Source: Candidatus Altimarinota bacterium | GTDB taxonomy: Bacteria > Patescibacteriota > Gracilibacteria > BD1-5 > UBA6164 | DNA: 60,994 nt | Direction of reading: 5' to 3' | Assembly: GCA_030683605.1 (NCBI GenBank) | Contig: JAUXPL010000038.1 | Coordinates: forward strand, 1-60,994 | Shown here: positions 1 through 60,994 of the stretch, in pieces | Layout of the letters: every line of letters starts with the position of its first letter | How positions within the stretch are numbered: position 1 is the first letter of the stretch | Program-made: the position numbers and the translations under genes | The notes under the pieces: model-generated | The model's input: the letters and a program-made list of their open reading frames with translations, nothing else | Database searches by the model: none | Told to the model about the DNA's origin: nothing

Positions 1-107
1 CTTTTGCAGAATGATTAAATTCTAGAATTCAAAGATTTGTCAGTGATTTAAGATGATTTAAGGATGATAATTATATGCTTTACAGAATCATTACTAAATT
101 TTCTTAA
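1..107 (+). pseudogene. C-terminal end of an ISL3-like transposase (runs in from outside the window)
   Basis: The frame is open from base 3 to a TAA at 105-107 and enters from the left edge. The readable tail contains AEGLNSRIQ followed by RGFKDDNYMLYRI. This matches the end of ISL3-family transposases, which carry an AEG-x-N-x-K/R-I segment and then a GY/F-K/R-DD/N-x-Y segment. Only about 34 residues are visible, so I cannot tell whether the gene is intact upstream. The call rests on memory of the family. It could also be another DDE transposase or the remnant of one. Its place beside a toxin-antitoxin array suits a region of gene exchange. Confidence 0.45.
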
Positions 108-140
108 AATTACTTTCTCCACCAAAATTTAGATTATGCC

Positions 141-188
141 GTGTGAAGAAAAGTATAGTGTGTATAGTGTGAGTATATTGATTTGCAA
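141..188 (+). repeat. Toxin-antitoxin array repeat, copy 1
   Basis: First copy of the unit that precedes every cassette of the array: gtgtgaagaa, then a TATA-rich stretch, then gagtatattgatttgcaa. In this copy the middle is diverged (tatagtgtgtatagtgtgag). It ends in the TTGCAA that serves as the -35 box of cassette 1. Confidence 0.7.
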
Positions 189-210
189 AGTACTTATTTT
201 TTTGTATAAT
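183..210 (+). promoter_or_regulatory. Promoter of cassette 1 (TTGCAA-N16-TATAAT)
   Basis: TTGCAA at 183-188, a 16-base spacer and a perfect TATAAT at 205-210. The start codon follows 27 bases after the -10 box, giving a short AT-rich leader with no Shine-Dalgarno sequence. The same architecture and spacing recur before the other cassettes. Confidence 0.7.
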
Positions 211-237
211 GAGTTAAATATTTATTAATAATATATT

Positions 238-381
238 ATGGAGAAATTATATACATTAAAAGAAGCTCAAGAATTAGGTACTAAAATAATACAAAATAGA
301 GCAAACGAATTAAAAAATGAATTAGTAAAAGCAAAAAATCATAATTTTACTTCAAATAAAAAAGAAATAAATTATGTATAA
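238..381 (+). CDS. Small antitoxin-like protein, cassette 1
   Basis: A 47-residue charged protein starting MEKLYTLKEAQELG and ending KKEINYV. I do not recognise a domain. It resembles the 49-residue first gene of cassette 4: both begin ME-x(5-7)-YT-x-KE and end KKEI-x-YV. Position as first gene of a two-gene cassette, small size and an 8-base overlap with the next gene (ATGTATAA) argue that it is the antitoxin. The partner carries a premature stop, so this antitoxin may now be unneeded or may act on the related cassette 4 toxin. Confidence 0.6.
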   Translation: MEKLYTLKEAQELGTKIIQNRANELKNELVKAKNHNFTSNKKEINYV

Positions 382-721
382 AGTATATTTTGATCAGTTG
401 TTTATTGATTGTTTAGATAATTTTATATTATCTATGAAAAATCATTACTAAAACTTTTATAGTAATACATGAATATATGATGAAGACAAAATTATAGAAT
501 CATATGTTGATATTTATGAAAAAATGAAAACAGATATATTTAATGAAATTAATAATATTTGTGTTAATTGAATATTATGAAGAAAAGTTTTGTATAAGGG
601 TAATAAAATTGAAAATTGTTCGTTTATATTTAAATATTGAAATTATACTGTTTATTTTTTAGCAATTAAAAATAATAACAATAATGAAATAGTAGTTAAT
701 AGCCTAAAAATTGGTTTATAA
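374..721 (+). pseudogene. Toxin-like gene of cassette 1 broken by an in-frame TAA
   Basis: Read from ATG at 374 the frame meets TAA at 449-451 after 25 codons, then continues open to TAA at 719-721. The conceptual product aligns along its first half with the intact 110-residue second protein of cassette 4: MYKVYFDQ against MYKIFYEE, and HY*NFYSNTG against YYKNIYFDTG. The stop lies exactly where the relative has Lys, so an AAA to TAA change explains it. No ATG soon after the stop is well placed for a restart. The family itself is unknown to me; the toxin role is inferred from the two-gene layout. Confidence 0.65.
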
Positions 722-800
722 TTACTTAAACTTTATTCATATCAACTGTTGAATCTACTTTTACTTACTAGTATTTACTAGAATTTGAAACAAATTCACA

Positions 801-842
801 AAAAATCCATTTCCCGCTTGAAGTCGGGGAAGGGATTTTTTT
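801..842 (+). terminator. Terminator of cassette 1
   Basis: AAATCC, then TTTCCCG, pair across the loop cttgaagt with CGGGGAA and GGATTT, giving about 13 pairs with one mismatch, followed by a T run. The loop word cttgaagt is shared with the cassette 5 terminator at 3289-3328. Confidence 0.75.
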
Positions 843-858
843 GTGTGAAGAAAAATAC

Positions 859-909
859 AGCCCCCCCCCTATGACCTAAAGGCCTCACTCCATTACTAAT
901 GAGGGGGAG
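859..909. repeat. GC-rich palindromic repeat inside the cassette 1/2 spacer
   Basis: A run of about nine C, a self-complementary aaaggcct core, and CCTCA...TGAGGGG arms stand out in an otherwise AT-rich spacer. The array repeat motif gtgtgaag lies on both sides (843-850 and 910-934), so this block looks inserted into the spacer. It resembles the other GC-rich palindromes of the window. Together with the terminator and promoter it accounts for the 305-base gap between cassettes 1 and 2. Confidence 0.5.
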
Positions 910-910
910 T

Positions 911-974
911 ATAGTTATGTGAAGATTGTGTGAAGAAAAGTATTTGTATATAATATGAGTATATTGATTTGCAT
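911..974 (+). repeat. Toxin-antitoxin array repeat, copy 2
   Basis: Full-form copy: atgtgaagattgtgtgaag, then a TATATAATATGAG block, then tatattgatttgcat. It contains TATAAT at 949-954 as well as the TTGCAT -35 box at its end, so two promoters may lie in tandem. Confidence 0.75.
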
Positions 975-996
975 TATATTTTTTTATTATTATAAT
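969..996 (+). promoter_or_regulatory. Promoter of cassette 2 (TTGCAT-N16-TATAAT)
   Basis: TTGCAT at 969-974, a 16-base spacer and TATAAT at 991-996. Antitoxin ATG at 1027. Confidence 0.7.
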
Positions 997-1026
997 CTGT
1001 TAAATTTATAAGTTAATTAATCTACT

Positions 1027-1200
1027 ATGATAAATAATGATACACACGCATATTTAAAAGATAACTGATATACTTTTGAAGAGATAGAATGAATTAAAAA
1101 TTGAATTAATGAATCTATTAATTGAAAAGTAATATCAAAGAATAAGATGAATCAATTTGTAAAAAAAGAGTTATTTTCTAAATATACCTTAAATGTATAA
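1027..1200 (+). CDS. Antitoxin-like protein of a ParE-type pair, cassette 2
   Basis: A 57-residue protein, MINNDTHAYLKDNGYTFEEIE at its start and FSKYTLNV at its end, with several TGA-encoded glycines. It is related to the first protein of cassette 3: both have a G-(Y/F)-T-(F/Y)-x-EIE segment followed by I-K-x-G, and both end FSK-x(4)-V. The stop overlaps the start of the next gene in ATGTATAA (1193-1200), which couples translation of the two. The antitoxin role is inferred from the ParE-like partner; I cannot name the DNA-binding family. Confidence 0.7.
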
Positions 1201-1468
1201 TATTGTATACTCAGAAAAGCTTAAAAATGACTTTATTAGTATTAGAGAGTTTATTTCATTAGATAATCCTGTATATGCAGTAAAAACTATAAATTCAATT
1301 CTAAAAACAATTGATATATTATGAGATTTTCCATATATTTGAAAAAATATATGATCTAATTTGAGAGAAATTGTTGAAAATACTTATAAATATAAAATAA
1401 TTTATACAATAGTTGCTGATACAATAACGATAATATCGGTTTATAAATATAAAAATAATTGGTGTTAG
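1193..1468 (+). CDS. ParE/RelE-superfamily toxin, cassette 2
   Basis: A 91-residue protein with the ParE pattern: an N-terminal helix pair (LKNDFISIREFISLDNP followed by A-V-K-T-I), the turn GDFPYIGKNIG, then R-E-I-V, KYKIIYTIV, and a final strand TITIISVYKY. Members of the family act either on gyrase (ParE) or on ribosome-bound mRNA (RelE); the sequence does not settle which. It is 30% to 40% alike, by eye, to the cassette 3 toxin, so the two cassettes probably share an ancestor. It ends in TAG. No clear terminator follows, only a degenerate hairpin near 1478-1510. Confidence 0.85.
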
Positions 1469-1511
1469 TTTATAATTACCTTTCATGCTTATGCTGGGAG
1501 CTTATTTTTTA

Positions 1512-1556
1512 TGTGAAGAAAAATATTGTATATAATATGAGTATATTGGTTTGCAA
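1512..1556 (+). repeat. Toxin-antitoxin array repeat, copy 3
   Basis: Shorter copy: gtgaagaaaaatattg, then TATATAATATGAG, then tatattggtttgcaa. It lacks the first gtgaagatt half found in copies 2 and 4. Confidence 0.75.
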
Positions 1557-1578
1557 AGTAATTATAAATATATATAAT
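1551..1578 (+). promoter_or_regulatory. Promoter of cassette 3 (TTGCAA-N16-TATAAT)
   Basis: TTGCAA at 1551-1556, a 16-base spacer and TATAAT at 1573-1578. Antitoxin ATG at 1608. Confidence 0.7.
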
Positions 1579-1607
1579 AGTAGAAATTAGTTATTAATAT
1601 TAGGATT

Positions 1608-1781
1608 ATGAAAAAGGAAATAAATATAGAAGCTTATAAAAACGAGTGATTTACTTATAATGAAATAGAAAGCATAAAAAGATGATTAGATGATGTAGAA
1701 AATGCCAGAGTAATACCATATAGTAAAGTCAAGGTATTAGCTAGAGAAAAAATATTTTCTAAGGAAAATATATATGTTTAA
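1608..1781 (+). CDS. Antitoxin-like protein of a ParE-type pair, cassette 3
   Basis: A 57-residue protein, the same length as its cassette 2 relative, starting MKKEINIEAYKNEGFTYNEIE and ending FSKENIYV. The central I-K-R-G-L-D-D-V segment could form a short helix. It overlaps the toxin gene by 8 bases (ATGTTTAA, 1774-1781). Antitoxin role inferred from the partner and from the matching layout of all cassettes. Confidence 0.7.
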
Positions 1782-2046
1782 TGTAGAATTTTCTAATGAA
1801 GCTAATTTAGAATATATATCTATTTGAGAATATATTGCCAAAGATAATTTATTTTTTGCAAATGAAGTATTAAATAGAATAGATTCAAGTATTGAAACTA
1901 TTCTAATGTTTCCTATGATATGAAAAGAAATAGATAAAGGCATTAGAATGATAGTAGAACCTATATATAAATATAAAATAGTATATGAAGTTAGAATTGA
2001 TACAATTTATGTATTATCTATCTTTAAATATAAAAATACATGGTAA
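1774..2046 (+). CDS. ParE/RelE-superfamily toxin, cassette 3
   Basis: A 90-residue toxin: LEYISIGEYIAKDN, then the turn MFPMIGKEID, R-M-I-V, YKYKIVYEVR and the last strand TIYVLSIFKYKNTW. The end closely matches the cassette 2 toxin (VYKYKNNW). Family knowledge points to inhibition of gyrase or translation, held in check by the small protein encoded just upstream. Start chosen at the ATG that overlaps the antitoxin stop. Confidence 0.85.
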
Positions 2047-2050
2047 TATT

Positions 2051-2091
2051 TAAAGATACCTTTCCTGCCAAAGCTGGAAGGGTATCTTTTT
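2051..2091 (+). terminator. Terminator of cassette 3
   Basis: AAGATACCTTTCC pairs with GGAAGGGTATCTT across a short loop (tgccaaagct), then a T run. About 13 pairs. Confidence 0.8.
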
Positions 2092-2106
2092 GTGTTAATA
2101 TGTTCT

Positions 2107-2163
2107 ATGTGAAGATTGTGTGAAGAAATATATTGTATATAATATGAGTATATTGATTTGCAA
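2107..2163 (+). repeat. Toxin-antitoxin array repeat, copy 4 (full form)
   Basis: The clearest copy: atgtgaagattgtgtgaag, then a block ending in TATATAATATGAG, then tatattgatttgcaa. Inside it, TTGTGT (2116-2121), 16 bases and TATAAT (2138-2143) form a first promoter; TTGCAA at 2158 begins a second one. Confidence 0.8.
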
Positions 2164-2185
2164 AGTAATAAATTATCGTTATACT
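2158..2185 (+). promoter_or_regulatory. Promoter of cassette 4 (TTGCAA-N16-TATACT)
   Basis: TTGCAA at 2158-2163, a 16-base spacer and TATACT at 2180-2185; antitoxin ATG at 2215. Confidence 0.7.
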
Positions 2186-2214
2186 ATTTATAGTTTAGTT
2201 TTTAAATATCAATT

Positions 2215-2364
2215 ATGGAAATAATTAATGGAAAAAAATATTATACAAGTAAAGAATTTAGATCTAAAATATCAGACTCTATAGTTAAACATTCTAAAGA
2301 TTTAGAAAAAGAAATAAAAAATGAATCACAATTTATTTCTAAAAAAGAAATAGTATATGTATAA
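2215..2364 (+). CDS. Small antitoxin-like protein, cassette 4
   Basis: A 49-residue charged protein beginning MEIINGKKYYTSKEF and ending KKEIVYV. It is a relative of the cassette 1 first gene. No recognised domain; the K/E-rich middle is probably helical. It overlaps the next gene in ATGTATAA (2357-2364). Because the cassette 1 toxin is broken while this cassette is intact, the two small proteins are good candidates for cross-protection, which is an inference only. Confidence 0.65.
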   Translation: MEIINGKKYYTSKEFRSKISDSIVKHSKDLEKEIKNESQFISKKEIVYV

Positions 2365-2689
2365 AATATTTTATGAAGAAGTAGCTTTAATAAATGTAGA
2401 TAGTTTTATTGAATATTTAAAGAAATATTATAAAAATATATATTTTGATACATGACTTGTAAACGAAGAACAAATTATATATTGATATAATGAAAGTACT
2501 GAAAAATTATTTGATGAGATAATTGATACTATTGATTGATCTATAGAAAAATGATACTTATGAAATATTTTTGAAACAAATATTAAAAATGAAAAATCAA
2601 AATTAATTATAAATATTAGGAGTTATATAATAAAAGTTATAATAAACAGAATTGATAAAGATGTATTTATAGAAGATATATTGTTTTAA
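2357..2689 (+). CDS. Unrecognised toxin-like protein, cassette 4
   Basis: A 110-residue protein starting MYKIFYEEVALINVDSFIEY and ending DKDVFIEDILF. I do not recognise the family. A tract of four short strands in the C-terminal half (KLIINIRS, YIIKVIINRI) after a helical N-terminus could fit a small alpha/beta fold. It is the intact relative of the nonsense-broken gene at 374-721. The toxin role rests on the cassette layout: shared repeat and promoter, small upstream partner and the 8-base overlap also seen in the ParE cassettes. No clear terminator hairpin follows, only a T run near 2733-2742. Confidence 0.6.
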
Positions 2690-2741
2690 ATTATTCACAC
2701 GAATTTTAAATGATTTTTTCAAATTAAAGAAGTCTTTTTTT

Positions 2742-2786
2742 TGTGAAGAAATACATTGTATATAATATGAGTATATTAATTTGCAA
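2742..2786 (+). repeat. Toxin-antitoxin array repeat, copy 5
   Basis: Short form: gtgaagaaatacattg, then TATATAATATGAG, then tatattaatttgcaa. Confidence 0.75.
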
Positions 2787-2808
2787 AAGAGTTATTATTT
2801 CTTATAAT
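2781..2808 (+). promoter_or_regulatory. Promoter of hicBA (TTGCAA-N16-TATAAT)
   Basis: TTGCAA at 2781-2786, a 16-base spacer and TATAAT at 2803-2808; hicB ATG at 2841. Confidence 0.7.
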
Positions 2809-2840
2809 GAGAGTGGTTTAGTTTTTAAATATAGATAATT

Positions 2841-3062
2841 ATGTATGATATAAAAATTTTTCTTGAAGATAACTGACAATTTTGAGCAAGAATTAACGCT
2901 TGAAAAGAAATAGTGTATTGAATATGAAATAATCAGACTGAATTAATGAAAAATATAAAGGATTGACTTGAATATTCATTTGAGAATAAAATAAAGAATG
3001 AGAGTGTTACTAAATTATTTTCTTATTTTAATGTAAATAATACTGAGAATATATGCCATTAA
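2841..3062 (+). CDS. hicB: HicB-like antitoxin
   Basis: A 73-residue protein. The first strand and the segment EIVYGIGNNQTELMKNIKDGLEY resemble the partly degraded RNase-H-like fold of HicB proteins, in which a strand region is followed by a helix starting at a Thr/Glu-Leu pair. It is followed directly by a clear HicA gene with a 10-base overlap (3053-3062), and the order antitoxin-toxin matches the other cassettes. The product is short for HicB and shows no obvious C-terminal DNA-binding domain, so autoregulation may be weak or use another protein. The family call leans on the neighbour. Confidence 0.65.
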
Positions 3063-3280
3063 AATATTATTTAATAATAAAAATATTAAAAGAACTTGAT
3101 TTTGTTTGTATTCGTTCAAAGTGAAGTCATTTTAGATATGAAAAAAATTGATACTGATTAACTGTTTGATTTCATGATGAATATCCACCTAAGACAGCAA
3201 AAAGTATGTTAAAGGATATAGCGAAAATTTCAGATATTGATTATAATAAGTTAATAGACAAATATAAAATTAATATTTAA
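3053..3280 (+). CDS. hicA: HicA-type mRNA interferase toxin
   Basis: A 75-residue HicA: a first helix (IIKILKELDFVCIR), then SKGSHFRYEKNG with the catalytic histidine at about residue 26, then the strand GLTVGFHDEYPP and a last helix. HicA folds as a small dsRNA-binding-like domain and cleaves mRNA. The glycine of the GSH motif is encoded by TGA, one of many places where code 25 restores an invariant residue. The second gene of the last cassette of the array. Confidence 0.88.
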
Positions 3281-3288
3281 TATTAATT

Positions 3289-3328
3289 TAAAATCCCTTT
3301 CCCACTTGAAGTCTGGTAAGGGATTTTT
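3289..3328 (+). terminator. Terminator of hicBA
   Basis: AAAATCCC with TTTCC pairs imperfectly with GG-x-AAGGGATTTT across cttgaagtct, then a T run. The loop word is shared with the cassette 1 terminator. Confidence 0.7.
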
Positions 3329-3330
3329 TT

Positions 3331-3357
3331 GTGTGAAGATTGTGTGAAGATTTAGTA
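3331..3357 (+). repeat. Partial toxin-antitoxin array repeat, copy 6
   Basis: gtgtgaagattgtgtgaagat matches the first half of copies 2 and 4. The promoter half has diverged here, and the next gene is not a toxin-antitoxin pair. A similar fragment lies at 4784-4806. Confidence 0.65.
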
Positions 3358-3429
3358 TTGTGTATATATATACTTGTCTTTTTTGATTATATGTATAATA
3401 TGATGTAAATATATTATTAATAATCACAT

Positions 3430-4695
3430 ATGAAAAAATTTATTACATTAATTTTATTATTATTTATAGGTAATACTAGTTATTGATATGAATTACCAAG
3501 CAAAAATCAAAAATTATTAGATAATATAAAATTAAAAGTATTAAAGATATATAATAAAGATCCAAATAAGGCTTATATACTTACTGATAGGATAGAAAAA
3601 CTATTACCAGATTATAAGAATAATATAGTTATCTTTTATAGTCTGAATTATATATTGAAATTTAGTATAGATTTTATAACTAGTTATGAATCATCTATAG
3701 TAAAAAATATTAATACTCAAACAGCTAGTCTTGAATCTTCTACATGAAGTACTAATGATATATTTGTAGCTCAAATTGATAAAGATTTATTAATACAGAT
3801 CGATAATCTAAATACATTGACAATAGGAAATCTTCAAACTATATCTTCGTTTAACATAGAACCAAAGAATGACCATTTATATCTAAAAAACATATATTTG
3901 CATAATTCATGAAGTATTAATGATATAAATTGATTATTTGTAGATGTATACTTAGTCAATTCTGATAATAAACTAGTATCAAAATGATATATAATTAATA
4001 ATTATTTTTATTTTGATATATCTGATTATATTATAAAAAAAGATGTGCTAGAAAAATTTAGCATAAAAGCCTTGGTTAATATTCCTAATAATATTAATCA
4101 AACATGAGAATTAGTTTTGGAATTTAGTACCCCAAGTAATGCTTTAAATAATACAATAAATGGTATAAGAGCTACTTCATATAGTAATTGAAGTTTTGTA
4201 AATAGTAATGTATCTATATCTGATCCTATAAAGACACTTATAACAAAAACTACGTCAAGTATAAATTCTAATAATTTCATATCAAGTTACAAGGATGCTA
4301 TAGGATTTAATGTAAGTAATAATTCTAATGATAAATTAGTATTAGTATCATTTAAATTCAGTATTTATTGAAGTTTTTTGAATTCTATTACTAATGATAG
4401 TGAATTTGTATTAAAGAAAAAATGAACAAATATAATATTTGGTTCTTGAACAAAGGCTGATATTTTTAATAATTCACTAGTTATACCACACAATTGAGAT
4501 GATTTTGATTATATATCTCAAAACACATCTAGTGATTATGTACTAGAAATAAATCATATTTGAACACCTGAATGAAATAGAGAAATTAGATTAGATAATA
4601 TAGTAGTTTGAGATTGATTTTGATGAATTGTTAATAATTTAAATGATTATAATAATTTTTGATTACCTACTAATTATATTATATATAGATATTAG
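3430..4695 (+). CDS. Secreted protein of unknown function (421 aa)
   Basis: A signal peptide (MKKFITLILLLFIGNTSYG) precedes a 400-residue extracytoplasmic protein. I recognise no domain. The first 60 mature residues are Lys/Leu-rich and helical, the rest is Asn/Ser/Thr-rich and rich in predicted strands with repeated S-I-N-D-I-N-G-like segments, as in cell-surface beta-sandwich proteins. It ends in TAG. It sits between two fragments of the toxin-antitoxin array repeat, so it may be a larger passenger of the same array. The next gene also encodes a signal peptide, but has its own promoter. Confidence 0.7.
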
Positions 4696-4783
4696 GATAT
4701 ATTTATTGTTCTATTTCCTTTTGAATACTGGTATAGGGCATTTTTTAATGTATAGATCTTTAGTTGGAATTAGGAGTAATAAG

Positions 4784-4806
4784 AATGTGAAGATTGTGTG
4801 AAGATT
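4784..4806 (+). repeat. Partial toxin-antitoxin array repeat, copy 7
   Basis: aatgtgaagattgtgtgaaga repeats the first half of the array unit. It is directly followed by a standard TTGCAA promoter. Confidence 0.65.
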
Positions 4807-4825
4807 TTAATATATTGTCACTTTT

Positions 4826-4853
4826 TTGCAAAATTCTAGTAAATTAATATAAT
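4826..4853 (+). promoter_or_regulatory. Promoter TTGCAA-N16-TATAAT before the 366-aa secreted protein
   Basis: TTGCAA at 4826-4831, a 16-base spacer and TATAAT at 4848-4853; start codon at 4886. Confidence 0.7.
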
Positions 4854-4885
4854 TAAGCAATAATTTATTATTTAATTTAACTAAT

Positions 4886-5986
4886 ATGAAAAAACTATTT
4901 TTAATTTTCTTGTTTTTGTTTGTTTCTAATTATACATATTCAGTGTATGCAAGTGAAATATCTCTTGAAAGTACTCAATCATTTTATCTAAATCAATGAA
5001 TTGTCGAATCTAGAACTATTAAAGTAGTTATAAGTAATTATATATCAGATAATAAGTCATTTAGATTAGTATTACCAGAAGATGCTAATATAAGATTTAG
5101 TGAAGATTTATCATTTTTAAAAATAACTTGAAGTTGATCACAAAAAATATTATCCTGAGCAACTATATTACCTAATTTAAGAGAAATTAATTTCCATCTA
5201 TCTGAAAAATTAATTAATGGCGATTCCTTTGATATTAATTGATTAAAATTAAAAGTATATAATAAACCACAATGAGACAGATATATTTGAATTGATTTAA
5301 CATGAGATAGTGTTACTGAAGCTATAAGTGTAAATTGATACAGAATCCTTGATACTATAACATATTCAGATATTTTATGACCTAGTGAAGTATTCAATTT
5401 TACATGATCTATTGTAGATAGCAAAATTACTTTATCTGCTGATATGCCTGGAGATTTAGATTTTCAATGAATAGTTTTAGAAAATCTAGACTCGTCTTGA
5501 AAAGTTTTATCAAGTTTTTTTAAACCAAACTTAGATAGATTTACTTATGATTTACAATCTAATTATTCTTCAATTAGAATTAAAACTGTCGATATTAGAG
5601 CAAATTATTCAACAGGTATTAATTATAATTTAGATATGTTTAAATCTAATATAATAGAAACTAATACTTGAACAATAATTCCTGATCCTGTTGTAATAGA
5701 AGATACAATTTTACAAGATCCAGAAGTAGACGTTGATGTAATAGAAAAATATGAGCCAGTTTTTAAAAATCAAGCTAGATTACTAAATAAAGTTGTTAAA
5801 TTTATAGACGATTATGTAGCAAAGAAAATAGTAATAAGTAATAGTAATGAAATTAATATAATGATAGCTAGAAATAAAATAGTTGTTGAATTAGAAAAAC
5901 TGGATACAGCTACTAAAGAACAAAAAGTAAATATACTTATTAATATTAAGACTTATTTTAAAGAGTTAGCAAATCTATTAAAATAA
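4886..5986 (+). CDS. Secreted protein of unknown function (366 aa)
   Basis: A signal peptide (MKKLFLIFLFLFVSNYTYS, cleavage probably near VYAS) is followed by a strand-rich region of about 250 residues, an acidic Pro/Asp/Val-rich linker (residues 268-292, with IPDPVV and DPEVDVDV), and a Lys-rich helical C-terminal domain of about 75 residues ending KELANLLK. I do not recognise either domain. The linker suggests two functional units, the outer one perhaps a cohesin- or adhesin-like sandwich. Neighbours give no firm clue. It has its own promoter and terminator. Confidence 0.7.
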
Positions 5987-5994
5987 TAAATTAT

Positions 5995-6029
5995 AAATCC
6001 CTTTTTATTTACAAGAAAAGGGATTTTTT
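5995..6029 (+). terminator. Terminator
   Basis: AAATCCCTTTT and AAAAGGGATTT form an 11-bp stem around tatttacaag, followed by T. Confidence 0.8.
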
Positions 6030-6119
6030 AACAAGTTTTTTACATTAAAATTTTACTTTTTTTAATACTTTATTATAATTGGCCTACAATTTTAATTATA
6101 TATTTTATTATTAATAAAT

Positions 6120-7238
6120 ATGGAACAAGAAAAAAATATTGAACAAGAAAATAATGTTGAACAAGTTACTGCAATGGCAAATAAAAATTATTTACAAATA
6201 GGAGCTATAGTGGTTTTATTACTGATTATAGCAGTATTGTGATTTTTATTATGAAAAAAATCTGGTGGTGAAACAGTTAATAATACATGAACTTGAGAGC
6301 TTACACAATGAAATTATGAGGATTTAGAAATAACTGTATATGAAGATAAAAGATGTACAACTTGTCCTACGGATGAAGTTATAAAACAACTAAAATTATT
6401 ACCATCAGTTTCAGCTGTAGAAATAGTAAGAAAAGATTTTTCAGAGAAAGGTGTATCAGAATATTTAACAGAAAATGATGTTAAAACATTACCGCTTATA
6501 GTTTTTTCTACAAATAATTTTGATGTGTCTAAAGATCCTGTTCAAATGGATCCAAATACTAATCAAGCAGCACCTAAAGTTAATACTTTTTTACAACCGT
6601 TACCAAAATGATCATATAAATTAGAAATTTGAGCTACTTTTAATCCTTTTGAAAAAAGAAGTGAAAAAGGACACTTATTGTTAGATAAGGCTAAATTAGA
6701 AGTTATAAAAGCTAATTCTTATATGAAATGAAATAAGGATGCAAAAATAACTTGGCTAGAATATTCAGATCTAGAATGTCATTATTGTGCTAAGCTTCAT
6801 AATGCTGGTACTGTTGATGAATTAACTACAAAATATGGTGATAATTTAAATATTATATTTAATCATTTTCCATTAGGATTTCATGCTAATGCTGAACCTG
6901 CTGCACAAATATTAGAATGTGTAGCTGAAGAAAAAGGTGTTGATGCATTTTATGCATTAATCAAAAAAGCATTTAAAGATGAAAAATCTACTAAAGATTA
7001 TTTAATTACTGAAGCTGTTAATTTATGAGCTAATAAAGATACTATAACTAAATGTTTAGATTCTGGTAAATTTAAAGATAAAGTAAAAACTCAAATGGAA
7101 TCATGAACTAGTAATTTCTGAGTTACAGGTACACCATGAAATATACTTATCAATAATGCTACATGAGAGTATGAAGTAATATCTGGTGCTTATCCTACAA
7201 GTGCATTTGAAGCAATAATAGATGAATTCTTGAAATAA
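6120..7238 (+). CDS. Membrane-anchored DsbA-like protein with two thioredoxin-fold halves
   Basis: 372 residues. A cytoplasmic Gln/Glu/Asn-rich tail and one membrane helix (about residues 25-45) anchor it with the rest outside. Residues 70-140 hold a first thioredoxin-like half with C79-T-T-C82 and a cis-Pro-like TLPLIVF segment. Residues 195-372 hold a DsbA/BdbD-type domain with the active site C220-H-Y-C223 (SDLECHYCAKLH), the FNHFPLGFHANA segment and GVTGTPGNILI carrying the cis-proline. The DsbA half probably forms disulfides in exported proteins. The first half resembles the poorly known N-terminal domain seen in other CPR DsbA proteins. It uses GGT for glycine more often than its neighbours. 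Confidence 0.88.
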
Positions 7239-7240
7239 TT

Positions 7241-7273
7241 AAAAAACTACAATTTTAAAATTGTAGTTTTTTT
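7241..7273. terminator. Bidirectional terminator between the DsbA-like gene and era
   Basis: AAAAAACTACAATTTT pairs with AAAATTGTAGTTTTTT as a perfect inverted repeat with A and T runs on both sides, so it can work for both converging genes. The era stop codon (7272-7274) lies at its edge. Confidence 0.8.
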
Positions 7274-8171
7274 AATTTAGTAATTCTTTTAATAATTTTT
7301 CATCTTTTCTCCAGTTTTTATTCGATTTGGCTCTGAGTGCTAAAAATACTTTTTTTCAAAATATTTTTTCTAATTCTATTCTAGCTTCTTTTCATATAGT
7401 TTGTATCAAACTTCATCATTTTCATATTATTATGTATTTTTGTGAATCTGTCTCTGTATAAATATATGCAATAATCCTTAATATTTCATCTGTATCTTCT
7501 ATTTCTTCTACTCAGACATATACACTATGCGGAAGTTCTTCTTTGGTGTTTAAAAAGGCTTTTTCTCTAATTATTTCACTTATTCTGAAATATATATCTT
7601 GTTTTGTATAATATTCTTCTGGAAAATATATTGGTCACATTTTTAGATAATTTTTTACTTTATTTAACAGTTCGTCAAATCATTCTTTTAGAACAGATGA
7701 TATTTTGACTATATTATCATTATCTGGAATATTTATCTTTGATTGCAAGTCAGTTTTTGTATATACTTTAATTACTGGTTTATTAACCATTTCTATAATA
7801 CTTCTAATATACTCTTCTTCCTCTCATCATTCTCTACTTGAATCTATGAAATATAATATAACTTCTGCATCTTTGAAGCTAGAAATAGCAACATTATTTA
7901 TTTGTTCATTGAATTTTCTTTCAGATTTGTGTATTCATGGTGTGTCAAAAAATATGATTTGTGTTTCATCATCATTATATATTGCTAATACTTTTTTCCT
8001 AGTTGTTTGAGGTATATTTGTAGTTATTGATATTTTTTCTCATATAAGTGAGTTTACAAATGTTGATTTTCATGCATTTGGTCTACCTATTATGGCTACA
8101 TATCAAACTTTTTTTTCTTTTGATAAATCACTTGTATTATCTAATATATCTTGTAGTTTTAATTCTATCAT
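7272..8171 (-). CDS. era: GTPase Era, 30S assembly factor
   Basis: 299 residues, normal for Era. The GTPase domain has G1 GRPNAGKST, a switch region with PQTTR, G3 DTPG, and TKTD as G4. A C-terminal KH domain carries YIIIGKGGSLIQTIG followed by the R/K-rich end. Era binds the 3' end of 16S rRNA and helps 30S maturation. The N-terminus is longer than usual ([21 protein letters not shown]). The P-loop glycine before KST is a TGA codon. It is the last gene of the minus-strand run tsaB, PH-domain protein, era. Confidence 0.95.
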
Positions 8172-8189
8172 TATTTATTTTGTAGTTAT

Positions 8190-8223
8190 TCCCTCCCTAA
8201 TATTAGGGGGGGCTAGGGTGGGT
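8190..8223. repeat. GC-rich palindromic repeat between era and the PH-domain gene
   Basis: ccctccctaatattaggggg is a palindrome (CCCTccCTAATATTAGgggGGG) followed by gctagggtgggtt. It resembles the short repeats inside mfd and dnaE that carry an xCCCCTCC...GGGGG core. It lies in an intergenic gap of 91 bases. Confidence 0.6.
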
Positions 8224-8262
8224 TAATTATTTCTCATAATACAAATTGAAAAAGAGAGAAGT

Positions 8263-8778
8263 TTACACTTCGCTATTATTTTTTATATTCAGTTTATCTC
8301 TATAGTCATCAACTACATTTAACAATTTTCTTGCTTCCTGCATAGAATCTGGACAAAAACCCATTTTTAAAGTGGTTATATTTCATGCTGTTTGTATAGA
8401 TAGAGTTCAGTAATTCAATATATTTGCAAATAATCAAGAAGTTTTTGAGTTTACTTCTTGTACTTGTCATAAATTACATTCAGAAACTGTTCTATTTAAA
8501 AACGATATTTGATCAATACCTATTACTCTATTATTGGTAATTACATACATGTCAAGCTCATGATTTAACCATTGTATGTATAAAAAAACTAGAAAATATA
8601 ACCAAAATATTATATTAGTTAAGTTTCAAATTAGGGTATTTCATAATATTAATAATAATCCGATTGAAATAATAATTCAAATTAAGACATATAATCATAA
8701 TATTATATAAACAATCCAATGTCTTTTTATAACTGATATTACTAATTCTCAAGGTCTTAAGTTTTCTAAATTTAACAT
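8263..8778 (-). CDS. PH-domain membrane protein (YdbS/bPH2-like)
   Basis: 171 residues. Two membrane helices (about residues 22-45 and 55-72) precede a bacterial PH-like domain with the typical Y-V-I-T-N-N-R-V-I segment, then a strand pair and the final segment ending in the Asp/Met-rich helix before CPDSMQEARKLL. The role of these proteins is poorly known; many sit beside membrane or stress genes. It starts 10 bases after the tsaB stop, so the two are cotranscribed. The last codons (NNSEV) are close to the era upstream region. Confidence 0.75.
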
Positions 8779-8787
8779 AGTTTTTTT

Positions 8788-9357
8788 CTAAGAAATATTA
8801 GGTTTTTTAATATATAATGCATATATTTGTTTATCTTTACTAAATTTAATATTTTTAATTATACTTAAATAATCTATATTTTCAATAATTTTGATATTTT
8901 TAAATAGATTTTTATCTGCTTCTCAATAAATTGTATTAATATTTAATTTATTTAGATTATTTATTAATTGATCATTTTCAATTATTTCTATTTTAGAATA
9001 AGGTTCAAACATAGCAAAATAATCTCTTTTAGAAGAAGATTTTATTATTGGATAATTATTAAATAAATCAAAATAACTAATTGCTGTTATACTTCAGTTT
9101 ATTATATAATTTATTGAATTTATAGCCAGTACAGTTGTTCTAATTCAAGTAAAACTACCTGGTCAATTCACTACTAACAAATTCTCTAAATCTGTATATT
9201 TTATATTATTTTTTTTAAGTATTTCGTCTATTTTTGGTATCAATGTTGATGATTCATTTCATTTTACACTCCATTCAGTTTCATCAATAAAATCTCTATT
9301 ATTATTAAATATTATTAATTTTGCAGGATTTGATATAGTATCTATAAATATATTCAT
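8788..9357 (-). CDS. tsaB: TsaB, tRNA N6-threonylcarbamoyladenosine factor
   Basis: 189 residues. The start MNIFIDTISNP fits the ASKHA fold, and VVNGPGSFTGIRT is the TsaB signature, followed by the A-I-N-S-I segment. TsaB partners TsaD in making t6A37 in ANN-decoding tRNAs. It is shorter than E. coli TsaB (231 aa), lacking most of the C-terminal lobe, which is common in reduced genomes. Ends in TAG. First gene of the minus-strand run; divergent from mfd with a shared spacer of 101 bases. Confidence 0.88.
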
Positions 9358-9406
9358 TTAATTTTTTTATTATTTAACTTTATATATTTTAATTTTTTTA
9401 TATAAT

Positions 9407-9434
9407 TTGCAAATAAAAAGGAAAAAACTAATAA
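9407..9434. promoter_or_regulatory. Promoter region between tsaB and mfd, TTGCAA core
   Basis: TTGCAA at 9407-9412 followed after 16-17 bases by taataa (9429-9434) fits a promoter for mfd. TTGCAA is self-complementary, so it could also act as a -35 box toward tsaB, where a weaker AT-rich -10 lies near 9383-9388 (spacing 18). Confidence 0.45.
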
Positions 9435-9458
9435 TTGGATTATTAAAATTACTTAAAA

Positions 9459-12400
9459 ATGATTGATTTAAAACTGCAAATTGACTTAAACAAACATTAT
9501 ACAAATTATTGAAGTATATTTTCAAGGTTGTTACTACTTAGTAATCAATTGAAGAAAAATGATACTTTTTTAATAGTTGTTGAGAGTGAAAAACAATTAA
9601 ATACATATGTAAATATAGCATCTTACCTAGGTCTTACTATAAATAGTTTAAATAACTATGCATGATTAGTAGATTTTATTTATAACAATAAATGAAAGTA
9701 TATAGTTACAAAAGATTTTTATAATTTAAATTTATGAGAATATTCTCAGTTTGAGTACCAAAATGTATTTACATTAAATGTATGAGATGAAGTAAAAGTT
9801 GATGAAATAACTAAGAAATTAAATGATTTCTGATATCATTTCTCAGAATTTGAAAATGAATGAACATTTAGAGTCTCAGGTGATATTTTGAGTTTTACTG
9901 ATTTATCAGGAAATACTATTAAAATAAGTTTTTGGTGAGATAGTATAGAAGATATAATATCATCAAATTCCAGTTATAAAACATATGTTTTTTGAAAAAA
10001 TGTATCAATAGACTTCTACAATATTGTATGAAAAGTGAATATTGATTTAAAAAATAAGATACATAATATTGATTCATTGATTATATTAGATTCTCTAGAT
10101 TTTTATTCTAGTTATGATGAATTATCAAAAAATCTTTCTAATTATATTATTTTTAACTCTTTATGAGAAGATACTAGCTATATAAATCTAGGTATAGACG
10201 AACTATATATAGAAAAAATAGAGGATTTCAAGATATTATTGGAAGAAAAGAATACTAAAAAATACATATTTACAAAGAATAGAAATACAATAAAAAATTT
10301 TATTGAATTAAATAATTTAGATTGAGTTGAAATAATTGATACAAATTTAAATAATTTAAAAAGTTTTAGAGGAACAAACCACCCCCTACCCCCTCCTTAC
10401 CAAGGCGGGGGTAAGCTACAGGAGTGAGTAATAGTAGTCTGTGATGATAATATTTCTCGTATATTTGTAAAAAAGAGAATAAAGAGAAGTCTATCAAAAA
10501 ATCTTGATTTGATGATGCAGATAACACCTTGAGATTATATAGTACATATAGATCATTGAATATGAATATTTCGTGAAATAGTAACAAAGGAATTACCAAT
10601 TTCTGTATGAAAAGAACCTATAAAAAAGGAATATATTACTATAGAATATAAAAATAATGATAAGTTATTTGTACCTATTACTGAAGTGTGAAGAGTAGCA
10701 AAATATGTATGAATAGATAATCCTAAACTTACATGATTAAATACTAAGGAATGGGAGAAAAAATTACAAAAAGCATCTGAAGATGTAGAAATAATAGCTC
10801 GTGAATTACTAGAAGTATATGCAAAAAGAAAGTTAATAAAATGATATAGTTTTAAGTCTTTGCCAAAAGATGAGACGATTTTTGCAAATTCGTTTAATTA
10901 TATTTATACAGATGACCAATTAAATGTAATTTCAGAAATATACAAGGATATGGAATCACTAAATCCTATGGATAGATTGTTATCAGGAGATGTATGATTT
11001 GGTAAAACAGAAATAGCATTTGCAAGTATATACAAGGCAATAATTAACTGAAAACAAGCAGCTTTAATATCGCCACTAGTAGTATTAGCTTATGAGCATT
11101 ATGAAAAAGCATTAGAGAGATTTGCTGATTTCCCAATAAATATATGAATAATCACTAGATTTGAAAAATCATCAGTTGTAAAAGCGACACTAGAAAAACT
11201 AAAAACTTGAAAAATAGACTTGATAATATGAACTCATAGACTACTGAGTGAAGATGTCCATTTCAAAGATTTATGATTATTAGTAGTAGATGAAGAGCAT
11301 AAATTTGGAGTAAAAGACAAAGAAAAAATTAAAATGTTTAAAGGTAATATAGACATATTGTCTATGTCTGCTACCCCTATTCCTAGAAGTTTAAATATGG
11401 CTTTGAATTGAATAAAGTCAGTGTCAATGTTGACAACTCCACCACTAGGTAGACAATCAATCCAGACAGTAGTTGTACCATTTGATGATCAAATTATTCT
11501 TGATGCAGGTAAAAGAGAATTCGATAGATGAGGACAATTATTTTTTATACATAATAGAGTAGAAACTATTACTGCAATGTCAAATCATCTGAGTAAAGTA
11601 TTTCCGTGAAAAAAGATTGCAATAGCTCATGGCCAATTGTGATGAGATATGCTTGAAAAAAGAATAATAGAATTCAAAAGAAGACAATATGATATATTGC
11701 TTGCTACAACTGTTGTAGAAAACTGAATTGATTTTGCTAATGTGAATACTATATTTATTAATGAAGCTCAAAATTTTGGTATTAGTCAGATACATCAACT
11801 CAGATGAAGAGTGTGAAGATCTGATAGAAAATGATATTGTTATCTATTGTTTAAAAAAGATAAAATCAAAGAAGATGCAGCAAAAAGACTCAAAACAATT
11901 GTCGATTATAGTCACTTATGAGCATGATTTGAATTGGCAATAAAGGATCTAGAAATTAGATGATGATGAGATATTCTCGGTATTAGACAAAGTGGACAAT
12001 CACATGAAATATGAGTAAATTTATTCTTGGAAATGCTAGAAGATAAAGTAGAAGAGTTGAAAATAAACTTACACTCAACTTATAGCCCTCACACTAACCC
12101 TCTCCCAAAGGGCGAGGGAATAGACCAAATAGTTGTAGCTTCTTCTCTCCCTTTGGGAGAGATTGAGTGAGGACAGTTATTAGAAGATATAAAGAAAGAA
12201 AGGAAAATTAAAATTAATACAAGTATTGATTTAAATATTGCTGCATATATAGATGATATGTATTTCTGATCTGAGCTAGATAAAATAAATTTCTATAGAG
12301 AAATAGAGAGCTTGGATAGTATGGAAGATTTAGAAAATATTATAAGTGATTTCAGAGATATAAATAGAGCAACACCTATTGCTACTAATAATTTCTTTGA

Positions 12401-12680
12401 TTTACTTAAATTGAAGTTAAAAGCATGAGAGTATTGAATAATATCAATCAAAAAAGTATGAATTAATTATCAAATTGATTTCACAGAAAATATATCAATA
12501 GATAAACTTAGGGAATTTTTGGATTTGGATACACATGTAAAATTTAGCGTTGTAACAGTTCATAGATTGAGAAGTTTGAATAAGAATTTTGAAAATGATG
12601 AAAAATTCTTACAATATGTCCTGCAACTTTTTTCAAAGAAAAGTAGCGTGAATAAAATCAAGTTGAAATTGAAAAAATAA
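9459..12680 (+). CDS. mfd: Transcription-repair coupling factor Mfd
   Basis: 1073 residues. The UvrB-like N-terminal part is shortened. The RNA-polymerase-interacting domain begins near residue 350 ([15 protein letters not shown]); the translocase holds Walker A GDVGFGKTEIA (residues 510-520), DEEHKFG (from about 610), SATPIPR, and the RGRVGRSDR motif VI; domain 7 ends the protein. Mfd removes stalled RNA polymerase and recruits UvrA. Two GC-rich palindromic repeats are inserted in frame at residues about 307-322 and 876-905, both at domain borders. Many glycines of the helicase motifs are TGA. It has long AT-rich flanks and no Shine-Dalgarno sequence. Confidence 0.95.
10377..10414 (+). repeat. 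Short palindromic repeat inside mfd, in frame
   Basis: The core CCCCCTCCTTACCAAGGCGGGGG is a near-perfect inverted repeat preceded by accccctac. It adds the residues [13 protein letters not shown] to Mfd just before the RNA-polymerase-binding domain. The same kind of sequence occurs in dnaE at 47062-47097, where the product reads PPLTPPHQGGG. GC content is far above the surroundings. Confidence 0.8.
12084..12174 (+). repeat. Long palindromic repeat inside mfd, in frame
   Basis: Begins ccctcacactaaccctctcc and ends gagagattgagtgagga, with two inner hairpins (CCTCTCCCaaaGGGCGAGG and TCTCTCCCtttGGGAGAGA) joined by a linker ending gtagcttct. It adds about 30 residues including [11 protein letters not shown] and VASSLPLGE. 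It is nearly identical to the repeat in dnaE at 47664-47753. Both keep the reading frame and avoid TAA and TAG. Confidence 0.88.
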
Positions 12681-12701
12681 TATATTTATTAATAAAAAAT
12701 T

Positions 12702-13865
12702 ATGAAGAAACTAGGTTTATTACTTTTAATTATGTTTTTAGTATCTTGTAACACAAATAAGGATGTTTGAAATACTCAAACAGGTTCACAAGCTACTGGA
12801 ACTATAGAAAATTTAACTACTAATAATGATACAAATATGACAAATATACAAACTAAAGCACTAGAAAACTGAGATGTTGTAGCAATTATGAAAACTACGA
12901 ATGGTACAATGACTATTAAATTATTTACTGATTTAGTACCTGTTACTACTACTAATTTCATATGATTAGCAAAGAAGGGGTATTATAATAATGTAACTTT
13001 TCATAGAGTTATAAATAATTTTATGATTCAATGATGAGATCCTACGGCAACTGGTATGTGATGAGAAAGTATTTTTTGAAAAGAGTTTGAAGATGAATTT
13101 TCTAAAGAATTGTCAAATATACCTTATTCTATTTCTATGGCTAATGCATGAGCTAATACTAATTGAAGCCAATTTTTTATTAATCAAGTTGATAATAGTA
13201 GATGATTAGATAATAAACATTCAGTATTCTGACAAGTAGTTGAATGAATAGAAAATGTAGACAAAATAGCAAAAGTAAAAACTGATTCTTCTGATAAACC
13301 TGAAAAAGAAGTAAAAATAGTATCGTTAGAAATAAAAGAATATAATAATGGTACTTTTAAAGATATTACTTTTGATTTAGATGCAAAATTAAAAGAAATT
13401 GAAGCTAATAAATTAGTAAAAAAAGAAGCTATGAAGAACAAAGTAGTAGAAGCTTGAGACACTGTTGATGTCCACTATACTGGTACTTTTGAAAATTGAG
13501 AGAAATTTGACAGTAGTTTAGATAGATGAACACCTATATCATTTACTGTTTGAGCTGGTAAAATGATAAAATGATTTGATGCTTGAGTAGTATGAATGAA
13601 AATAGGTGATAAAAAAACACTAAAATTAGCTCCAAAAGACGCATATTGAGAGTACGATAAAAATAATACTCAAGTTGTTCCAAAAACACAATTGAAATCA
13701 TTTACAGATGCTTGAATAAAATTAGAAGTTTGAGCTGAATTACCTACTCAAATGTGAAATTTAAAAATTCTTGCAGTAGATGATAAAAATGTAACAATAG
13801 ATGGAAATAGTCCTATGGCTGGTAAAACTCTTAATTTTGATATTGAGTTAGTTGATGTTAAATAA
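12702..13865 (+). CDS. Lipoprotein with cyclophilin and FKBP domains (dual peptidyl-prolyl isomerase)
   Basis: 387 residues. A lipoprotein signal with lipobox LVSC (Cys16) puts it outside the membrane. Residues about 55-205 are a cyclophilin: YYNNVTFHRVINNFMIQGGD, GSQFFI and a KHSVFGQV segment (Phe in place of the usual Trp-loop pattern). Residues about 240-340 are an FKBP: GDTVDVHYTGTFENGEKFDS, GAGKMIKGFDAGVVGMKIGD and AYGEYD, as in SlyD-type proteins. Cyclophilin-FKBP fusions are known but rare. It probably helps exported proteins fold, together with the DsbA-like protein nearby. It starts 21 bases after mfd, so may share its transcript. Confidence 0.9.
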
Positions 13866-13897
13866 AAAAATGAAGAAATATTTCTTCATTTTTTTGT
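13866..13897 (+). terminator. Terminator of the cyclophilin-FKBP gene
   Basis: AAAATGAAGAAAT and ATTTCTTCATTTT form a perfect stem with T run. The remaining gap to queA (13898-13991) holds no gene I can see. Confidence 0.8.
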
Positions 13898-13991
13898 ATA
13901 TAATTTTAATCCATCCACTTTCACTAATTACTGATACTACCTTTTGAAAAACTCGAAGAGTGAGGTAATTAAAAATTAGGCCTCCTGTTTT

Positions 13992-15170
13992 TTACTTCTT
14001 TATAAACATAGCATCTCAAAAAGAGAAGAATCTAAATTTATTCTCTACAGCATATTGATATGCTTTTTTTATTAGTTCTCATCAAGCAAAACTAGACACA
14101 AGCATTATTAATGTTGATTTAGGTAAGTGAAAATTTGTTATTATTCAGTCTACTATTTTCCATTTATATCCAGGATAAATAAATATATTTGTATCTTTTG
14201 ATCAATATGTTAATTCTCAATTATCTTGAGCAAAACTCTCTAGAACTCTAATAGATGTAGTTCAAACTGATATTATTCTCTTTCATTGTTTTTTGTATTT
14301 ATTAAGTCTTTCTGCTACTTCTTGTTCCAGTTCTATATATTCGTGATGCATTTTATGTTCTAATATATTATCTGTTTCTACTCATTTAAATGTTCATAAT
14401 CATACATGAAGTAATACTTTTTCAAATCTTACTCATTTGTTTTCTAGTTTTTCTATTAATTCTTCTGTGAAATGAAGTCATGCAGTAGGTGCTGCTACAC
14501 TTCACTCAACTTCATTGAAAACTGTTTGATATCTCTCATTGTTTTCCAATTTTTCTTTTATGTATGGAGGTAGGGGAATACTTCATAGCTTTTCAACTAT
14601 TTCTAAGAATTCTATTCATCATTTATCGAATACTACTATTCTTCCAGAGTCTGATATATCTTTTATAGTAGCGGACATAATTGGAACCCCTCACAATTCT
14701 TCCTGCAGACCCCCTCTCAATTCTCCCCTTCCAGCTACGAGTCCCGTCTTTAGCGGGGTAGACTGGACACGTGTCAGGGGAGATGAAGCTACATTTAAAT
14801 AGAAATTAATTACTTTTCAAGGTTTTAATTTTTTTCATGGAAAAACTAGACAATCCCAAGTATTGTCTGATATTTGTTTGTGAAGAAATATTTCACATTT
14901 TTTTGTTAACCCATCCCCTCATACTTCGGGACTTCCCTTGGTAAGGGAAGATGTAATATATCAATGAAGTCTAGCATTTATTACTCTTGTTTTGTTCAAT
15001 ACTAATACATCATTTTCTCATAATTCATCTATAATATCGTAAAATTTAGTTTCTGTAATACTTGAGTTAGACAAATTTATATTTAATAGCCTAGAATGGT
15101 CTCTTGGTTCCATTGGAGTTTGAGCTATTAATTCTTCTGGTAATTCGTAGTCGAAGTCTGATAATTGCAT
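13992..15170 (-). CDS. queA: QueA, S-adenosylmethionine:tRNA ribosyltransferase-isomerase
   Basis: 392 residues; usual length is about 340-355. The start MQLSDFDYELPEELIAQ-P is the QueA signature, followed by RDHSRLL, NKTRVINARL, VAAPTAGLHFT, HVGLGTFKGV and TNFHLPKSTLIMLVSSFAG. The enzyme transfers the ribosyl moiety of SAM to preQ1 in tRNA to make epoxyqueuosine. The excess length is explained by two in-frame GC-rich palindromic repeats, at residues about 73-88 and 127-162. The core motifs are untouched, so the enzyme may still work. Convergent with the cyclophilin-FKBP gene. Confidence 0.93.
14684..14791 (-). repeat. Composite palindromic repeat inside queA, in frame
   Basis: In the minus direction it starts gtagcttcatctcccctgac and runs into acacgtgtccagtct; the second half contains agacgggactcgtagctgg and ends ttgtgagggg. 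The word gactggacacgtgtcagggg also occurs in the intergenic repeat at 38599-38616, where the flanking ccagcta joins directly to aagactgg. Here an extra palindrome (cgagtcccgtctttagcggg) splits that junction, so one repeat seems to have entered another. The insert adds about 36 residues to QueA. Confidence 0.75.
14908..14954 (-). repeat. Short palindromic repeat inside queA, in frame
   Basis: CTTCCCTTGGTAAGGGAAG is an inverted repeat next to a GC-rich tract (catcccctcatacttcggga). It adds roughly SSLTKGSPEVGGDG at residues 73-88, a position where QueA proteins normally have a short turn. Confidence 0.7.
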
Positions 15171-15221
15171 AATTTATTATTTATTGTAAAATTTATATAA
15201 ATTATATTAAATTCTTATTTT

Positions 15222-15250
15222 TTGCAATTTATTTTATTAAATGTTATTCT
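15222..15250 (+). promoter_or_regulatory. Promoter of the orphan cluster (TTGCAA-N17-TATTCT)
   Basis: TTGCAA at 15222-15227 and TATTCT at 15245-15250; first ATG of the cluster at 15282. Confidence 0.45.
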
Positions 15251-15281
15251 ATTAATATATATTTATAATTTATTAATAATT

Positions 15282-17204
15282 ATGACACCAGAACAATCTA
15301 AAACATCAGCTGATAAAGTAATTGATAAAATCAAAGAATTAAACATTCCTGAGTGAAGGGATTTTACCGATGCAGAAAAAACAGCAATTGATAATTTATT
15401 TAAAGAGGTTAAAACTGAAGAGTGAAAAAATCAAGTTAGGGATTATATACAAAAGCATCTGAAATGAGATTCTAAAAATGAACTATTATCTTTATCAAAA
15501 GATGTTTGAAATAATGTTGAATTATCTAAAAAACCTACATTTTGAGAATTTAAAGAAAAAATGTGATCAAAAAATGAAATAATGGCAAAATTATTTAGTA
15601 TTAGTGATATTTATTTCGATTTAAAATTAAAAAATATTTCTTTAAGTTCTTCTGAGAAAGAAAACATAAAACTTATTTTATGGGATAAATTATTAAATAG
15701 TATAAATTTTGATGATTGATTGTGAATAATAGTTTGAAAAATTAGTTCAAAAATTAATTCTTTGTCTTGACTTTTGTGAATAAGTAAACAGTGAGAGAAT
15801 ACAAAAGAATTTAAACCTGAAGAATTAATTAATACTTTAAGCAATCTAGAAAAAGAATTAAGTATTAATGTTCAAAGTGAATCTTGAAATATACTTTTTT
15901 GATCTTTTGATGAATTGATTTGAGATAGTTTTGAAAGTATTAAAAATGCAAAATTACAAAATAAGCAATTAGATTCTTTTGATAAAGTAAGAGAATTAAT
16001 TTATCATAACGATTCAAAATTTAAAAATATAACAATAGAAGATATAAAGAATAATACTTTAGATAAAATTAAAACATTTGATAATTTAAAATGAGTATGA
16101 GATAAAGTTAAATGATTATTAGACACTTTACCTTCAGAATTTGTAGGAGAAATAAATAGTTTTTTAAAAGAGATTTCATTACAGTATCCTATATTATGAT
16201 TTATATTATCATTATTTTTATGAGAATGATTTTTAGATTGATTTGAATCAAACTGAAAAATAAAAAAATCACTTTCAAGTTTATTATCTTTAGTTGAAAA
16301 ATCTCCATCAAATAGCTTGATAAATAAAATTAAATTAGAAGATTTAAAAAAATTAGAACCAAAAAAATTAGAATTATTTTATAAATATTTAGATGAGAAG
16401 GAGATAGATTATTCTAGTGAAGATTTTTGGCAATCTATATTAACTTGAAATACTAAAAATGAGCAATTACTTAGAATAAATATGTTATTAAAAGACAAAG
16501 ATTGAAATGTATTAACTAAAGATTGAGATATTAATAAATTTGTAACAAAATTAAATAGTATTAAAAAATTAGATATTAATAATAATAATCAAGAAATTGC
16601 AGCAAAAAATATGAATATAAATAAAGAAATTGAAGAGAAATCTAAAAAACAAGAAGAATTGAAAAAACAACAAGATTTATTAAATCAAATTTCTGTTGAA
16701 AAAAACACTGAAAAGAAACAAGAATTAATAAATGCAAATAAAGAAATTATAGAAACATCATGATTAAAAACAAGTGATTTAAGTGATAGTACAATATTAA
16801 CAAAAAAGATCCAAGAAGTAAAGTCCCAAAATATACAAATTGATAATGATATAAAAGAAATAGAGTTAAAAAAAGAAAAAACATTTGAAGAATATTTAAA
16901 TGAATGATTAATAAAAGTGTCTGATAAGTTAGAAAAAATATCAATTGATCCAAAAAATAGTTTATTAATAATCTGAGATAAACATTTTAAATTATCTATT
17001 CAAGCAAATATTTTTGGTTTGAGTAAAGAAGTATTAGAAAGTGTTTCATTTGAAAAATGACTAGTTATTATTCAAGCTAATAATGAAAAAGTGACATATA
17101 GTGCTAATGAGTCAGAACCAATATTAAAAAAACTAATAAAAAATGGTTCATATAATGAAAAAATAGACTGAAAACCTGCAAATTTTATAATCAATCCTGT
17201 TTAA
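15282..17204 (+). CDS. Unknown protein of the orphan cluster, gene 1 (640 aa)
   Basis: I do not recognise a domain. No signal peptide. The first 290 residues are charged and helical. A glycine-rich hydrophobic stretch follows at about residues 300-325 (YPILGFILSLFLGEGFLDG), most of its glycines being TGA. A Lys/Glu/Gln-rich coiled coil lies at about 445-490 (KEIEEKSKKQEELKKQQ), and the last 90 residues contain short strands (KNSLLIIGDKHFKLSIQ). The pattern, soluble domain, membrane hairpin, coiled coil and small end domain, recurs in its neighbours. Start chosen at the first ATG after the promoter. A terminator follows. Confidence 0.65.
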
Positions 17205-17218
17205 TAAATATATTACAT

Positions 17219-17258
17219 AAAAAGTCAATAGTAATAAATTGCTTAGACTTTTTTTTTA
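17219..17258 (+). terminator. Terminator after orphan gene 1
   Basis: AAAAAGTC(t) pairs with GACTTTTT around a 19-base AT-rich loop, then more T. The stem is short, so read-through is likely. Confidence 0.5.
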
Positions 17259-17309
17259 TGTTATTATAAAAAGGTATATAAATATATTTTAAAAATTAAT
17301 TACAAATTT

Positions 17310-20300
17310 ATGTGAATAGAAAATTATAACTCAGAACACAAAAATTCTGAATTACAAAATCCTGAACAAGTAAATGTGAATAGTAAAATTGATGCTATTG
17401 ATACTTTAACTATGCCTGAAAAAAATGATTTAACTCAAGAAGCTACTGAAAAATTAAATAATCTAGAAACTCAATTAACTTGAGCTACTTTAAAAGATAT
17501 ATGAGTTTCTAGATCTAAAGCATTTGAAACAGCAAAAGATTTTTTTCATGTAACTGATCCTTTAAATTTGGATAATTTTAAATATCTAATCGAAGAATTT
17601 CAAAGGAAAAATTGATTAGAAGTGGATTGAAAAATATGAAAAATTACATTCATGGAAATGCATGTACAAACACTTATTCCACTTGTTGATACAGCTATAA
17701 AAACACATGAAGCTCTAAAACAAATTGATAATGATACTTTAGATAGTATAGATTTTGCCAATAGTTATCCTTTTGCTTCAAGTAAATCAAAAATAGTTTT
17801 ATCACATAAACTAGCAGAGTATCAAAAAATATCATGATGAAAGGATGAGAATTTTAATTCTAGAGTAGAATCATCTATGAATAAATGAAATAAAGCTTTA
17901 AACAATGATCCTCAAACTCAAAAACTATTAAATACTAAGTGAGATAATGGAAAAACATTTTATGAAGATATTAGAGATAAATGACCAAAAGAAGCATTTG
18001 CTAATCATAGTTGAGAGTTGAAATTGGTTTGATTAGTTGCATTCATATTTTGAGCATTTAATAAGATACCAGAATTTGAAAATATTCCAGGTATGTCATC
18101 GTGGTATTGAAGGTTAGCATGGATTTTTTGATGAGCATATTTATGATGAGATAAATTAATTTGAGATTTATTAACTAAATGATCTGAATTAGTATGAAAA
18201 TGATATGAGTGAGTTAAACAATGAGTAAACGAATGAAAGAATAAATTTGAAACGCCTGAATGGGTATCTAATTTATCTAATAAACTATGAGATAATTCAT
18301 GAGATATAACTAAAAAGATTAGTGAGTCATATGATTCAATAGTTTCTAATTTCAGTGTAGAAAATTCAAAAAATAAAAATACGGATAAATATATTAAAGA
18401 TTTTGATTTAGTATCTGAAACTGTTAATAATGATACTAAATTTACAGAAATAAAAATAAGTGATTTAGAAAGTACTAAATACAATGCAGATTGAATAAAA
18501 AAATTATTGTCTAATAGTACAGAATTATTCCCATTAAATCAACAGCCAGAAGAAAAAATTCAAAGAGAAAAAGATTTAGTCAATTATGTTAAGTATCATT
18601 TGTTAAATAATAGAGAAGTATGAGATGTAAATGTTAAAGATTTATTGTATAATAAGTCAATCATAGATGGATTAATGGAAAATTATCTAAACACAAATAA
18701 ATGATTTACTCAAAATGAAACTGCAGATAAATTAATAAAAGAAAAACTTGTAGATATAACTGATAAAGATGTGAAGAATGATTTATTGCAAATAATGACA
18801 AATCCTGTTAATATTGAGACTTGAAATGATATAAATACCAAAATTAAATTAGAAGAATATTTAGATAAAAATAAATCATTATCAACAAATATTAAATGAA
18901 TATTAGATATTTATGAGAGTGAAATAATTTATTATGATTCATTATCAAAAATAGATGATATAAAATTGGCTAATCAAAATGTAGAATTAGATACAATGGT
19001 TTCTATAGATAGAAAAGTAAAAGAATTAGAAAAAATAAAATATGATTTTGACACAAATAATAAAAGATTATTAGGTTCTGATAATTCATGATTATTAAGT
19101 GCTTATAATTCTAAAAAATTAGAGTTATGTGAACAATGAGCTAAATTAGAATGAAATAATTGATGAAAATATACTGATTTATTATGAGATTTGAGAAAAG
19201 AGGCAGAATTATCAAAAGATGAAGAAACTATAAAAACATTAGAAAAATTATTAGAAAATGTACCAAATGAAAAATCTAAACCTCAAGATTTTGCAAAATT
19301 TTATGATGAAAATGAAGATAATTTTAAAAAAGTTGATATATTGTTAGAAAAGTATTTATCTTCAGAAACTGAATTAGAAAATAAGATTTCTGAAAGTTTA
19401 AATGTTATTACGGTTAAATATAACAATGTAAATACAAATTATGAAAAAGTAAAAGTAGAATACAAAAGAAAAACAGATGATATAAAATCAAAAATAGATC
19501 AAATAGTATTGACTTGAAATATTGATAGTCTTACTTTAGAAAATCATAAGAAAACATTACAATGATTATTAGTAGAATTTGAAACTATTAGATGAGATTT
19601 AATTAAATCTTATAATCTTATACAAGAAATAGATATATTATGGAGAAAATATGTTAATAAAGAAATTACAATTCCATCATCTGATAATATATTTGAAAAT
19701 ATTGATAAAAAGATTTGAAGTACTACTGAAAGACCATTACTTGAGATTATAATTGCAAATATACATACAAAAGTAATAGAGTTAGATTCTAAATTTGAAA
19801 TAAAAATTGACATAGCAAATTTGGATATAAATAATACAACTGAAGTATCAAAAGTAGTTAATGAAATAGTAGATAGTAAAAAAGTTATTGATACTATGGA
19901 TTCAGTTATAAAAGATGCTAAGTTAAAAGAATTAAAAAATATTGTATCAGAATTAGTTAAAAAATATGAAGTAGCACTAGGAAAAGAAAATGATTTAACT
20001 AAATTAGCAAAAATAAAAAGTGAATATGATAGTTTGGTTTATGATAAATTGAGTTGATTGATAGACAAAAAAGATACAATTGAAAATATTTATATGGATA
20101 AGTTGGAAACAATTAAAAGAATTGAATTTATGAATCATGTTGTTTCGGATGAAGTTGTAAAAGAAATATTAAATAAATCAAAAATAGTAGAATTTTTTCA
20201 AAAATATCCAAATAATAATCAATTAAAAGATATTAATAATATGATGTGAGACAATACTTCATTATCTAAAATATTAGAAGTATTTAAAAGTATTGCTAAT

Positions 20301-20405
20301 TCAAAAACAGGATATAGTAAAGAAATAATAAGCAAAGCGCAAGTTATATATGATGATTTAAATCATTATATAGATATAGAAGTAAAATCATATGTAAAAA
20401 CTTAG
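17310..20405 (+). CDS. Unknown large protein of the orphan cluster, gene 2 (1031 aa), with a peptidoglycan-binding-like motif
   Basis: The second codon is TGA (Gly). Residues about 90-113 read YLIEEFQRKNGLEVDGKIGK followed by ITF. This matches the core of PG_binding_1 domains, in which F-Q-x3-G-L-x-V-D-G-x-x-G-x-x-T is conserved. A membrane region at about 236-290 (LVGLVAFIFGAFNKIP, then WYGRLAWIFGGAYLGGDKLIG) is followed by some 700 residues of Lys/Glu/Asn-rich, mostly helical sequence with heptad-like stretches. No signal peptide is seen, so export would need another route. It ends in TAG. Function unknown; the motif hints at contact with a cell wall, its own or a host's. Confidence 0.6.
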
Positions 20406-20443
20406 ATAAGCTTGATAAATAATTTATATTATAAAATCGTACC

Positions 20444-23400
20444 ATGTGATTAACAGATTCTTTAAAATGAAATAATGAGGATGTAAATATAGAAAAACTA
20501 AATAATGAAGATTGATTATCAAAAACATCTAATTCTTCTGATATTTTAACTATATTTGAAAATGATTTAGTTTTAATTACAAAAAAGCCATTATTATTAT
20601 CAATTGTAAATAATTTAAATCCAGATAATTTAAATAGTTCAAAGATAATTTTATGAAAATTACTTAAATCTTCACAAGATGAAAAATATGATGAAGTAGA
20701 TTATTATTTAAATGAGTTGCAAAAATTCACTAATAATTATGAAAAATGAAAAACTGATTTAGTGACTGAAGCAAAACAATGATCAGATGAAGTTAAAACT
20801 GATTATAATATTTCAAAAAAATTATGAGATAAATTTTCAGATTTCTCTACTTATGTTTTTTGAAGTGAGACTTATCAAAGTATTAAAGATATTAAAATAG
20901 ACTGATCTGTAAATAATTTTGATGAATTTTTAAATAAATTAGATAATTTAAAATCTGTAGTAATTTCTTCAAAAGAATATAAAAATTTAAATCAAAGTTA
21001 TCAAAAAGCTATAATAACAAATTTAGATTTGTTATCTAAATGATTAGAAGAAAAAAAAGATATTTGACTAGATTTTTTGAATGAAAAATTTAATGGCTTA
21101 GCTAAACAAATTGATAATTCAGATGAGTGAAATGTAGCAATAGATTTTTGAGACTGAAATATTGTAACTTTTAAAAATAAAAATGAAGCATACTCATATG
21201 TAAAATTATTAAAGGAAGATGCAGAATCACAATTTCAAAGCTTTTGAAAAAATATTTCGGAGGCTTTTGGTAATTCATTATTGTTTATTATTTCTAAGTG
21301 ATTATATCCGTTAACTATTCCTTACAAAATAACAAAATGGGAAACAATAGATGATATGGAAGAAAATTTTGCTAATAATGCAGAATGGTTTACATGGACA
21401 GGTGATACTATTGTATGAATATTAACTATTTTAGCTTCAATTAATTATACTGAAACTTTATGGAGAAGAATACTTATGGATAATTTGGCAAAAATGTGAT
21501 TAAAAAATCATCCATTTATAAATATTTCTGCCCATAAAAAGGATTCTAGTTGAAATGATGTAATTACTAAGGAGAAAAAACCTATAAGAATAGATGATTT
21601 TTCTAAAAACCAAACTTTATTTTGAGATTCTGTAGCTAATGAATTAAGAGATGAATATTTTCAAAGATTACAAGCTTTATATAAATTGGAAGATAAATTA
21701 AAAACTATAAGTGATCCGAAAATTATACTGGCTTTTGAAAAAGAATTAATTAATCTGAAATGATATTTAAATGTTAACTCTGATACTTTTTGGTTAAAAT
21801 CTTTATCTTTATATGAAAATCATTATTGGCCAAGAAGATTATTGAATTCATTTATCAATTCTCCATCAGGATGGCCTACATGAGTAACTCTTAGAGATAG
21901 TGCTACTAGAATTTTTAATTTGAGATGAAATATAAAGGATGATTTAAATAAATGATTGTCTTATGTTTTTGATGATTCAAAAGTCGATATTGATTCACAA
22001 TGAGTTATTAAAGTAGATGGGGCAAGTCAAGAATCAAAAAATATTATAAATTTAAAAAATTATATTGAATCTTTAAATATATCATGAACTGAAAAAAATA
22101 TATTAAAAGAAAGGATAAATGATTACACTAAATCACTGAAAGATAAACCTTTTTCAATCGATAAAATAAAAAGAGATTTACTATTAATTGTTAATGAAAA
22201 ATACTTAACTCAATCTGAAATATTATGATTAATAGATAAAAAATTAAACTCTAAGTATCTTTTTATGGCTTCTGATAATAGTGATTTATCTTTTAAGGAA
22301 AAATGGGATAAATTCGTTGTAGAAAAAGTAAAACAAGGATACTGAAATATTGCTCCTTCAAGTCTTACTTCTTGAGATTCTATGTTATTTAAATTTTGAG
22401 CATTAGTAAAATCATGAGATTGGGTAGGTTCTCAAGCAGATTTAGATATTATTTTTCACAAAATAGATAATTGAAAATTGGAATTATCTGATATTTGGTC
22501 AAGATGAAAAATGGATCTTGTTATGAAATTCTGATCATGATTTGTTGATAGATATTGAATAACTATTCCTGAAATTACTGAATTAAAAAGTTATTGAAAA
22601 AATGTAAAAATTAGTGATATTGATGATATTTTAAGTAAATGATTAGAATATACTAATAAATTGGATGATTCTAAATCTATTATGAAATGAACAATAGTTA
22701 AAAATCTAAGATATATATTTGATTTAAATTCTGTAAAATTCCCTCGTGATAAAGAAATTATTTTTGAAAAAATTCTTGATACATTGTCAAAAAATATTGA
22801 TAATTGAACTTTTAACATTACTTGAGATAAATTAAAAGTAGAATTAGCAAAGATGTATGACTGATATTTGCCTTGATTTGTTGTAAAAGATATATTAACT
22901 AAACATCAAGATTATTGAATAAATATTAATTCTTTAAATAATTTAAATAATGTTAATGTTAAGAATTTTTTAAGTAAAGTTGAAATATGATTGTGGAATT
23001 GAACTATTGATGATTTAAATAGAGCTATTACTTTATTAAATTCAAATAGGGATATACATGATAAAATTTTTAAAAAAGATATTGATTGAGTTTTAAATAA
23101 ATTAGTCATTGAATGATCAGCATTGTTTGATAAAGATTTTAAAAATCCAAAGTTTTGAATCTTTAAAAATTGAAAATTTGATATTGAAAGTTTTAGAACT
23201 AATGAATTAGAGTTAGCTAAACTTTATAAATGATTAGTTGATTGAAATAGATTACCAGATACAGATTTTTTAAATCTATACCAAAGTATTGATAAATGAG
23301 TAGATTATACATCAGATGAATTTTTTAAAGAATTAAATAATGTATTAAAAACAAATATTATAGTAGATCAAAATACTACTAGAAGTATGTTCAATGAATT

Positions 23401-24241
23401 ATTAGTAGATATAAATATTTCAGAATTAAACAAATCTTTTATTGATTTTGATGTAAAAAATCTAGGTGAACAAGAAAAAATAATAAACAATTTTAAATCA
23501 TATTTTTGAATTACTGATATAACTAAATCAAATAGTATTATATCATTGTTTTGAAACAAATTAGTTCCATTTATAGAAAAAGTAAAAGAATTTGAAATTC
23601 ATAAGATTAGTAGTTTAGATATCGATATAAAGAAAAGTGAATTGTCTAGAATTATTAGTGATATAGATAAAAAAGATAGTATAAATAAATTAGAAGATTT
23701 AGAGAAAGAATTAAATGATTATATTAAAACAGAAAAAATTGATAGAAATAATCCTGATATTAAGTTTTTAATTGATGATTTTGAAACAAAAATAAATGAT
23801 AAGAAAACAGAATTAGATTCTCAAGAAAAATTAACTAAATCTGTAGATACTAAAATAGATTTAGTAGCTAAACAAAAAGAAATATCTGATATATTAAAAC
23901 CATTACAATTAGAGCTTATTTCTAGATGAGAAATTGAAAAATCATTAGAAATATCATGATATTTGGATCAAATACAAACAGATAAATGATTAAAAGATTT
24001 CTTAAAATCAACTAAATCAGTAATTAATTATGGTGAGTATTATACATTAATATATAATAATTGATTAAATATCAGAACAGAAGCAGAAATGGTAGATTTA
24101 TTTAAACATATAGATTTTACAAAATTACCTGATGGAATAAATAATTTAGATGATTTAAGATTTAAAATAAAATCTACAACACAAAAATGAGCACTAAAAT
24201 CAATAGAAAAAGCGATAAAAAGTTTACAAATTACTAGATAA
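20444..24241 (+). CDS. Unknown very large protein of the orphan cluster, gene 3 (1265 aa)
   Basis: The longest gene of the cluster. Start ATG-TGA, like gene 2, 38 bases after its stop, so the two are probably cotranscribed. Two hydrophobic segments lie at about residues 275-298 (FGNSLLFIISKGLYPLTIPY) and 322-345 (DTIVGILTILASINYTETLW). The rest is charged and helical, with a Trp/Arg-rich stretch near 455-480 (ENHYWPRRLL). A coiled-coil region near the end reads LEDLEKELNDYIKTEK. I recognise no catalytic motif. Glycine is almost always TGA. A scaffold or surface-associated role would fit, but this is a guess. Confidence 0.6.
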
Positions 24242-24244
24242 TTT

Positions 24245-26269
24245 ATGACTAATAAAGTAACTGAATTATATGAATCAAAAACTGAAAAAGATATTTTTCA
24301 GTCTTTTTGATATACAAAAGTAATTAGTGACTTTGATAAAATGTATGCATTATCTAGAGTATATGAAAATAATGGTTTTTTCTGAGATAAATTAAAAAAA
24401 TGGGATTTTGAGTCATTTGTAATAGATTATTTCGAAAAAAATAATTTAAATTTACAAAATATTGAAGCTACTAATTTTTATGAGGATAGTTTTTATATTC
24501 ATCTTGATAATTGAACTATTATTGATTTCACTATAGATAATATAAAGAAATATTTATTAAATATTAATTTAAAATGAGATAAATTAAAAGATTTAGAAAA
24601 AAGATCTAATAATATACAAGATGCAATTGAATCAATTTATATTGATAATAATTGAATATTTTTTAATTGAGAAATAGATGATGATGATTTCGTTAAAACA
24701 AACAAATATTGAGAAGATTTAAAATGAAAAACATTAAAACAATTAAAGGAATTATTAGAACTAGAAAATGAAAAATTATTTGGAGCTTATGATATAATAT
24801 GAGAGTCATCAAAAAAAAATAGAATACTTAAAAATGAATTGAAATTTTACACTTGATTATGAGATAAATATGAGTGATGAGCTAGATATTTTTCTATGTC
24901 AGAAAAAGATATCAATGAAAAAGTTTCAAGATTAGTAAATGGAATGGATTTTAATGATTTAGTATCTTATATTATTGATACAAATAGAGTATTAAGTGAA
25001 AATTATAAAACTTCAAAAATGGTAGAACAAGTAAATTCTAAATTTTTGAGATTACTTTATTTACATACAATAGAAAAATTTAAAAAACAAAATGCTTCAA
25101 ATAAAGATTTTATAAATTTAATTAAAGCCTTAACAGGCAGATGAGCATTAAAAATAAATTGAGATGTTGAATATCATAATCAAACAAATTTTGAATATAG
25201 TAGTTTAGAAATAAATGATTGAAATAAGGATAATAAATTAGTCAATGAATTATTGATTTACTTGATGTATAAAAAATGATGAGTTCTTGAAGAATTAGCT
25301 AATAAAAAGATGATGAAGGTTAAAGTTGAGGATAAAGAAATAAAATGAAGATCTTCAAAAATTATAGTTGATGAAGTAGTTGGAAAGTTAAATGGAATTT
25401 ATAAACAAAATGTTTGAGAAGAATTATTAAAAAAAGCAGGATTTAATAGTTTACTAAATATTGATAAACATTATAATGAATTATCATATGAAGAAAAAAT
25501 TTCTTTGTGAGCATTGGCAAGAATTTTAAATGTTTTTAATGAATCATCAGATGAAGATTTATTAAATCCAAATTTTATAAAAAATAAATCATTAGAGTCA
25601 GTACAAGATTCTTTAGATGAATTAAATGAAAACTTATCTAGTAATTTCGATGAATCTTTGCTTGATTGGAATTGAATAAATTCAAAAGATTTAAATCTAA
25701 CTTGAGAATTAGCTGAAATATACGAGCTTTATCAGGATATAAATTGAAATAAATGAATATTTGATTGGAAGGATAAAAATACTTTTACACCTTGAGCTGG
25801 TACAGTTGTTATGTGAATTTGATTGATTGCTTGAGTATATTTTATGTGACCACTTTTAGTTTGACAATGAGCATTATTAACTTGAATGGCTTTATTTAAG
25901 GCTTGAGCTTTAGCTTGAGCTAAGTTATGATTTGTAACGTGAGTGGCTTCAAATTCTTTTTCTCATCAATGATATGATTCTTATGATGAGGCTATAGTAG
26001 ATGTTAGTTCTCAAATACTTGTTGATACAGTTGCATCTGCTTGATTTAGTGCTTTATGATTACCTATTATAAAGAGATTTTGAAATATCAATCCTGATTT
26101 GTTATTTTCAAAACAAGCTTGGACTAGCGCTTCTTGAATAGCAGATAAGTGATTTATAGCTTGAGAAGTTTGATTAACTTGAATGGTATTAAGTCCAGCA
26201 GTTTGAACTTATGTAGAATGAGAATTTAGTAAAAATCATAAAGATACAGATAATATACTTGACAAATAA
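24245..26269 (+). CDS. Unknown protein of the orphan cluster, gene 4 (674 aa), with a glycine/alanine-rich membrane end
   Basis: Begins 3 bases after gene 3, a tight operon link. Residues 1-510 are soluble, charged and mostly helical. Residues about 516-570 switch to a hydrophobic Gly/Ala-rich tract (GTVVMGIGLIAGVYFMGPLL, VGQGALLTGMALFKAGALAG) with regularly spaced TGA glycines, like glycine-zipper membrane helices, and a second such region lies at about 590-660. The organisation, a long soluble head and a C-terminal glycine-zipper tail, is typical of some pore-forming or polymorphic-toxin-like proteins, though I can point to no known family. Confidence 0.6.
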
Positions 26270-26316
26270 TATAATTATGTTAATATACTATTATATTAAT
26301 ATTTAATACTAAATGT

Positions 26317-26829
26317 ATGAATTGAACAAACCTTGCAAAATGAACTTTGGCTGTACCTGCAATTACTGCTGGTATAGATTTTTTAGCGAATAATCATATT
26401 TGAGAGACTATTTGATGGACAATATGAGCTACTGAAAATATATTAAAAGCTTGAAATTGATTTATAAATCCAATATTGTGATCAGTTGCTTGAGGAGCGT
26501 CAGCATTATTATTATCAAACTCAGTTTTAAAAGAATTTGATTGGATGCAAAAACATGATAAAATTAGATGGGGGATAAATTTAGCTGCAGCTTGAAGTGC
26601 ATTTGCAGCTTGAAGTGTAGTTGCTCCATATTTAGTAGCAGGATGATTATCATATGCAATTTGAAAACATGGATGGAAATATGGTAAAGAAGCTTTGAAT
26701 AGGGTTGCATGAACTGCATGGTGATTAACATGATGAATGGTAGCTTGATGAGTAAGATCTGCATGGAAATGATTGAAATGAGAACAATTTTCAGGTGAAT
26801 GACTTGGGAAACTTAATCCTAAGTTTTAA
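26317..26829 (+). CDS. Unknown small glycine/alanine-rich membrane protein of the orphan cluster, gene 5 (170 aa)
   Basis: Most of the protein is glycine/alanine-rich and hydrophobic: GTLAVPAITAGIDFLANNHI, then NLAAAGSAFAAGSVVAPYLV and AGTAWGLTGGMVAGGVRSAW. It resembles the C-terminal tail of gene 4 in composition. An earlier ATG at 26313 in another frame stops after 27 codons, so the ATG at 26317 was taken. TGA supplies most of the glycines, so a standard-code annotation would miss the gene completely. It starts 47 bases after gene 4. Possibly a membrane partner of the larger proteins. Confidence 0.65.
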
Positions 26830-26832
26830 TTT

Positions 26833-26866
26833 AAAACTAGCAATAAAATTGCTAGTTTTTTGTTTT
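26833..26866 (+). terminator. Terminator after orphan gene 5
   Basis: AAAACTAGCAAT and ATTGCTAGTTTT around a short loop, then a T run. Confidence 0.8.
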
Positions 26867-26916
26867 TTTATTTATAATATGTTATTATATTATAAATATA
26901 TCATAATAATTATAAA

Positions 26917-28881
26917 ATGACAGAAGTATTAAAGTCACATTTTACAGAAGTTGAATATCAAAAAGTAGAATCAGAAATAGAAAAAGATCAATCTTTTAAA
27001 GATCTCTATGAGAAGATTAAAAATACTCCAGATTATAGATTAAATAAATTAGAGGAGAGAGTAGAAAAAACGGAAGAAACTTTTAAAGAGAGATTTGACG
27101 CCTTTAAAAATGCAGTTTTAGAAGCTGAAAAAAAACAAACGGAAAAAAAACAAGAATACAAATCGAATACAGAAATATATGATAACTTAGACAAAATAGT
27201 AAAAGAAAAATCATGATTTTGATGAATTGTTTTATGATGGTTAGGAATAGATTTAACTAAAATAGCTAAAGATAATTTAGATGAAAAATTAAATACTAGT
27301 AAAGAACCTATTTCTAGTGATATAGAAAGCTTTTTTTCTTGAAATAATCTTAAAAAAATATTTTCTTGAATGATATTGTGATTATTTTGATTAAATCTAG
27401 AAATTGATAAATTATCATGAATATGATCATGAGTAATAAAAATAGAAGAGGCAGTAAAAAGTTGAGTTCAAACTGTTGAAAATACAGCTAATACTAAAGC
27501 AGATGAATTAAACCAACAATGAAAAAAATTATTAGAAGAAGCAGAATTTAAATTGAAATCAAGATTACCAGATCTAAACAAAGAAAAATTAGAATTAAAT
27601 CCAGAGACTATATCAAAAGCATTTACTAGTAATTATATTTTACTATTTATGTCAGAATGAGAGTTCAATAAAGACTGATGAGATAATGCTATAAAAAGTA
27701 TGGAAAATCTAAATTTTGATGAAATAAGTACTAAAAGAACAGAAAAAGTTACATATGATAAAATTGTATCTAATGATTCAATTAATCTCATGTCTCCATT
27801 TATGACTAATAAAGATTATTTAAGATATGTACTAGATTCAGAATACTTTAAAAAATGTTTTCCTTCTGAAGATAGATTGATAACATTAAAAGAAAGTGTA
27901 AATAAAAGTGATTTTGATTGGAAAAAAACATTTACATGGAAAGAAATAACAGTAATACTTTCAGAGAAATTAGCTTATTTTTGAGCTACATCTATTTGAT
28001 GAATTAAATGAGTATTATCAAACTCTGAGATACTAAATAATATTACAGATATAAAAAGTCTAGAATGATTAAATGAAAATTTACCAGATAGTGCAAAAAA
28101 GTCTTTGAATTTGATTAAGAATTGATATATATATCAAACAAATTGAAATATTAAAGATTTTAAAATTAATGAATTTGAATGAAAAGAATGATATGATGAT
28201 TTGAAAACGATATATGATTTTTCACAAAATTTATTGTGATGAGACACTTTGAATAATCTAAAAAAAGAACTATGAGTAGATTTTGATATTTCTGAATCAA
28301 TAAATACTTCATTTCCTTTATCTTCAATGGCAAAATTATATGTAATGCTAAATTGAAATAGTGATATAAATAGTTGGTGAGATTCTGAAAAAATATCATT
28401 TATTACTTGGCTTTCTAATAAATTAATAGACAATTCAGATGACACAAAATTTTCTAACTTATGATCTGCACTTATAAAAAAAATCTTATATAATACAACA
28501 GAAGAAGGATTTTTATCAAATTGAGTCAAGGAATTTTTTAAATCTTGAGCTAGTATTTATTGATGAAGGTTTGCAAGAGAAGAAATAGTTTGACCATTTA
28601 ATCAAATTAAGTGAATAATAAGAAATAATTTACCAGAATGATTAAAATTTGAAAATACTACAAAATTAAACGAATATATAGAGGATTCATCAGCAAGTAT
28701 AGCTATGGCATTATGATTATTAATAATGATATATCCTGCATATAAAGTTACTAAGTTCATGACTAATAAGTACGTATTAACGACAGTAATTTGATGAGGA
28801 TTATTATATAGCCAAGTAAAAGATAATAAATGGTTAGATAATATTACTAATAGTATAAAAAATTATTTTTCTAAAAAATAA
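26917..28881 (+). CDS. Unknown protein of the orphan cluster, gene 6 (654 aa)
   Basis: Residues 1-95 form a strongly charged coiled coil (LEERVEKTEETFKERFDAFK). Two short glycine-rich hydrophobic segments follow at about 98-112 (GFGGIVLGWLGIDL) and 148-160 (GMILGLFGLNLEI), then another helical stretch with KADELNQQGKKLLEEAE, a soluble central region, and two membrane helices near the C-terminus (ASIAMALGLLIMIYPAY and VLTTVIGGGLLYSQ). The order coiled coil, membrane hairpin, soluble part, membrane anchor resembles gene 1. No function can be named. It has its own upstream gap of 87 bases and a terminator after it. Confidence 0.65.
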
Positions 28882-28910
28882 AGTATGAAAATTTCATACT
28901 TTGTTTTTTT
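28880..28910 (+). terminator. Terminator after orphan gene 6
   Basis: AAAGTATGAAA and TTTCATACTTT, then tgttttttt. Confidence 0.8.
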
Positions 28911-28919
28911 ATTCTCTGC

Positions 28920-28947
28920 TTGCAAAAATTAATCTTTTAATTAAACT
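28920..28947 (+). promoter_or_regulatory. Possible ftsX promoter (TTGCAA-N16-TAAACT)
   Basis: TTGCAA at 28920-28925 and a weak -10 TAAACT at 28942-28947. A perfect TATAAT at 28951 lacks a -35 at the usual distance. Confidence 0.4.
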
Positions 28948-28978
28948 CAATATAATATTAATTTAAAAATATCTAATT

Positions 28979-29863
28979 ATGTTGAGTCGTATTGCTAAAT
29001 ATTCAGTTAAAAATATACTTAGAAACAAGTTTTTAAGTGTATCTTCGGTTCTAGTTCTGACTTTACTTATGTTTTTCATAAACATTTTGGTTATTTTACA
29101 TGATGTTAGTTTTAAGCTTATAGATAGTATTAATTCAAAATTAACTATTTCACTATATTTAGATGAAGAATATACTAAAACTTCTGTAGAAGTAATTGAT
29201 TTGATAGATGATATCAAAAAGGTTGATTGATGAAAAATTGATGTAATATACAAGTGAAAAGATGATATATTAGATGATATGAGAGCCAAAGAACCTTGAT
29301 TGGTTAAAATTTTAGAAAGGAATAATCCACTTCCAGATACAATTGTATTATCAAATATAGAATTAAATCAATATTCTTCACTTAATATGATAATAGAAAA
29401 CAAGATGTTTATATTATCTAAATCATCATCTGATAGAGAATATTTTGCAAATTATACTTCTCAATATAATAAGATAACTAATATTATTAATATATTAGAT
29501 ATATTACAATTATGACTATATGTAATTATTGCAATATTTGTAGTATCAATATCTATTATAATATATTCAGTAATCTGAAACTTTATATATTATTATAGAG
29601 ACGAAATTTATATTACTAGACTAGTATGATGAAGTAGGGAATTCATATATGGACCATTTGTAATTCAGTGATGAGTGTATTCATTTGTGGCATTTATGCT
29701 TAGTTTGTTTGTATTTGTTTTGATTTTAAATAATGTAAATATAGTATTTTCTGATATTTACTATTTTAATTTTTCATTTATTATATTTATTGTTGAGATG
29801 TTCTTGTTTGTATTTATTTGATGAATGGCATGATATTTATCATCTAAAAAATACCTAAAGTAA
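28979..29863 (+). CDS. ftsX: Cell-division protein FtsX
   Basis: 294 residues with the FtsX plan: N-terminal SVKNILRNKFLSVSSVLVLT leading into membrane helix 1, an extracellular domain of about 120 residues with KLTISLYLDEEYT and NPLPDTIVL, and three further membrane helices from about residue 175 (GLYVIIAIFVVSISIIIYSV) onward, separated by RDEIYITRLVGGSREFI. FtsX works with the ATPase FtsE to activate wall hydrolases at the septum. No ftsE lies beside it here, which is unusual because ftsE normally precedes it. The gene before it belongs to the unknown cluster. Confidence 0.9.
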
Positions 29864-29927
29864 ATAGCAATAATAAAGGGAATATATTACTAACTTTACA
29901 AAAAAATAAAAAAAGTTAAAAAAAAAT

Positions 29928-29955
29928 TTGCATATATAAAAATTTTTAATATACT
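29928..29955 (+). promoter_or_regulatory. Promoter of tRNA-Asp (TTGCAT-N16-TATACT)
   Basis: TTGCAT at 29928-29933, a 16-base spacer and TATACT at 29950-29955, followed by ccctc and the tRNA 22 bases later. Confidence 0.65.
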
Positions 29956-29977
29956 CCCTCTGCAATTTATATAGATT

Positions 29978-30054
29978 GGATGCGTAGCTCAGTTGGTTAG
30001 AGCGCTCCCCTGTCACGGGAGAGGCCGCGGGTTCGAGTCCCGTCGCGTCCGCCA
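29978..30054 (+). tRNA. tRNA-Asp (GTC)
   Basis: Acceptor GGATGCG pairs with CGCGTCC, discriminator G, encoded CCA. Anticodon loop ctGTCac between CTCCC and GGGAG. T-arm gggttcgagtccc. Its 3' end from cgagtccc to cca is copied at 30193-30213 by the element downstream. Confidence 0.95.
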
Positions 30055-30109
30055 TTTAAAAAATAAGAAAAATAAATATTTTTTTATTGAGTAATATATT
30101 GATTTATAT

Positions 30110-30213
30110 GACTCGAAAGGAGGTTTTTGCGAAGCAAAATTTAATTGCGACGAATAGGAGCAATTAAAACGGATGGCCTACCCGCAGGGAGCCGAGTCCC
30201 GTCGCGTCCGCCA
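30110..30213 (+). repeat. 104-nt structured element ending in a copy of the tRNA-Asp 3' end (copy 1)
   Basis: The element starts GACTCGAA, the inverse of the T-loop of the tRNA just upstream, and ends in the last 21 bases of that tRNA including CCA. It lies exactly 55 bases after the tRNA, as copy 2 does after tRNA-Leu. It folds into a closing stem GACTCG/CGAGTC and three hairpins: TTTTGC/GCAAAA, TTTAATTGC/GCAATTAAA, and a GGC/GCC stem with an inner CCC/GGG. Copy 2 (33020-33123) differs at paired sites in compensating ways. Possibly a structured RNA or a small element that targets tRNA genes. Confidence 0.8.
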
Positions 30214-30272
30214 TTAAATAAATTATACCAGCATAATATTTTGCTTAACAAGTAGAGATTTTAAGTGTTTTT

Positions 30273-30300
30273 TTGAAGCACATCTGTACTAATGTATAAG
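30273..30300 (+). promoter_or_regulatory. Promoter of tRNA-Ala (TTGAAG-N16-TATAAG)
   Basis: TTGAAG at 30273-30278, a 16-base spacer and TATAAG at 30295-30300, 18 bases before the tRNA. Confidence 0.55.
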
Positions 30301-30318
30301 TGTTGAAAATATTTGTAA

Positions 30319-30395
30319 GGGGACTTAGCTCAGTTGGCTAGAGCGCCTGCCTTGCACGCAGGAGGTCAGGAGTTCGACCCTCCTAGTCTCCACCA
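30319..30395 (+). tRNA. tRNA-Ala (TGC)
   Basis: Acceptor GGGGACT pairs with AGTCTCC, A discriminator, encoded CCA. Anticodon loop ctTGCac between CTGC and GCAG. T-arm gagttcgaccctc. No tRNA-end element follows this gene. Confidence 0.95.
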
Positions 30396-30491
30396 TTTTA
30401 ATTAAATGACTACAATTAGGAAATTAGAATTACTGTTTGTAATTCGATTTTGAGTTCTAATTGAAATCAAATTATAACATAATTTTATAAT

Positions 30492-30701
30492 ATGCCTGCA
30501 AATAAAAGACCTAGAAGATTAAACTATGCAGTTAATAAAAAAGGACCTAAAACATGATGAAAGGTTGTTAAGGCTGTAAGTCATTACCAAAAACTGCAAC
30601 AAAGAATTAAATTCGAATGAGAAACTAAGTGGCTAGTGAATGCTGTAAAAATTGTTACAGTGAAATTAAAAAAATACCAAATAAATCTTAACAAAATATA
30701 G
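30492..30701 (+). CDS. Small basic protein of unknown function (69 aa)
   Basis: Starts MPANKRPRRLNYAVNKKG and is strongly basic, as ribosomal or RNA-binding proteins are, with a later KWLVNAVKIVTVKLKKYQ segment. I do not recognise the family. It ends in TAG at 30699-30701, and the next ATG follows after one base, so the two are coupled. Both precede tuf. It could be a lineage-specific ribosomal protein, since it sits among translation genes, but this is an inference from composition and position. Confidence 0.55.
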
Positions 30702-30702
30702 T

Positions 30703-30789
30703 ATGCCTAGATTAACAGGACACGCACATAGAAAATTAAGAAGAGTATTATCTTTGATTGAGAAAAAAGTTAAAAAAACTAGAAAATAA
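30703..30789 (+). CDS. Very small basic protein (28 aa) before tuf
   Basis: MPRLTGHAHRKLRRVLSLIE followed by a Lys/Arg-rich end. Eleven of the 28 residues are Lys or Arg. It begins one base after the stop of the previous small gene and lies 75 bases before tuf. The size and charge recall tiny ribosomal proteins such as bTHX, but the sequence does not match it. Too short for confidence on sequence alone; the tight spacing and the ribosomal setting are the reasons to report it. Confidence 0.45.
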   Translation: MPRLTGHAHRKLRRVLSLIEKKVKKTRK

Positions 30790-30864
30790 AAACAAGTTGA
30801 TTTTTTTTATTAAATCGTTAAAGTTTTATTACTTTATATTTTATTTATTATAAACATAATTATT

Positions 30865-32061
30865 ATGGCTTTTGATAGATCTAAACCACATATTAATATT
30901 GGTACCATTGGTCACGTAGATCATGGAAAAACTACTACTACTGCTGCTATTTCTGCTGTTTTATATCATAAATACGGTGGAGGTGAAGGTTTAAGAGATT
31001 TTGCTTCTATTGATAATGCTCCTGAAGAAAGAGCTAGAGGTATCACAATCAACACTTCACATGTAGAATACGAAACTGCTGCTAGACATTACGCTCACGT
31101 AGATTGTCCAGGACATGCTGATTATGTTAAAAACATGATTACAGGTGCTGCTCAAATGGATGCTGCTATTCTTATAGTTGCTGCTACTGACGGACCTATG
31201 GCTCAAACTAGAGAACATATATTATTATCAAGACAAGTAGGTGTACCTTACATCGTTGTTTTTATGAATAAATGTGACATGGTTGATGATGAAGAAATGT
31301 TAGAATTAGTTGAAATGGAAATTAGAGATTTATTATCTAAATATAATTTTCCAGGTGATGATACTCCTGTTATTAGAGGTTCATGACTTGTAGCTTTAGA
31401 AAATCCTACTGATATGGATAAAGCTTACGGAGCTAAAACTATTATCGAATTATTTGATGCAGTTGAACAATTTGTTCCTATTCCTGATAGACCAACTGAT
31501 AAAGATTTCTTGATGCCTATTGAAGATGTATTCTCTATTAAAGGTAGAGGTACTGTAGTTACTGGTAAAATTGAAACTGGTATAATCAAAGTTGGACAAG
31601 AAGTTGAAATAGTAGGTATCAGAGATACAATAAAATCTACTGTTACATGAGTTGAAATGTTCCATAAATTATTAGATCAAGGACAAGCTTGAGATAATGC
31701 AGGTATCTTATTAAGAGGTATCCAAAGAGATGATGTTGAAAGAGGTCAAGTTTTATCTAAACCTGGATCAATTAAACCTCATACTGAATTCGAATCTGAA
31801 GTATATATCCTTACTAAAGATGAAGGTGGTAGACATACTCCATTCTTCAAAGGTTATAAACCTCAATTCTATTTCAGAACTACTGATGTAACTGGTGATA
31901 TTGAATTACCTGCTTGAGTAGAAATGGTTATGCCTGGTGATAATGTTCAAATGACTGTTAAATTACAATCTCCTATTGCGATGACTGAATGATTAAGATT
32001 TGCGATTAGAGAAGGTGGTAGAACTGTTGGTTCTGGAGTTGTTGCTAAAGTTATAGCATAA
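30865..32061 (+). CDS. tuf: Elongation factor Tu
   Basis: 398 residues, full length. G1 [32 protein letters not shown] and the three-domain body through [12 protein letters not shown]-Tu delivers aminoacyl-tRNA to the ribosome. Its glycine codons are unusual for the window: of 40 glycines only five are TGA (for example at 31384 and 31648) and the other 35 are GGN, mostly GGT. Most other genes here use TGA for the majority of glycines. This fits selection against the recoded codon in a very highly expressed gene. Followed by an intergenic palindromic repeat and rpsJ. Confidence 0.98.
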
Positions 32062-32107
32062 TTCATACTTAATGTAAATTAATAAACTTAGTATTATTCC
32101 TATATTG

Positions 32108-32152
32108 AGCCTCTTTCCCCTGTTAAGGGGAGAGAATTCAAGAGAGAGGTTT
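32108..32152 (+). repeat. Intergenic palindromic repeat between tuf and rpsJ
   Basis: gcctctttcccctgttaagg then ggagagaattcaagagagag; CCTCTTTCCCC and GGGGAGAG flank the loop tgttaa. The same element lies inverted at 33137-33181, and an enlarged copy at 38536-38625. Confidence 0.75.
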
Positions 32153-32216
32153 ATAATACTAAGCAATTAGATTATATTAAATAATTTATATTTATTACTA
32201 TATTTATATATTTATA

Positions 32217-32537
32217 ATGTCTGCAAAAAAAACTACTACAAAGATTAGAATAAGTGTTAAATCTTTTGATCACAGATTGCTTGATGAAGCTGTGAAGAAA
32301 ATTGTTACTATAGCTTCTGATTCTGGAGCTCAAGTTGTTTGACCAATACCTCTTCCAACTAAAATACAAAAAGTTACTGTAAATAGATCAACTTTTGTTA
32401 ATAAAGATGCTAGAGAACAATTTGAAATAAGAAGACATAGAAGAATTATTGATATTTTGGAGCCTTCTCCAAAAACTATGGAATTATTACAAGATATATC
32501 TATTCCTAATGGAGTTGGTATAGATATTAAAGCATAA
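32217..32537 (+). CDS. rpsJ: Ribosomal protein uS10
   Basis: 106 residues: [18 protein letters not shown], then [35 protein letters not shown] and the C-terminal GVGIDIKA. uS10 is a 30S head protein and, as NusE, takes part in antitermination. It follows tuf, the common tuf-rpsJ order of the str/S10 operons, but the rest of the S10 operon is absent; rpmB follows. Start ATG at 32217 has only an AT-rich leader. Confidence 0.97.
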
Positions 32538-32631
32538 TTGAAATTTTAGATTTCATATTAAATATAGAAAAGTAAATAATATTATTATTTATCCTTTTCA
32601 TTATAAATTATTATTTGTTAATTAAACTGTT

Positions 32632-32829
32632 ATGTCTAGAGTTTGTGAAATAACTTGAAAAAGAACAGCTGTTGGTAATAATAGATCTCACTCTTTAAGA
32701 GCAACTAAGAGAAAATTTTATCCAAACTTATTTTATAAAAATATTAAAGATCCAGAAACGGGTTTAGTATATAAAATTAGAGTATCGGCTAAATGATTAA
32801 GAACATTGAGAAAACATTGAGTTTTGTAA
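32632..32829 (+). CDS. rpmB: Ribosomal protein bL28
   Basis: 65 residues: MSRVCEITGKRTAVGNNRSH, with the second segment KRKFYPNLF and the end RVSAKGLRTLRKHG. This is the complete L28 pattern (C-x-I-T-G-K, then N-x-x-S-H). bL28 is a 50S protein. The two TGA-coded glycines (in ITGK and in SAKGL) fall on conserved positions. A hairpin and tRNA-Leu follow 50 bases later. Confidence 0.95.
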
Positions 32830-32837
32830 AAATAACA

Positions 32838-32863
32838 TATAGACGCGATAAATCGCGTCTATA
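32838..32863 (+). other. Perfect hairpin between rpmB and tRNA-Leu
   Basis: ATAGACGCGAT and ATCGCGTCTAT around aa; no T run follows directly, so it is more likely a processing or stabilising hairpin than a terminator. tRNA-Leu starts 17 bases later and may be on the same transcript. Confidence 0.6.
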
Positions 32864-32879
32864 CAATAAAAGTTATTTT

Positions 32880-32964
32880 GCCCAGATGGTGGAATTGGTA
32901 GACACGCGGGACTTAAAATCCCGTTTCCTCGGAAGTGCGGGTTCGATTCCCGCTCTGGGCACCA
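32880..32964 (+). tRNA. tRNA-Leu (TAA)
   Basis: Acceptor GCCCAGA pairs with TCTGGGC, A discriminator, encoded CCA, long variable arm (tttcctcggaag). Anticodon loop acTTAaaa within GCGGG and CCCG. T-arm gggttcgattccc. Its last 21 bases are repeated at 33103-33123. Confidence 0.95.
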
Positions 32965-33019
32965 TACTAAAAAAGTATTAAAAATAAATAAATGCACCTA
33001 ACGATGCTTATAATAATAG

Positions 33020-33123
33020 GAATCGAAAGGAGGGTTCTGCAAAGCAGAATTTAATTGCGACGAATAGGAGCAATTAAAACGGATGGCCTACCCGCAGGGA
33101 GCCGATTCCCGCTCTGGGCACCA
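33020..33123 (+). repeat. 104-nt structured element ending in a copy of the tRNA-Leu 3' end (copy 2)
   Basis: Same size, core and 55-base distance from its tRNA as copy 1 at 30110. The first eight bases GAATCGAA are the inverse of this tRNA's T-loop (ttcgattc); in copy 1 they are GACTCGAA, inverse of ttcgagtc. The first hairpin is TTCTGC/GCAGAA here and TTTTGC/GCAAAA in copy 1. The closing stem is GAATCG/CGATTC. The second hairpin and the right core are identical between copies. It carries AAAGGAGG, a perfect Shine-Dalgarno-like word rare in this window. Confidence 0.8.
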
Positions 33124-33136
33124 TTAAATGAATTTA

Positions 33137-33181
33137 AAACCTCTCTCTTGAATTCTCTCTCCTTGTCAGGAGAAAGAGGCT
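33137..33181 (-). repeat. Intergenic palindromic repeat, inverted copy of 32108-32152
   Basis: acctctctcttgaattctct then ctccttgtcaggagaaagagg. It is the reverse complement of the tuf-rpsJ repeat with a few changes in the loop. With the tRNA-end element it fills the 329-base gap between tRNA-Leu and rpsP. Confidence 0.75.
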
Positions 33182-33293
33182 ACAAAATTAAGGAAAAATA
33201 TTTAAACCTTAAATTAGAGTTAAAAATTAATTATTTTTGATTTTAAATTTATGGTTTAATAACTAAAAAATATATATTATAAATAATTTGAAA

Positions 33294-33533
33294 ATGTTAA
33301 AAATAAGATTATCTAGAGCTGGAAAAAGAAATATGCCATTTTTTAGAGTAGTTGTTACAGAACATACTGCTGCAGCAAAACATGGTTATATAGAAGTATT
33401 AGGTTTTTATAATCCACTTTCTAAAGATTTTAAAATAAATGATTTAGATAAAGTAAAAGCTTATGTTTCAAACGGTGTGCAATTTTCACCTAGAGTGGAA
33501 AAACTTCTTAAAGTAAATAATATTACTATATAA
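33294..33533 (+). CDS. rpsP: Ribosomal protein bS16
   Basis: 79 residues: MLKIRLSRAGKRNMPFFRVV, then EVLGFYNPLSKDF and the end VSNGVQFSPRVEKLL. bS16 is an early 30S assembly protein. A TTG two codons upstream (33288) would give MKM at the start, but the ATG at 33294 matches the usual bS16 start. Followed by khpA, a frequent neighbour of rpsP in bacteria. Confidence 0.96.
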   Translation: MLKIRLSRAGKRNMPFFRVVVTEHTAAAKHGYIEVLGFYNPLSKDFKINDLDKVKAYVSNGVQFSPRVEKLLKVNNITI

Positions 33534-33538
33534 TATTA

Positions 33539-33580
33539 AAATCCTTCAATTATTTAATGTTGAGGGATATTATTTTTTTA
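33539..33580 (+). terminator. Weak terminator between rpsP and khpA
   Basis: ATCCTTCAA and TTGAGGGAT form an imperfect stem around ttatttaatg, then tattatttttt. Possibly an attenuator, since khpA follows at once. Confidence 0.55.
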
Positions 33581-33593
33581 ATATAAGTATGAT

Positions 33594-33830
33594 ATGAAAG
33601 AGGTAGAATTTTTACAATTTATTGTTGAAAATTTAGTTGAAAATAAAAATGAAATAGTTATAAATAGAATAGAAGATGAAATGGGTGTATTATTAACTTT
33701 AAAAGTTAATAAAGATGATATGGGTATTATTATTTGAAAAGCTTGAAATACAATTAATTCTATTAGGTCTTTGTTGAGATTATATTGAATGAAGATTTCT
33801 AAGAGAATAAATTTAAAAGTTTTAGATTAG
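33594..33830 (+). CDS. khpA: KH-domain RNA-binding protein KhpA
   Basis: 78 residues, a single KH domain: FLQFIVENLVENKNEI, then GVLLTLKVNKDDMGIIIGKAG as the strand and GxxG loop, followed by NTINSIRSLLRLYGMKISKR. KhpA with KhpB (Jag) binds RNA and affects cell division in Gram-positive bacteria. The rpsP-khpA pair is a well known order. Two glycines of the GKAGN loop are TGA. Ends in TAG. Confidence 0.92.
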
Positions 33831-33848
33831 TTATTTAAATATATTGTT

Positions 33849-34283
33849 ATGATTATAGATACTGTTTATGCATTTAACGAAACTAGTTCTATATTTGGAT
33901 CAACTATAGGATTTTGAGATTTTATTTTGTTAGCAATCTCATTATTTGTTTTGTTCTCTGGAGTTTTTTCTATAGTTTTTATATTATGGGGATGATTACT
34001 TTTGATATTATCTGGAGGTAATGATGAAAAAATAAAACCAGCAATTAACACTATTAGATATGCTGTTATTGGTATAGTAGTTACAGTATTAACAATTTTT
34101 ATTTTTCCAATATTATGAAGATTATTGTGATTAGATGTAGAAAAATATGCTGAACCTAAAAGAATTTTTGAAAAAATAGAAGAAATATGAGATAAAATAT
34201 TTTGAACTTCAAGTAATAGCAAATCATCAAATGATAGAATTCGTGATTTGGATAGTATACCTTCAGATTTTTCAGATTTATAA
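33849..34283 (+). CDS. VirB2/TrbC-like small membrane protein
   Basis: 144 residues. Two membrane helices (about 22-55 and 70-95) are joined by LILSGGNDEKIKPAINTIRY, the loop typical of VirB2/TrbC pilin-like proteins (small glycine turn, acidic pair, K, then a helix leading into the second membrane segment). A charged C-terminal tail of about 45 residues follows. The same loop occurs once to three times in the proteins of the cluster at 38682-41062. It may be a pilin or a membrane component of the type IV secretion-like system, encoded away from the main cluster. Confidence 0.65.
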
Positions 34284-34317
34284 AAAAAAATACTTACTCT
34301 ATGTAAGTATTTTTTTT
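34284..34317. terminator. Terminator shared by the VirB2-like gene and the gene on the other strand
   Basis: AAAATACTTAC and GTAAGTATTTT around tctat with A and T runs on both sides. The stop of the minus-strand gene (34294-34296) lies inside the stem. Confidence 0.8.
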
Positions 34318-34722
34318 ATAAATTAAATTTTTCCATTTTTCATATATGCTCATTTCATCTACAATAATTTTTTCTTTCTCTTTTAATATCTCAATATTTG
34401 TTTTTATTATATCTTCTTCATTTTTTGTTTCAATTGTAGTAAATTTATTATATATATTTTCTGTTGTTAAATATACTACTTTTTCTCATATATTTTTAAA
34501 AGATTGTTGCTCTTTTAATATCTTATTTTTATAAGCTAAAGAACTTTTATATCTTATTATTTTTTCAGATATATTTATCTTTTCTTTTATCTGAATGTTT
34601 AATTCTTTGATATATTCTATATTTTCATTTATTTTATATTCTTTGTATGTGAAACTTAGTATTAAATAAGATATATAAAGTATAATCGATATAATTATCA
34701 AGAAAATGTATTGTTTTTTCAT
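34294..34722 (-). CDS. Membrane-anchored coiled-coil protein of unknown function (142 aa)
   Basis: MKKQYIFLIIISIILYISYL is a single membrane helix with the rest outside or inside the cell; the remaining 115 residues are rich in Lys, Glu and Ile with heptad-like spacing (IKEKINISEKIIRYK, ILKEKEKIIVDE). It has one TGA glycine (after FKNI), so a standard-code reading ends early at 78 residues. The general shape recalls FtsL/FtsB or septum-associated proteins, but there is no sequence evidence for that. It is divergent from the FecR-like gene. Confidence 0.65.
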
Positions 34723-34809
34723 ATTTTTTGTATATTTAAAATTTTTATATAAAATAATACTAATAATTATTTTCTTTAACTTAATTTATTTACTTATATA
34801 ATAATTAAA

Positions 34810-36027
34810 ATGTTAAAAATAAAAAATAAATTTATTATTTTTATAATAATGACAATAATATGAATTGTATTAACACTTTTTTTAAGTTCATATTTAGAAA
34901 AAAATAAAAATGTTTATTCATATGTAGTATTAATTAATTGAGAAGCAAAATTAAATGAAAATTCATTATTTGTAAAAGAGAAAACAAAACTTACTGTTTG
35001 AGATATGGTACAAACAATATGAAATGACTCTCTAGTAGTATTGGAATGGTGAGAAGGTAGTGTAACTAGGTTATGATGAAATTCTAGCATAAAAATATCA
35101 GAATTACATATTTCAAGTGATTTATCTCAAATAAATATAAATTTTAATTTGTTAAGTGGTAAGAGTTGGTCAAATATAGTATCTTTTTTTGGTGAAAATT
35201 CATATTTCAAACAATACTTCAGAGACTCAGAAGCAGCAGTAAGATGAACAGTTTTCAATGTAGATTTAGAAAATGATTATTTGTATGTCACAAATCATAA
35301 AATAGATTTAACTACTAGTAATTGAGAAAAACTTATTATAAATGAACAAGAGCCTTTTGATATAAAAACATTTAGTTTTATTAAATTAGAAAATTTTATT
35401 AAGTCTATTAAAGATAAATCATTTGAAGAAATAAATAAACAATTTGATAAAGAGTTAATATTAAATTTGAGATATAGATTGGAAAAAGATTTAAAAAGTA
35501 TAAATAAATTGGTAAATATAGATATAAAACAAGCTTTAACTGATGATGTTAAAAAAACTGAATTATATAATAAATTTTTGTATGATTATCAAAAACTGAA
35601 TTTTGTACAATCTTCTGATGTAGATTTGTTCAAATTAAAATTAGAAATAAAAGATAAGTTATTACAATTATCTCAGTGAGAAAATAAAGATATATTAATT
35701 AATAGTACTTTATTTGATTTCAAAGAAATAATAGATTCAAAAAATTACGAAAGCCTAGATAAATTATTAAATATTTTGTCAGATAATAAAGAGGTATTAA
35801 ATAAATTTAATTTAAATGATTATTTGAATAAATCAATAATTCCAGTAGATATACAAAATAGAATATCAGATGAATTTTGATTATTAAAAAATTTTTTTGG
35901 TAGTTCTATTAATACATTAAAAAATATTAATATAGATGTTGAAGATTTAAAGAATATTCAGCAAAAAGCAGATGAAAAATGAAAACAAATATTGGATAAG
36001 ATATCTAATAAATTAATTAATAATTAA
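34810..36027 (+). CDS. FecR-domain membrane protein
   Basis: 405 residues. One N-terminal membrane helix (IIFIIMTIIGIVLTLFLSSY), then a FecR-like domain: VLINGEAKLNENS, LTVGDMVQTIGNDSLVVLEW, GEGSVTRLGGNSSIKI, the WS/F tract and AAVRGTVFNVDLENDYLYV. Such domains sense or bind ligands outside the membrane. The C-terminal 250 residues are helical and charged. It is followed after 5 bases by a CHASE2-adenylate cyclase, a partnership known from other bacteria in which FecR and CHASE2 proteins occur together. Confidence 0.78.
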
Positions 36028-36032
36028 ATATT

Positions 36033-38213
36033 ATGTTTAAAGATAAAATCATATTAATAAAGAATAGAAATGTTTTATCCATTTTTTTATCTACTATTTT
36101 ATTTTTATTTGTATTTGTTATAAGTAGTACTAATGTTTTGTATGTTTTTAATAAAAAAATACAAGATATTTATTTTCAATTTAATAATTTAAATATAAGT
36201 AAAAATATTGTTGTTGTAGAAATTGATGAGGAGACTTTAGCTTGAAGGAAAAATACTATTTGAAATATAACATTAGAATGATTATGAAGATTTCCATTTG
36301 ATAGGAAATATCATGCTACAGTGATAGATAATTTGACTAATGCATGAGCTTCAGTTATTGCATTGGATATGATATTTTGAGAAAAAAGCTCTGATTATTC
36401 TGATGAAATATTATCTGAGTCTATAAAAAAAGCTTGAAATGTTGTATTATGATTATGGACTGATTCTACTTGAATATTGCAAAAACCATATTGAAATTTT
36501 TGAGACTATATGTACAATTGATGATACTTAGCTCCAAATATTGATACTATTAATAAAGTTGTTTATTCTATTAAACCTTTTTTCAAGTTCAGACTTTCTG
36601 ATAATTATGAAGACCATTTTGTTATATCTATTATTAGATGATTTTATTCTAAAATATATAATGATCCATCATTATTAACAGTAAAACCAGTTTTAGATAA
36701 TAAAAATGTTTATATATGAAATAATATAGTACTTGTAAGATCTAGTACTTTTACTGATAATGAATTATCTATAGCTAATAAATTATTAAATTCTGAGTTA
36801 GAACAATCTGATATTAAAATACACAAGGACATAATTAATTCTATAGATAAAAAAGAAAATATTTTAATTAATTATACCGAAAGTAGCAAATTTTTCAAGA
36901 AATCATATTTAGATATTTACTATAATCAGTTTGATAAATCAATAATCAAAGATAAAATAGTAATCATATGAGCTACAGCAAAGTGAATCAAAGACACATT
37001 TTCTACTCCACTTTGAATAGAATATTGAGTTTATACTCATGCAAATGCTATCAATACAATATTAACTAATAATTCAATTAAGTATTTAGATAAGAATATT
37101 GAATGGATGTTAATTTATTTATTAATTATTGTATCTGTATATTTTAATATTAGTAAATCATCATATGTATTAATTTTAAGTAATATTTCATTAATTTCAA
37201 TTTTTTTACTATTTGTTCTTTATTCTACAATATTTACTAGTTATCTATTGAATTTTCCTGTAGAATTAGCATTTGCTTTTATATTTTCCCTAGTAATATC
37301 AAATATACTCAAATACTATATAGAAAATAAACATAAAACGAAGTTAAATAAAGCTCTATCTGAGTATGTTTCTGAAGATGTTGCAAATGAAATATTATCA
37401 TGAGCATGACTTATTAACTTAAACTGAGAAAAAAAAGAAATTGCAATATTTTTCTCTGATATAGAATGATTTACTAGTATATCTGAAAAATTATCACCAG
37501 AAGAATTAGTATTATTTCTAAGAGAATATTTAGGTGAAATGTCTAATATAATAATGTCTGATAAATGATACATTGATAAATATGAATGAGATGCTATAAT
37601 GGCATTATGGTGAGTATTTGGAGTTGATAATTTATCAACTTATAGAATTTGTAATTCAGCATTATTACAACAAACAAAATTAATAGAATTAAATAAAATA
37701 TGGAAAGATAGATGATTCTGAGATATTAAAGCTAGAATATGAATACATTTTTGATCTGCTGTTGTAGGTGATATTTGAAGCGAATGATGAAAAAAGAATT
37801 TTACTGCTCTTTGAGATAATGTAAATCTTGCATCACGTTTGGAATGAGTAAATAAGTTTTATGGTACATTTATATGTGTTAGTGAAACTATTTATGATTT
37901 ACAAAATGAAAATTTTGAGTTTAGATATTTGGATAAAATAAGGGTTAAATGAAAAATTATACCTATAAAGATATATGAATTATTATGAAAAAAATGAGAA
38001 GTAACTCAAGATAAACTACAAATAAAGTATAGATTTGAAAATGCTACTAAGTTATATTTAAATAGAGAATTCGTACAAGCAAAAGAAATATTTCAAAGTT
38101 TATTAGATATTTGAGATAAGGCAGCAAGAATATATTTAGAAATGTGTGAAATATATATAAAAAATTCACCACCTGATGAATGGGATGGTGTTTCAGAAAT
38201 GTTAAGTAAGTAA
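36033..38213 (+). CDS. CHASE2-domain class III adenylate/guanylate cyclase
   Basis: 726 residues. A membrane helix at the N-terminus, an extracellular CHASE2 domain (about 45-340: NIVVVEIDEETLAG, FPFDRKYHATVIDNL, IALDMIFGE, KIVIIGATAKGIKDTFSTP), three membrane helices (about 350-435) and a cyclase domain with the metal-binding Asp476 (FSDIEGFTSISE) and Asp520 (DKYEGDAIMALWG), and GDNVNLASRLEG. It makes cAMP or cGMP in response to an outside signal. A short C-terminal helical part resembles a TPR. Forms an operon with the FecR protein. The glycine before the second metal Asp is TGA. Confidence 0.92.
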
Positions 38214-38225
38214 TAAAAATTATAA

Positions 38226-38261
38226 AAAAATAGTCAAAATAAATTTGACTATTTTTATTTT
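38226..38261 (+). terminator. Terminator of the FecR-cyclase operon
   Basis: AAAAATAGTCAAA and TTTGACTATTTTT, then T-rich sequence. Its right arm contains TTGACT (38245), which with TATAAT at 38266-38271 (15-base spacing) may start the tRNA-Glu transcript. Confidence 0.75.
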
Positions 38262-38291
38262 TATATATAATAAACACGCAATAAGAGATAT

Positions 38292-38366
38292 GCGGCCATC
38301 GTCTAGAGGTTAGGACTCCTGGTTTTCATCCAGGCAGCCGGGGTTCGATTCCCCGTGGCCGTACCA
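38292..38366 (+). tRNA. tRNA-Glu (TTC)
   Basis: Acceptor GCGGCCA pairs with TGGCCGT (first pair G-U), A discriminator, encoded CCA. Anticodon loop ttTTCat between CCTGG and CCAGG. T-arm ggggttcgattcccc. Confidence 0.93.
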
Positions 38367-38389
38367 TATATTATTGCATTTTTTTTTAC

Positions 38390-38464
38390 CGCGGGGTAGA
38401 GAAGTGGTATCTCGTCGGGCTCATAACCCGAAGATCACTGGTTCGATTCCAGTCTCCGCAACCA
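38390..38464 (+). tRNA. Initiator tRNA-fMet (CAT)
   Basis: Starts CGCGGGG and ends CTCCGCA then ACCA: the unpaired C1-A72 of initiator tRNA is present. Anticodon loop ctCATaa in GGG/CCC pairs, the three G-C pairs typical of initiators. T-arm tggttcgattcca. 23 bases after tRNA-Glu, so both are probably on one transcript. Confidence 0.95.
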
Positions 38465-38474
38465 ATTGATATCA

Positions 38475-38514
38475 AAAAATAGTCTTACTTGTTTAAAAGT
38501 AAGACTATTTTTTA
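38475..38514 (+). terminator. Terminator after tRNA-fMet
   Basis: AAAATAGTCTTACTT and AAGTAAGACTATTTT around gtttaa, then T run. Confidence 0.85.
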
Positions 38515-38535
38515 TATTATTAATTTCATAAAGCA

Positions 38536-38670
38536 ACCTCTCTCTTGTCCACAGGATTCACCCTCAAGGGGATCAATTCTCTCCCTTTCCAGCTAAAGAC
38601 TGGACACGTGTCAGGGGAAAGAGGCTTCAAATGTAGCCCCTTGTCCAGCTAAAGCTGGATAAGGATTCAG
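38536..38670. repeat. Nested cluster of palindromic repeats
   Basis: The outer unit acctctctcttg ... gaaagaggct is the repeat of 33137-33181. Two extra blocks split it: tccacaggattcaccctcaa near 38548-38567 and ccagctaaagactggacacg near 38589-38608, the latter shared with the queA insert. A further palindrome, ccagctaaagctgg, lies at 38645-38658. It fills the 217-base gap before the minus-strand cluster. Confidence 0.7.
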
Positions 38671-38681
38671 GTAAGAGCTTG

Positions 38682-39119
38682 CTATTTATATATCCATGGT
38701 GCAATCAAATTTAGTACAACTCAACTAATAAATAATAGTAATAATCATATAAGAGTTCAAGAAATTCTTTTTTTTGCTTCATCTTTCATTCATTGATCTA
38801 TTCATCACATTGAATACATTATACCATTTATTATTATATATAATACTCATGCTAATGCTGCAAGATATGTAAAATATTTAATAATATTTCATAACATAAT
38901 TGTAACAGATCAAAATCATTTAGCTACATTACATTTATAATTTAATATTACTCAATCTTTATCTTTATCTTTTGGAGTACAATTAGCTCAAGGTACTTTT
39001 TCTGTTACGACTATTACTATTCCACTTTCTTCTTCTGCATATGTATTATAAATAAAATTTACATTTATTAATCATATTATTCATATCAAAATTAGTATTT
39101 TTATTAATATATTTTTCAT
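38682..39119 (-). CDS. VirB2/TrbC-like membrane protein with one loop repeat
   Basis: 145 residues. Signal peptide (about 1-28, ending NTYAEEE). A short Asp/Lys-rich extracellular segment with two cysteines (NCTPKDKDKDG and YKCNV) lies before two membrane helices joined by SMGGIDQGMKDEAKKRISGT, which matches the VirB2/TrbC loop. The cysteine pair could form a disulfide made by the DsbA-like protein. Last gene of the minus-strand cluster; its stop TAG is 3 bases inside the palindrome-rich gap. A pilin-like role is inferred. Confidence 0.7.
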
Positions 39120-39122
39120 TTT

Positions 39123-40040
39123 TTAGATTATTAGAGTAATTAAGTCTTTTAAGAATGCATGTGATGCTAAAAGTATTATAGTTGCAATTATTATATTTAC
39201 AATTATACTTTTCGCTTTTTTTACCTTTTCATCATCACCATTTGAAGTTATATAATACCATCAAGCTAATGTTAAAAAGAATATTGCAACAGGTCAGGCA
39301 AAGAATAATGCTAGTTCTTCAATTGTAGCAAATAAGTTTGCTCAATCACGAATTTGTCAGTTATATATAAATGCTTGCCATGCTTCTATAAATCAAATAA
39401 ATATTAATCATATAATTGACCACAAAATTTTATTTTTAGCTTCTGATATTTCTTCCTCTCTTCATCTAGATGTTAATATTTTTATACCTGCTAACATAAT
39501 AACAAATATTGCAATACTAAATATTAAACTTTCCAAAAATAATACTATTCATGAATTAAACCCTCTGTCAAAATTAAATATATTAATAAATAAATTATCG
39601 CTTTGTTGAGATATTTGAGAAGACCATGTTCATATAATTCTTCAATCAATTTGTCATTTATTAGTTACAAACATATTATATATAGTACCAGGAATATTTA
39701 TGAATATTATTGCTACAATTGTATACCGTAATTGTCTTTTAGCAGTACTTAGTTTTTCCTCATCATTTCACATAGAAATAATCATTTGTATACCAACATA
39801 AACTAAAAATATTACAAGTAATCCAGATACTATATATTTAATAATAGTAAGTATACTAAATCAAATACTTTCTACATTATCAACTATATCTCATCCAGAA
39901 TCCAAGTTTTGAAGTGAATGATTTGTAATATTTTCTACTCATTGAATTCATCTCAAATCAATTGCAGCATTTACTTGTATATACCAATACATTCAACATA
40001 TTAATATTATTATACTAATAATTTTTTTTAAATTTTTCAT
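39123..40040 (-). CDS. Membrane protein with three VirB2/TrbC-like modules
   Basis: 305 residues. Signal peptide (MKNLKKIISIIILICGMYWY, cleavage after VNA). Three modules each have a membrane helix, a charged loop and a second helix: SMGNDEEKLSTAKRQLRYTI, SRGREEEISEAKNKILWSII and SNGDDEKVKKAKSIIVNIII. The loops share G-x-D/E-D/E-E-K/I-x3-AK. This looks like tandem copies of the VirB2/TrbC hairpin joined in one chain. It starts 3 bases before the next gene's start region, so operonic. It could form a membrane channel part of a type IV secretion-like system. Confidence 0.7.
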
Positions 40041-40072
40041 ATTTTTTATAATAGGGATATTATCTTTATTTA

Positions 40073-41062
40073 TTATATTCTACTTTCAGGAATTAAAAAG
40101 AATGTAAGAATCAAATAATTAATTACTAGAACTGCTATTCATACGACTATGTAAATAATTATTTTTTTAGCTTTTGTTAATTTATCATCATCTCAAGCGG
40201 AAGTAAGTACCAAGAATCAAGCATATATTATAAGTATTAAAACTACTATTCATACGAAGCTATTCATCCAATCTATTACTCTGACAATTATCTGTGCAAA
40301 TCATTTTAAATTTGTTTGGTTCACACAGTTAGTTTGAAATATATTGTTTCTACAATTTGTTTTTCAGTATGTTGTTGCTACAATTGCTTTAGCTAATTTA
40401 ATTACTATAAATCATACAGCAGCATAAAATACAGACATTTTTCATGATTTTGCTTTTTCTTCATCTCAATTAGCAGTTACTATTCTGAAAAATGCATATA
40501 TCATAATTGCCAAGAATAAAAATGATGCAGCAGTTTCTAGTACACTAATTAATGGCCACATAATTAGATCTATAAAATTTTCTGCCAATCTTACAGTAAT
40601 GTTTCTATCAAATATTACATTTACTATATAGAAAGCTATTTGAGTTATTATTATTCAAATAGATATCCAGATTATTCATTTTTTGAAATTTGTAACTTCT
40701 TCTTCAGTTTTTTCTCATACTAGTAGTCTAATAACTAGTATAAGGAAAAATATTCCAGATAAAACGAAGAATAAATTCTTCAAATCACGAGCTATTCTTA
40801 TAAGTGTGTTATATATTCAAGTTTCACCTCATGATCAAACACTGAAATCAGTATACCTGTTTTGTAATGCATTTAATGGTGTATTTCTTCTTACGGCTGA
40901 ATTTACTCAGTTATCTACTCAAGTATTTAAGTTTAATTGTGAATCTCAGCTAAGTGATGTAGAATTTCAAAAATTTATATTTATTTCAGCTGCAAAAGTA
41001 GTAGCAGTGTAATTAGTAAATATAAATGATAATACTATTATAGCTTTTATTAATGTGTTCAT
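40073..41062 (-). CDS. Membrane protein with three VirB2/TrbC-like modules, second copy
   Basis: 329 residues. Signal peptide MNTLIKAIIVLSFIFTNYTA, then an Asn/Ser-rich mature start and an RRNTPLNALQNRYTDF segment. Three loops of the VirB2/TrbC type: VGEKTEEEVTNFKKGIIWIS, TANGDEEKAKSGKMSVFYAA and TSAGDDDKLTKAKKIIIYIV, each followed by a membrane helix. Two cysteines (NCRNN, NCVNQ) lie in an extracellular loop. Same design as the next gene but little sequence identity outside the loops. Its signal peptide is duplicated in the small gene at 41148. Confidence 0.7.
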
Positions 41063-41119
41063 TAATCCAATTTATTAATTAATATATATTTTATTTTATC
41101 ATATCTTTTTTATAAATAC

Positions 41120-41150
41120 AAAAAAACACACTGATTACAGTGTGTTTTTA
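41120..41150 (-). terminator. Minus-strand terminator after the 44-aa gene
   Basis: ACACACTG and CAGTGTGT around atta with a T run in the minus direction; the gene's TAA is at its right edge (41148-41150). Confidence 0.75.
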
Positions 41151-41282
41151 AATTGTATTTTGTATTATATAATTAAAATTAATTTCTTCTATACTCTTTA
41201 CTTCATATTCAGCATATGTAGTAGCTGTATAATGAGTAAAAATAAGAGTAAGTACAACAATTAGTTTCAATATGGAGTTCAT
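41148..41282 (-). CDS. Small exported peptide, signal-peptide paralogue of the next gene
   Basis: 44 residues: MNSILKLIVVLTLIFTHYTA then TTYAEYEVKSIEEINF. The first 24 residues match the signal peptide of the following gene (MNTLIKAIIVLSFIFTNYTA TTFA) almost position by position, while the mature part is only about 20 residues. Either a truncated duplicate of the larger gene or a small secreted peptide in its own right. It has its own terminator, and the duplicate is on the same strand 85 bases upstream of its relative. Confidence 0.6.
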   Translation of the reverse strand: MNSILKLIVVLTLIFTHYTATTYAEYEVKSIEEINFNYIIQNTI

Positions 41283-41340
41283 AATATGGGTTTGTTAATT
41301 AATATGTACATATATTTTATCATAAAAAAATATCTAATGC

Positions 41341-41373
41341 AAAAAAACACACAAATTTTTGTGTGTTTTTTGT
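41341..41373 (-). terminator. Terminator after the VirD4-like gene
   Basis: ACACACAAA and TTTGTGTGT with T/A runs on both sides. Located just past the ATPase stop (41380-41382). Confidence 0.75.
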
Positions 41374-41379
41374 ATGTTT

Positions 41380-44157
41380 TTACTCACTTGGACTTATTCA
41401 AAGTCTAGCCTCTATTTCCATATCTACATATTTCTTTTTTCTACCGTATTTTTTTCTAGAATACTCTTTTATTATCTCAGATATTTTTTTGTTTTGATAA
41501 TTATTATCCCATATTGTTTTTATATCAAATGGTCTAGTTGTTGCATTATCTATGTTTAGTTTACAATACGCTGTAAAGTTTGCTATTCATATAATATCTT
41601 GTTGTGATAATAGAGGTGCATATTCTTTTTCCATATATTCTGCATCTTCAGCACCTACTTTGAAACTCATAATTGTTCAGGCATTACCGAATACTGCTTC
41701 TTTGATACTTGGTTTATCTCATTTTTTAGCTCAGCTTCATCCTATTTGTGCGATGAATTGGTGAGCCATAATTAGTGCTAAGTGGTATTTTCTCGCTTCT
41801 GATAATATTTCTCAGAATGTTTCTGTTGCAAAGTTTTGGAATTCATCTACATACATGAAGAAATCTTTTCTTTCTTCTTGAGGTATATCAGCTCTACTCA
41901 TTGCTGCCATATTTACTTTTGATACGAATATCAATCATAATAATTGTGCATTTAGAGCTCAAATTTTACCTTTTGATAAGTTAACTAATAATACTTTTTG
42001 GTTGTCCATTATCTCTCTTATATTAAAAGCAGATTTTGGTTGACCTATAATATTTCTAATTGTAGTATTTGTAATAAATGGACCAAATTTTGAACTGAAA
42101 TAAGGAATCATTTCTTGTTTTTCTCTGTCTCAAGTATTTGCATATTCATGATCCCAGAAAGATTTAACAACTGGATTTTTTACTTTTGATGTTTTATATT
42201 TCATAAATGCATCATCCACGAATAGTCTAGGTACATCTATAAGAGTTCATCCATCTTCGACATCTTCCATAAGAGTCAAGCATCAATTACGGAAATAATG
42301 TTGTATTCTAGGACCAAATATTTCATCTCAGAATATTTTTATAAATATTTCTGTTGCATCCATTGCAGCTCTGTCCATTTCTCTTTTTCTTGCTTCTGGG
42401 TCAGTAGATACTACTTCCAACATATTTAATCACATAGGTCTTTCTGTATCTCCTGGATCAAACAAGATAATATCTTTTGCTCTTTCTTTTGGTGCGAAAT
42501 CAAGTACATCTTCTACCAAGTCTCCATGTGGATCAATAACACAAACTCAGTCTCCATTCCGTAAATCTTGTCTAGCTAAGTATCATATAAATACTGATTT
42601 TCAACCTCATGATTTTCATATAACATAGTGATGTCTACCTCTATCTTTTCTAGAAAAATAAACAGGAACTTTTTTGTTTCTATATTCATTCCATCCTAAT
42701 AATATTCAGTCTTTGTAGACAGGAAATCATCCTAATTGTCTATGAACTTGTATACTATTACCATTAGCATCTTTTTCTTCCAAAAATGTAGGTTCTTTAG
42801 GAAATCTTAGATTATGTGGTACTGGTAATTTTTTGTATTCTAACCATTTAATAATTGGTGATTTGTTGTAGTTTATATCTGGCATATGATATAATGTTGA
42901 AACCTCATCTATAGAAAAATATGACACATCTTGAAAAAATCATACTAATTTGTATTTAAACCCAAAATATCTAAGAGGAGTAAATATGAATTGTAAAGCA
43001 TCTTCTCTCACTTGAGGATTATCTAAGGCATTGTTATATTCATCTGTAAATATTGATGCAGCTGCAACTATAGCATGCACTCAGTCTTTTGCACTTTGAT
43101 GATTTTTACTACTTACTAGTATTCTTATAGATGCTGTAAAAAATGGTTGCCCTGCAGCTTCTCACATTATTTTTTGTGCTTCTGTTTCTGCTTGATTAAA
43201 TATTTTATAAGCATCTCATTCAGAAGCTCCAGGTGCAGTATTAGATCATTTTACCATACTATCAGGTCACTGAATTATCGCTACAATAGGATTCCATAAC
43301 CATCATAAAAATGATAATGTTTGTTTTTTGTTTTTTTTGTATTTTCATTTTGATACTAATCATGCAGCTTTTTTGGCTTGTTTATTGAAATCAGAATCAG
43401 GTTTTATAACTACTTGATATACTGCTTTATCATCTTTTCATAATCAACCAAATACATTTGTAAAATTGTTTATAGGATCATCTTCTAAATATTTGAATGT
43501 TCTGATAGGAAATACATCATCATTTTCTTTGCTTAGAGATGCTCATCTCATAGAATATCATTCTGGTTTGATATTTATATAGTCTTTTTTGTCTACTATA
43601 ATAATTTCAGCATCGTTATATATAGAAGTTAAATGCTGAGAAACTAGATTTACATAATTCTTGTAAGTAACTATATAAAAAGTCACTTCATTATTTTCAT
43701 AAACTAATTCTAATGATACTTTTGAATGTTTAAATATTTTGTTCAAAAATGTATCTCTAAGTCAAGCTTCTGCTAATTTATGTATAGCTTTATAAAACAT
43801 GCTCATCATTCAGATTTTTTCTTTGAAGTCTTTTTTTGTTTCTTTTTCTTTATCTAGTTTTGAATCTGCTCTAGGAAGAGTTATTTTTAGATATCTTAAA
43901 TTTTTTACATAATATAATTCAAATAAAAATCTGATTGTTTTAATAGCAATATAAAATATTACTATAAATAATAATCATATTAATATATAGTATCAAACAT
44001 TCATGATTATATCTATTATTCAATCAAAAATACCTTCTTGAGAATTAGAACTTGTATTTATTGTTGTACTTGCTGAATTTTTATTATTAACTAATCAAGC
44101 AAAACTAAGTCTTACTTGTGAATAATAACAAATCATTGCAATATATATTTTTCTCAT
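41380..44157 (-). CDS. VirD4/TraG-type secretion ATPase
   Basis: 925 residues. One membrane helix near the N-terminus (GYYILIGLLFIVIFYIAI), a 450-residue middle part, then the ATPase: Walker A GKSGGGKSVFI (Lys about residue 520), VIDPHGDLVEDVL, FDPGDTERPMGLN, Walker B FMYVDEFQNFATE and a downstream arginine-rich end. This set of motifs is typical of TraG/TraD/VirD4 and the related DUF87 ATPases that are common in CPR type IV secretion-like loci. It would drive transfer of protein or DNA through the membrane. It heads the minus-strand cluster with the VirB2-like genes; no VirB4, VirB6 or relaxase is seen. Confidence 0.85.
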
Positions 44158-44225
44158 TTTGTTTTTGTTTTAATTATAACAAAATAATATTATCATAAAT
44201 TTAACTATTATGGAAAATATACGCA

Positions 44226-44254
44226 TTGACAGATTGATAAACTTGATTTGTAAT
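44226..44254 (+). promoter_or_regulatory. Upstream promoter of lysS (TTGACA-N17-TGTAAT)
   Basis: A perfect TTGACA at 44226-44231 and TGTAAT at 44249-44254. Confidence 0.5.
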
Positions 44255-44287
44255 AATAATTATATAACATATTTTTTATTTAAATTC

Positions 44288-44315
44288 TTGCAATTTCCAG
44301 CTTTATCAGTATAAA
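44288..44315 (+). promoter_or_regulatory. Downstream promoter of lysS (TTGCAA-N16-TATAAA)
   Basis: TTGCAA at 44288-44293 and TATAAA at 44310-44315, ATG at 44348. The self-complementary TTGCAA also has TATGTT at 16 bases in the minus direction, so it may be shared with the ATPase gene on the other strand. Confidence 0.6.
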
Positions 44316-44347
44316 ATACCCAAGATTACATAATTAACATAAAATAT

Positions 44348-45934
44348 ATGGATTACTCAAAGGAGTCTCTAGATAGACAACAAAAAATACAAGATTTAAA
44401 GGATGCTGGAGTTATTTGTTATGCAAATAATTATAGAGGTAAACAAAATGTACAAAATATTAGAGAAATATCAGAAAAACACTTGAAAGAAGTGGATTTT
44501 TTGATGGAACATGGTTCAGTATGAGAATTCAAAACAGCAGGTAGAATAATGCAAAGTAGATGTATGTGAAAACTTGTTTTTGCAAAACTTAGAGATAATA
44601 CTTGAGATATTCAAATATGTTTCATGAAAGACAAAGTGCATTTCAATACTGGTAGAAAAGTAGTACAAAACATAGAATTGGCATGAGATGAAAAAACTTC
44701 TTTTAAAGTTGCTGAAAAATTCTGTCAAGTATGAGATATTATCTGAGTTATAGGTGATTTGTTTTTGACTAAACATTGAGAATTAACTATATTTGTAAAA
44801 GAGTTTCAAATACTTAGCAAAGCAGTTAGACCATTACCTGAAAAATTTCACTGATTACATGATAAAGAAACAATTTATAGACAAAGATATCTAGATTTGA
44901 TTACTAATGAAGAATCATATGATAGATTTAGATTTAGAAGTAATTTCGTGAAAGCTATTAGAGAATTCTATTGGCAAAATGACTTCTTAGAAATAGAAAC
45001 TCCAGTATTAGGTAATAGTGCATCATGAGCTGCTGCTAAGCCATTTATTACACATCATAATGATTTTGATGAAGATTATTTCTTGAGAATTGCTCCTGAA
45101 ACTGGTCTCAAAAAAGCTACTGTAGGTAGATTTGAAAGAGTATTTGAAATTGGGAAAAATTATAGAAATGAATGATCAGATCCTTCGCATATGCAAGAAT
45201 TCACAGCTGTAGAACATTACGCTGCATGGTGGAATTATGAAGACAATATGAAGTTTACAGAGGATATGTTTGACTATATATTTAATAAATTAAATTTAAA
45301 TAGAGAAGTAGAAATCAAAGACAAAGACTGAAATCCTAGAATGGTAAATTTCACTACTCCATGGCAAAGAATAGACTATATTGAATGAGTAAAAAAAGCA
45401 TCATGATTGGATGTAAGTACTTACAAAAGCTGAGATGAAACAAAACTTATAGCAGATATTAAATCAAAATGAATCCAATTCGAATGAATGGATAAAATGG
45501 TTGTTCCTACATTAATAGACTATCTATATAAAAAAGTACTTAGGCCAGGTATTATAGGACCTGCTTTTGTATATAATTATCCTAAATTGATGCAGCCATT
45601 AGCTCGTCAATGAGATATGGATGAAAATATGGTAGAACAATTTCAATTACTTGTAAATGGTTGGGAAGTACTTAAAGCTTATAGTGAGCTTGTTGACCCA
45701 AAAGTACAACAAGATAATTTTGATGCACAATCATGAGCAATAGAAAAATGAGATGAAGAAGCAACTAGTGGGGATGATGATTTCGTACTAGCTATGGAAT
45801 ACGCTATGCCTTGTCAATCTGGTTGGTGAATGTGAATTGATAGAATAGTTTCATTATTAACAGAACAAGAAAATCTGAGAGATGTAGTACTCTTTCCACT
45901 TATGAAAAGTGATAAAAATGAGGAAAAAATATAA
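44348..45934 (+). CDS. lysS: Lysyl-tRNA synthetase, class II
   Basis: 528 residues. An N-terminal OB fold with the anticodon-binding domain, then the class II core: [27 protein letters not shown] (substrate contact), motif 2 [13 protein letters not shown] (about residue 272), [15 protein letters not shown], and motif 3 GWGMGIDRIV near residue 492. It charges tRNA-Lys. Several glycines in motifs 2 and 3 are TGA, which would destroy the protein under the standard code. Two promoters precede it and a long hairpin follows. Confidence 0.96.
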
Positions 45935-45951
45935 AAAACTTGATAAAGTAT

Positions 45952-46003
45952 AATAAGTAGTATAATATACATATATAGTATGTGTATTATACTACTTATT
46001 TTG
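45952..46003 (+). terminator. Long hairpin after lysS and before the RelB-like gene
   Basis: AATAAGTAGTATAATATAC pairs with GTGTATTATACTACTTATT, 19 bp with one mismatch, then tttg. It is longer than the other terminators here and could also be an operator for the toxin-antitoxin pair starting 15 bases later. Confidence 0.65.
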
Positions 46004-46017
46004 TAATAAATTATATT

Positions 46018-46302
46018 ATGAAAACAAAAATGACAATAACAATTGATTCTGAAGTTAAAAATGAAATTCAAAAATTAGCTAAAAGAATGTGAGCAAATGT
46101 TTCAGTACTTACTAATATGTTTTTTGTAAGTGTTATAAATACTGGTAGCGTACATTATTATGATGATAATACTTGAGAAAAATTATATAAACAGTATGTT
46201 GAATCTAGTGAAGATGATAAACAAGATGAATTTGCAATGATTAATAGTAATTCAAGTAAAGAAGAATTTTTTAATAAATTAGAAAATAAGTTATGGAATT
46301 AA
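46018..46302 (+). CDS. RelB/DinJ-like antitoxin
   Basis: 94 residues. The start MKTKMTITIDSEVKNEIQKL, followed by AKRMGANVSVLTNMFFVSVI, is the ribbon-helix-helix DNA-binding pattern of RelB/DinJ antitoxins: strand, then two helices. The acidic C-terminal half would wrap the toxin. It overlaps the toxin gene by 10 bases (ATGGAATTAA at 46293-46302). Such antitoxins repress their own promoter. This pair does not carry the array repeat seen at 141-2786. Confidence 0.85.
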
Positions 46303-46589
46303 TTTTTAAAAAATTATTTAAGAAAAACTCTCTTAAATTGATTAGATGAAATGTGAAATTAAAAGAAAAGATTAATCTGGTAATATATGATTTTTCTATT
46401 AACTTATTTAAATCGGTATACTATAGAAAACAATTAAAAAATATTTGAAATAATATACATGAATTGCAAATATGATGAGATATTAGAATAATTGTTGAAG
46501 TAATTGTATTGTATAATGTTATTATATTTTTAAATATTTGAACACATTCTTCACTTGAATTGAGTTCTGATAAAAAGATTAAGTTATAG
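46293..46589 (+). CDS. YafQ/RelE-type mRNA interferase toxin
   Basis: 98 residues. Family pattern: FKSVYYRKQLKNIGNNIHEL, then the strand IGGDIRIIVEVIVLYNVIIF and the last segment LNIGTHSSLEL, which matches the T-G-S/T-H-S-x-L end of YafQ proteins; the His in that motif is catalytic in YafQ. The toxin would cleave mRNA in ribosomes. Ends in TAG. A strong terminator follows at once. Confidence 0.82.
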
Positions 46590-46590
46590 T

Positions 46591-46620
46591 AAACTAGACA
46601 ATTGTCTAGTTTTTATTTTT
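46591..46620 (+). terminator. Terminator of the RelB-YafQ pair
   Basis: AAACTAGACAATTGTCTAGTTT is a perfect palindrome followed by T-rich sequence. Confidence 0.8.
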
Positions 46621-46690
46621 AAATAAAAAACTAGAATAATTACAAAAAATTATTACAATGCATTAGAATTTTATTAATTATAACCTTATT

Positions 46691-49600
46691 ATGTTTATAC
46701 ATTTACATAACCATTCGCATTATACTATTTTGGAAGGATTACCAAAGCCAAAAGATTATGTAAAAAAAGCCGTAGAACTATGAATGACAGCAGTTGCAAT
46801 AACTGATACATCGAATGTTCACGGTTGTCATGAACTGTATAAAGAGTGTAAATATGCTTGAATAAAGCCAATAATGTGAACAGAGATTTATGTTAGATCT
46901 TCACTGGATGAAAAAATTAATCATAAATTGGTATTGTTAGCAAAAAATCTAAAATGATATCATAATATACTTACTCTGACATCAAAGGCTAGCTTGGATA
47001 ATGCAGGAAAAACAGCAAAAATAGATTTCAATGATATAGTAGAGCTTAAAAAATCTTTAACACCACCCCTAACCCCTCCTCATCAAGGAGGGGGACAAGA
47101 CCATAATTCAATACAAGAGTTGGATATTGTTTGTTTATCATGACCAATTTCAGGTGAAATACCTTATTATATACTTTGTGGTAAATCAGATGATGAATTA
47201 ATATCAAAAATAAGAGAATATCAAGACTTATTTTGAGTAGAAAACTATTATTTAGAATTGATGTATCATGATGATATACCGAAACAAAGATTGGTAACAG
47301 ATAAATTGATAGAAATCCATAATAATTACGATATTCCAGTAGTTGCTACAAATAATTGTTTTTATATTGATAAAGAAGATAAAAAAACTCAGGATGTAAT
47401 CAAGGCTTTATGAACTTGACATGAGCTAGATAATCCTGATAGACCAACACTTATAAATGGTGATTATTCTTTTTTAGATGAGTATGAGATGCAATTAATG
47501 TTTGGTTTCGTACCTCAAGCATTAGAAAACACAGTAAAAATTGCAGAAATGGTAAATATCAAGATAGAGACAGGATGAATATTAATACCTACTTTTGAAT
47601 TACCAGATGAACATCAAAAAATATATGAAGAAGCATTGGATGTAGAAAAAGGGGAGTATTATACCCCTCACCCTAGCCCTCTCCCAAGGGGCGAGGGAAT
47701 AGACCAATTAACTGTAGCTTCTTCTCTCCCTTTAGGAGAGACTGAGTGAGGGCCTTTAATGAGAGAGATTGAAAATGGGCCTGAAAATTACATAAAAAAA
47801 CTTACTAGTGATGAATGGTATTTGAGATATCTTTCTTTTGTTTGATTAAATTGGAGATACAAAGAAAAAATACCTAGAGATATTATATTCAAACTAGTTC
47901 AGAAGTTGGACAAGCCAAGTTTGACAAAACAATTGACAGAGACTTCTCCTGAGGAGCTTAAAGCTCTTTCTGTTACATATTATTCAGAAGAAAAGAAACA
48001 AATATTGTCTACTTTCAGTCAAGATATTCAAGACAAGATTGAGAGGCTAGAGTACGAATTGGTAGTAGTTCATGAGATGTGATTTGATGCATATTTCTTG
48101 ATAGTTGCTGATTACATCAACTGGGCAAGATCACAAGATATCCCAGTTTGACCTGGTAGATGATCAGCTGCATGATCTCTGATGGCTTTTTTATCTGGAA
48201 TTACGGATATTGATCCATTACCTTATAAATTACTTTTTGAGAGATTTTTAAATCCAGCCAGAGTATCTATGCCTGATATAGATACTGACTTTGCTGATAC
48301 TGAGAGAGATAGAGTAATTAAATATTGTAGTGATAAATATGGTGCTGATAGAGTAGTAAATATATGTACATTTGGTACTTTTGCAGCCCGTGCAGCAGTA
48401 AAAGATGTATGAAGGGTATTTGGTATACCTTTTGCAGAAATGAATAATCTAGCGAAGTTAATCCCTGAAAAACCAGGTACAAAATTGAGATGAGCATTAG
48501 AAGATAGTATAGAGTTCAGAGAAGCTTATGAAACAAATCCTAAATACAAGGAGATTATAGACAATGCATTAAAGATTGAATGAAATGTTAGACAGTTGTG
48601 AGTGCATGCTTGTGCGGTTATCATCGCTCCTGAGTCTATGACGAAGTTTACAGCACTACAACATCCACCAAAAGATGCTGAGGCTGTAGTTACACAATAC
48701 TCAGCATATCCATTAGAAGATTTATGACTACTAAAAATGGACTTCCTTTGACTTAGAAACTTGACAGTTATAAAGAGAGCACAGAGTATTATAAAGACAT
48801 ACAAGAATATTGATGTAGACATCTTAGATATTGATTTAAATGATCCAAAAGTATTTAAAATCTTTGCAAATGGTGATACAACTTGAGTATTTCAATTCGA
48901 ATCTGATGGTATGAGAAAGTATTTAAAAGACTTGGCTCCTGATAGTTTCGAAGACTTGATAGCGATGGTATCTCTATATAGACCTGGTCCACTTGCTTAT
49001 ATACCGACATATATTGATGTAAAATATAGGAGAAAGGAATTGAAATATCTAACAGATGATTTGAGGAAAATACTTGAAGATGCATGATATCCAGAAGAAG
49101 ATATATTAGAAGAAAAGAGAAAATTAGATGAAGATTTAGCACCTATACTAGATGTAAGTTATTGAATTGCAGTATATCAAGAACAATTGATGTTTATAGT
49201 TCAGTATATGGCATGATTTTCTCTATGAGAAGCTGATTTGCTTAGAAGATGAGTTTGAAAGAAGAAATTGGATGTAATTGAAGCATTAAAAAAAGAATTC
49301 ATAGATAAATGAAAGGCATATAGACAATACAAACCTGAAACTACAAACTATATCTATACTGAAATGATTATGCCTGCTGCCAACTATTCATTTAATAAAT
49401 CACATGCAGCTTGTTATGCATTTATTGCTTATCAAACAGCATATTTAAAAGCATACTATCCAACTGAATTTTTGACTAGTTTAATGGTATCAGATTCTGA
49501 AAATATGGAAAGAATAGTATTAGAAGTATGAGAATGTGAATCTAAATGAATATCTGTTTTACCTCCTAGTGTAAATGATTCATTGAAACAATTTACATAT

Positions 49601-50920
49601 ATAGATGATAAAAATATTAGATTTTGATTAAAAGCTATTAAGTGAATCTGAGATTGACCAATTGATAGAATTATTTTAGCTAGAGAAGAATCAGGATGAA
49701 CATTTAATTCTCTTGAAGAATTTGTAGAAATATCATGAAAAGAAGTAATTAACAAAAAATCACTTGAAGCATTAATTATGTCATGATCAATGGACCAATT
49801 GTGAGTGAGAAATAGGATGTATAAAAGCATCGAGGAATTGATTAGATTTTGTAGAAAAGATGAAAAAAAGAAGCAGTCAAGTCAAATATGATTATTTGAT
49901 AATAGTAATGATTTTGAAGAAAAATTGGAATTAGTAGATGTGCCAGAATTTTCATATGAAGAAATGTTAAAATGAGAAAAAGATATGATATGATTTGCTG
50001 TTTCATGACATGCACTTGATTGACTAAAGAGATATTGTATAAGAAGAAGTAACAATACTAATAAGTTGAAAATGGACATGTTAGAATTATTGGAACTAGA
50101 CAAAAAAGAGAATCCAGAAAAGTATATTTCAGAAGAAGATTTGAAGAAAGAATTGGAGATGTGAATTGATTGAGAAGAACAAAAAAATAAAGTAGACAAG
50201 ACAGAAAAAAAAGAAAGAAAAGAGGAAATAGTTCAAGCTGTCTGAGTAATAGTAGACATAAGAAGAATAGTAACAAAGACAGGTAAACAGATGATTTTTT
50301 TAAAGTGTGAGTGATATGATTATGATTTTGAAGTAGTAATATTTCCAAAAGATGTTGACACTTATAAAGACAAGTTGGACATAGATAAAATCATAATTGT
50401 TAATTGATGATTAAGTATTAATTTTGAGTATTGAAGAAAATCTATACAAGCACGTGACATAAAAATTGCTACTATTTCTATGGTACGTGAACAGGCTAAG
50501 GATTTATGATTATTTGATAATTCAAAGAGGTATATTAATAGTACTTTAAATAAAACTGACAACGAAGAAGTCTGAGAATTTATAGCTTTAGATAATACAT
50601 TAAATGATAAAGATAATGTAATAGATGAATCAAATGATATGTGTTCTATTATGCCAGAAAATTTTGAAGATAGATTGGAAGAAAAAATCCTAGAAAACAA
50701 GACTGAAATAAATGAACAAGTTATTGATAATAGATATGTGATAATAATACCATCACATGCAAAGAAAGATGATTTATTAGAATTAAAGGTATTTATGCAA
50801 GGTTTATATTTATGAAATATTAATATTTTTTTAAATCTTAGATGACAAGAAATTGATACAAAAATATGTTTGGATGATATTGAATTATTAAAGAAATGGT
50901 GTAATAATAAATGGAATTAG
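46691..50920 (+). CDS. dnaE: DNA polymerase III alpha subunit DnaE
   Basis: 1409 residues; usual DnaE is about 1100-1200. PHP domain at the start (HLHNHSHYTILEGL, AITDTSNVHG), then the polymerase core: GPGRGSAAGSL, PDIDTDFAD with catalytic Asp529 and Asp531, DLGLLKMDFLGL with Asp684, YRPGPLAYIP, YQEQLM and NKSHAACYA. An OB-fold domain lies near residues 1180-1270. Replicates the chromosome. Part of the extra length is two in-frame palindromic repeats (residues about 124-136 and 325-355); the rest is a C-terminal tail. PHP histidines look intact, so proofreading there is possible. Confidence 0.95.
47060..47097 (+). repeat. Short palindromic repeat inside dnaE, in frame
   Basis: ACCCCTCCTcatcaAGGAGGGGG preceded by ccacccctaa. 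It adds TPPLTPPHQGGGQD to the PHP domain region. Related to the mfd insert at 10377-10414; both share the xCCCCTCCT...AGG-GGGGG arms. Confidence 0.8.
47664..47753 (+). repeat. Long palindromic repeat inside dnaE, in frame
   Basis: Begins ccctcaccctagccctctcc and ends gagactgagtgagggcc. The same two-hairpin layout as in mfd (12084-12174), with about 85% of bases the same by eye and the same reading frame. It adds about 30 residues ([20 protein letters not shown]) between the PHP and polymerase parts. Confidence 0.88.
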
Positions 50921-50921
50921 T

Positions 50922-50961
50922 CCTAAAAAAATCATTAATAATTATTAATGATTTTTTTAGG
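50922..50961 (+). terminator. Terminator of dnaE
   Basis: CCTAAAAAAATCATTAAT and ATTAATGATTTTTTTAGG form a perfect inverted repeat. The next 170 bases before the glycosyltransferase are plain AT-rich sequence in which I see no gene. Confidence 0.8.
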
Positions 50962-51134
50962 TAAAAATTATATATCTAGTTGACTTTTTAGTATTTATTA
51001 TTATATATATATAGAATAAATAGAAAAATTAAAGTAATTATTCTATTTAATATAAAATTTAAAAATTATTATTTATTAATATAATAAAAAAATTTAATAA
51101 GAATATTATTATGCAACTTAAAGAATTTTAATTT

Positions 51135-52163
51135 ATGAAAATATCGATTATTATACCTGCGTATAATGAAGAAGAAACTATTTGAGCTTGCTTGAAATCT
51201 TGTCTTAATCAAACAAGAAAAGCAGATCATATAATTGTTGTGAACGATTGAAGTACTGATAGGACAGGAAAGATAATTGATTCATTTTGAAAAAAAGTTA
51301 ATTGAATACATTTAACTAAGAATACGTGAAATAAAAGTCATGTTCAACAAATAGCTATAAATCATGTAACAGATGATGTATTTATAGCAACAGATGCAGA
51401 TACTATTTTGGATAAGCATTTTGTAGAACAAATTGAAAAATCTTTCAATAATGCTAAACATACAGTGGCTGTATGCTGATATGTTATAAGTATGAAGTGA
51501 AATTGGGTAACTGGATGTAGAGAATTAGAATATATAGTAGGTCAAGATGTACACAAGAGAGCTCAAGCTATTATTAATTCCATATTGGTAATGCCATGAT
51601 GTGCTACTTGATTTAAAACAGATTTTTTTAAAAAACATGTTACTTTTGATCATGATACTATTGCTGAAGATTTAGATTTTTCTTATAAAATAAATAATTA
51701 TAAAAAAACTAGACATATTCTTTTTAATAACAAAGCAATTGTTTATACTCAAGATCCTGATACTCTTTGAGCTTATATTCATCAATTAAAGAGATGGCAA
51801 TGATGAGGATGGCAATGTCTTAAAAAACATTTTGGAGATGTTAACAAATTTTTTTTCATTTTTGAATTATCTCTAGCTTATATTGAGGGATTAGTTTTTT
51901 CTATTATGGTATTTGTAATACCATTTGTAAATTTAAAGATGTATTTTCATTGATTAATACTTTTTTATACTTATACAACAATATTGTGAATTTATTGAGC
52001 AATAAGGAGAAAAAGAATAGATTTATTCTTTTATTCATTTTTTATAATTATTTTTTCTTATATTAATTCTTATGTATTTATTACTGAATTTTATAAGCAA
52101 ATTATAAAGAATAATAAGAGTTTAATATGGTTTAAACCAGAAAGAAGAAATATTAATTTTTAA
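51135..52163 (+). CDS. GT2-family membrane glycosyltransferase
   Basis: 342 residues. GT-A fold: MKISIIIPAYNEEETIGACL, DGSTDRTG, the metal-binding ATDADTILD, AEDLDFSYK and the acceptor/processivity motif QLKRWQGGGWQ. Three or four membrane helices follow (from about residue 235). This set resembles processive polysaccharide synthases of the PgaC/NodC/hyaluronan type. The next gene is a polysaccharide-deacetylase-like protein, 10 bases downstream, so the two probably make and trim an exported N-acetylhexosamine polymer. The substrate cannot be told from sequence. Confidence 0.88.
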
Positions 52164-52173
52164 GATGTAAATA

Positions 52174-53151
52174 ATGATACCGAATTGATGAGGAGCATTT
52201 CTTGTACATATTCTTATAATTATAATTCATTGGATTATTAAAAAGCCTATACATTTTTTAATAATTTTGTTGGTTATAGTATTTTTTGTAAGTCAAATTA
52301 CATTACTTGCAAAAAATAGTGTAAAAGAAAATAATTTTTCTCTATTAAAAAATTATCATAAATGTTTTAATGATAGTAATTTAATACCAAATAAAAAATA
52401 TGTTATACTTAGAATTGATGATATACAGGCATATTACTTAAGAGATGTTTCAATAAAAATGATAAATGATTGATTTAGTAGAAATATTCCATTTACTTTA
52501 TGAGTTATTCCTATGAATCTAGATACTGATAATATAATGGTTGATTATTTGAAAGCTAATAAATGTAATTTGGAATTAGGTTTACATTGATTTAATAATA
52601 GACAAGATTTTCCTGAATTTAAAGATGTTACCAAAGAAGAAGCAATTATAAAAATTGATGCTTGATTGGATCAATTGAAAAAAATTGTAAAAAAAGAAGA
52701 TGTAATTACTTTTATACCACCTGATAATGTATATTCTACATGAACAATAGATGCTGTAAAAAGTAAAAATTTAAAAATTATTTCATGAGAATGAAAGTGA
52801 TATTTTGATTATACTGTTTCAACTTATTTTTTTGATAAGAAACAACTTAATGATACTGATTCAATAATAACTTCAGTAAATAATTCTTTCAAAGATAAAT
52901 CATTTGCTATAGTAATGATACATCCTCAAGATTATGTAAATGATATTTGAGATATAGATGAAGTAAAATACTCTAAATATTTAGATTTATTAGATAGACT
53001 AAAAAGCGAATGATATTCATTCACTACTATGAAAGATTACTTTAATTATTTAAATAAAGAGTGAATAAAAACTAAATTTTTTGATAGAAATATAGATTTT
53101 CAAAAATTTTATAAATTAAATCAATCTATTATAGATAATAGAAAATGATAA
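52174..53151 (+). CDS. Polysaccharide deacetylase-like membrane protein
   Basis: 325 residues. An N-terminal membrane helix (about residues 8-50), then a catalytic-type domain: YVILRIDDIQAYYLRD with an Asp pair, GVIPMNLDTDN, LELGLHGFNNR with a metal-type His, FIPPDNVYS, and VMIHPQDY. The order (Asp-Asp, H-G-F/W, P-P-x-N, H-P) fits the DUF2334/polysaccharide deacetylase group. It would act outside on the product of the neighbouring glycosyltransferase. The earlier ATG at 52165 is followed at once by TAA, so the ATG at 52174 was used. Confidence 0.8.
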
Positions 53152-53198
53152 AATAAAAAAGTTTAAATATTAATTAATATTTAAACTTTTTTATTTTA
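53152..53198. terminator. Bidirectional terminator
   Basis: AATAAAAAAGTTTAAATATT pairs with AATATTTAAACTTTTTTATT; serves the deacetylase gene and the converging secreted-protein gene, whose stop (53196-53198) lies at its edge. Confidence 0.85.
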
Positions 53199-54194
53199 TT
53201 CCCAAAATATATTATTTTTTGTAATTATTTTTGTCCAATCTCATTTTGGAACACAATTATCTGCAACAAAATTCCAATTTACTTTTCAACTTCATTTAAA
53301 TCAAATATAATCTGCTAAACTAGGTGATAGATCTATTCAAGCTGCTAAAAGTGTTTTATTTTTTGGTTTACTTGTTCAGAACACATAACTAAAATCATCT
53401 TCATGAAAAGGTCATACATCTTCCCATTGACCATAAGCTACTTTTCCATTATGTTCTACTCTTACCCATTTATTTTTTACTACTGATTCATTTGGTTTTA
53501 TATTTTTATCATACCATGGTATATTTACTACATCTTTTTTTCTAATTCAATTTTCAAAATCATTGTAAGGTAGTGCTATATAGAAATGATTTTCTGTTCA
53601 GTTTTTGAAATGTTCATACCATCTTCAATCCCATGCACTTTGTACATTTGAAATATAACCATTAGATGCATCAGCTCATTCTCATACCCAAAATGTAGAT
53701 GCTGATATATCTTTATGAACATAATAGCTAGGACAAGTATTGTTATCTACAATTGGTGTTGTAGGTGTTGTAACTACTGGTGTTTTTACTTCTGTAATAG
53801 GTTTAGTAACTACAGGAGTTTTTTCTATAATTACTTTAGGATTAGTAGATATAACTGGTTTATCTATCACTTTTGTGTTTTTTGGTATTATTGTAGTTTT
53901 TTTGCTATTATTTGATACTTTGTATAATTCATTCATTATATTTTTTTGTAAATACGATAATGATTCATATTTTTCTGGATTATTTTTATTTTTTAATTTT
54001 AATACAAATAATCTCTTATTTAATTTAATTAATATATTCTTTTGATTTTCATTTGAATATTTTTTTTGTATTTCTGTAACCAAATTTTTTGTAGCATTAT
54101 CTAATTTAATTTTATATGCTTCTTTAAAATCTGCAAAAGCAAATAAAGTTCACAATGAAATCATAGTAACAAATATAATTATATTTTTAATCAT
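53196..54194 (-). CDS. Secreted protein with coiled-coil, Thr/Pro linker and a globular C-terminal domain (332 aa)
   Basis: Signal peptide MIKNIIIFVTMISLGTLFAF then a 90-residue Lys/Asn-rich helical region, a Thr/Val/Pro-rich linker (about residues 100-150, TPVVTTPTTP), and a C-terminal domain with ENHFYIALPYNDF, VAYGQWEDVGPFHEDDFSYV and GIDLSPSLADYIG. The last part resembles the double-psi beta-barrel (RlpA-like) domains found in exported wall-associated proteins, but I am not sure of the family. Upstream promoter (minus) at 54237-54264. It might act on the wall or on polysaccharide made by the neighbouring genes. Confidence 0.65.
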
Positions 54195-54236
54195 TTTTAT
54201 ATATTAATAAATAAATATACCATATATTAAGAATAT

Positions 54237-54264
54237 ATAATATTTAATTTTTTACATAAATCAA
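54237..54264 (-). promoter_or_regulatory. Promoter TTGATT-N16-TATTAT (minus) for the secreted protein
   Basis: TTGATT (54264 to 54259) and TATTAT (54242 to 54237) with a 16-base spacer in the minus direction. TTGATT is part of a palindrome (54258-54287). Confidence 0.5.
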
Positions 54265-54347
54265 AAATATTTTATATTTTTGATTTATTTATAATACTTT
54301 TTATATGTAAGAATTTGTTAAGAATTCTTAATTATTTTTCCGATTTA

Positions 54348-54381
54348 AAATAAAAGATTGCAATTGCAATCTTTTATTTTT
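54348..54381 (-). terminator. Terminator of typA
   Basis: AAAATAAAAGATTGCAATTGCAATCTTTTATTTT is a perfect palindrome; the typA stop is at its right edge. Confidence 0.85.
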
Positions 54382-56182
54382 AGTCTTTTTTATTTCTTTT
54401 TCTTTCTCATTCAGACAAGAATTTTTTTCTTAATCTAATTGATAATGGAGTTACTTCTACATATTCATCACCAGATATATAATCTATTGCTTCTTCAAGA
54501 GACATTATTTTTTGAGGAGTAAGCTTTAATGCTTCATCTGTACCAGAAGCTCTTACATTTGTAAGTTTTTTGTTCTTAGTAGCATTTACAGTCAAATCTT
54601 GTCATTTATTTGATTCTCAAATAATCATACCTTCATATATTTCAGTTGCAGGTAATACAAATATAGTACCTCTATCTTGTAAGTTGAATAGAGAGTATGC
54701 CATAGTTTTACCATTTTCCATAGATATCATAGATCATACAGATCTTTTTTCTATTGGTCCTTTGTATTCTTCAAAACAATCAAATGAGCTTGATAATAAA
54801 CCTTCTCATTTAGTCATAGTAGTGAATTCTGATTTGAAACCTAATAATCATCTAGTAGGTACTCTGAATTCTAGACTCACTATACCATTATTTTCTATCA
54901 TATTACTCATTAAACCTTTTCTTTTACCTAATTCTGCAATAACTACTCATTCGTTACCAGCTGGAACAGAAACTGATACATTTTCAATTGGTTCCATTTT
55001 TTTACCATTTTCTTCATGCATGATTACTACTGGAGCTCATACTTGTAATTCAAATCATTCTCTTCTCATAGTTTCAATCAAAACTGATAAGTGAAGTTCT
55101 CATCTACCAGCTACTTCATAATTTTCACCAGAATCAAAATCTATTTTTAATCATACATTAGTTTCAAGTTCTTTTTCTAATCTATCTCTGATTTGTCTAG
55201 AAGTTACAAATTTACCTTCTCTACCAGCAAATGGAGAATTATTAACTAAAAATTCCATTTTCAAAGTTGGTTCATCAATTGTAATAGCTGGCATTGGTTC
55301 AGCATTTTCTATAGATGAAACAGTTTCACCTACGAATATATCTGGTATACCTGCAATAGTAATAATATCTCAAGCTGAAGCTTCTTTTGCTTTTACTTTT
55401 ACTAATCATTCATTTGTAAGTATTTCTGTTATTTTACCTTTTCTTTTCTTTCAATCATTTGAAGTAACAAATACTTCTTGTCCTATTTTTACTACTCATT
55501 CATATATTCTACCTATACCAAGTCTTCATAAGAAATTATCAAAACCTAAGTTAGCAATTTGCATTTTAAATGGAGCTTGTGAATTATTAGGAGCTTCTGC
55601 TACTTTTTCCATTACGAAATCTAGTAGTGGAGTAATATCTTTTCTTTCTGGATTTTCATCAGTCCATGCTAATCATTCTCTAGCAATAGCATAAACTGGT
55701 TCATGTAAATGTTCTAATTGTTCATCTGTAGCACCTAATTGTACGAATAAATCAAATAATTGGTCGATTACCCATTCAGCTCTAGCAGAAGGTTTATCCA
55801 TTTTATTAATAACTATAACAGGATGTAATCCTAATTCTAGTGATTTTTTTAGTACAAATTTAGTTTGAGGCATAGGACCTTCATAAGCATCAACAACCAA
55901 ACAAACACTATCAACTGTTCTAAGTACTCTTTCTACTTCTGAACCAAAGTCAGCATGTCCTGGAGTATCTACAATATTTATTTTGTTTCCTTTGTAATTA
56001 ATACCAGTATTTTTTGAATAAATTGTAATACCTCTTTCTTTTTCTTGAGCATTAGAGTCCATTGCACAAACTTCTAGTCCTACTCTAGTATCAAAATTAT
56101 CATCAGCTTTTAATAATTCATCAACTAATGTAGTTTTACCGTGGTCAACATGGGCAATAATTGCTATATTTCTAAATGACAT
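54380..56182 (-). CDS. typA: Ribosome-associated GTPase TypA/BipA
   Basis: 600 residues. EF-G-like GTPase: [30 protein letters not shown] and NKMDKPSAR, then domains II and III and the TypA-specific C-terminus (GLLGFKSEF, then [19 protein letters not shown] and [18 protein letters not shown]). TypA helps 50S assembly and growth under stress. The end is Lys/Arg-rich ([16 protein letters not shown]). Glycines are mostly GGT/GGA with a few TGA, as in tuf. Start ATG at 56182 in a divergent gap of 216 bases. Confidence 0.96.
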
Positions 56183-56337
56183 AAAAATAATTAATAATTA
56201 ATAAAAAATAAATGAATAATGAATAAAGTAAAAATAAATATAAAATAGTTAAATTTTATATTTTTTTATAAATAACATTTTCAGATGCAGGGAGTATATA
56301 AATAAAAAGCTAAAAGTAAAGTTTTTTATAAAAAACA

Positions 56338-56367
56338 TTGACATATGTTATAAAATATTAATAATAT
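56338..56367 (+). promoter_or_regulatory. Promoter TTGACA-N18-TAATAT for the 109-aa gene
   Basis: Perfect TTGACA at 56338-56343 and TAATAT at 56362-56367; ATG at 56399. Confidence 0.45.
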
Positions 56368-56398
56368 TTCTCGAAAAATATTATTAAATTAAATATCT

Positions 56399-56728
56399 AT
56401 GTGAAAAGAATTGATATCTTTAGAATGAAATAAAGGAAGAGCATTATGAATAGATGTATTTGAAACAAAGTATCCATGTCTATTTAATTGAGTTAATGAT
56501 ACTGGTTACTTAACTGTTACAATAGAAGAAAAGATCCATTTTTTATGAACATTTTTGAATTGAGTATTTCATTTCAGACCATTTTTAACTGAATTAATGT
56601 TGGATGATATTGAAGCTAATTTACAATCAAAATGAATATTATTATTAAAAGAAGAAATCCAAGATAATGTATTAGATTTAATTAATTGACTGATTTCTGA
56701 AGTAAGTAATGACATAAAAAAAGATTAA
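56399..56728 (+). CDS. Unknown soluble protein (109 aa)
   Basis: Start ATG-TGA (MGKELISLEGNKGRALGIDV). I recognise no domain. The N-terminal half has short strands and aromatic residues (FETKYPCLFNGVNDTGYLTV), the C-terminal half is helical and acidic (DDIEANLQSKGILLLKEEIQ). Ten glycines, all but one TGA-coded, hide it from a standard-code reading. It sits alone on the plus strand between typA and the rpsF operon, with its own promoter and terminator. Function unknown. Confidence 0.65.
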
Positions 56729-56755
56729 ACAAATATTATTTGTTTAATCTTTTTT
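56716..56755. terminator. Bidirectional terminator between the 109-aa gene and rpsR
   Basis: AAAAGATTAAACAAAT and ATTTGTTTAATCTTTT around att; both converging genes end at it. Confidence 0.85.
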
Positions 56756-56759
56756 GTAA

Positions 56760-56978
56760 TTATCCTTCAAAATTTGGATCAAATCTTTTAACGAATGGTA
56801 TCAAAGCCATAATTCTAGCTTTTTTGATAGCATTAGCTAATTTTTTTTGGTTTTTCAAAGATACTCATGAATAGTATCTAGGAGTTATTTTACCAAATTT
56901 TGTGATATATTTTTTTAATAGTTCAACATTTTTATAATCAATGTTTTGACCATCTAATGGGCAAGTAGTTTTTGACAT
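56760..56978 (-). CDS. rpsR: Ribosomal protein bS18
   Basis: 72 residues: CPLDGQNIDYKNVELLKKYI, GKITPRYYSGVSLKNQKKLA and ARIMALIPFVKRF. The Y-K/D-x-V-x-L-L and GKI-x-PR segments are the S18 signature. It is the last gene of the minus-strand operon rpsF-ssb-rpsR, the same order as in many bacteria. Confidence 0.96.
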
Positions 56979-57079
56979 AATATTTTATGTTATTAATAAA
57001 TTTTGGATTATAACCAAGTTTATAAAAACTTGATAATTTATTACCTATAATAATTAAATTAAAATAGGGAGAATTTTAA

Positions 57080-57469
57080 TTAAAATTTATCTTCTTCAAT
57101 AAAATCAGCTTCATCAATTTGATTATCTTCAAAATCTGATTTTTTATTTAAGAAAATTATATTTGATACAACAACTTCTGTTTTATACGTTTTAGTTCAA
57201 TCTTCTTTTTCGATAATCCTAGTTTTAAGTCTTCATTCAGCATAAACTAATTTACCTTTTGTAAGGAATTGTTCACATCTTTCAGCTAAACTACCCCAAG
57301 TTATACAGTTTGTAAATTCTGATTCTGATTTTTGCTCACCTTCAGCAGTTTTATAATATCTATTTGTAGCAATAGTAAACAATGCAATTTTTTTATTATT
57401 TTCAGTGTTTTTAATAGAAGGATCTCTAGTAATATTACCTATTAAGATAACTTTGTTAACTGTTCTCAT
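57080..57469 (-). CDS. ssb: Single-stranded DNA-binding protein
   Basis: 129 residues. OB fold: MRTVNKVILIGNITRDPSIK, IALFTIATNR, ESEFTNCITWGSLAERC and KGKLVYAEGRLKTR. The C-terminal tail is short but ends EADFIEEDKF, an acidic tip closing in Phe like that of other SSBs, which binds partner proteins. Coats single-stranded DNA in replication and repair. Between rpsF and rpsR. Confidence 0.95.
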
Positions 57470-57519
57470 CTTTTTTCAAGAATTATAAAGTATAAATAGT
57501 TAGAAGTTTTGTTTTATAA

Positions 57520-57807
57520 TTAAGCTTCTTTTTTAACAAACATATATCTCCATATGTTTTTATTTAAGTTTATAGTTTTAGATAAATCTTTGATTTCTTT
57601 ACCGTCCATATCTAAATCATATAATATGTAAAATCATCTATCAGATTTATTAATCTTATAAGCCATTTTCTTATCTCCCCATACATCTTCTTTTTCGATT
57701 TTTGCAGAACTTTTTTCTAAAGCAGCTTTTAATTCTGCAATAGATTCATTTCTATCAGATTCAGAAACAGTTGGGTCAACAATAGCCATTAATTCATAGT
57801 TTGCCAT
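57520..57807 (-). CDS. rpsF: Ribosomal protein bS6
   Basis: 95 residues: MANYELMAIVDPTVSESDRN, then IEKEDVWGDKKMAYKINKSD, RGFYILYDLD and the last strand NIWRYMFVKK. Binds 16S rRNA with bS18 in the 30S platform. First gene of the operon. Only one TGA glycine (RGFY). Confidence 0.95.
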
Positions 57808-57883
57808 GTTATTCCTATGGTTATTATCCAGTTATTATTCTGGAAGGATATAATATATTACTTTTTAAACAAAAAGTAGCAGT

Positions 57884-57911
57884 ATTCTATTCATTTATTA
57901 ATATAAGTCAA
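57884..57911 (-). promoter_or_regulatory. Promoter of rpsF-ssb-rpsR (TTGACT-N16-TAGAAT)
   Basis: In the minus direction TTGACT (57911-57906), 16 bases and TAGAAT (57889-57884). The leader to rpsF is about 70 bases and contains a short inverted repeat (ccagttattattctgg, 57831-57844) that could bind S6:S18 as in other bacteria, an inference. Confidence 0.65.
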
Positions 57912-57929
57912 AAAAAAGAATACAAAAAT

Positions 57930-57957
57930 TTGACTTAAAAAAAAAATTAAATATAAA
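57930..57957 (+). promoter_or_regulatory. Promoter of tRNA-Met (TTGACT-N16-TATAAA)
   Basis: TTGACT at 57930-57935 and TATAAA at 57952-57957; tRNA starts at 57988. Confidence 0.65.
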
Positions 57958-57987
57958 TTGCTAGCTGAATAAAGTAAATATGTATTC

Positions 57988-58064
57988 GTCAGTGTAGCTC
58001 AGTTGGTTAGAGCGCAGGATTCATATCCCTGAGGTCGGTGGTTCAACTCCACCTACTGACACCA
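57988..58064 (+). tRNA. tRNA-Met, elongator type (CAT)
   Basis: Acceptor GTCAGTG pairs with TACTGAC, A discriminator, encoded CCA. Anticodon loop ttCATat between CAGGA and CCCTG as in elongator tRNA-Met. It could also be tRNA-Ile with lysidine (CAT); the arm pattern favours Met. The C1-A72 mismatch of the initiator is absent. The 170 bases after it hold no gene I can see. Confidence 0.85.
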
Positions 58065-58234
58065 AAATATTGAATAAATAATAATGAATAATGAATAATC
58101 TTGTGATTGTTTTTGTTCGTTATTTTTTTGATTTTTAATTTACTTCTATTATTTAAACTAAATTTAAAGTTGATATTTATAATAAGGCTAATCTCAAGAA
58201 GAGAGATTAATTTATATTTATTAATTTATATATT

Positions 58235-59257
58235 ATGAAAACTACTACAAAAATATTATCTATGTTTATAGCTATTGTATTATTTATTATATTTACCACT
58301 AATACTAATACTTATGCAATGTGAAATGGGAATTGACAATGAAAATGACAATGACAATGACAATGAAATTGAATGTGACAAAACTATTGATGAAAACAAT
58401 GATCATCTATAAAAACTCATTCTCCAGTTGATATGTTAAAAGATATTGCTATTTCAGATTTGTCTTTGCAAGAAACTCAAGATTTATATTATCAGTATAG
58501 TGAAGAGATGTTGGCTAGAGATCTTTATAATCATTTTTATTGAATTTATGGAACACAAACTTTTTTAAATATTGCTAATTCTGAACAACAACACATGGAT
58601 GCTGTAAAATCATTACTAGATAGATATTCTTTAGAATATCCTAGTTCTTATTGAGAACTACAGTCTAATTATGATTCTTTGAAGGCAGAATGAGAAAAAT
58701 GACTTAAAGAAGCTCTAGAGGTATGAGTAAAAATAGAGATTTTAGATATAAATGATATAGTTGATACTATTAAAAGTACTGACAATGATGATTTAAAAGT
58801 TGTATTTACAAATATTGGGTGAGCATCATATAATCATATGAGATGATTTTTAAAAGCATTAAAAAGTAATAATTTTACTACAGAAATTGATTATAGTAAA
58901 TATTTAAATCTGCAACAAGTTGATTCTACTTGAACTTTGAAATATTTATTATCTGAAAAATTAACTGCTGAATGAATTACTCTTCCTGATCAAGTAAGTT
59001 CTGCTAATATAAAAGCTAATTGTGCTAATGAAGTATCTAATACAAAAGCAAGAGAATGATATAAATCTCAAATAGATAAAAAATATTGAAAAGGTTTAAA
59101 AAAATATGATAATTCTAAATTGCAAACTATAGATTTAAAAATAGATGCAGAAATTGAAAAAATAGAAACTACTAATACTATAACATGAAGTGTGAAACAA
59201 GAAACTTTAAATTTATATTATGCATTAAAAGATTATATTTGATTATTATTTAGATAA
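58235..59257 (+). CDS. Secreted DUF2202 ferritin-like protein with a glycine/glutamine-rich N-terminus
   Basis: 340 residues. Signal peptide (MKTTTKILSMFIAIVLFIIF, cleavage after TYA), then a Gly/Gln/Lys/Asn-rich stretch of about 25 residues (NGNGQGKGQGQGQGNGMGQN) in which each glycine but one is TGA. Residues about 80-230 match DUF2202: LYYQYSEEMLARDLY, EQQHMDAVKSLLD and GASYNHMRGFLKAL, with Glu and His residues spaced as in ferritin-like four-helix bundles that bind metal. The last 110 residues are helical and Lys-rich. Metal storage or redox role inferred. A two-component system follows 68 bases downstream. Confidence 0.82.
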
Positions 59258-59276
59258 ATTTAAACTAGATTTAAAC

Positions 59277-59317
59277 TAAAAACTTATTATACTTAATTAT
59301 AATAAGTTTTTAATTTT
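59277..59317 (+). terminator. Terminator or attenuator between the DUF2202 gene and the response regulator
   Basis: AAAAACTTATTA and TAATAAGTTTTT around tacttaatta, then T-rich sequence. Confidence 0.7.
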
Positions 59318-59325
59318 TATAAATT

Positions 59326-59988
59326 ATGAAAATATTAATAGTTGAAGATAATCCTAAACTTAGAGATAATATTTCTAAGTTTTTAAAGATTTCAGGTTTT
59401 ACTTCTGAAACTGCTTATAATTGAATAGATGGATTACAAAAAATGATATGAAATAATTTTGATTTAATAGTTTTGGATATAAATATGCCATTTTTAAATG
59501 GAAAAGAATTTACAAAAAAATTGAGAACATCATGAAAAATCATTCCTATAATAGCACTTACTTCAAATAGTATGTTAGATGATAAACTTGAAATGTTTGA
59601 GCTTTGAGTTGATGATTATATGACAAAACCTTTTGAATTAAAAGAATTACTTGCTAGAATAAATTCTTTAGTAAAAAGAAAAATGTCTGTAATTGAAGAA
59701 AAAATAGTTATTTGAAAACTAGAAATAAACATTTTAAAACATAAAATATATTATGCTAAAAAAGAGTTAGAGTTTTCAAATAAAGAGTACTTAATAATAG
59801 AATTTTTAGTTAGAAGTAGATGATATCCAAAAAGTAAAACTCAAATATTAGAAGCTGTATGGTGAGAATTAGAAGAAAACTTGGAGATATCTTCAACCAC
59901 TCTAGAAACTCATATCTCGACAATAAGAAAAAAAATAAGTAGAAATTTTATTAAAACTATTAAGTGAGTAGGTTATATTATAGAATAA
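59326..59988 (+). CDS. OmpR-family response regulator
   Basis: 220 residues. Receiver domain: ILIVEDNPKLRDNIS, phosphoacceptor Asp51 (LIVLDINMPFLNG), the switch Thr/Ser (ALTSNS) and the Lys of YMTKPFEL. C-terminal winged helix: EFSNKEYLIIEFLV, KTQILEAVW and STTLETHISTIRKKI, then GVGYIIE. It binds DNA when phosphorylated. Overlaps in context with the sensor kinase that starts 9 bases after its stop, so the two form an operon. Target genes unknown; the DUF2202 gene just upstream is an obvious candidate. Confidence 0.93.
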
Positions 59989-59997
59989 TTTTTAATT

Positions 59998-60825
59998 ATG
60001 AAATTACCAAGTGAACAATTATTAGCATTAAAAATAAGTATAGTGTTACTTATTATTGTTTTTGGTGTTTCAAATATATTTCAGTTTTTGAATCAAAGTT
60101 GAATTATTGATTTTTCTTGAAATAAGTGATGAAATAAGTATTTGATTTTTTTTATTTCTAGTATAATTATTTATTTTTTTAGTTTAAGATTAGCTTATTT
60201 AACTACTAAACCAATTAAAGAAACTAATCAAAAATTAATAGATTATAATCATAATCTAGCACACGAATTAAAAACTCCACTAGCTATTATAAAAACAAAT
60301 TTAGAGCTTTTGGATATATCATATGATAAAGATTTAGTAAAATCTAGTTTTGAAGAAATTTCTTCAATGGAAAATATTATTTCTTCACTTTTATTTTTAG
60401 CCGAAAATTCAAAAAATACATTAAAAGATAAAGTAAGTTTTAAAGATTTATTTGATAAATATAGTTTTGACAAAAATATTTCTATATGTTTTAAAAATGA
60501 TTTTATAATTTATTGAGATAAAAATTTATTTGAAATACTTATAAAAAATTTAATTGAAAATTGATTAAAATATTCATTTGATAATAAAGTAAAAGTTGAA
60601 ATTACTAAATTATGAATAGTTTTTTCTAACAATATAAAAGAATCTATAAATAAAGATGAATTATCTAAATATTTTGATATATTTTATAAATGAAAAAATT
60701 CTAACAGTTTTTGAAGTTATTGAATATGATTATCTATTGTTAAAAAAATCTGTGATAGCTATGATTTAAAAATAATTTTAAATTCTGAAAAAAATATGTT
60801 TAATGTAGTCTTAAGTAAGACATAA
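59998..60825 (+). CDS. Sensor histidine kinase
   Basis: 275 residues. Two membrane helices (about 8-32 and 48-68) with a very short outside loop of about 15 residues, then HNLAHELKTPLAIIKTNLEL with phosphoacceptor His89, a dimerisation helix pair, the N-box LIENGLKYSFD and the ATP lid SYGIGLSIVKKICD. The small sensor loop suggests it senses the membrane or a partner rather than a soluble ligand. The catalytic core is compact. Partner of the response regulator upstream. The region after it (60826-60994) shows no gene. Confidence 0.92.
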
Positions 60826-60994
60826 ATATTTTCTAAATATAGTAAAAATGTTTAGGAAACACTGAAAAAGTCCTTCGTAATAATAAAAATCTATATTTTT
60901 TAGATAAAATTTATGAAAATAATTTTTTGATTAGCTATTCTAAGCAAAAAATTTTTAAGTAAATTTTAGCAAAAAAGATAATTTTTTTATAGAT

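What the first reader, a model, noticed from the sequence alone, without database searches (positions are those of the whole stretch)
29978..30213. Element that copies the 3' end of the tRNA it follows and mirrors its T-loop
After tRNA-Asp and after tRNA-Leu there is exactly 55 bases, then a 104-base element. Each ends in the last 21 bases of its own tRNA with CCA. Each begins with eight bases that are the inverse of that tRNA's T-loop: GACTCGAA for ttcgagtc, GAATCGAA for ttcgattc. The tRNA-specific base therefore changes at both ends together. The distance from one copy of the tRNA end to the next is 159 bases in both. A plain integrase attachment site explains the direct repeat but not the matched inverse at the other end.
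Basis: partly seen in the sequence, partly recalled or inferred. Interest (0 to 1): 0.88.

Follow-up and report, generated by a model that had tools for sequence, protein, structure and literature searches.

The report
tRNA-tracking RtT-like RNA elements
Behind many tRNA genes in this uncultured bacterium and its relatives sits a small folded-RNA element that carries a copy of that tRNA's 3' end and a short strand complementary to that tRNA's T-loop; it is built like E. coli's long-unexplained RtT RNA and looks like a tiny mobile element that base-pairs with the tRNA it sits behind.

Summary
The two window copies belong to a family of structured RNA elements. I found about 85 copies: 23 of 48 genomes of the same family, a second Patescibacteria family, and one contig filed as Omnitrophota. 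Nearly all lie 6-69 nt behind a tRNA gene on the same strand, after some 20 different tRNAs. In every usable copy (75) the 5' strand is complementary to T54-C56 of its own tRNA, and usually on to nt 61/62. It follows an aberrant T-loop (TGC gives GCA). The 3' end copies nt 56/57-CCA. All four helices covary. Where the duplication is freshest, the inserted piece is only guide plus core, and both tRNA nt 57-76 and the trailer are duplicated. Cores cluster by genus, not by tRNA, so they spread and are re-targeted. The layout is that of RtT RNA (RF00391) of E. coli tyrTV and other tRNA operons. The Rfam model does not score these copies, but weak RtT hits in other Patescibacteria are also tRNA-linked with tracking guides. 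Best reading: a divergent RtT-like mobile RNA whose guide spans its insertion point in the T-loop, as an intron guide does. Enzyme and RNA step are unproven.

The parts
29978..30054 (+). tRNA-Asp(GTC); T54-C62 = 30032-30040, nt 57-76 = 30035-30054 (first copy of the repeat)
   Evidence: ARAGORN and Rfam tRNA
30055..30109 (+). spacer/trailer; in fresh copies elsewhere this is a duplicate of the native tRNA trailer, here it no longer matches the trailer of the empty allele
30110..30117 (+). guide GACTCGAA, complementary to T54-C61 of tRNA-Asp; the part facing G57-C61 also pairs with the tail copy (P1)
   Evidence: P1 covariation
30118..30123 (+). conserved AGGAGG joint after the guide
   Evidence: alignment A3
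30125..30139 (+). hairpin H1 (TTTTGC GAA GCAAAA)
   Evidence: covariation
30140..30168 (+). hairpin H2 with loop GA-C-GAATA-G-GA (30149-30159)
   Evidence: covariation in 8 of 10 pairs
30169..30175 (+). conserved ACGGATG joint
   Evidence: alignment A3
30176..30192 (+). hairpin H3 (GCCTACCCGCAGGGAGC); 3' end of the inserted core
   Evidence: covariation
30193..30213 (+). tail: copy of tRNA-Asp nt 56-76 with CCA; followed by the native trailer (30214 onward) seen directly after the empty tRNA-Asp of a congener
32880..32964 (+). tRNA-Leu(TAA); nt 57-76 = 32945-32964
32965..33018 (+). spacer/trailer with TATAAT about 5 nt before the guide (promoter only possible)
33019..33027 (+). guide GGAATCGAA, complementary to T54-C62 of tRNA-Leu
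33028..33102 (+). core (H1, H2, H3), 93% identical to the Asp copy over query 1-92; H1 differs by paired changes
33103..33123 (+). tail: copy of tRNA-Leu nt 56-76 with CCA

Best explanation
Each copy is an RtT-like structured-RNA element: a 9-nt guide plus a core of about 75 nt (H1, H2, H3), lying between two copies of the tRNA's nt 57-76. The guide is complementary to nt 54-62 of that tRNA, across the junction C56|R57 where tRNA sequence resumes after the core. It therefore pairs with 3 nt on the left and about 6 nt on the right of the insertion point, as a group I intron guide does (P1 + P10). After insertion the same guide strand closes the element by pairing with the tail copy (P1). Shown here: structure and covariation, guide tracking, tail copy, trailer duplication in the freshest copies, patchy occupancy, spread across tRNAs within genera. 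Inferred: the element RNA finds the tRNA transcript or gene through its guide; its 3' end is joined to R57; synthesis and repair past the trailer leave tRNA-trailer-[guide-core]-tail-trailer, so the tRNA stays intact; guide and tail are refitted to each new host tRNA by selection on P1 and target pairing. The element probably also persists as an RNA cut from the tRNA transcript, as RtT does.
For: Covariation: 98.8% of cells paired, 17 of 26 pairs changed on both sides, collapsing when slid by one column. Guide-tRNA: all 75 copies complementary at nt 54-56, including TGC/GCA at tRNA-Arg(CCG), where the tail has no nt 54-55 to pair with. tRNA-Val of G446: the 59-nt trailer is almost identical (58 of 59) on both sides of guide-core and the match ends at the guide; L061 shows the same; a congener has the empty site and two others a 28-nt mini insert at the same place. 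Window Asp: four congeners carry an empty tRNA-Asp, and the trailer of the nearest matches the sequence after the tail. Core tree: 15 genus changes against 33.9 shuffled, tRNA 40 against 45.5. Same anatomy with tandem copies in E. coli tyrTV and proK.
Against: No enzyme is linked: reverse transcriptase occurs in 11 of 23 element-bearing and 11 of 25 element-free genomes. In most copies only the tail, or tail plus up to about 25 nt, is still identical, with sharp ends; gene conversion between the repeats is needed to keep the duplication model. The window Asp spacer does not match the empty-allele trailer, although the tail is 21/21. Acceptor parts of tails decay (39/518, against 6/444 in the T-arm part), so exchange of tails into working tRNAs cannot be obligatory. 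Empty sites could be precise losses rather than pre-insertion states. No RNA data.
Confidence: 0.5

Rival explanations
1. Resident regulatory RNA. The element is a host-kept small RNA cut from tRNA transcripts, as proposed for RtT (stringent response); the guide is kept because the RNA binds or monitors that tRNA's T-arm, and the repeats are old duplications.
For: Strong structural conservation; guides stay complementary to the tRNA even where tail acceptor parts have decayed; RtT RNA is released from tRNA operons and linked to the stringent response in the literature (PMC4986893).
Against: Patchy distribution, 0-10 per genome; cores cluster by genus, not by tRNA; fresh duplications of tail plus trailer. 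Mobility and function can coexist.
Confidence: 0.25
2. DNA attachment sites or MITE-like inserts of a tyrosine recombinase that targets the T-loop; the tail is the att core and the element's core an arm.
For: Direct repeat of the tRNA 3' end from the T-loop to CCA is classical for tRNA-integrating elements (general knowledge; repeat seen).
Against: No gene between the repeats; the 5' strand is remade for each tRNA; RNA-type covariation in all helices; the duplication runs through locus-specific trailers in fresh copies.
Confidence: 0.08
3. Replication or repair template switching and tandem duplication at tRNA genes: the inverted (guide) and direct (tail, trailer) copies are by-products, with no guide function.
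For: Inverted plus direct copies at a junction are typical of template switching (general knowledge); some loci hold tandem copies (L173; tyrTV).
Against: The same covarying core recurs at some 20 tRNAs in several lineages; chance switching would not supply it. The guide follows the tRNA at single bases while other helices change by compensation.
Confidence: 0.12

Closest known systems
RtT RNA (Rfam RF00391; rtT/rttR repeats of E. coli tyrTV; also proK, argQ/Z, lys cluster)
   Same: Lies behind tRNA genes; 5' strand complementary to the tRNA T-arm; hairpin CCCGAAGGGCG; ends in a copy of the tRNA 3' end with CCA; trailer repeated (with its terminator at proK); tandem G-A in the outer stem in some copies (a tandem GA motif is noted for RtT in PMC7657543).
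   Different: Window copies do not score with RF00391 nor do representative relatives; R1 does not score enteric copies. Core hairpins differ; window guides pair with G57A58 by Watson-Crick pairs instead of tandem G-A. About 20 tRNA species and other phyla.
Group I intron internal guide sequence (P1/P10)
   Same: One short strand near the 5' end pairs with both sides of the junction.
   Different: Core of about 75 nt with no group I elements; no Rfam match; no G-U at the junction; the tRNA is left intact by duplication.
Integrase attachment sites in tRNA T-loops
   Same: Direct repeat from the T-loop to CCA, tRNA restored.
   Different: No integrase and no cargo; guide strand follows the tRNA; folded RNA core.

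Membership tests
RtT RNA (RF00391) | located just downstream of a tRNA gene, same strand | tested here: met
   78 of 87 hit rows
RtT RNA (RF00391) | ends in a copy of the tRNA 3' end through CCA that pairs with the element's 5' strand | tested here: met
   E. coli comparison
RtT RNA (RF00391) | scores above the Rfam gathering threshold (45 bits) | tested here: not met
   no RF00391 match in the window, representative relatives or G000; sub-threshold tRNA-linked hits up to 33 bits in same-class genomes
RtT RNA (RF00391) | tandem G-A in the outer stem | tested here: inconclusive
   possible in some relatives (L062, L147, L153), Watson-Crick TC/GA in the window copies
RtT RNA (RF00391) | RNA released during tRNA processing | not testable with these tools
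   no RNA data
group I intron | conserved P3-P9 catalytic core | tested here: not met
   no Rfam match; the core is only about 75 nt
tRNA-targeting integrative element | integrase gene between the direct repeats | tested here: not met
   repeats are 159 bp apart in the window; no room for a gene
retroelement with resident reverse transcriptase | reverse transcriptase co-occurs with the element | tested here: not met
   PF00078 in 11 of 23 element-bearing and 11 of 25 element-free genomes

The most novel reading that the evidence does not exclude
RtT-like elements are the smallest known RNA-guided mobile introns or retroelements: an RNA of about 83 nt that recognises a tRNA T-loop through a 9-nt guide, reacts at C56|R57, and is copied behind the tRNA gene with duplication of tail and trailer, spreading across bacterial phyla.
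Probability: 0.25. Interest if true: 0.95.

Novelty: new variant of a known kind. Interest (0 to 1): 0.74.

Why it matters
RtT repeats have stood unexplained behind E. coli tRNA genes for decades. These relatives show that the 5' strand is a guide that follows the host tRNA base by base, that the insert is only guide plus core, and that the class reaches far beyond enterobacteria. This turns an odd repeat into a testable system, with a defined target (nt 54-62), a defined joint (C56|R57) and a model organism (E. coli K-12). It may be an RNA-guided mobile element of under 100 nt.

Tried and rejected
Rfam at gathering and relaxed thresholds on copies of this family: no family besides tRNA fits the element. 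Viral contigs: the single GAATA-word hit (L035) is not in an element-like context; of 32 TATTT-word hits none has a stem above 4 bp. Genes shared around the tRNA-free copies: none conspicuous. Reverse transcriptase link: none. Spacer carried along with the core between tRNAs: no (same-genome different-tRNA spacers no more alike than others). Whole-transcript capture ending at the terminator: the guide starts several to about 26 nt after the T-run in the copies examined, not at it. Sense-strand test by G-U versus A-C: 6 versus 4, too few. An ungapped tail comparison suggested that guides prefer the tRNA to the tail, but several cases were alignment artefacts, so I do not use it. Literature searches found no account of guide tracking; the library lacks most subscription papers.

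Full report
Observation. The window carries tRNA-Asp(GTC) at 29978-30054 and tRNA-Leu(TAA) at 32880-32964. Each is followed by 55 nt and a 104-nt element. The core word AATTGCGACGAATAGGAGC occurs only in these two places in the window (0 expected). The same genome has further copies behind Ser(GCT), Gln(TTG) and Trp(CCA).

The family. A search with the element DNA found copies in 11 of 59 relatives (a few of these are only the tRNA tail). A covariance model (R1) built from 16 copies found them in 23 of the 48 genomes of the taxonomic family, 0-10 per genome. Of 87 hit rows, 78 have a tRNA within 250 nt upstream on the same strand; several of the others are truncated contigs or degenerate tRNAs. 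About 20 tRNA species are used. The spacer between CCA and guide is 6-69 nt, mostly about 50-65 nt. A second Patescibacteria family has versions with the H2 pentaloop TATTT instead of GAATA, behind Pro, Tyr, Leu(TAG) and Leu(GAG). One contig filed as Omnitrophota has a copy behind a truncated tRNA-Trp.

Structure. On the curated alignment A3, 98.8% of cells are paired, 17 of 26 pairs show changes on both sides, and the covariation score falls from 0.482 to at most 0.130 when the partner is slid by one to three columns. P1 is guide with tail copy; H1, H2 and H3 follow. H2 ends in GA-C-NNNNN-G-GA. Where a guide departs from Watson-Crick pairing with the T-loop, it does so mainly opposite nt 57-58 (TC to GA, GT, GC or AA), which in the GA cases can form tandem G-A as in H2, and beyond nt 61.

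Guide tracking. In 75 copies the guide is complementary to nt 54-56 in all 75; Watson-Crick pairs with the tRNA run at 68-74 of 75 at each of nt 57-61 and 60 of 75 at nt 62, and fall off at nt 63. Against shuffled tRNAs the variable positions pair at 4.40 of 5 instead of 2.92, 0 of 10,000 shuffles. The same anticodon with different T-loops has different guides: Trp, Val, Ser(GCT), Tyr, Leu(TAG), Leu(CAA). One tRNA-Arg(CCG) has an aberrant T-loop TGC and its guide has GCA; the tail has no nt 54-55, so this base can follow only the tRNA itself. It is one case.

What is inserted. In G446 tRNA-Val, the 59-nt trailer stands on both sides of guide-core with 58 of 59 bases identical and the match stops at the guide. 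The tRNA-Tyr copy of G268 ends its match at the guide in the same way. A congener has the empty site with one trailer, and two others carry a 28-nt mini insert at the same place. So the insert is guide plus core, and the flanking repeat is tRNA nt 57-76 plus trailer. In most other copies only the tail, or tail plus up to about 25 nt, remains identical, with sharp ends; I read this as conversion between repeats, but it is not proven. Tails keep the T-arm part (6/444 differences) while the acceptor part decays (39/518), so P1 is what is conserved, not a usable tRNA end. At the window's Asp locus four congeners have an empty tRNA-Asp; in the nearest, the trailer matches the sequence after the window's tail, but the window spacer does not match it. 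That spacer's origin is open, and the empties could be precise losses.

Spread. On a tree of cores without guide and tail, genus changes 15 times against 33.9 shuffled, tRNA 40 against 45.5. The window's Asp and Leu cores are sisters. Cores therefore spread, or are homogenised, within genera while guide and tail are refitted to each tRNA. Spacers do not travel with cores.

Known relative. E. coli tyrT and tyrV are followed by RtT repeats (rttR). Read with this anatomy, they show a guide GGGGAAGGATGAGAA complementary to the tRNA-Tyr T-arm with G-A opposite G57A58, a core with CCCGAAGGGCG, a tail AATCCTTCCCCCACCACCA and a repeated trailer of about 59 nt. K-12 proK has the same with a GAGGATGAGAA guide for tRNA-Pro, and arg and lys genes carry short forms. 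Salmonella and Klebsiella Pro and Providencia Lys agree. RF00391 does not score the window or representative copies of this family and R1 does not score enteric copies. But RF00391 gives weak hits in two other genomes of the same class, and the four with a following tail copy are behind Tyr, Arg and Ser tRNAs with tracking guides. A further weak hit, in another Patescibacteria family, is behind tRNA-Arg(GCG) with a tail copy. The literature held here reports RtT released from tyrT and other tRNA operons, Pasteurellaceae members and a stringent-response link (PMC4986893), a tandem G-A motif (PMC7657543) and rtT-like sequence in BIMEs (PMC2965389). I found no report of guide tracking or target duplication, but the library is partial.

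Mechanism. The guide spans the joint C56|R57 with 3 nt on one side and about 6 on the other, and the copy of tRNA sequence after the core begins at that joint. This is the geometry of an intron guide (P1 + P10, from general knowledge of group I introns). Joining of the core's 3' end to R57, followed by copying and repair past the trailer, yields the observed order and leaves the tRNA intact. These steps are inferred. No enzyme is linked; reverse transcriptase shows no association. A resident function of the RNA is not excluded.

Noticed in passing
L019, L037, L043, L046 (= L011): tRNA-free copies: the guide pairs with its own upstream TCGATTAC-type hairpin (TCAATTAC/GTAATTGA in L043, a paired change) and the core is followed by a conserved 3' part of about 80 nt (AAATTTCAGC...CCCTAAGACCCC); no shared neighbour genes seen.
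   Followed up: partly
L198, L199, L196 (tRNA-Val): 28-nt mini insert (GGATGAGAAGTTTATGCCCCTTGTGGGT + tail) at the place of full elements, with duplicated tail and, in L198, a duplicated trailer; decayed in L196.
   Followed up: partly
L008, L127, L131, L140, L149, L157, L184: Tails of several Leu and His copies carry a similar change around acceptor nt 69-70 (CTCTAGCACC, CTCTCGCACC), as if selected to stop the tail pairing with the tRNA 5' end, or spread by conversion.
   Followed up: no
L165 (tRNA-Arg CCG): tRNA with T-loop TGC instead of TTC (nt 55 G), matched by the guide.
   Followed up: partly
L227, L228 (E. coli K-12 argQ/argZ, lysT/W/Y/Z): Short RtT-like inserts (GGATAACGTTGC...GGCCCGAAGGGCGA...ATCC tail) without the GAGAA part of the guide.
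   Followed up: partly
L049:1-7572 (contig filed as Omnitrophota): Downstream of the tRNA-Trp copy a second hairpin GCGACGAATAGGAGC stands without guide or tail; the bin may be mixed.
   Followed up: no
L141, element behind tRNA-Ile (hit 1112-1242): Copy with about 34 nt inserted in the H2 loop and a guide (GGATTTGAA) that fits another T-loop (TTCAAATCC), possibly a jump caught before the guide adapted.
   Followed up: no

What the first reader, a model, noticed from the sequence alone, without database searches (positions are those of the whole stretch)
33020..33123. Compensatory changes support a folded RNA or DNA form of the tRNA-end element
Between copies, hairpin one changes from TTTTGC/GCAAAA to TTCTGC/GCAGAA and the closing stem from GACTCG/CGAGTC to GAATCG/CGATTC. 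Each change keeps pairing. The second stem (TTTAATTGC/GCAATTAAA) and the GGC-CCC hairpin are unchanged. The result is a multi-branched fold with a CCA end, somewhat like a tRNA. It also has AAAGGAGG, a strong anti-anti-SD word, which is otherwise absent before genes here. Possibilities: a regulatory RNA that competes for T-arm enzymes or RNase P, a self-moving element that uses a tRNA-like end, or a decoy for 16S rRNA.
Basis: partly seen in the sequence, partly recalled or inferred. Interest (0 to 1): 0.75.

Follow-up and report, generated by a model that had tools for sequence, protein, structure and literature searches.

The report
Tiny folded insert behind tRNA genes
In tiny-genome bacteria (Gracilibacteria and a second class of Patescibacteria) a short non-coding insert sits behind many different tRNA genes, duplicates each gene's 3' end and carries a pairing sequence matched to that tRNA; it looks like an undescribed mobile element with a real conserved fold, though what moves it is unknown.

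Summary
The element belongs to a family absent from Rfam 15. In 49 distinct canonical copies the fold is paired in 98.3% of cells, with 227 double compensatory changes (shuffles 60). A second Patescibacteria class holds a related set (93% paired).

It is not a free-standing tRNA mimic. Nearly every copy lies about 10-75 nt behind a tRNA gene (once a tmRNA), and its 3' strand and CCA end duplicate that gene's own 3' end from C56. So the closing stem tracks the neighbouring tRNA. A 5' guide (GGNNTCG) is the reverse complement of the same T-loop: 61 guides match their own tRNA at 2.74 of 3 variable positions, shuffled 1.59.

The elements are insertions. A sister genome (93% identical here) lacks both window copies and keeps one tRNA 3' end. 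They sit at many tRNAs, patchily, sometimes in tandem.

I read it as a non-autonomous, structured mobile element that uses the target's T-arm as half of its closing helix. Enzyme and route (RNA copy or folded DNA) are open. Regulatory RNA is less likely; 16S decoy and intron readings are disfavoured.

The parts
29978..30054 (+). tRNA-Asp(gtc), complete; its last 21 nt (30034-30054, C56 to CCA) are the left copy of the duplication
   Evidence: ARAGORN and Rfam; repeat D6
30055..30109 (+). A/T-rich spacer of the Asp unit, unlike the native downstream sequence of empty relatives
30110..30115 (+). guide GACTCG, reverse complement of the tRNA-Asp T-loop/T-stem (5' strand of P1)
30110..30192 (+). 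structured core of the Asp copy (guide, P2, P3, P4)
   Evidence: model R1 hit 30106-30201, 106 bits; covariation
30193..30213 (+). right copy of the tRNA-Asp 3' end (C56 to CCA), 3' strand of P1; followed by the native downstream sequence
32880..32964 (+). tRNA-Leu(taa), complete; its last 21 nt (32944-32964) are the left copy
32965..33018 (+). spacer of the Leu unit, with a TATAAT-like word shortly before the guide (not tested as a promoter; the consensus scan found no more promoter-like sites in the region than shuffles)
33019..33025 (+). guide GGAATCG, reverse complement of the tRNA-Leu T-loop/T-stem
33035..33049 (+). P2 hairpin TTCTGC/GCAGAA
33050..33078 (+). P3 hairpin TTTAATTGC/GCAATTAAA with the GA-C-GAATA-G-GA loop motif
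33085..33103 (+). P4 hairpin with bulged C and A; its last C is C56 of the copy
33019..33102 (+). structured core of the Leu copy
   Evidence: model R1 hit 33016-33111, 106.7 bits
33103..33123 (+). right copy of the tRNA-Leu 3' end (C56 to CCA)

Best explanation
It is one copy of an undescribed family of very small, non-coding (so non-autonomous) mobile elements that target the 3' ends of tRNA and tmRNA genes. SHOWN: the unit is [target 3' end from C56 to CCA + spacer + guide + structured core], followed by a second copy of the target's 3' end; the tRNA gene stays whole. The core folds into P2, P3 and P4, and the closing helix P1 is made by the element's guide and the target's T-loop/T-stem strand. 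The right-hand junction is at C56 in nearly all copies. The unit is absent from otherwise near-identical loci. The family sits at many tRNAs and in two classes of Patescibacteria. INFERRED: since insertion duplicates the target's 3' end the host loses little, so every tRNA gene is a safe landing site. The core plus T-arm is the structure that a trans-acting enzyme recognises. The guide is made to match each new target, either by inverted copying of the target's T-arm during insertion (snap-back synthesis) or by later selection for pairing. Fixed 3' junction, variable 5' spacing and an inverted copy of the target would fit copying from an RNA of the element primed at a nick in the T-loop; a recombinase acting on the folded DNA strand fits about as well. 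No enzyme was identified.
For: Empty sites: G004 has a single tRNA 3' end at both window loci and the flank that follows the right copy here; G001 and G003 are empty at Leu, four further genomes at Asp, and G007 is empty at Leu where its congener G037 is filled. Copies of the target 3' end at 67 tRNAs, 45 exact. Guide matches own tRNA far above shuffles. Structure with strong covariation. Cores at different tRNAs are often each other's nearest relatives (Asp and Leu of the window 95%). Tandem units and remnants in L047, L027 and L233. Same layout in a second class, G546 with 50 nt of terminator also duplicated. A displaced copy 2.8 kb from a tmRNA copy in G015.
Against: No helper enzyme tracks the copies: Y1 transposase and reverse transcriptase are absent from G000 and G004, and the XerA-like recombinase is too. 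No movement was observed. Some copies look long-lived (Trp core 96% identical between two genera). Several empty sites could in principle be precise losses. The guide match can also come from selection.
Confidence: 0.66

Rival explanations
1. Structured regulatory RNA with a CCA end: the core plus 3'-end copy is transcribed, matured by tRNA-processing enzymes, and acts on the adjacent tRNA, its processing or its expression; copies spread because they are useful.
For: Strong covariation and conserved junction words; conserved wobble pairs in the second class; the acceptor strand of the copy is altered at 68-70 as if to avoid pairing with the tRNA's 5' strand, which implies co-transcription.
Against: Patchy between sister species and tRNAs; no excess of promoter-like sites; terminators often lie between tRNA and core; changes in the copy also hit CCA (3 copies).
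Confidence: 0.17
2. Recombination site of an integron-like or island system: the core is a folded attachment site and simple units are empty cassettes; a XerA/IntI-like tyrosine recombinase moves it, sometimes with genes.
For: Hairpins with bulged bases, wobble-poor stems in Gracilibacteria, genes between two copies in G015, a XerA-like recombinase (NF040815 above cut-off) more common in genomes with copies (8 of 22 against 2 of 25; p 0.03, not corrected for relatedness).
Against: The recombinase is absent from G000, G004 and others with 5-7 copies and no core lies near it; the junction is at C56, not in a GTT core; wobble is ordinary in the other class.
Confidence: 0.1
3. Self-splicing or trans-splicing element: the duplicated 3' end is an exon, and removal of the unit restores the tRNA.
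For: A junction at C56 would restore a perfect tRNA, and the guide pairs with the T-loop as an internal guide would.
Against: The upstream tRNA is already complete and it is the downstream copy that decays (22 of 67), the opposite of what splicing predicts. No Rfam intron or ribozyme family matches. The core of about 83 nt is far below known self-splicing introns (own knowledge).
Confidence: 0.04

Closest known systems
Integrative elements and islands at tRNA/tmRNA 3' ends (tyrosine integrases)
   Same: Target is the 3' part of tRNA and tmRNA genes; the gene stays whole and a second copy of its 3' end lies downstream.
   Different: About 120-200 nt, no integrase or other gene; hosts many different tRNAs in one genome with the matching 3' end each time; a guide complementary to the T-loop; a conserved fold.
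IS200/IS605 elements and REP sequences (folded single-strand ends with guide sequences)
   Same: Subterminal hairpins with bulged bases and a short guide that pairs with the cleavage site (own knowledge).
   Different: No Y1 transposase in element-rich genomes; long target duplication; the guide varies with the target.
Integron attC sites and cassettes
   Same: Folded imperfect hairpins, sequence-variable and structure-conserved; tandem units; sometimes genes between copies.
   Different: Lies at tRNA genes; junction at C56 inside the T-loop; no dedicated integron integrase found.
SINE-like retroelements (tRNA-linked, non-autonomous)
   Same: Short, non-coding, structured, with target duplication and one fixed junction.
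   Different: Known in eukaryotes (own knowledge); no reverse transcriptase tracks it here.

Membership tests
Any Rfam 15 family other than tRNA/tmRNA | covariance-model match at or near the gathering score | tested here: not met
   only tRNA and one tmRNA; weak sub-threshold hits only
tRNA-targeting integrative element | host tRNA kept whole with a duplicated 3' end, and empty sites in relatives | tested here: met
tRNA-targeting integrative element | carries its own site-specific integrase | tested here: not met
   the unit is 159 nt and non-coding; only one tyrosine recombinase in G000, elsewhere in the genome
IS200/IS605 or REP | Y1 (HUH) transposase in the genome | tested here: not met
   PF01797 absent from G000, G002, G004, G007, G020, G026, G037, G039 and G041
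Group II intron, retron or other retroelement | reverse transcriptase available in the same genome | tested here: not met
   PF00078 absent from G000, G004, G015, G020 and G041 although they have copies
Integron | integron integrase (TIGR02249 above cut-off) with attC array | tested here: not met
   recombinase below that cut-off and above XerA's; no core beside it
Self-splicing intron in tRNA | interrupted host gene restored only by splicing | tested here: not met
   tRNA complete upstream of the core in the standard layout
tRNA-like or CCA-ended small RNA | discrete transcript with matured CCA end | not testable with these tools
   no expression data at hand

The most novel reading that the evidence does not exclude
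A new kind of selfish genetic element: a gene-less RNA or single-strand DNA of about 80-140 nt that inserts at the T-loop of any tRNA or tmRNA gene, forms its working fold together with the target's T-arm, and rewrites its own guide from each new target during insertion, so that one core can colonise all tRNA genes.
Probability: 0.33. Interest if true: 0.9.

Novelty: new variant of a known kind. Interest (0 to 1): 0.72.

Why it matters
If true, it is among the smallest mobile elements known, and it chooses its target by base pairing with the most conserved part of tRNA. The target changes while the core stays, a natural case of retargeting. It also gives Gracilibacteria and a second Patescibacteria class, whose mobile DNA is little known, a family with countable copies and empty sites, so that its spread and rules of insertion can be studied by comparison alone.

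Tried and rejected
Rfam at gathering and permissive thresholds: nothing but tRNA and tmRNA. HUH transposase and reverse transcriptase as helpers: they do not track the copies. XerA-like recombinase: weak, uncorrected association only. Copies not next to a tRNA (L023, L024, L039, L051): the core lies inside another repeat with stem TTTAGGGGG..CCCCCTAA. Inverted pair in L094: mirrored contig sequence, not an element with inverted ends. 'Wobble-free, hence DNA': holds in Gracilibacteria (0.8% wobble) but not in the second class (6.6%, two conserved wobble pairs), so dropped as a general argument. Conserved CCA as proof of function: the copy changes little outside positions 68-70 and CCA is hit too. 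Single-sequence folding: z about -1.2, uninformative. Literature searches found no description. Viral contigs: no match.

Full report
OBSERVATION. The window is contig C50 of a 1.54-Mb genome, 96.6% complete, with in-frame TGA codons. A core-pattern scan of named genomes hits records titled Candidatus Gracilibacteria, with one titled Patescibacteria and one Candidatus Altimarinus; genetic code 25 fits.

WHAT SURROUNDS IT. One copy lies 55 nt behind tRNA-Asp, the other 54 nt behind tRNA-Leu(taa). The last 21 nt of each element, from T-loop C56 to CCA, repeat that tRNA's own 3' end. The guide at the 5' end is the reverse complement of the same T-loop. The 'compensatory' change of the closing stem therefore reflects which tRNA is next door. 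The change in hairpin P2 is a genuine compensatory change.

MORE COPIES. The genome has further copies or parts of copies behind tRNA-Ser, -Gln, -Leu(caa) and -Trp. BLAST over 99 genomes, the window's own included, matched 19. A covariance model (R1) matched 26 of 353 genomes of the class, nearly all of one family. Host genes include Asp, several Leu types, Ser, two Gln types, Trp, Tyr, His, Gly, Ile, SeC, Met, Val, Asn, Pro, Thr and Arg, and a tmRNA in G015. The distance from CCA to the end of the guide falls in two groups, about 13-30 and 46-76 nt, with unrelated spacer sequences that often hold a terminator-like hairpin.

STRUCTURE. RNAalifold on 28 copies gives a closing helix P1 and three hairpins, 20 of 27 pairs with double changes. 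Controls: 98.5% of cells paired, shuffled 80.9%, slid at most 55%; for 49 distinct copies 98.3%, 80.1% and at most 60% (that alignment was fitted to the model). P3 holds GA-C-GAATA-G-GA, whose C-G pair is U-A in 20 of 49 copies. P4 keeps a bulged C and a bulged A. Conserved unpaired words are GAA..GAGG and ACGGATG.

GUIDE. Guides found without using the tRNA (61) match their own tRNA at 2.74 of three variable T-loop positions; shuffled 1.59, best of 2000 shuffles 1.93. Three fit the tRNA better than the decayed copy, none worse. Most matches are 6-9 nt, some 10. L251 reads 13 nt by eye (CGAGCAGGATTCG against CGAATCCTGCTCG), more than P1 needs, which hints at inverted copying of the target; that is inference from one copy.

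INSERTION. Sister genome G004 aligns at 93-94% on both sides. At tRNA-Asp and tRNA-Leu it has one 3' end followed by the sequence that here follows the right copy (at Leu the window also has another repeat in between). G001 and G003 are empty at Leu; G001, G002, G007 and G037 at Asp. So 159 nt were gained at Asp in the window's lineage, or lost several times with precision. The Asp spacer resembles no native downstream sequence seen, so the unit seems to have brought it. The Leu spacer starts like the native downstream of another genus (ATACT.AAAA), which suggests arrival from outside. Cores are often closest to cores at other tRNAs. Tandem units or remnants exist in L047, L027, L233 and L234. 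In G015 two pairs of copies enclose other genes.

THE COPY. Of 67 tRNA/copy pairs 45 are exact. Of 50 changes in the rest, 24 fall at or after positions 68-70 (p 1e-8 against uniform), often GG to CTN. I read this as removal of competition for the tRNA's 5' acceptor strand, which would imply co-transcription; inference.

WIDER SPREAD. Related units follow tRNA-Ser in G048 and G056 of another family. A phylum sample gave G493 and G546 of another class. A model from these (R2) found 19 copies in 7 of 49 genomes of that class, most next to tRNAs, with guides and duplicated 3' ends and, in G546, a duplicated terminator. Their fold is paired in 93.1% of cells, shuffled 70%.

RNA OR DNA. Wobble pairs make up 0.8% of cells in Gracilibacteria against 6.3% in the acceptor and T stems of tRNAs from the same loci. 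In the other class wobble is 6.6%, with two conserved wobble pairs. The first favours DNA or both strands, the second RNA. I leave the point open.

ENZYME. Y1 transposase and reverse transcriptase do not track the copies. A XerA-like recombinase is more common with the element but absent from the window's genome. No helper is established.

VERDICT. A real, structured, undescribed element family. Mobility is well supported by comparison. The working form, the helper and any host function are unknown.

Noticed in passing
window 32108-32157 and 33132-33181: Another repeat, a palindrome-like unit (AGCCTCTTTCCCCTGTTAAGGGGAGAGAATTCAAGAGAGAGG) in inverted orientation (I1); dozens of similar stretches in genomes of the same genus. 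The right one lies just behind the Leu element.
   Followed up: partly
L138 (G038), L134-L136 (G033), L137 (G012): A second structured repeat family (TTTAGGGGG...CCCCCTAAGACCCC with a TTACTTTTGAATCCAAAAGTAA hairpin before it), 10-12 copies in some genomes; the element core is inserted in four of its copies.
   Followed up: partly
L111 (G015:C19:60000-65500): Two ORFs that look FolD-like to me (no family search run) and a smaller ORF lie between two direct copies of an element that begins with CCACCA; possible cargo.
   Followed up: no
L095 (G015:C27): Element behind a tmRNA, and a second copy 2.8 kb downstream that begins with the last 8 nt of the tmRNA (CTCCACCA).
   Followed up: partly
L248 and L249, tRNA-Ile and tRNA-Ala loci of G529 and G493: Tandem duplications of tRNA 3' halves with downstream sequence but without the core.
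   Followed up: no
window 158-2831: Five repeats of about 76 nt (TTGTATATAATATGAGTATATTGATTTGCAAAGTA...) spaced about 600-790 nt (D1).
   Followed up: no
window 12080-12190 and 47659-47769: A 111-nt stretch repeated at 85% identity 35.6 kb apart (D4).
   Followed up: no
L094 (G039:C26:36000-42500): Perfectly mirrored contig sequence, probably an assembly artefact.
   Followed up: no
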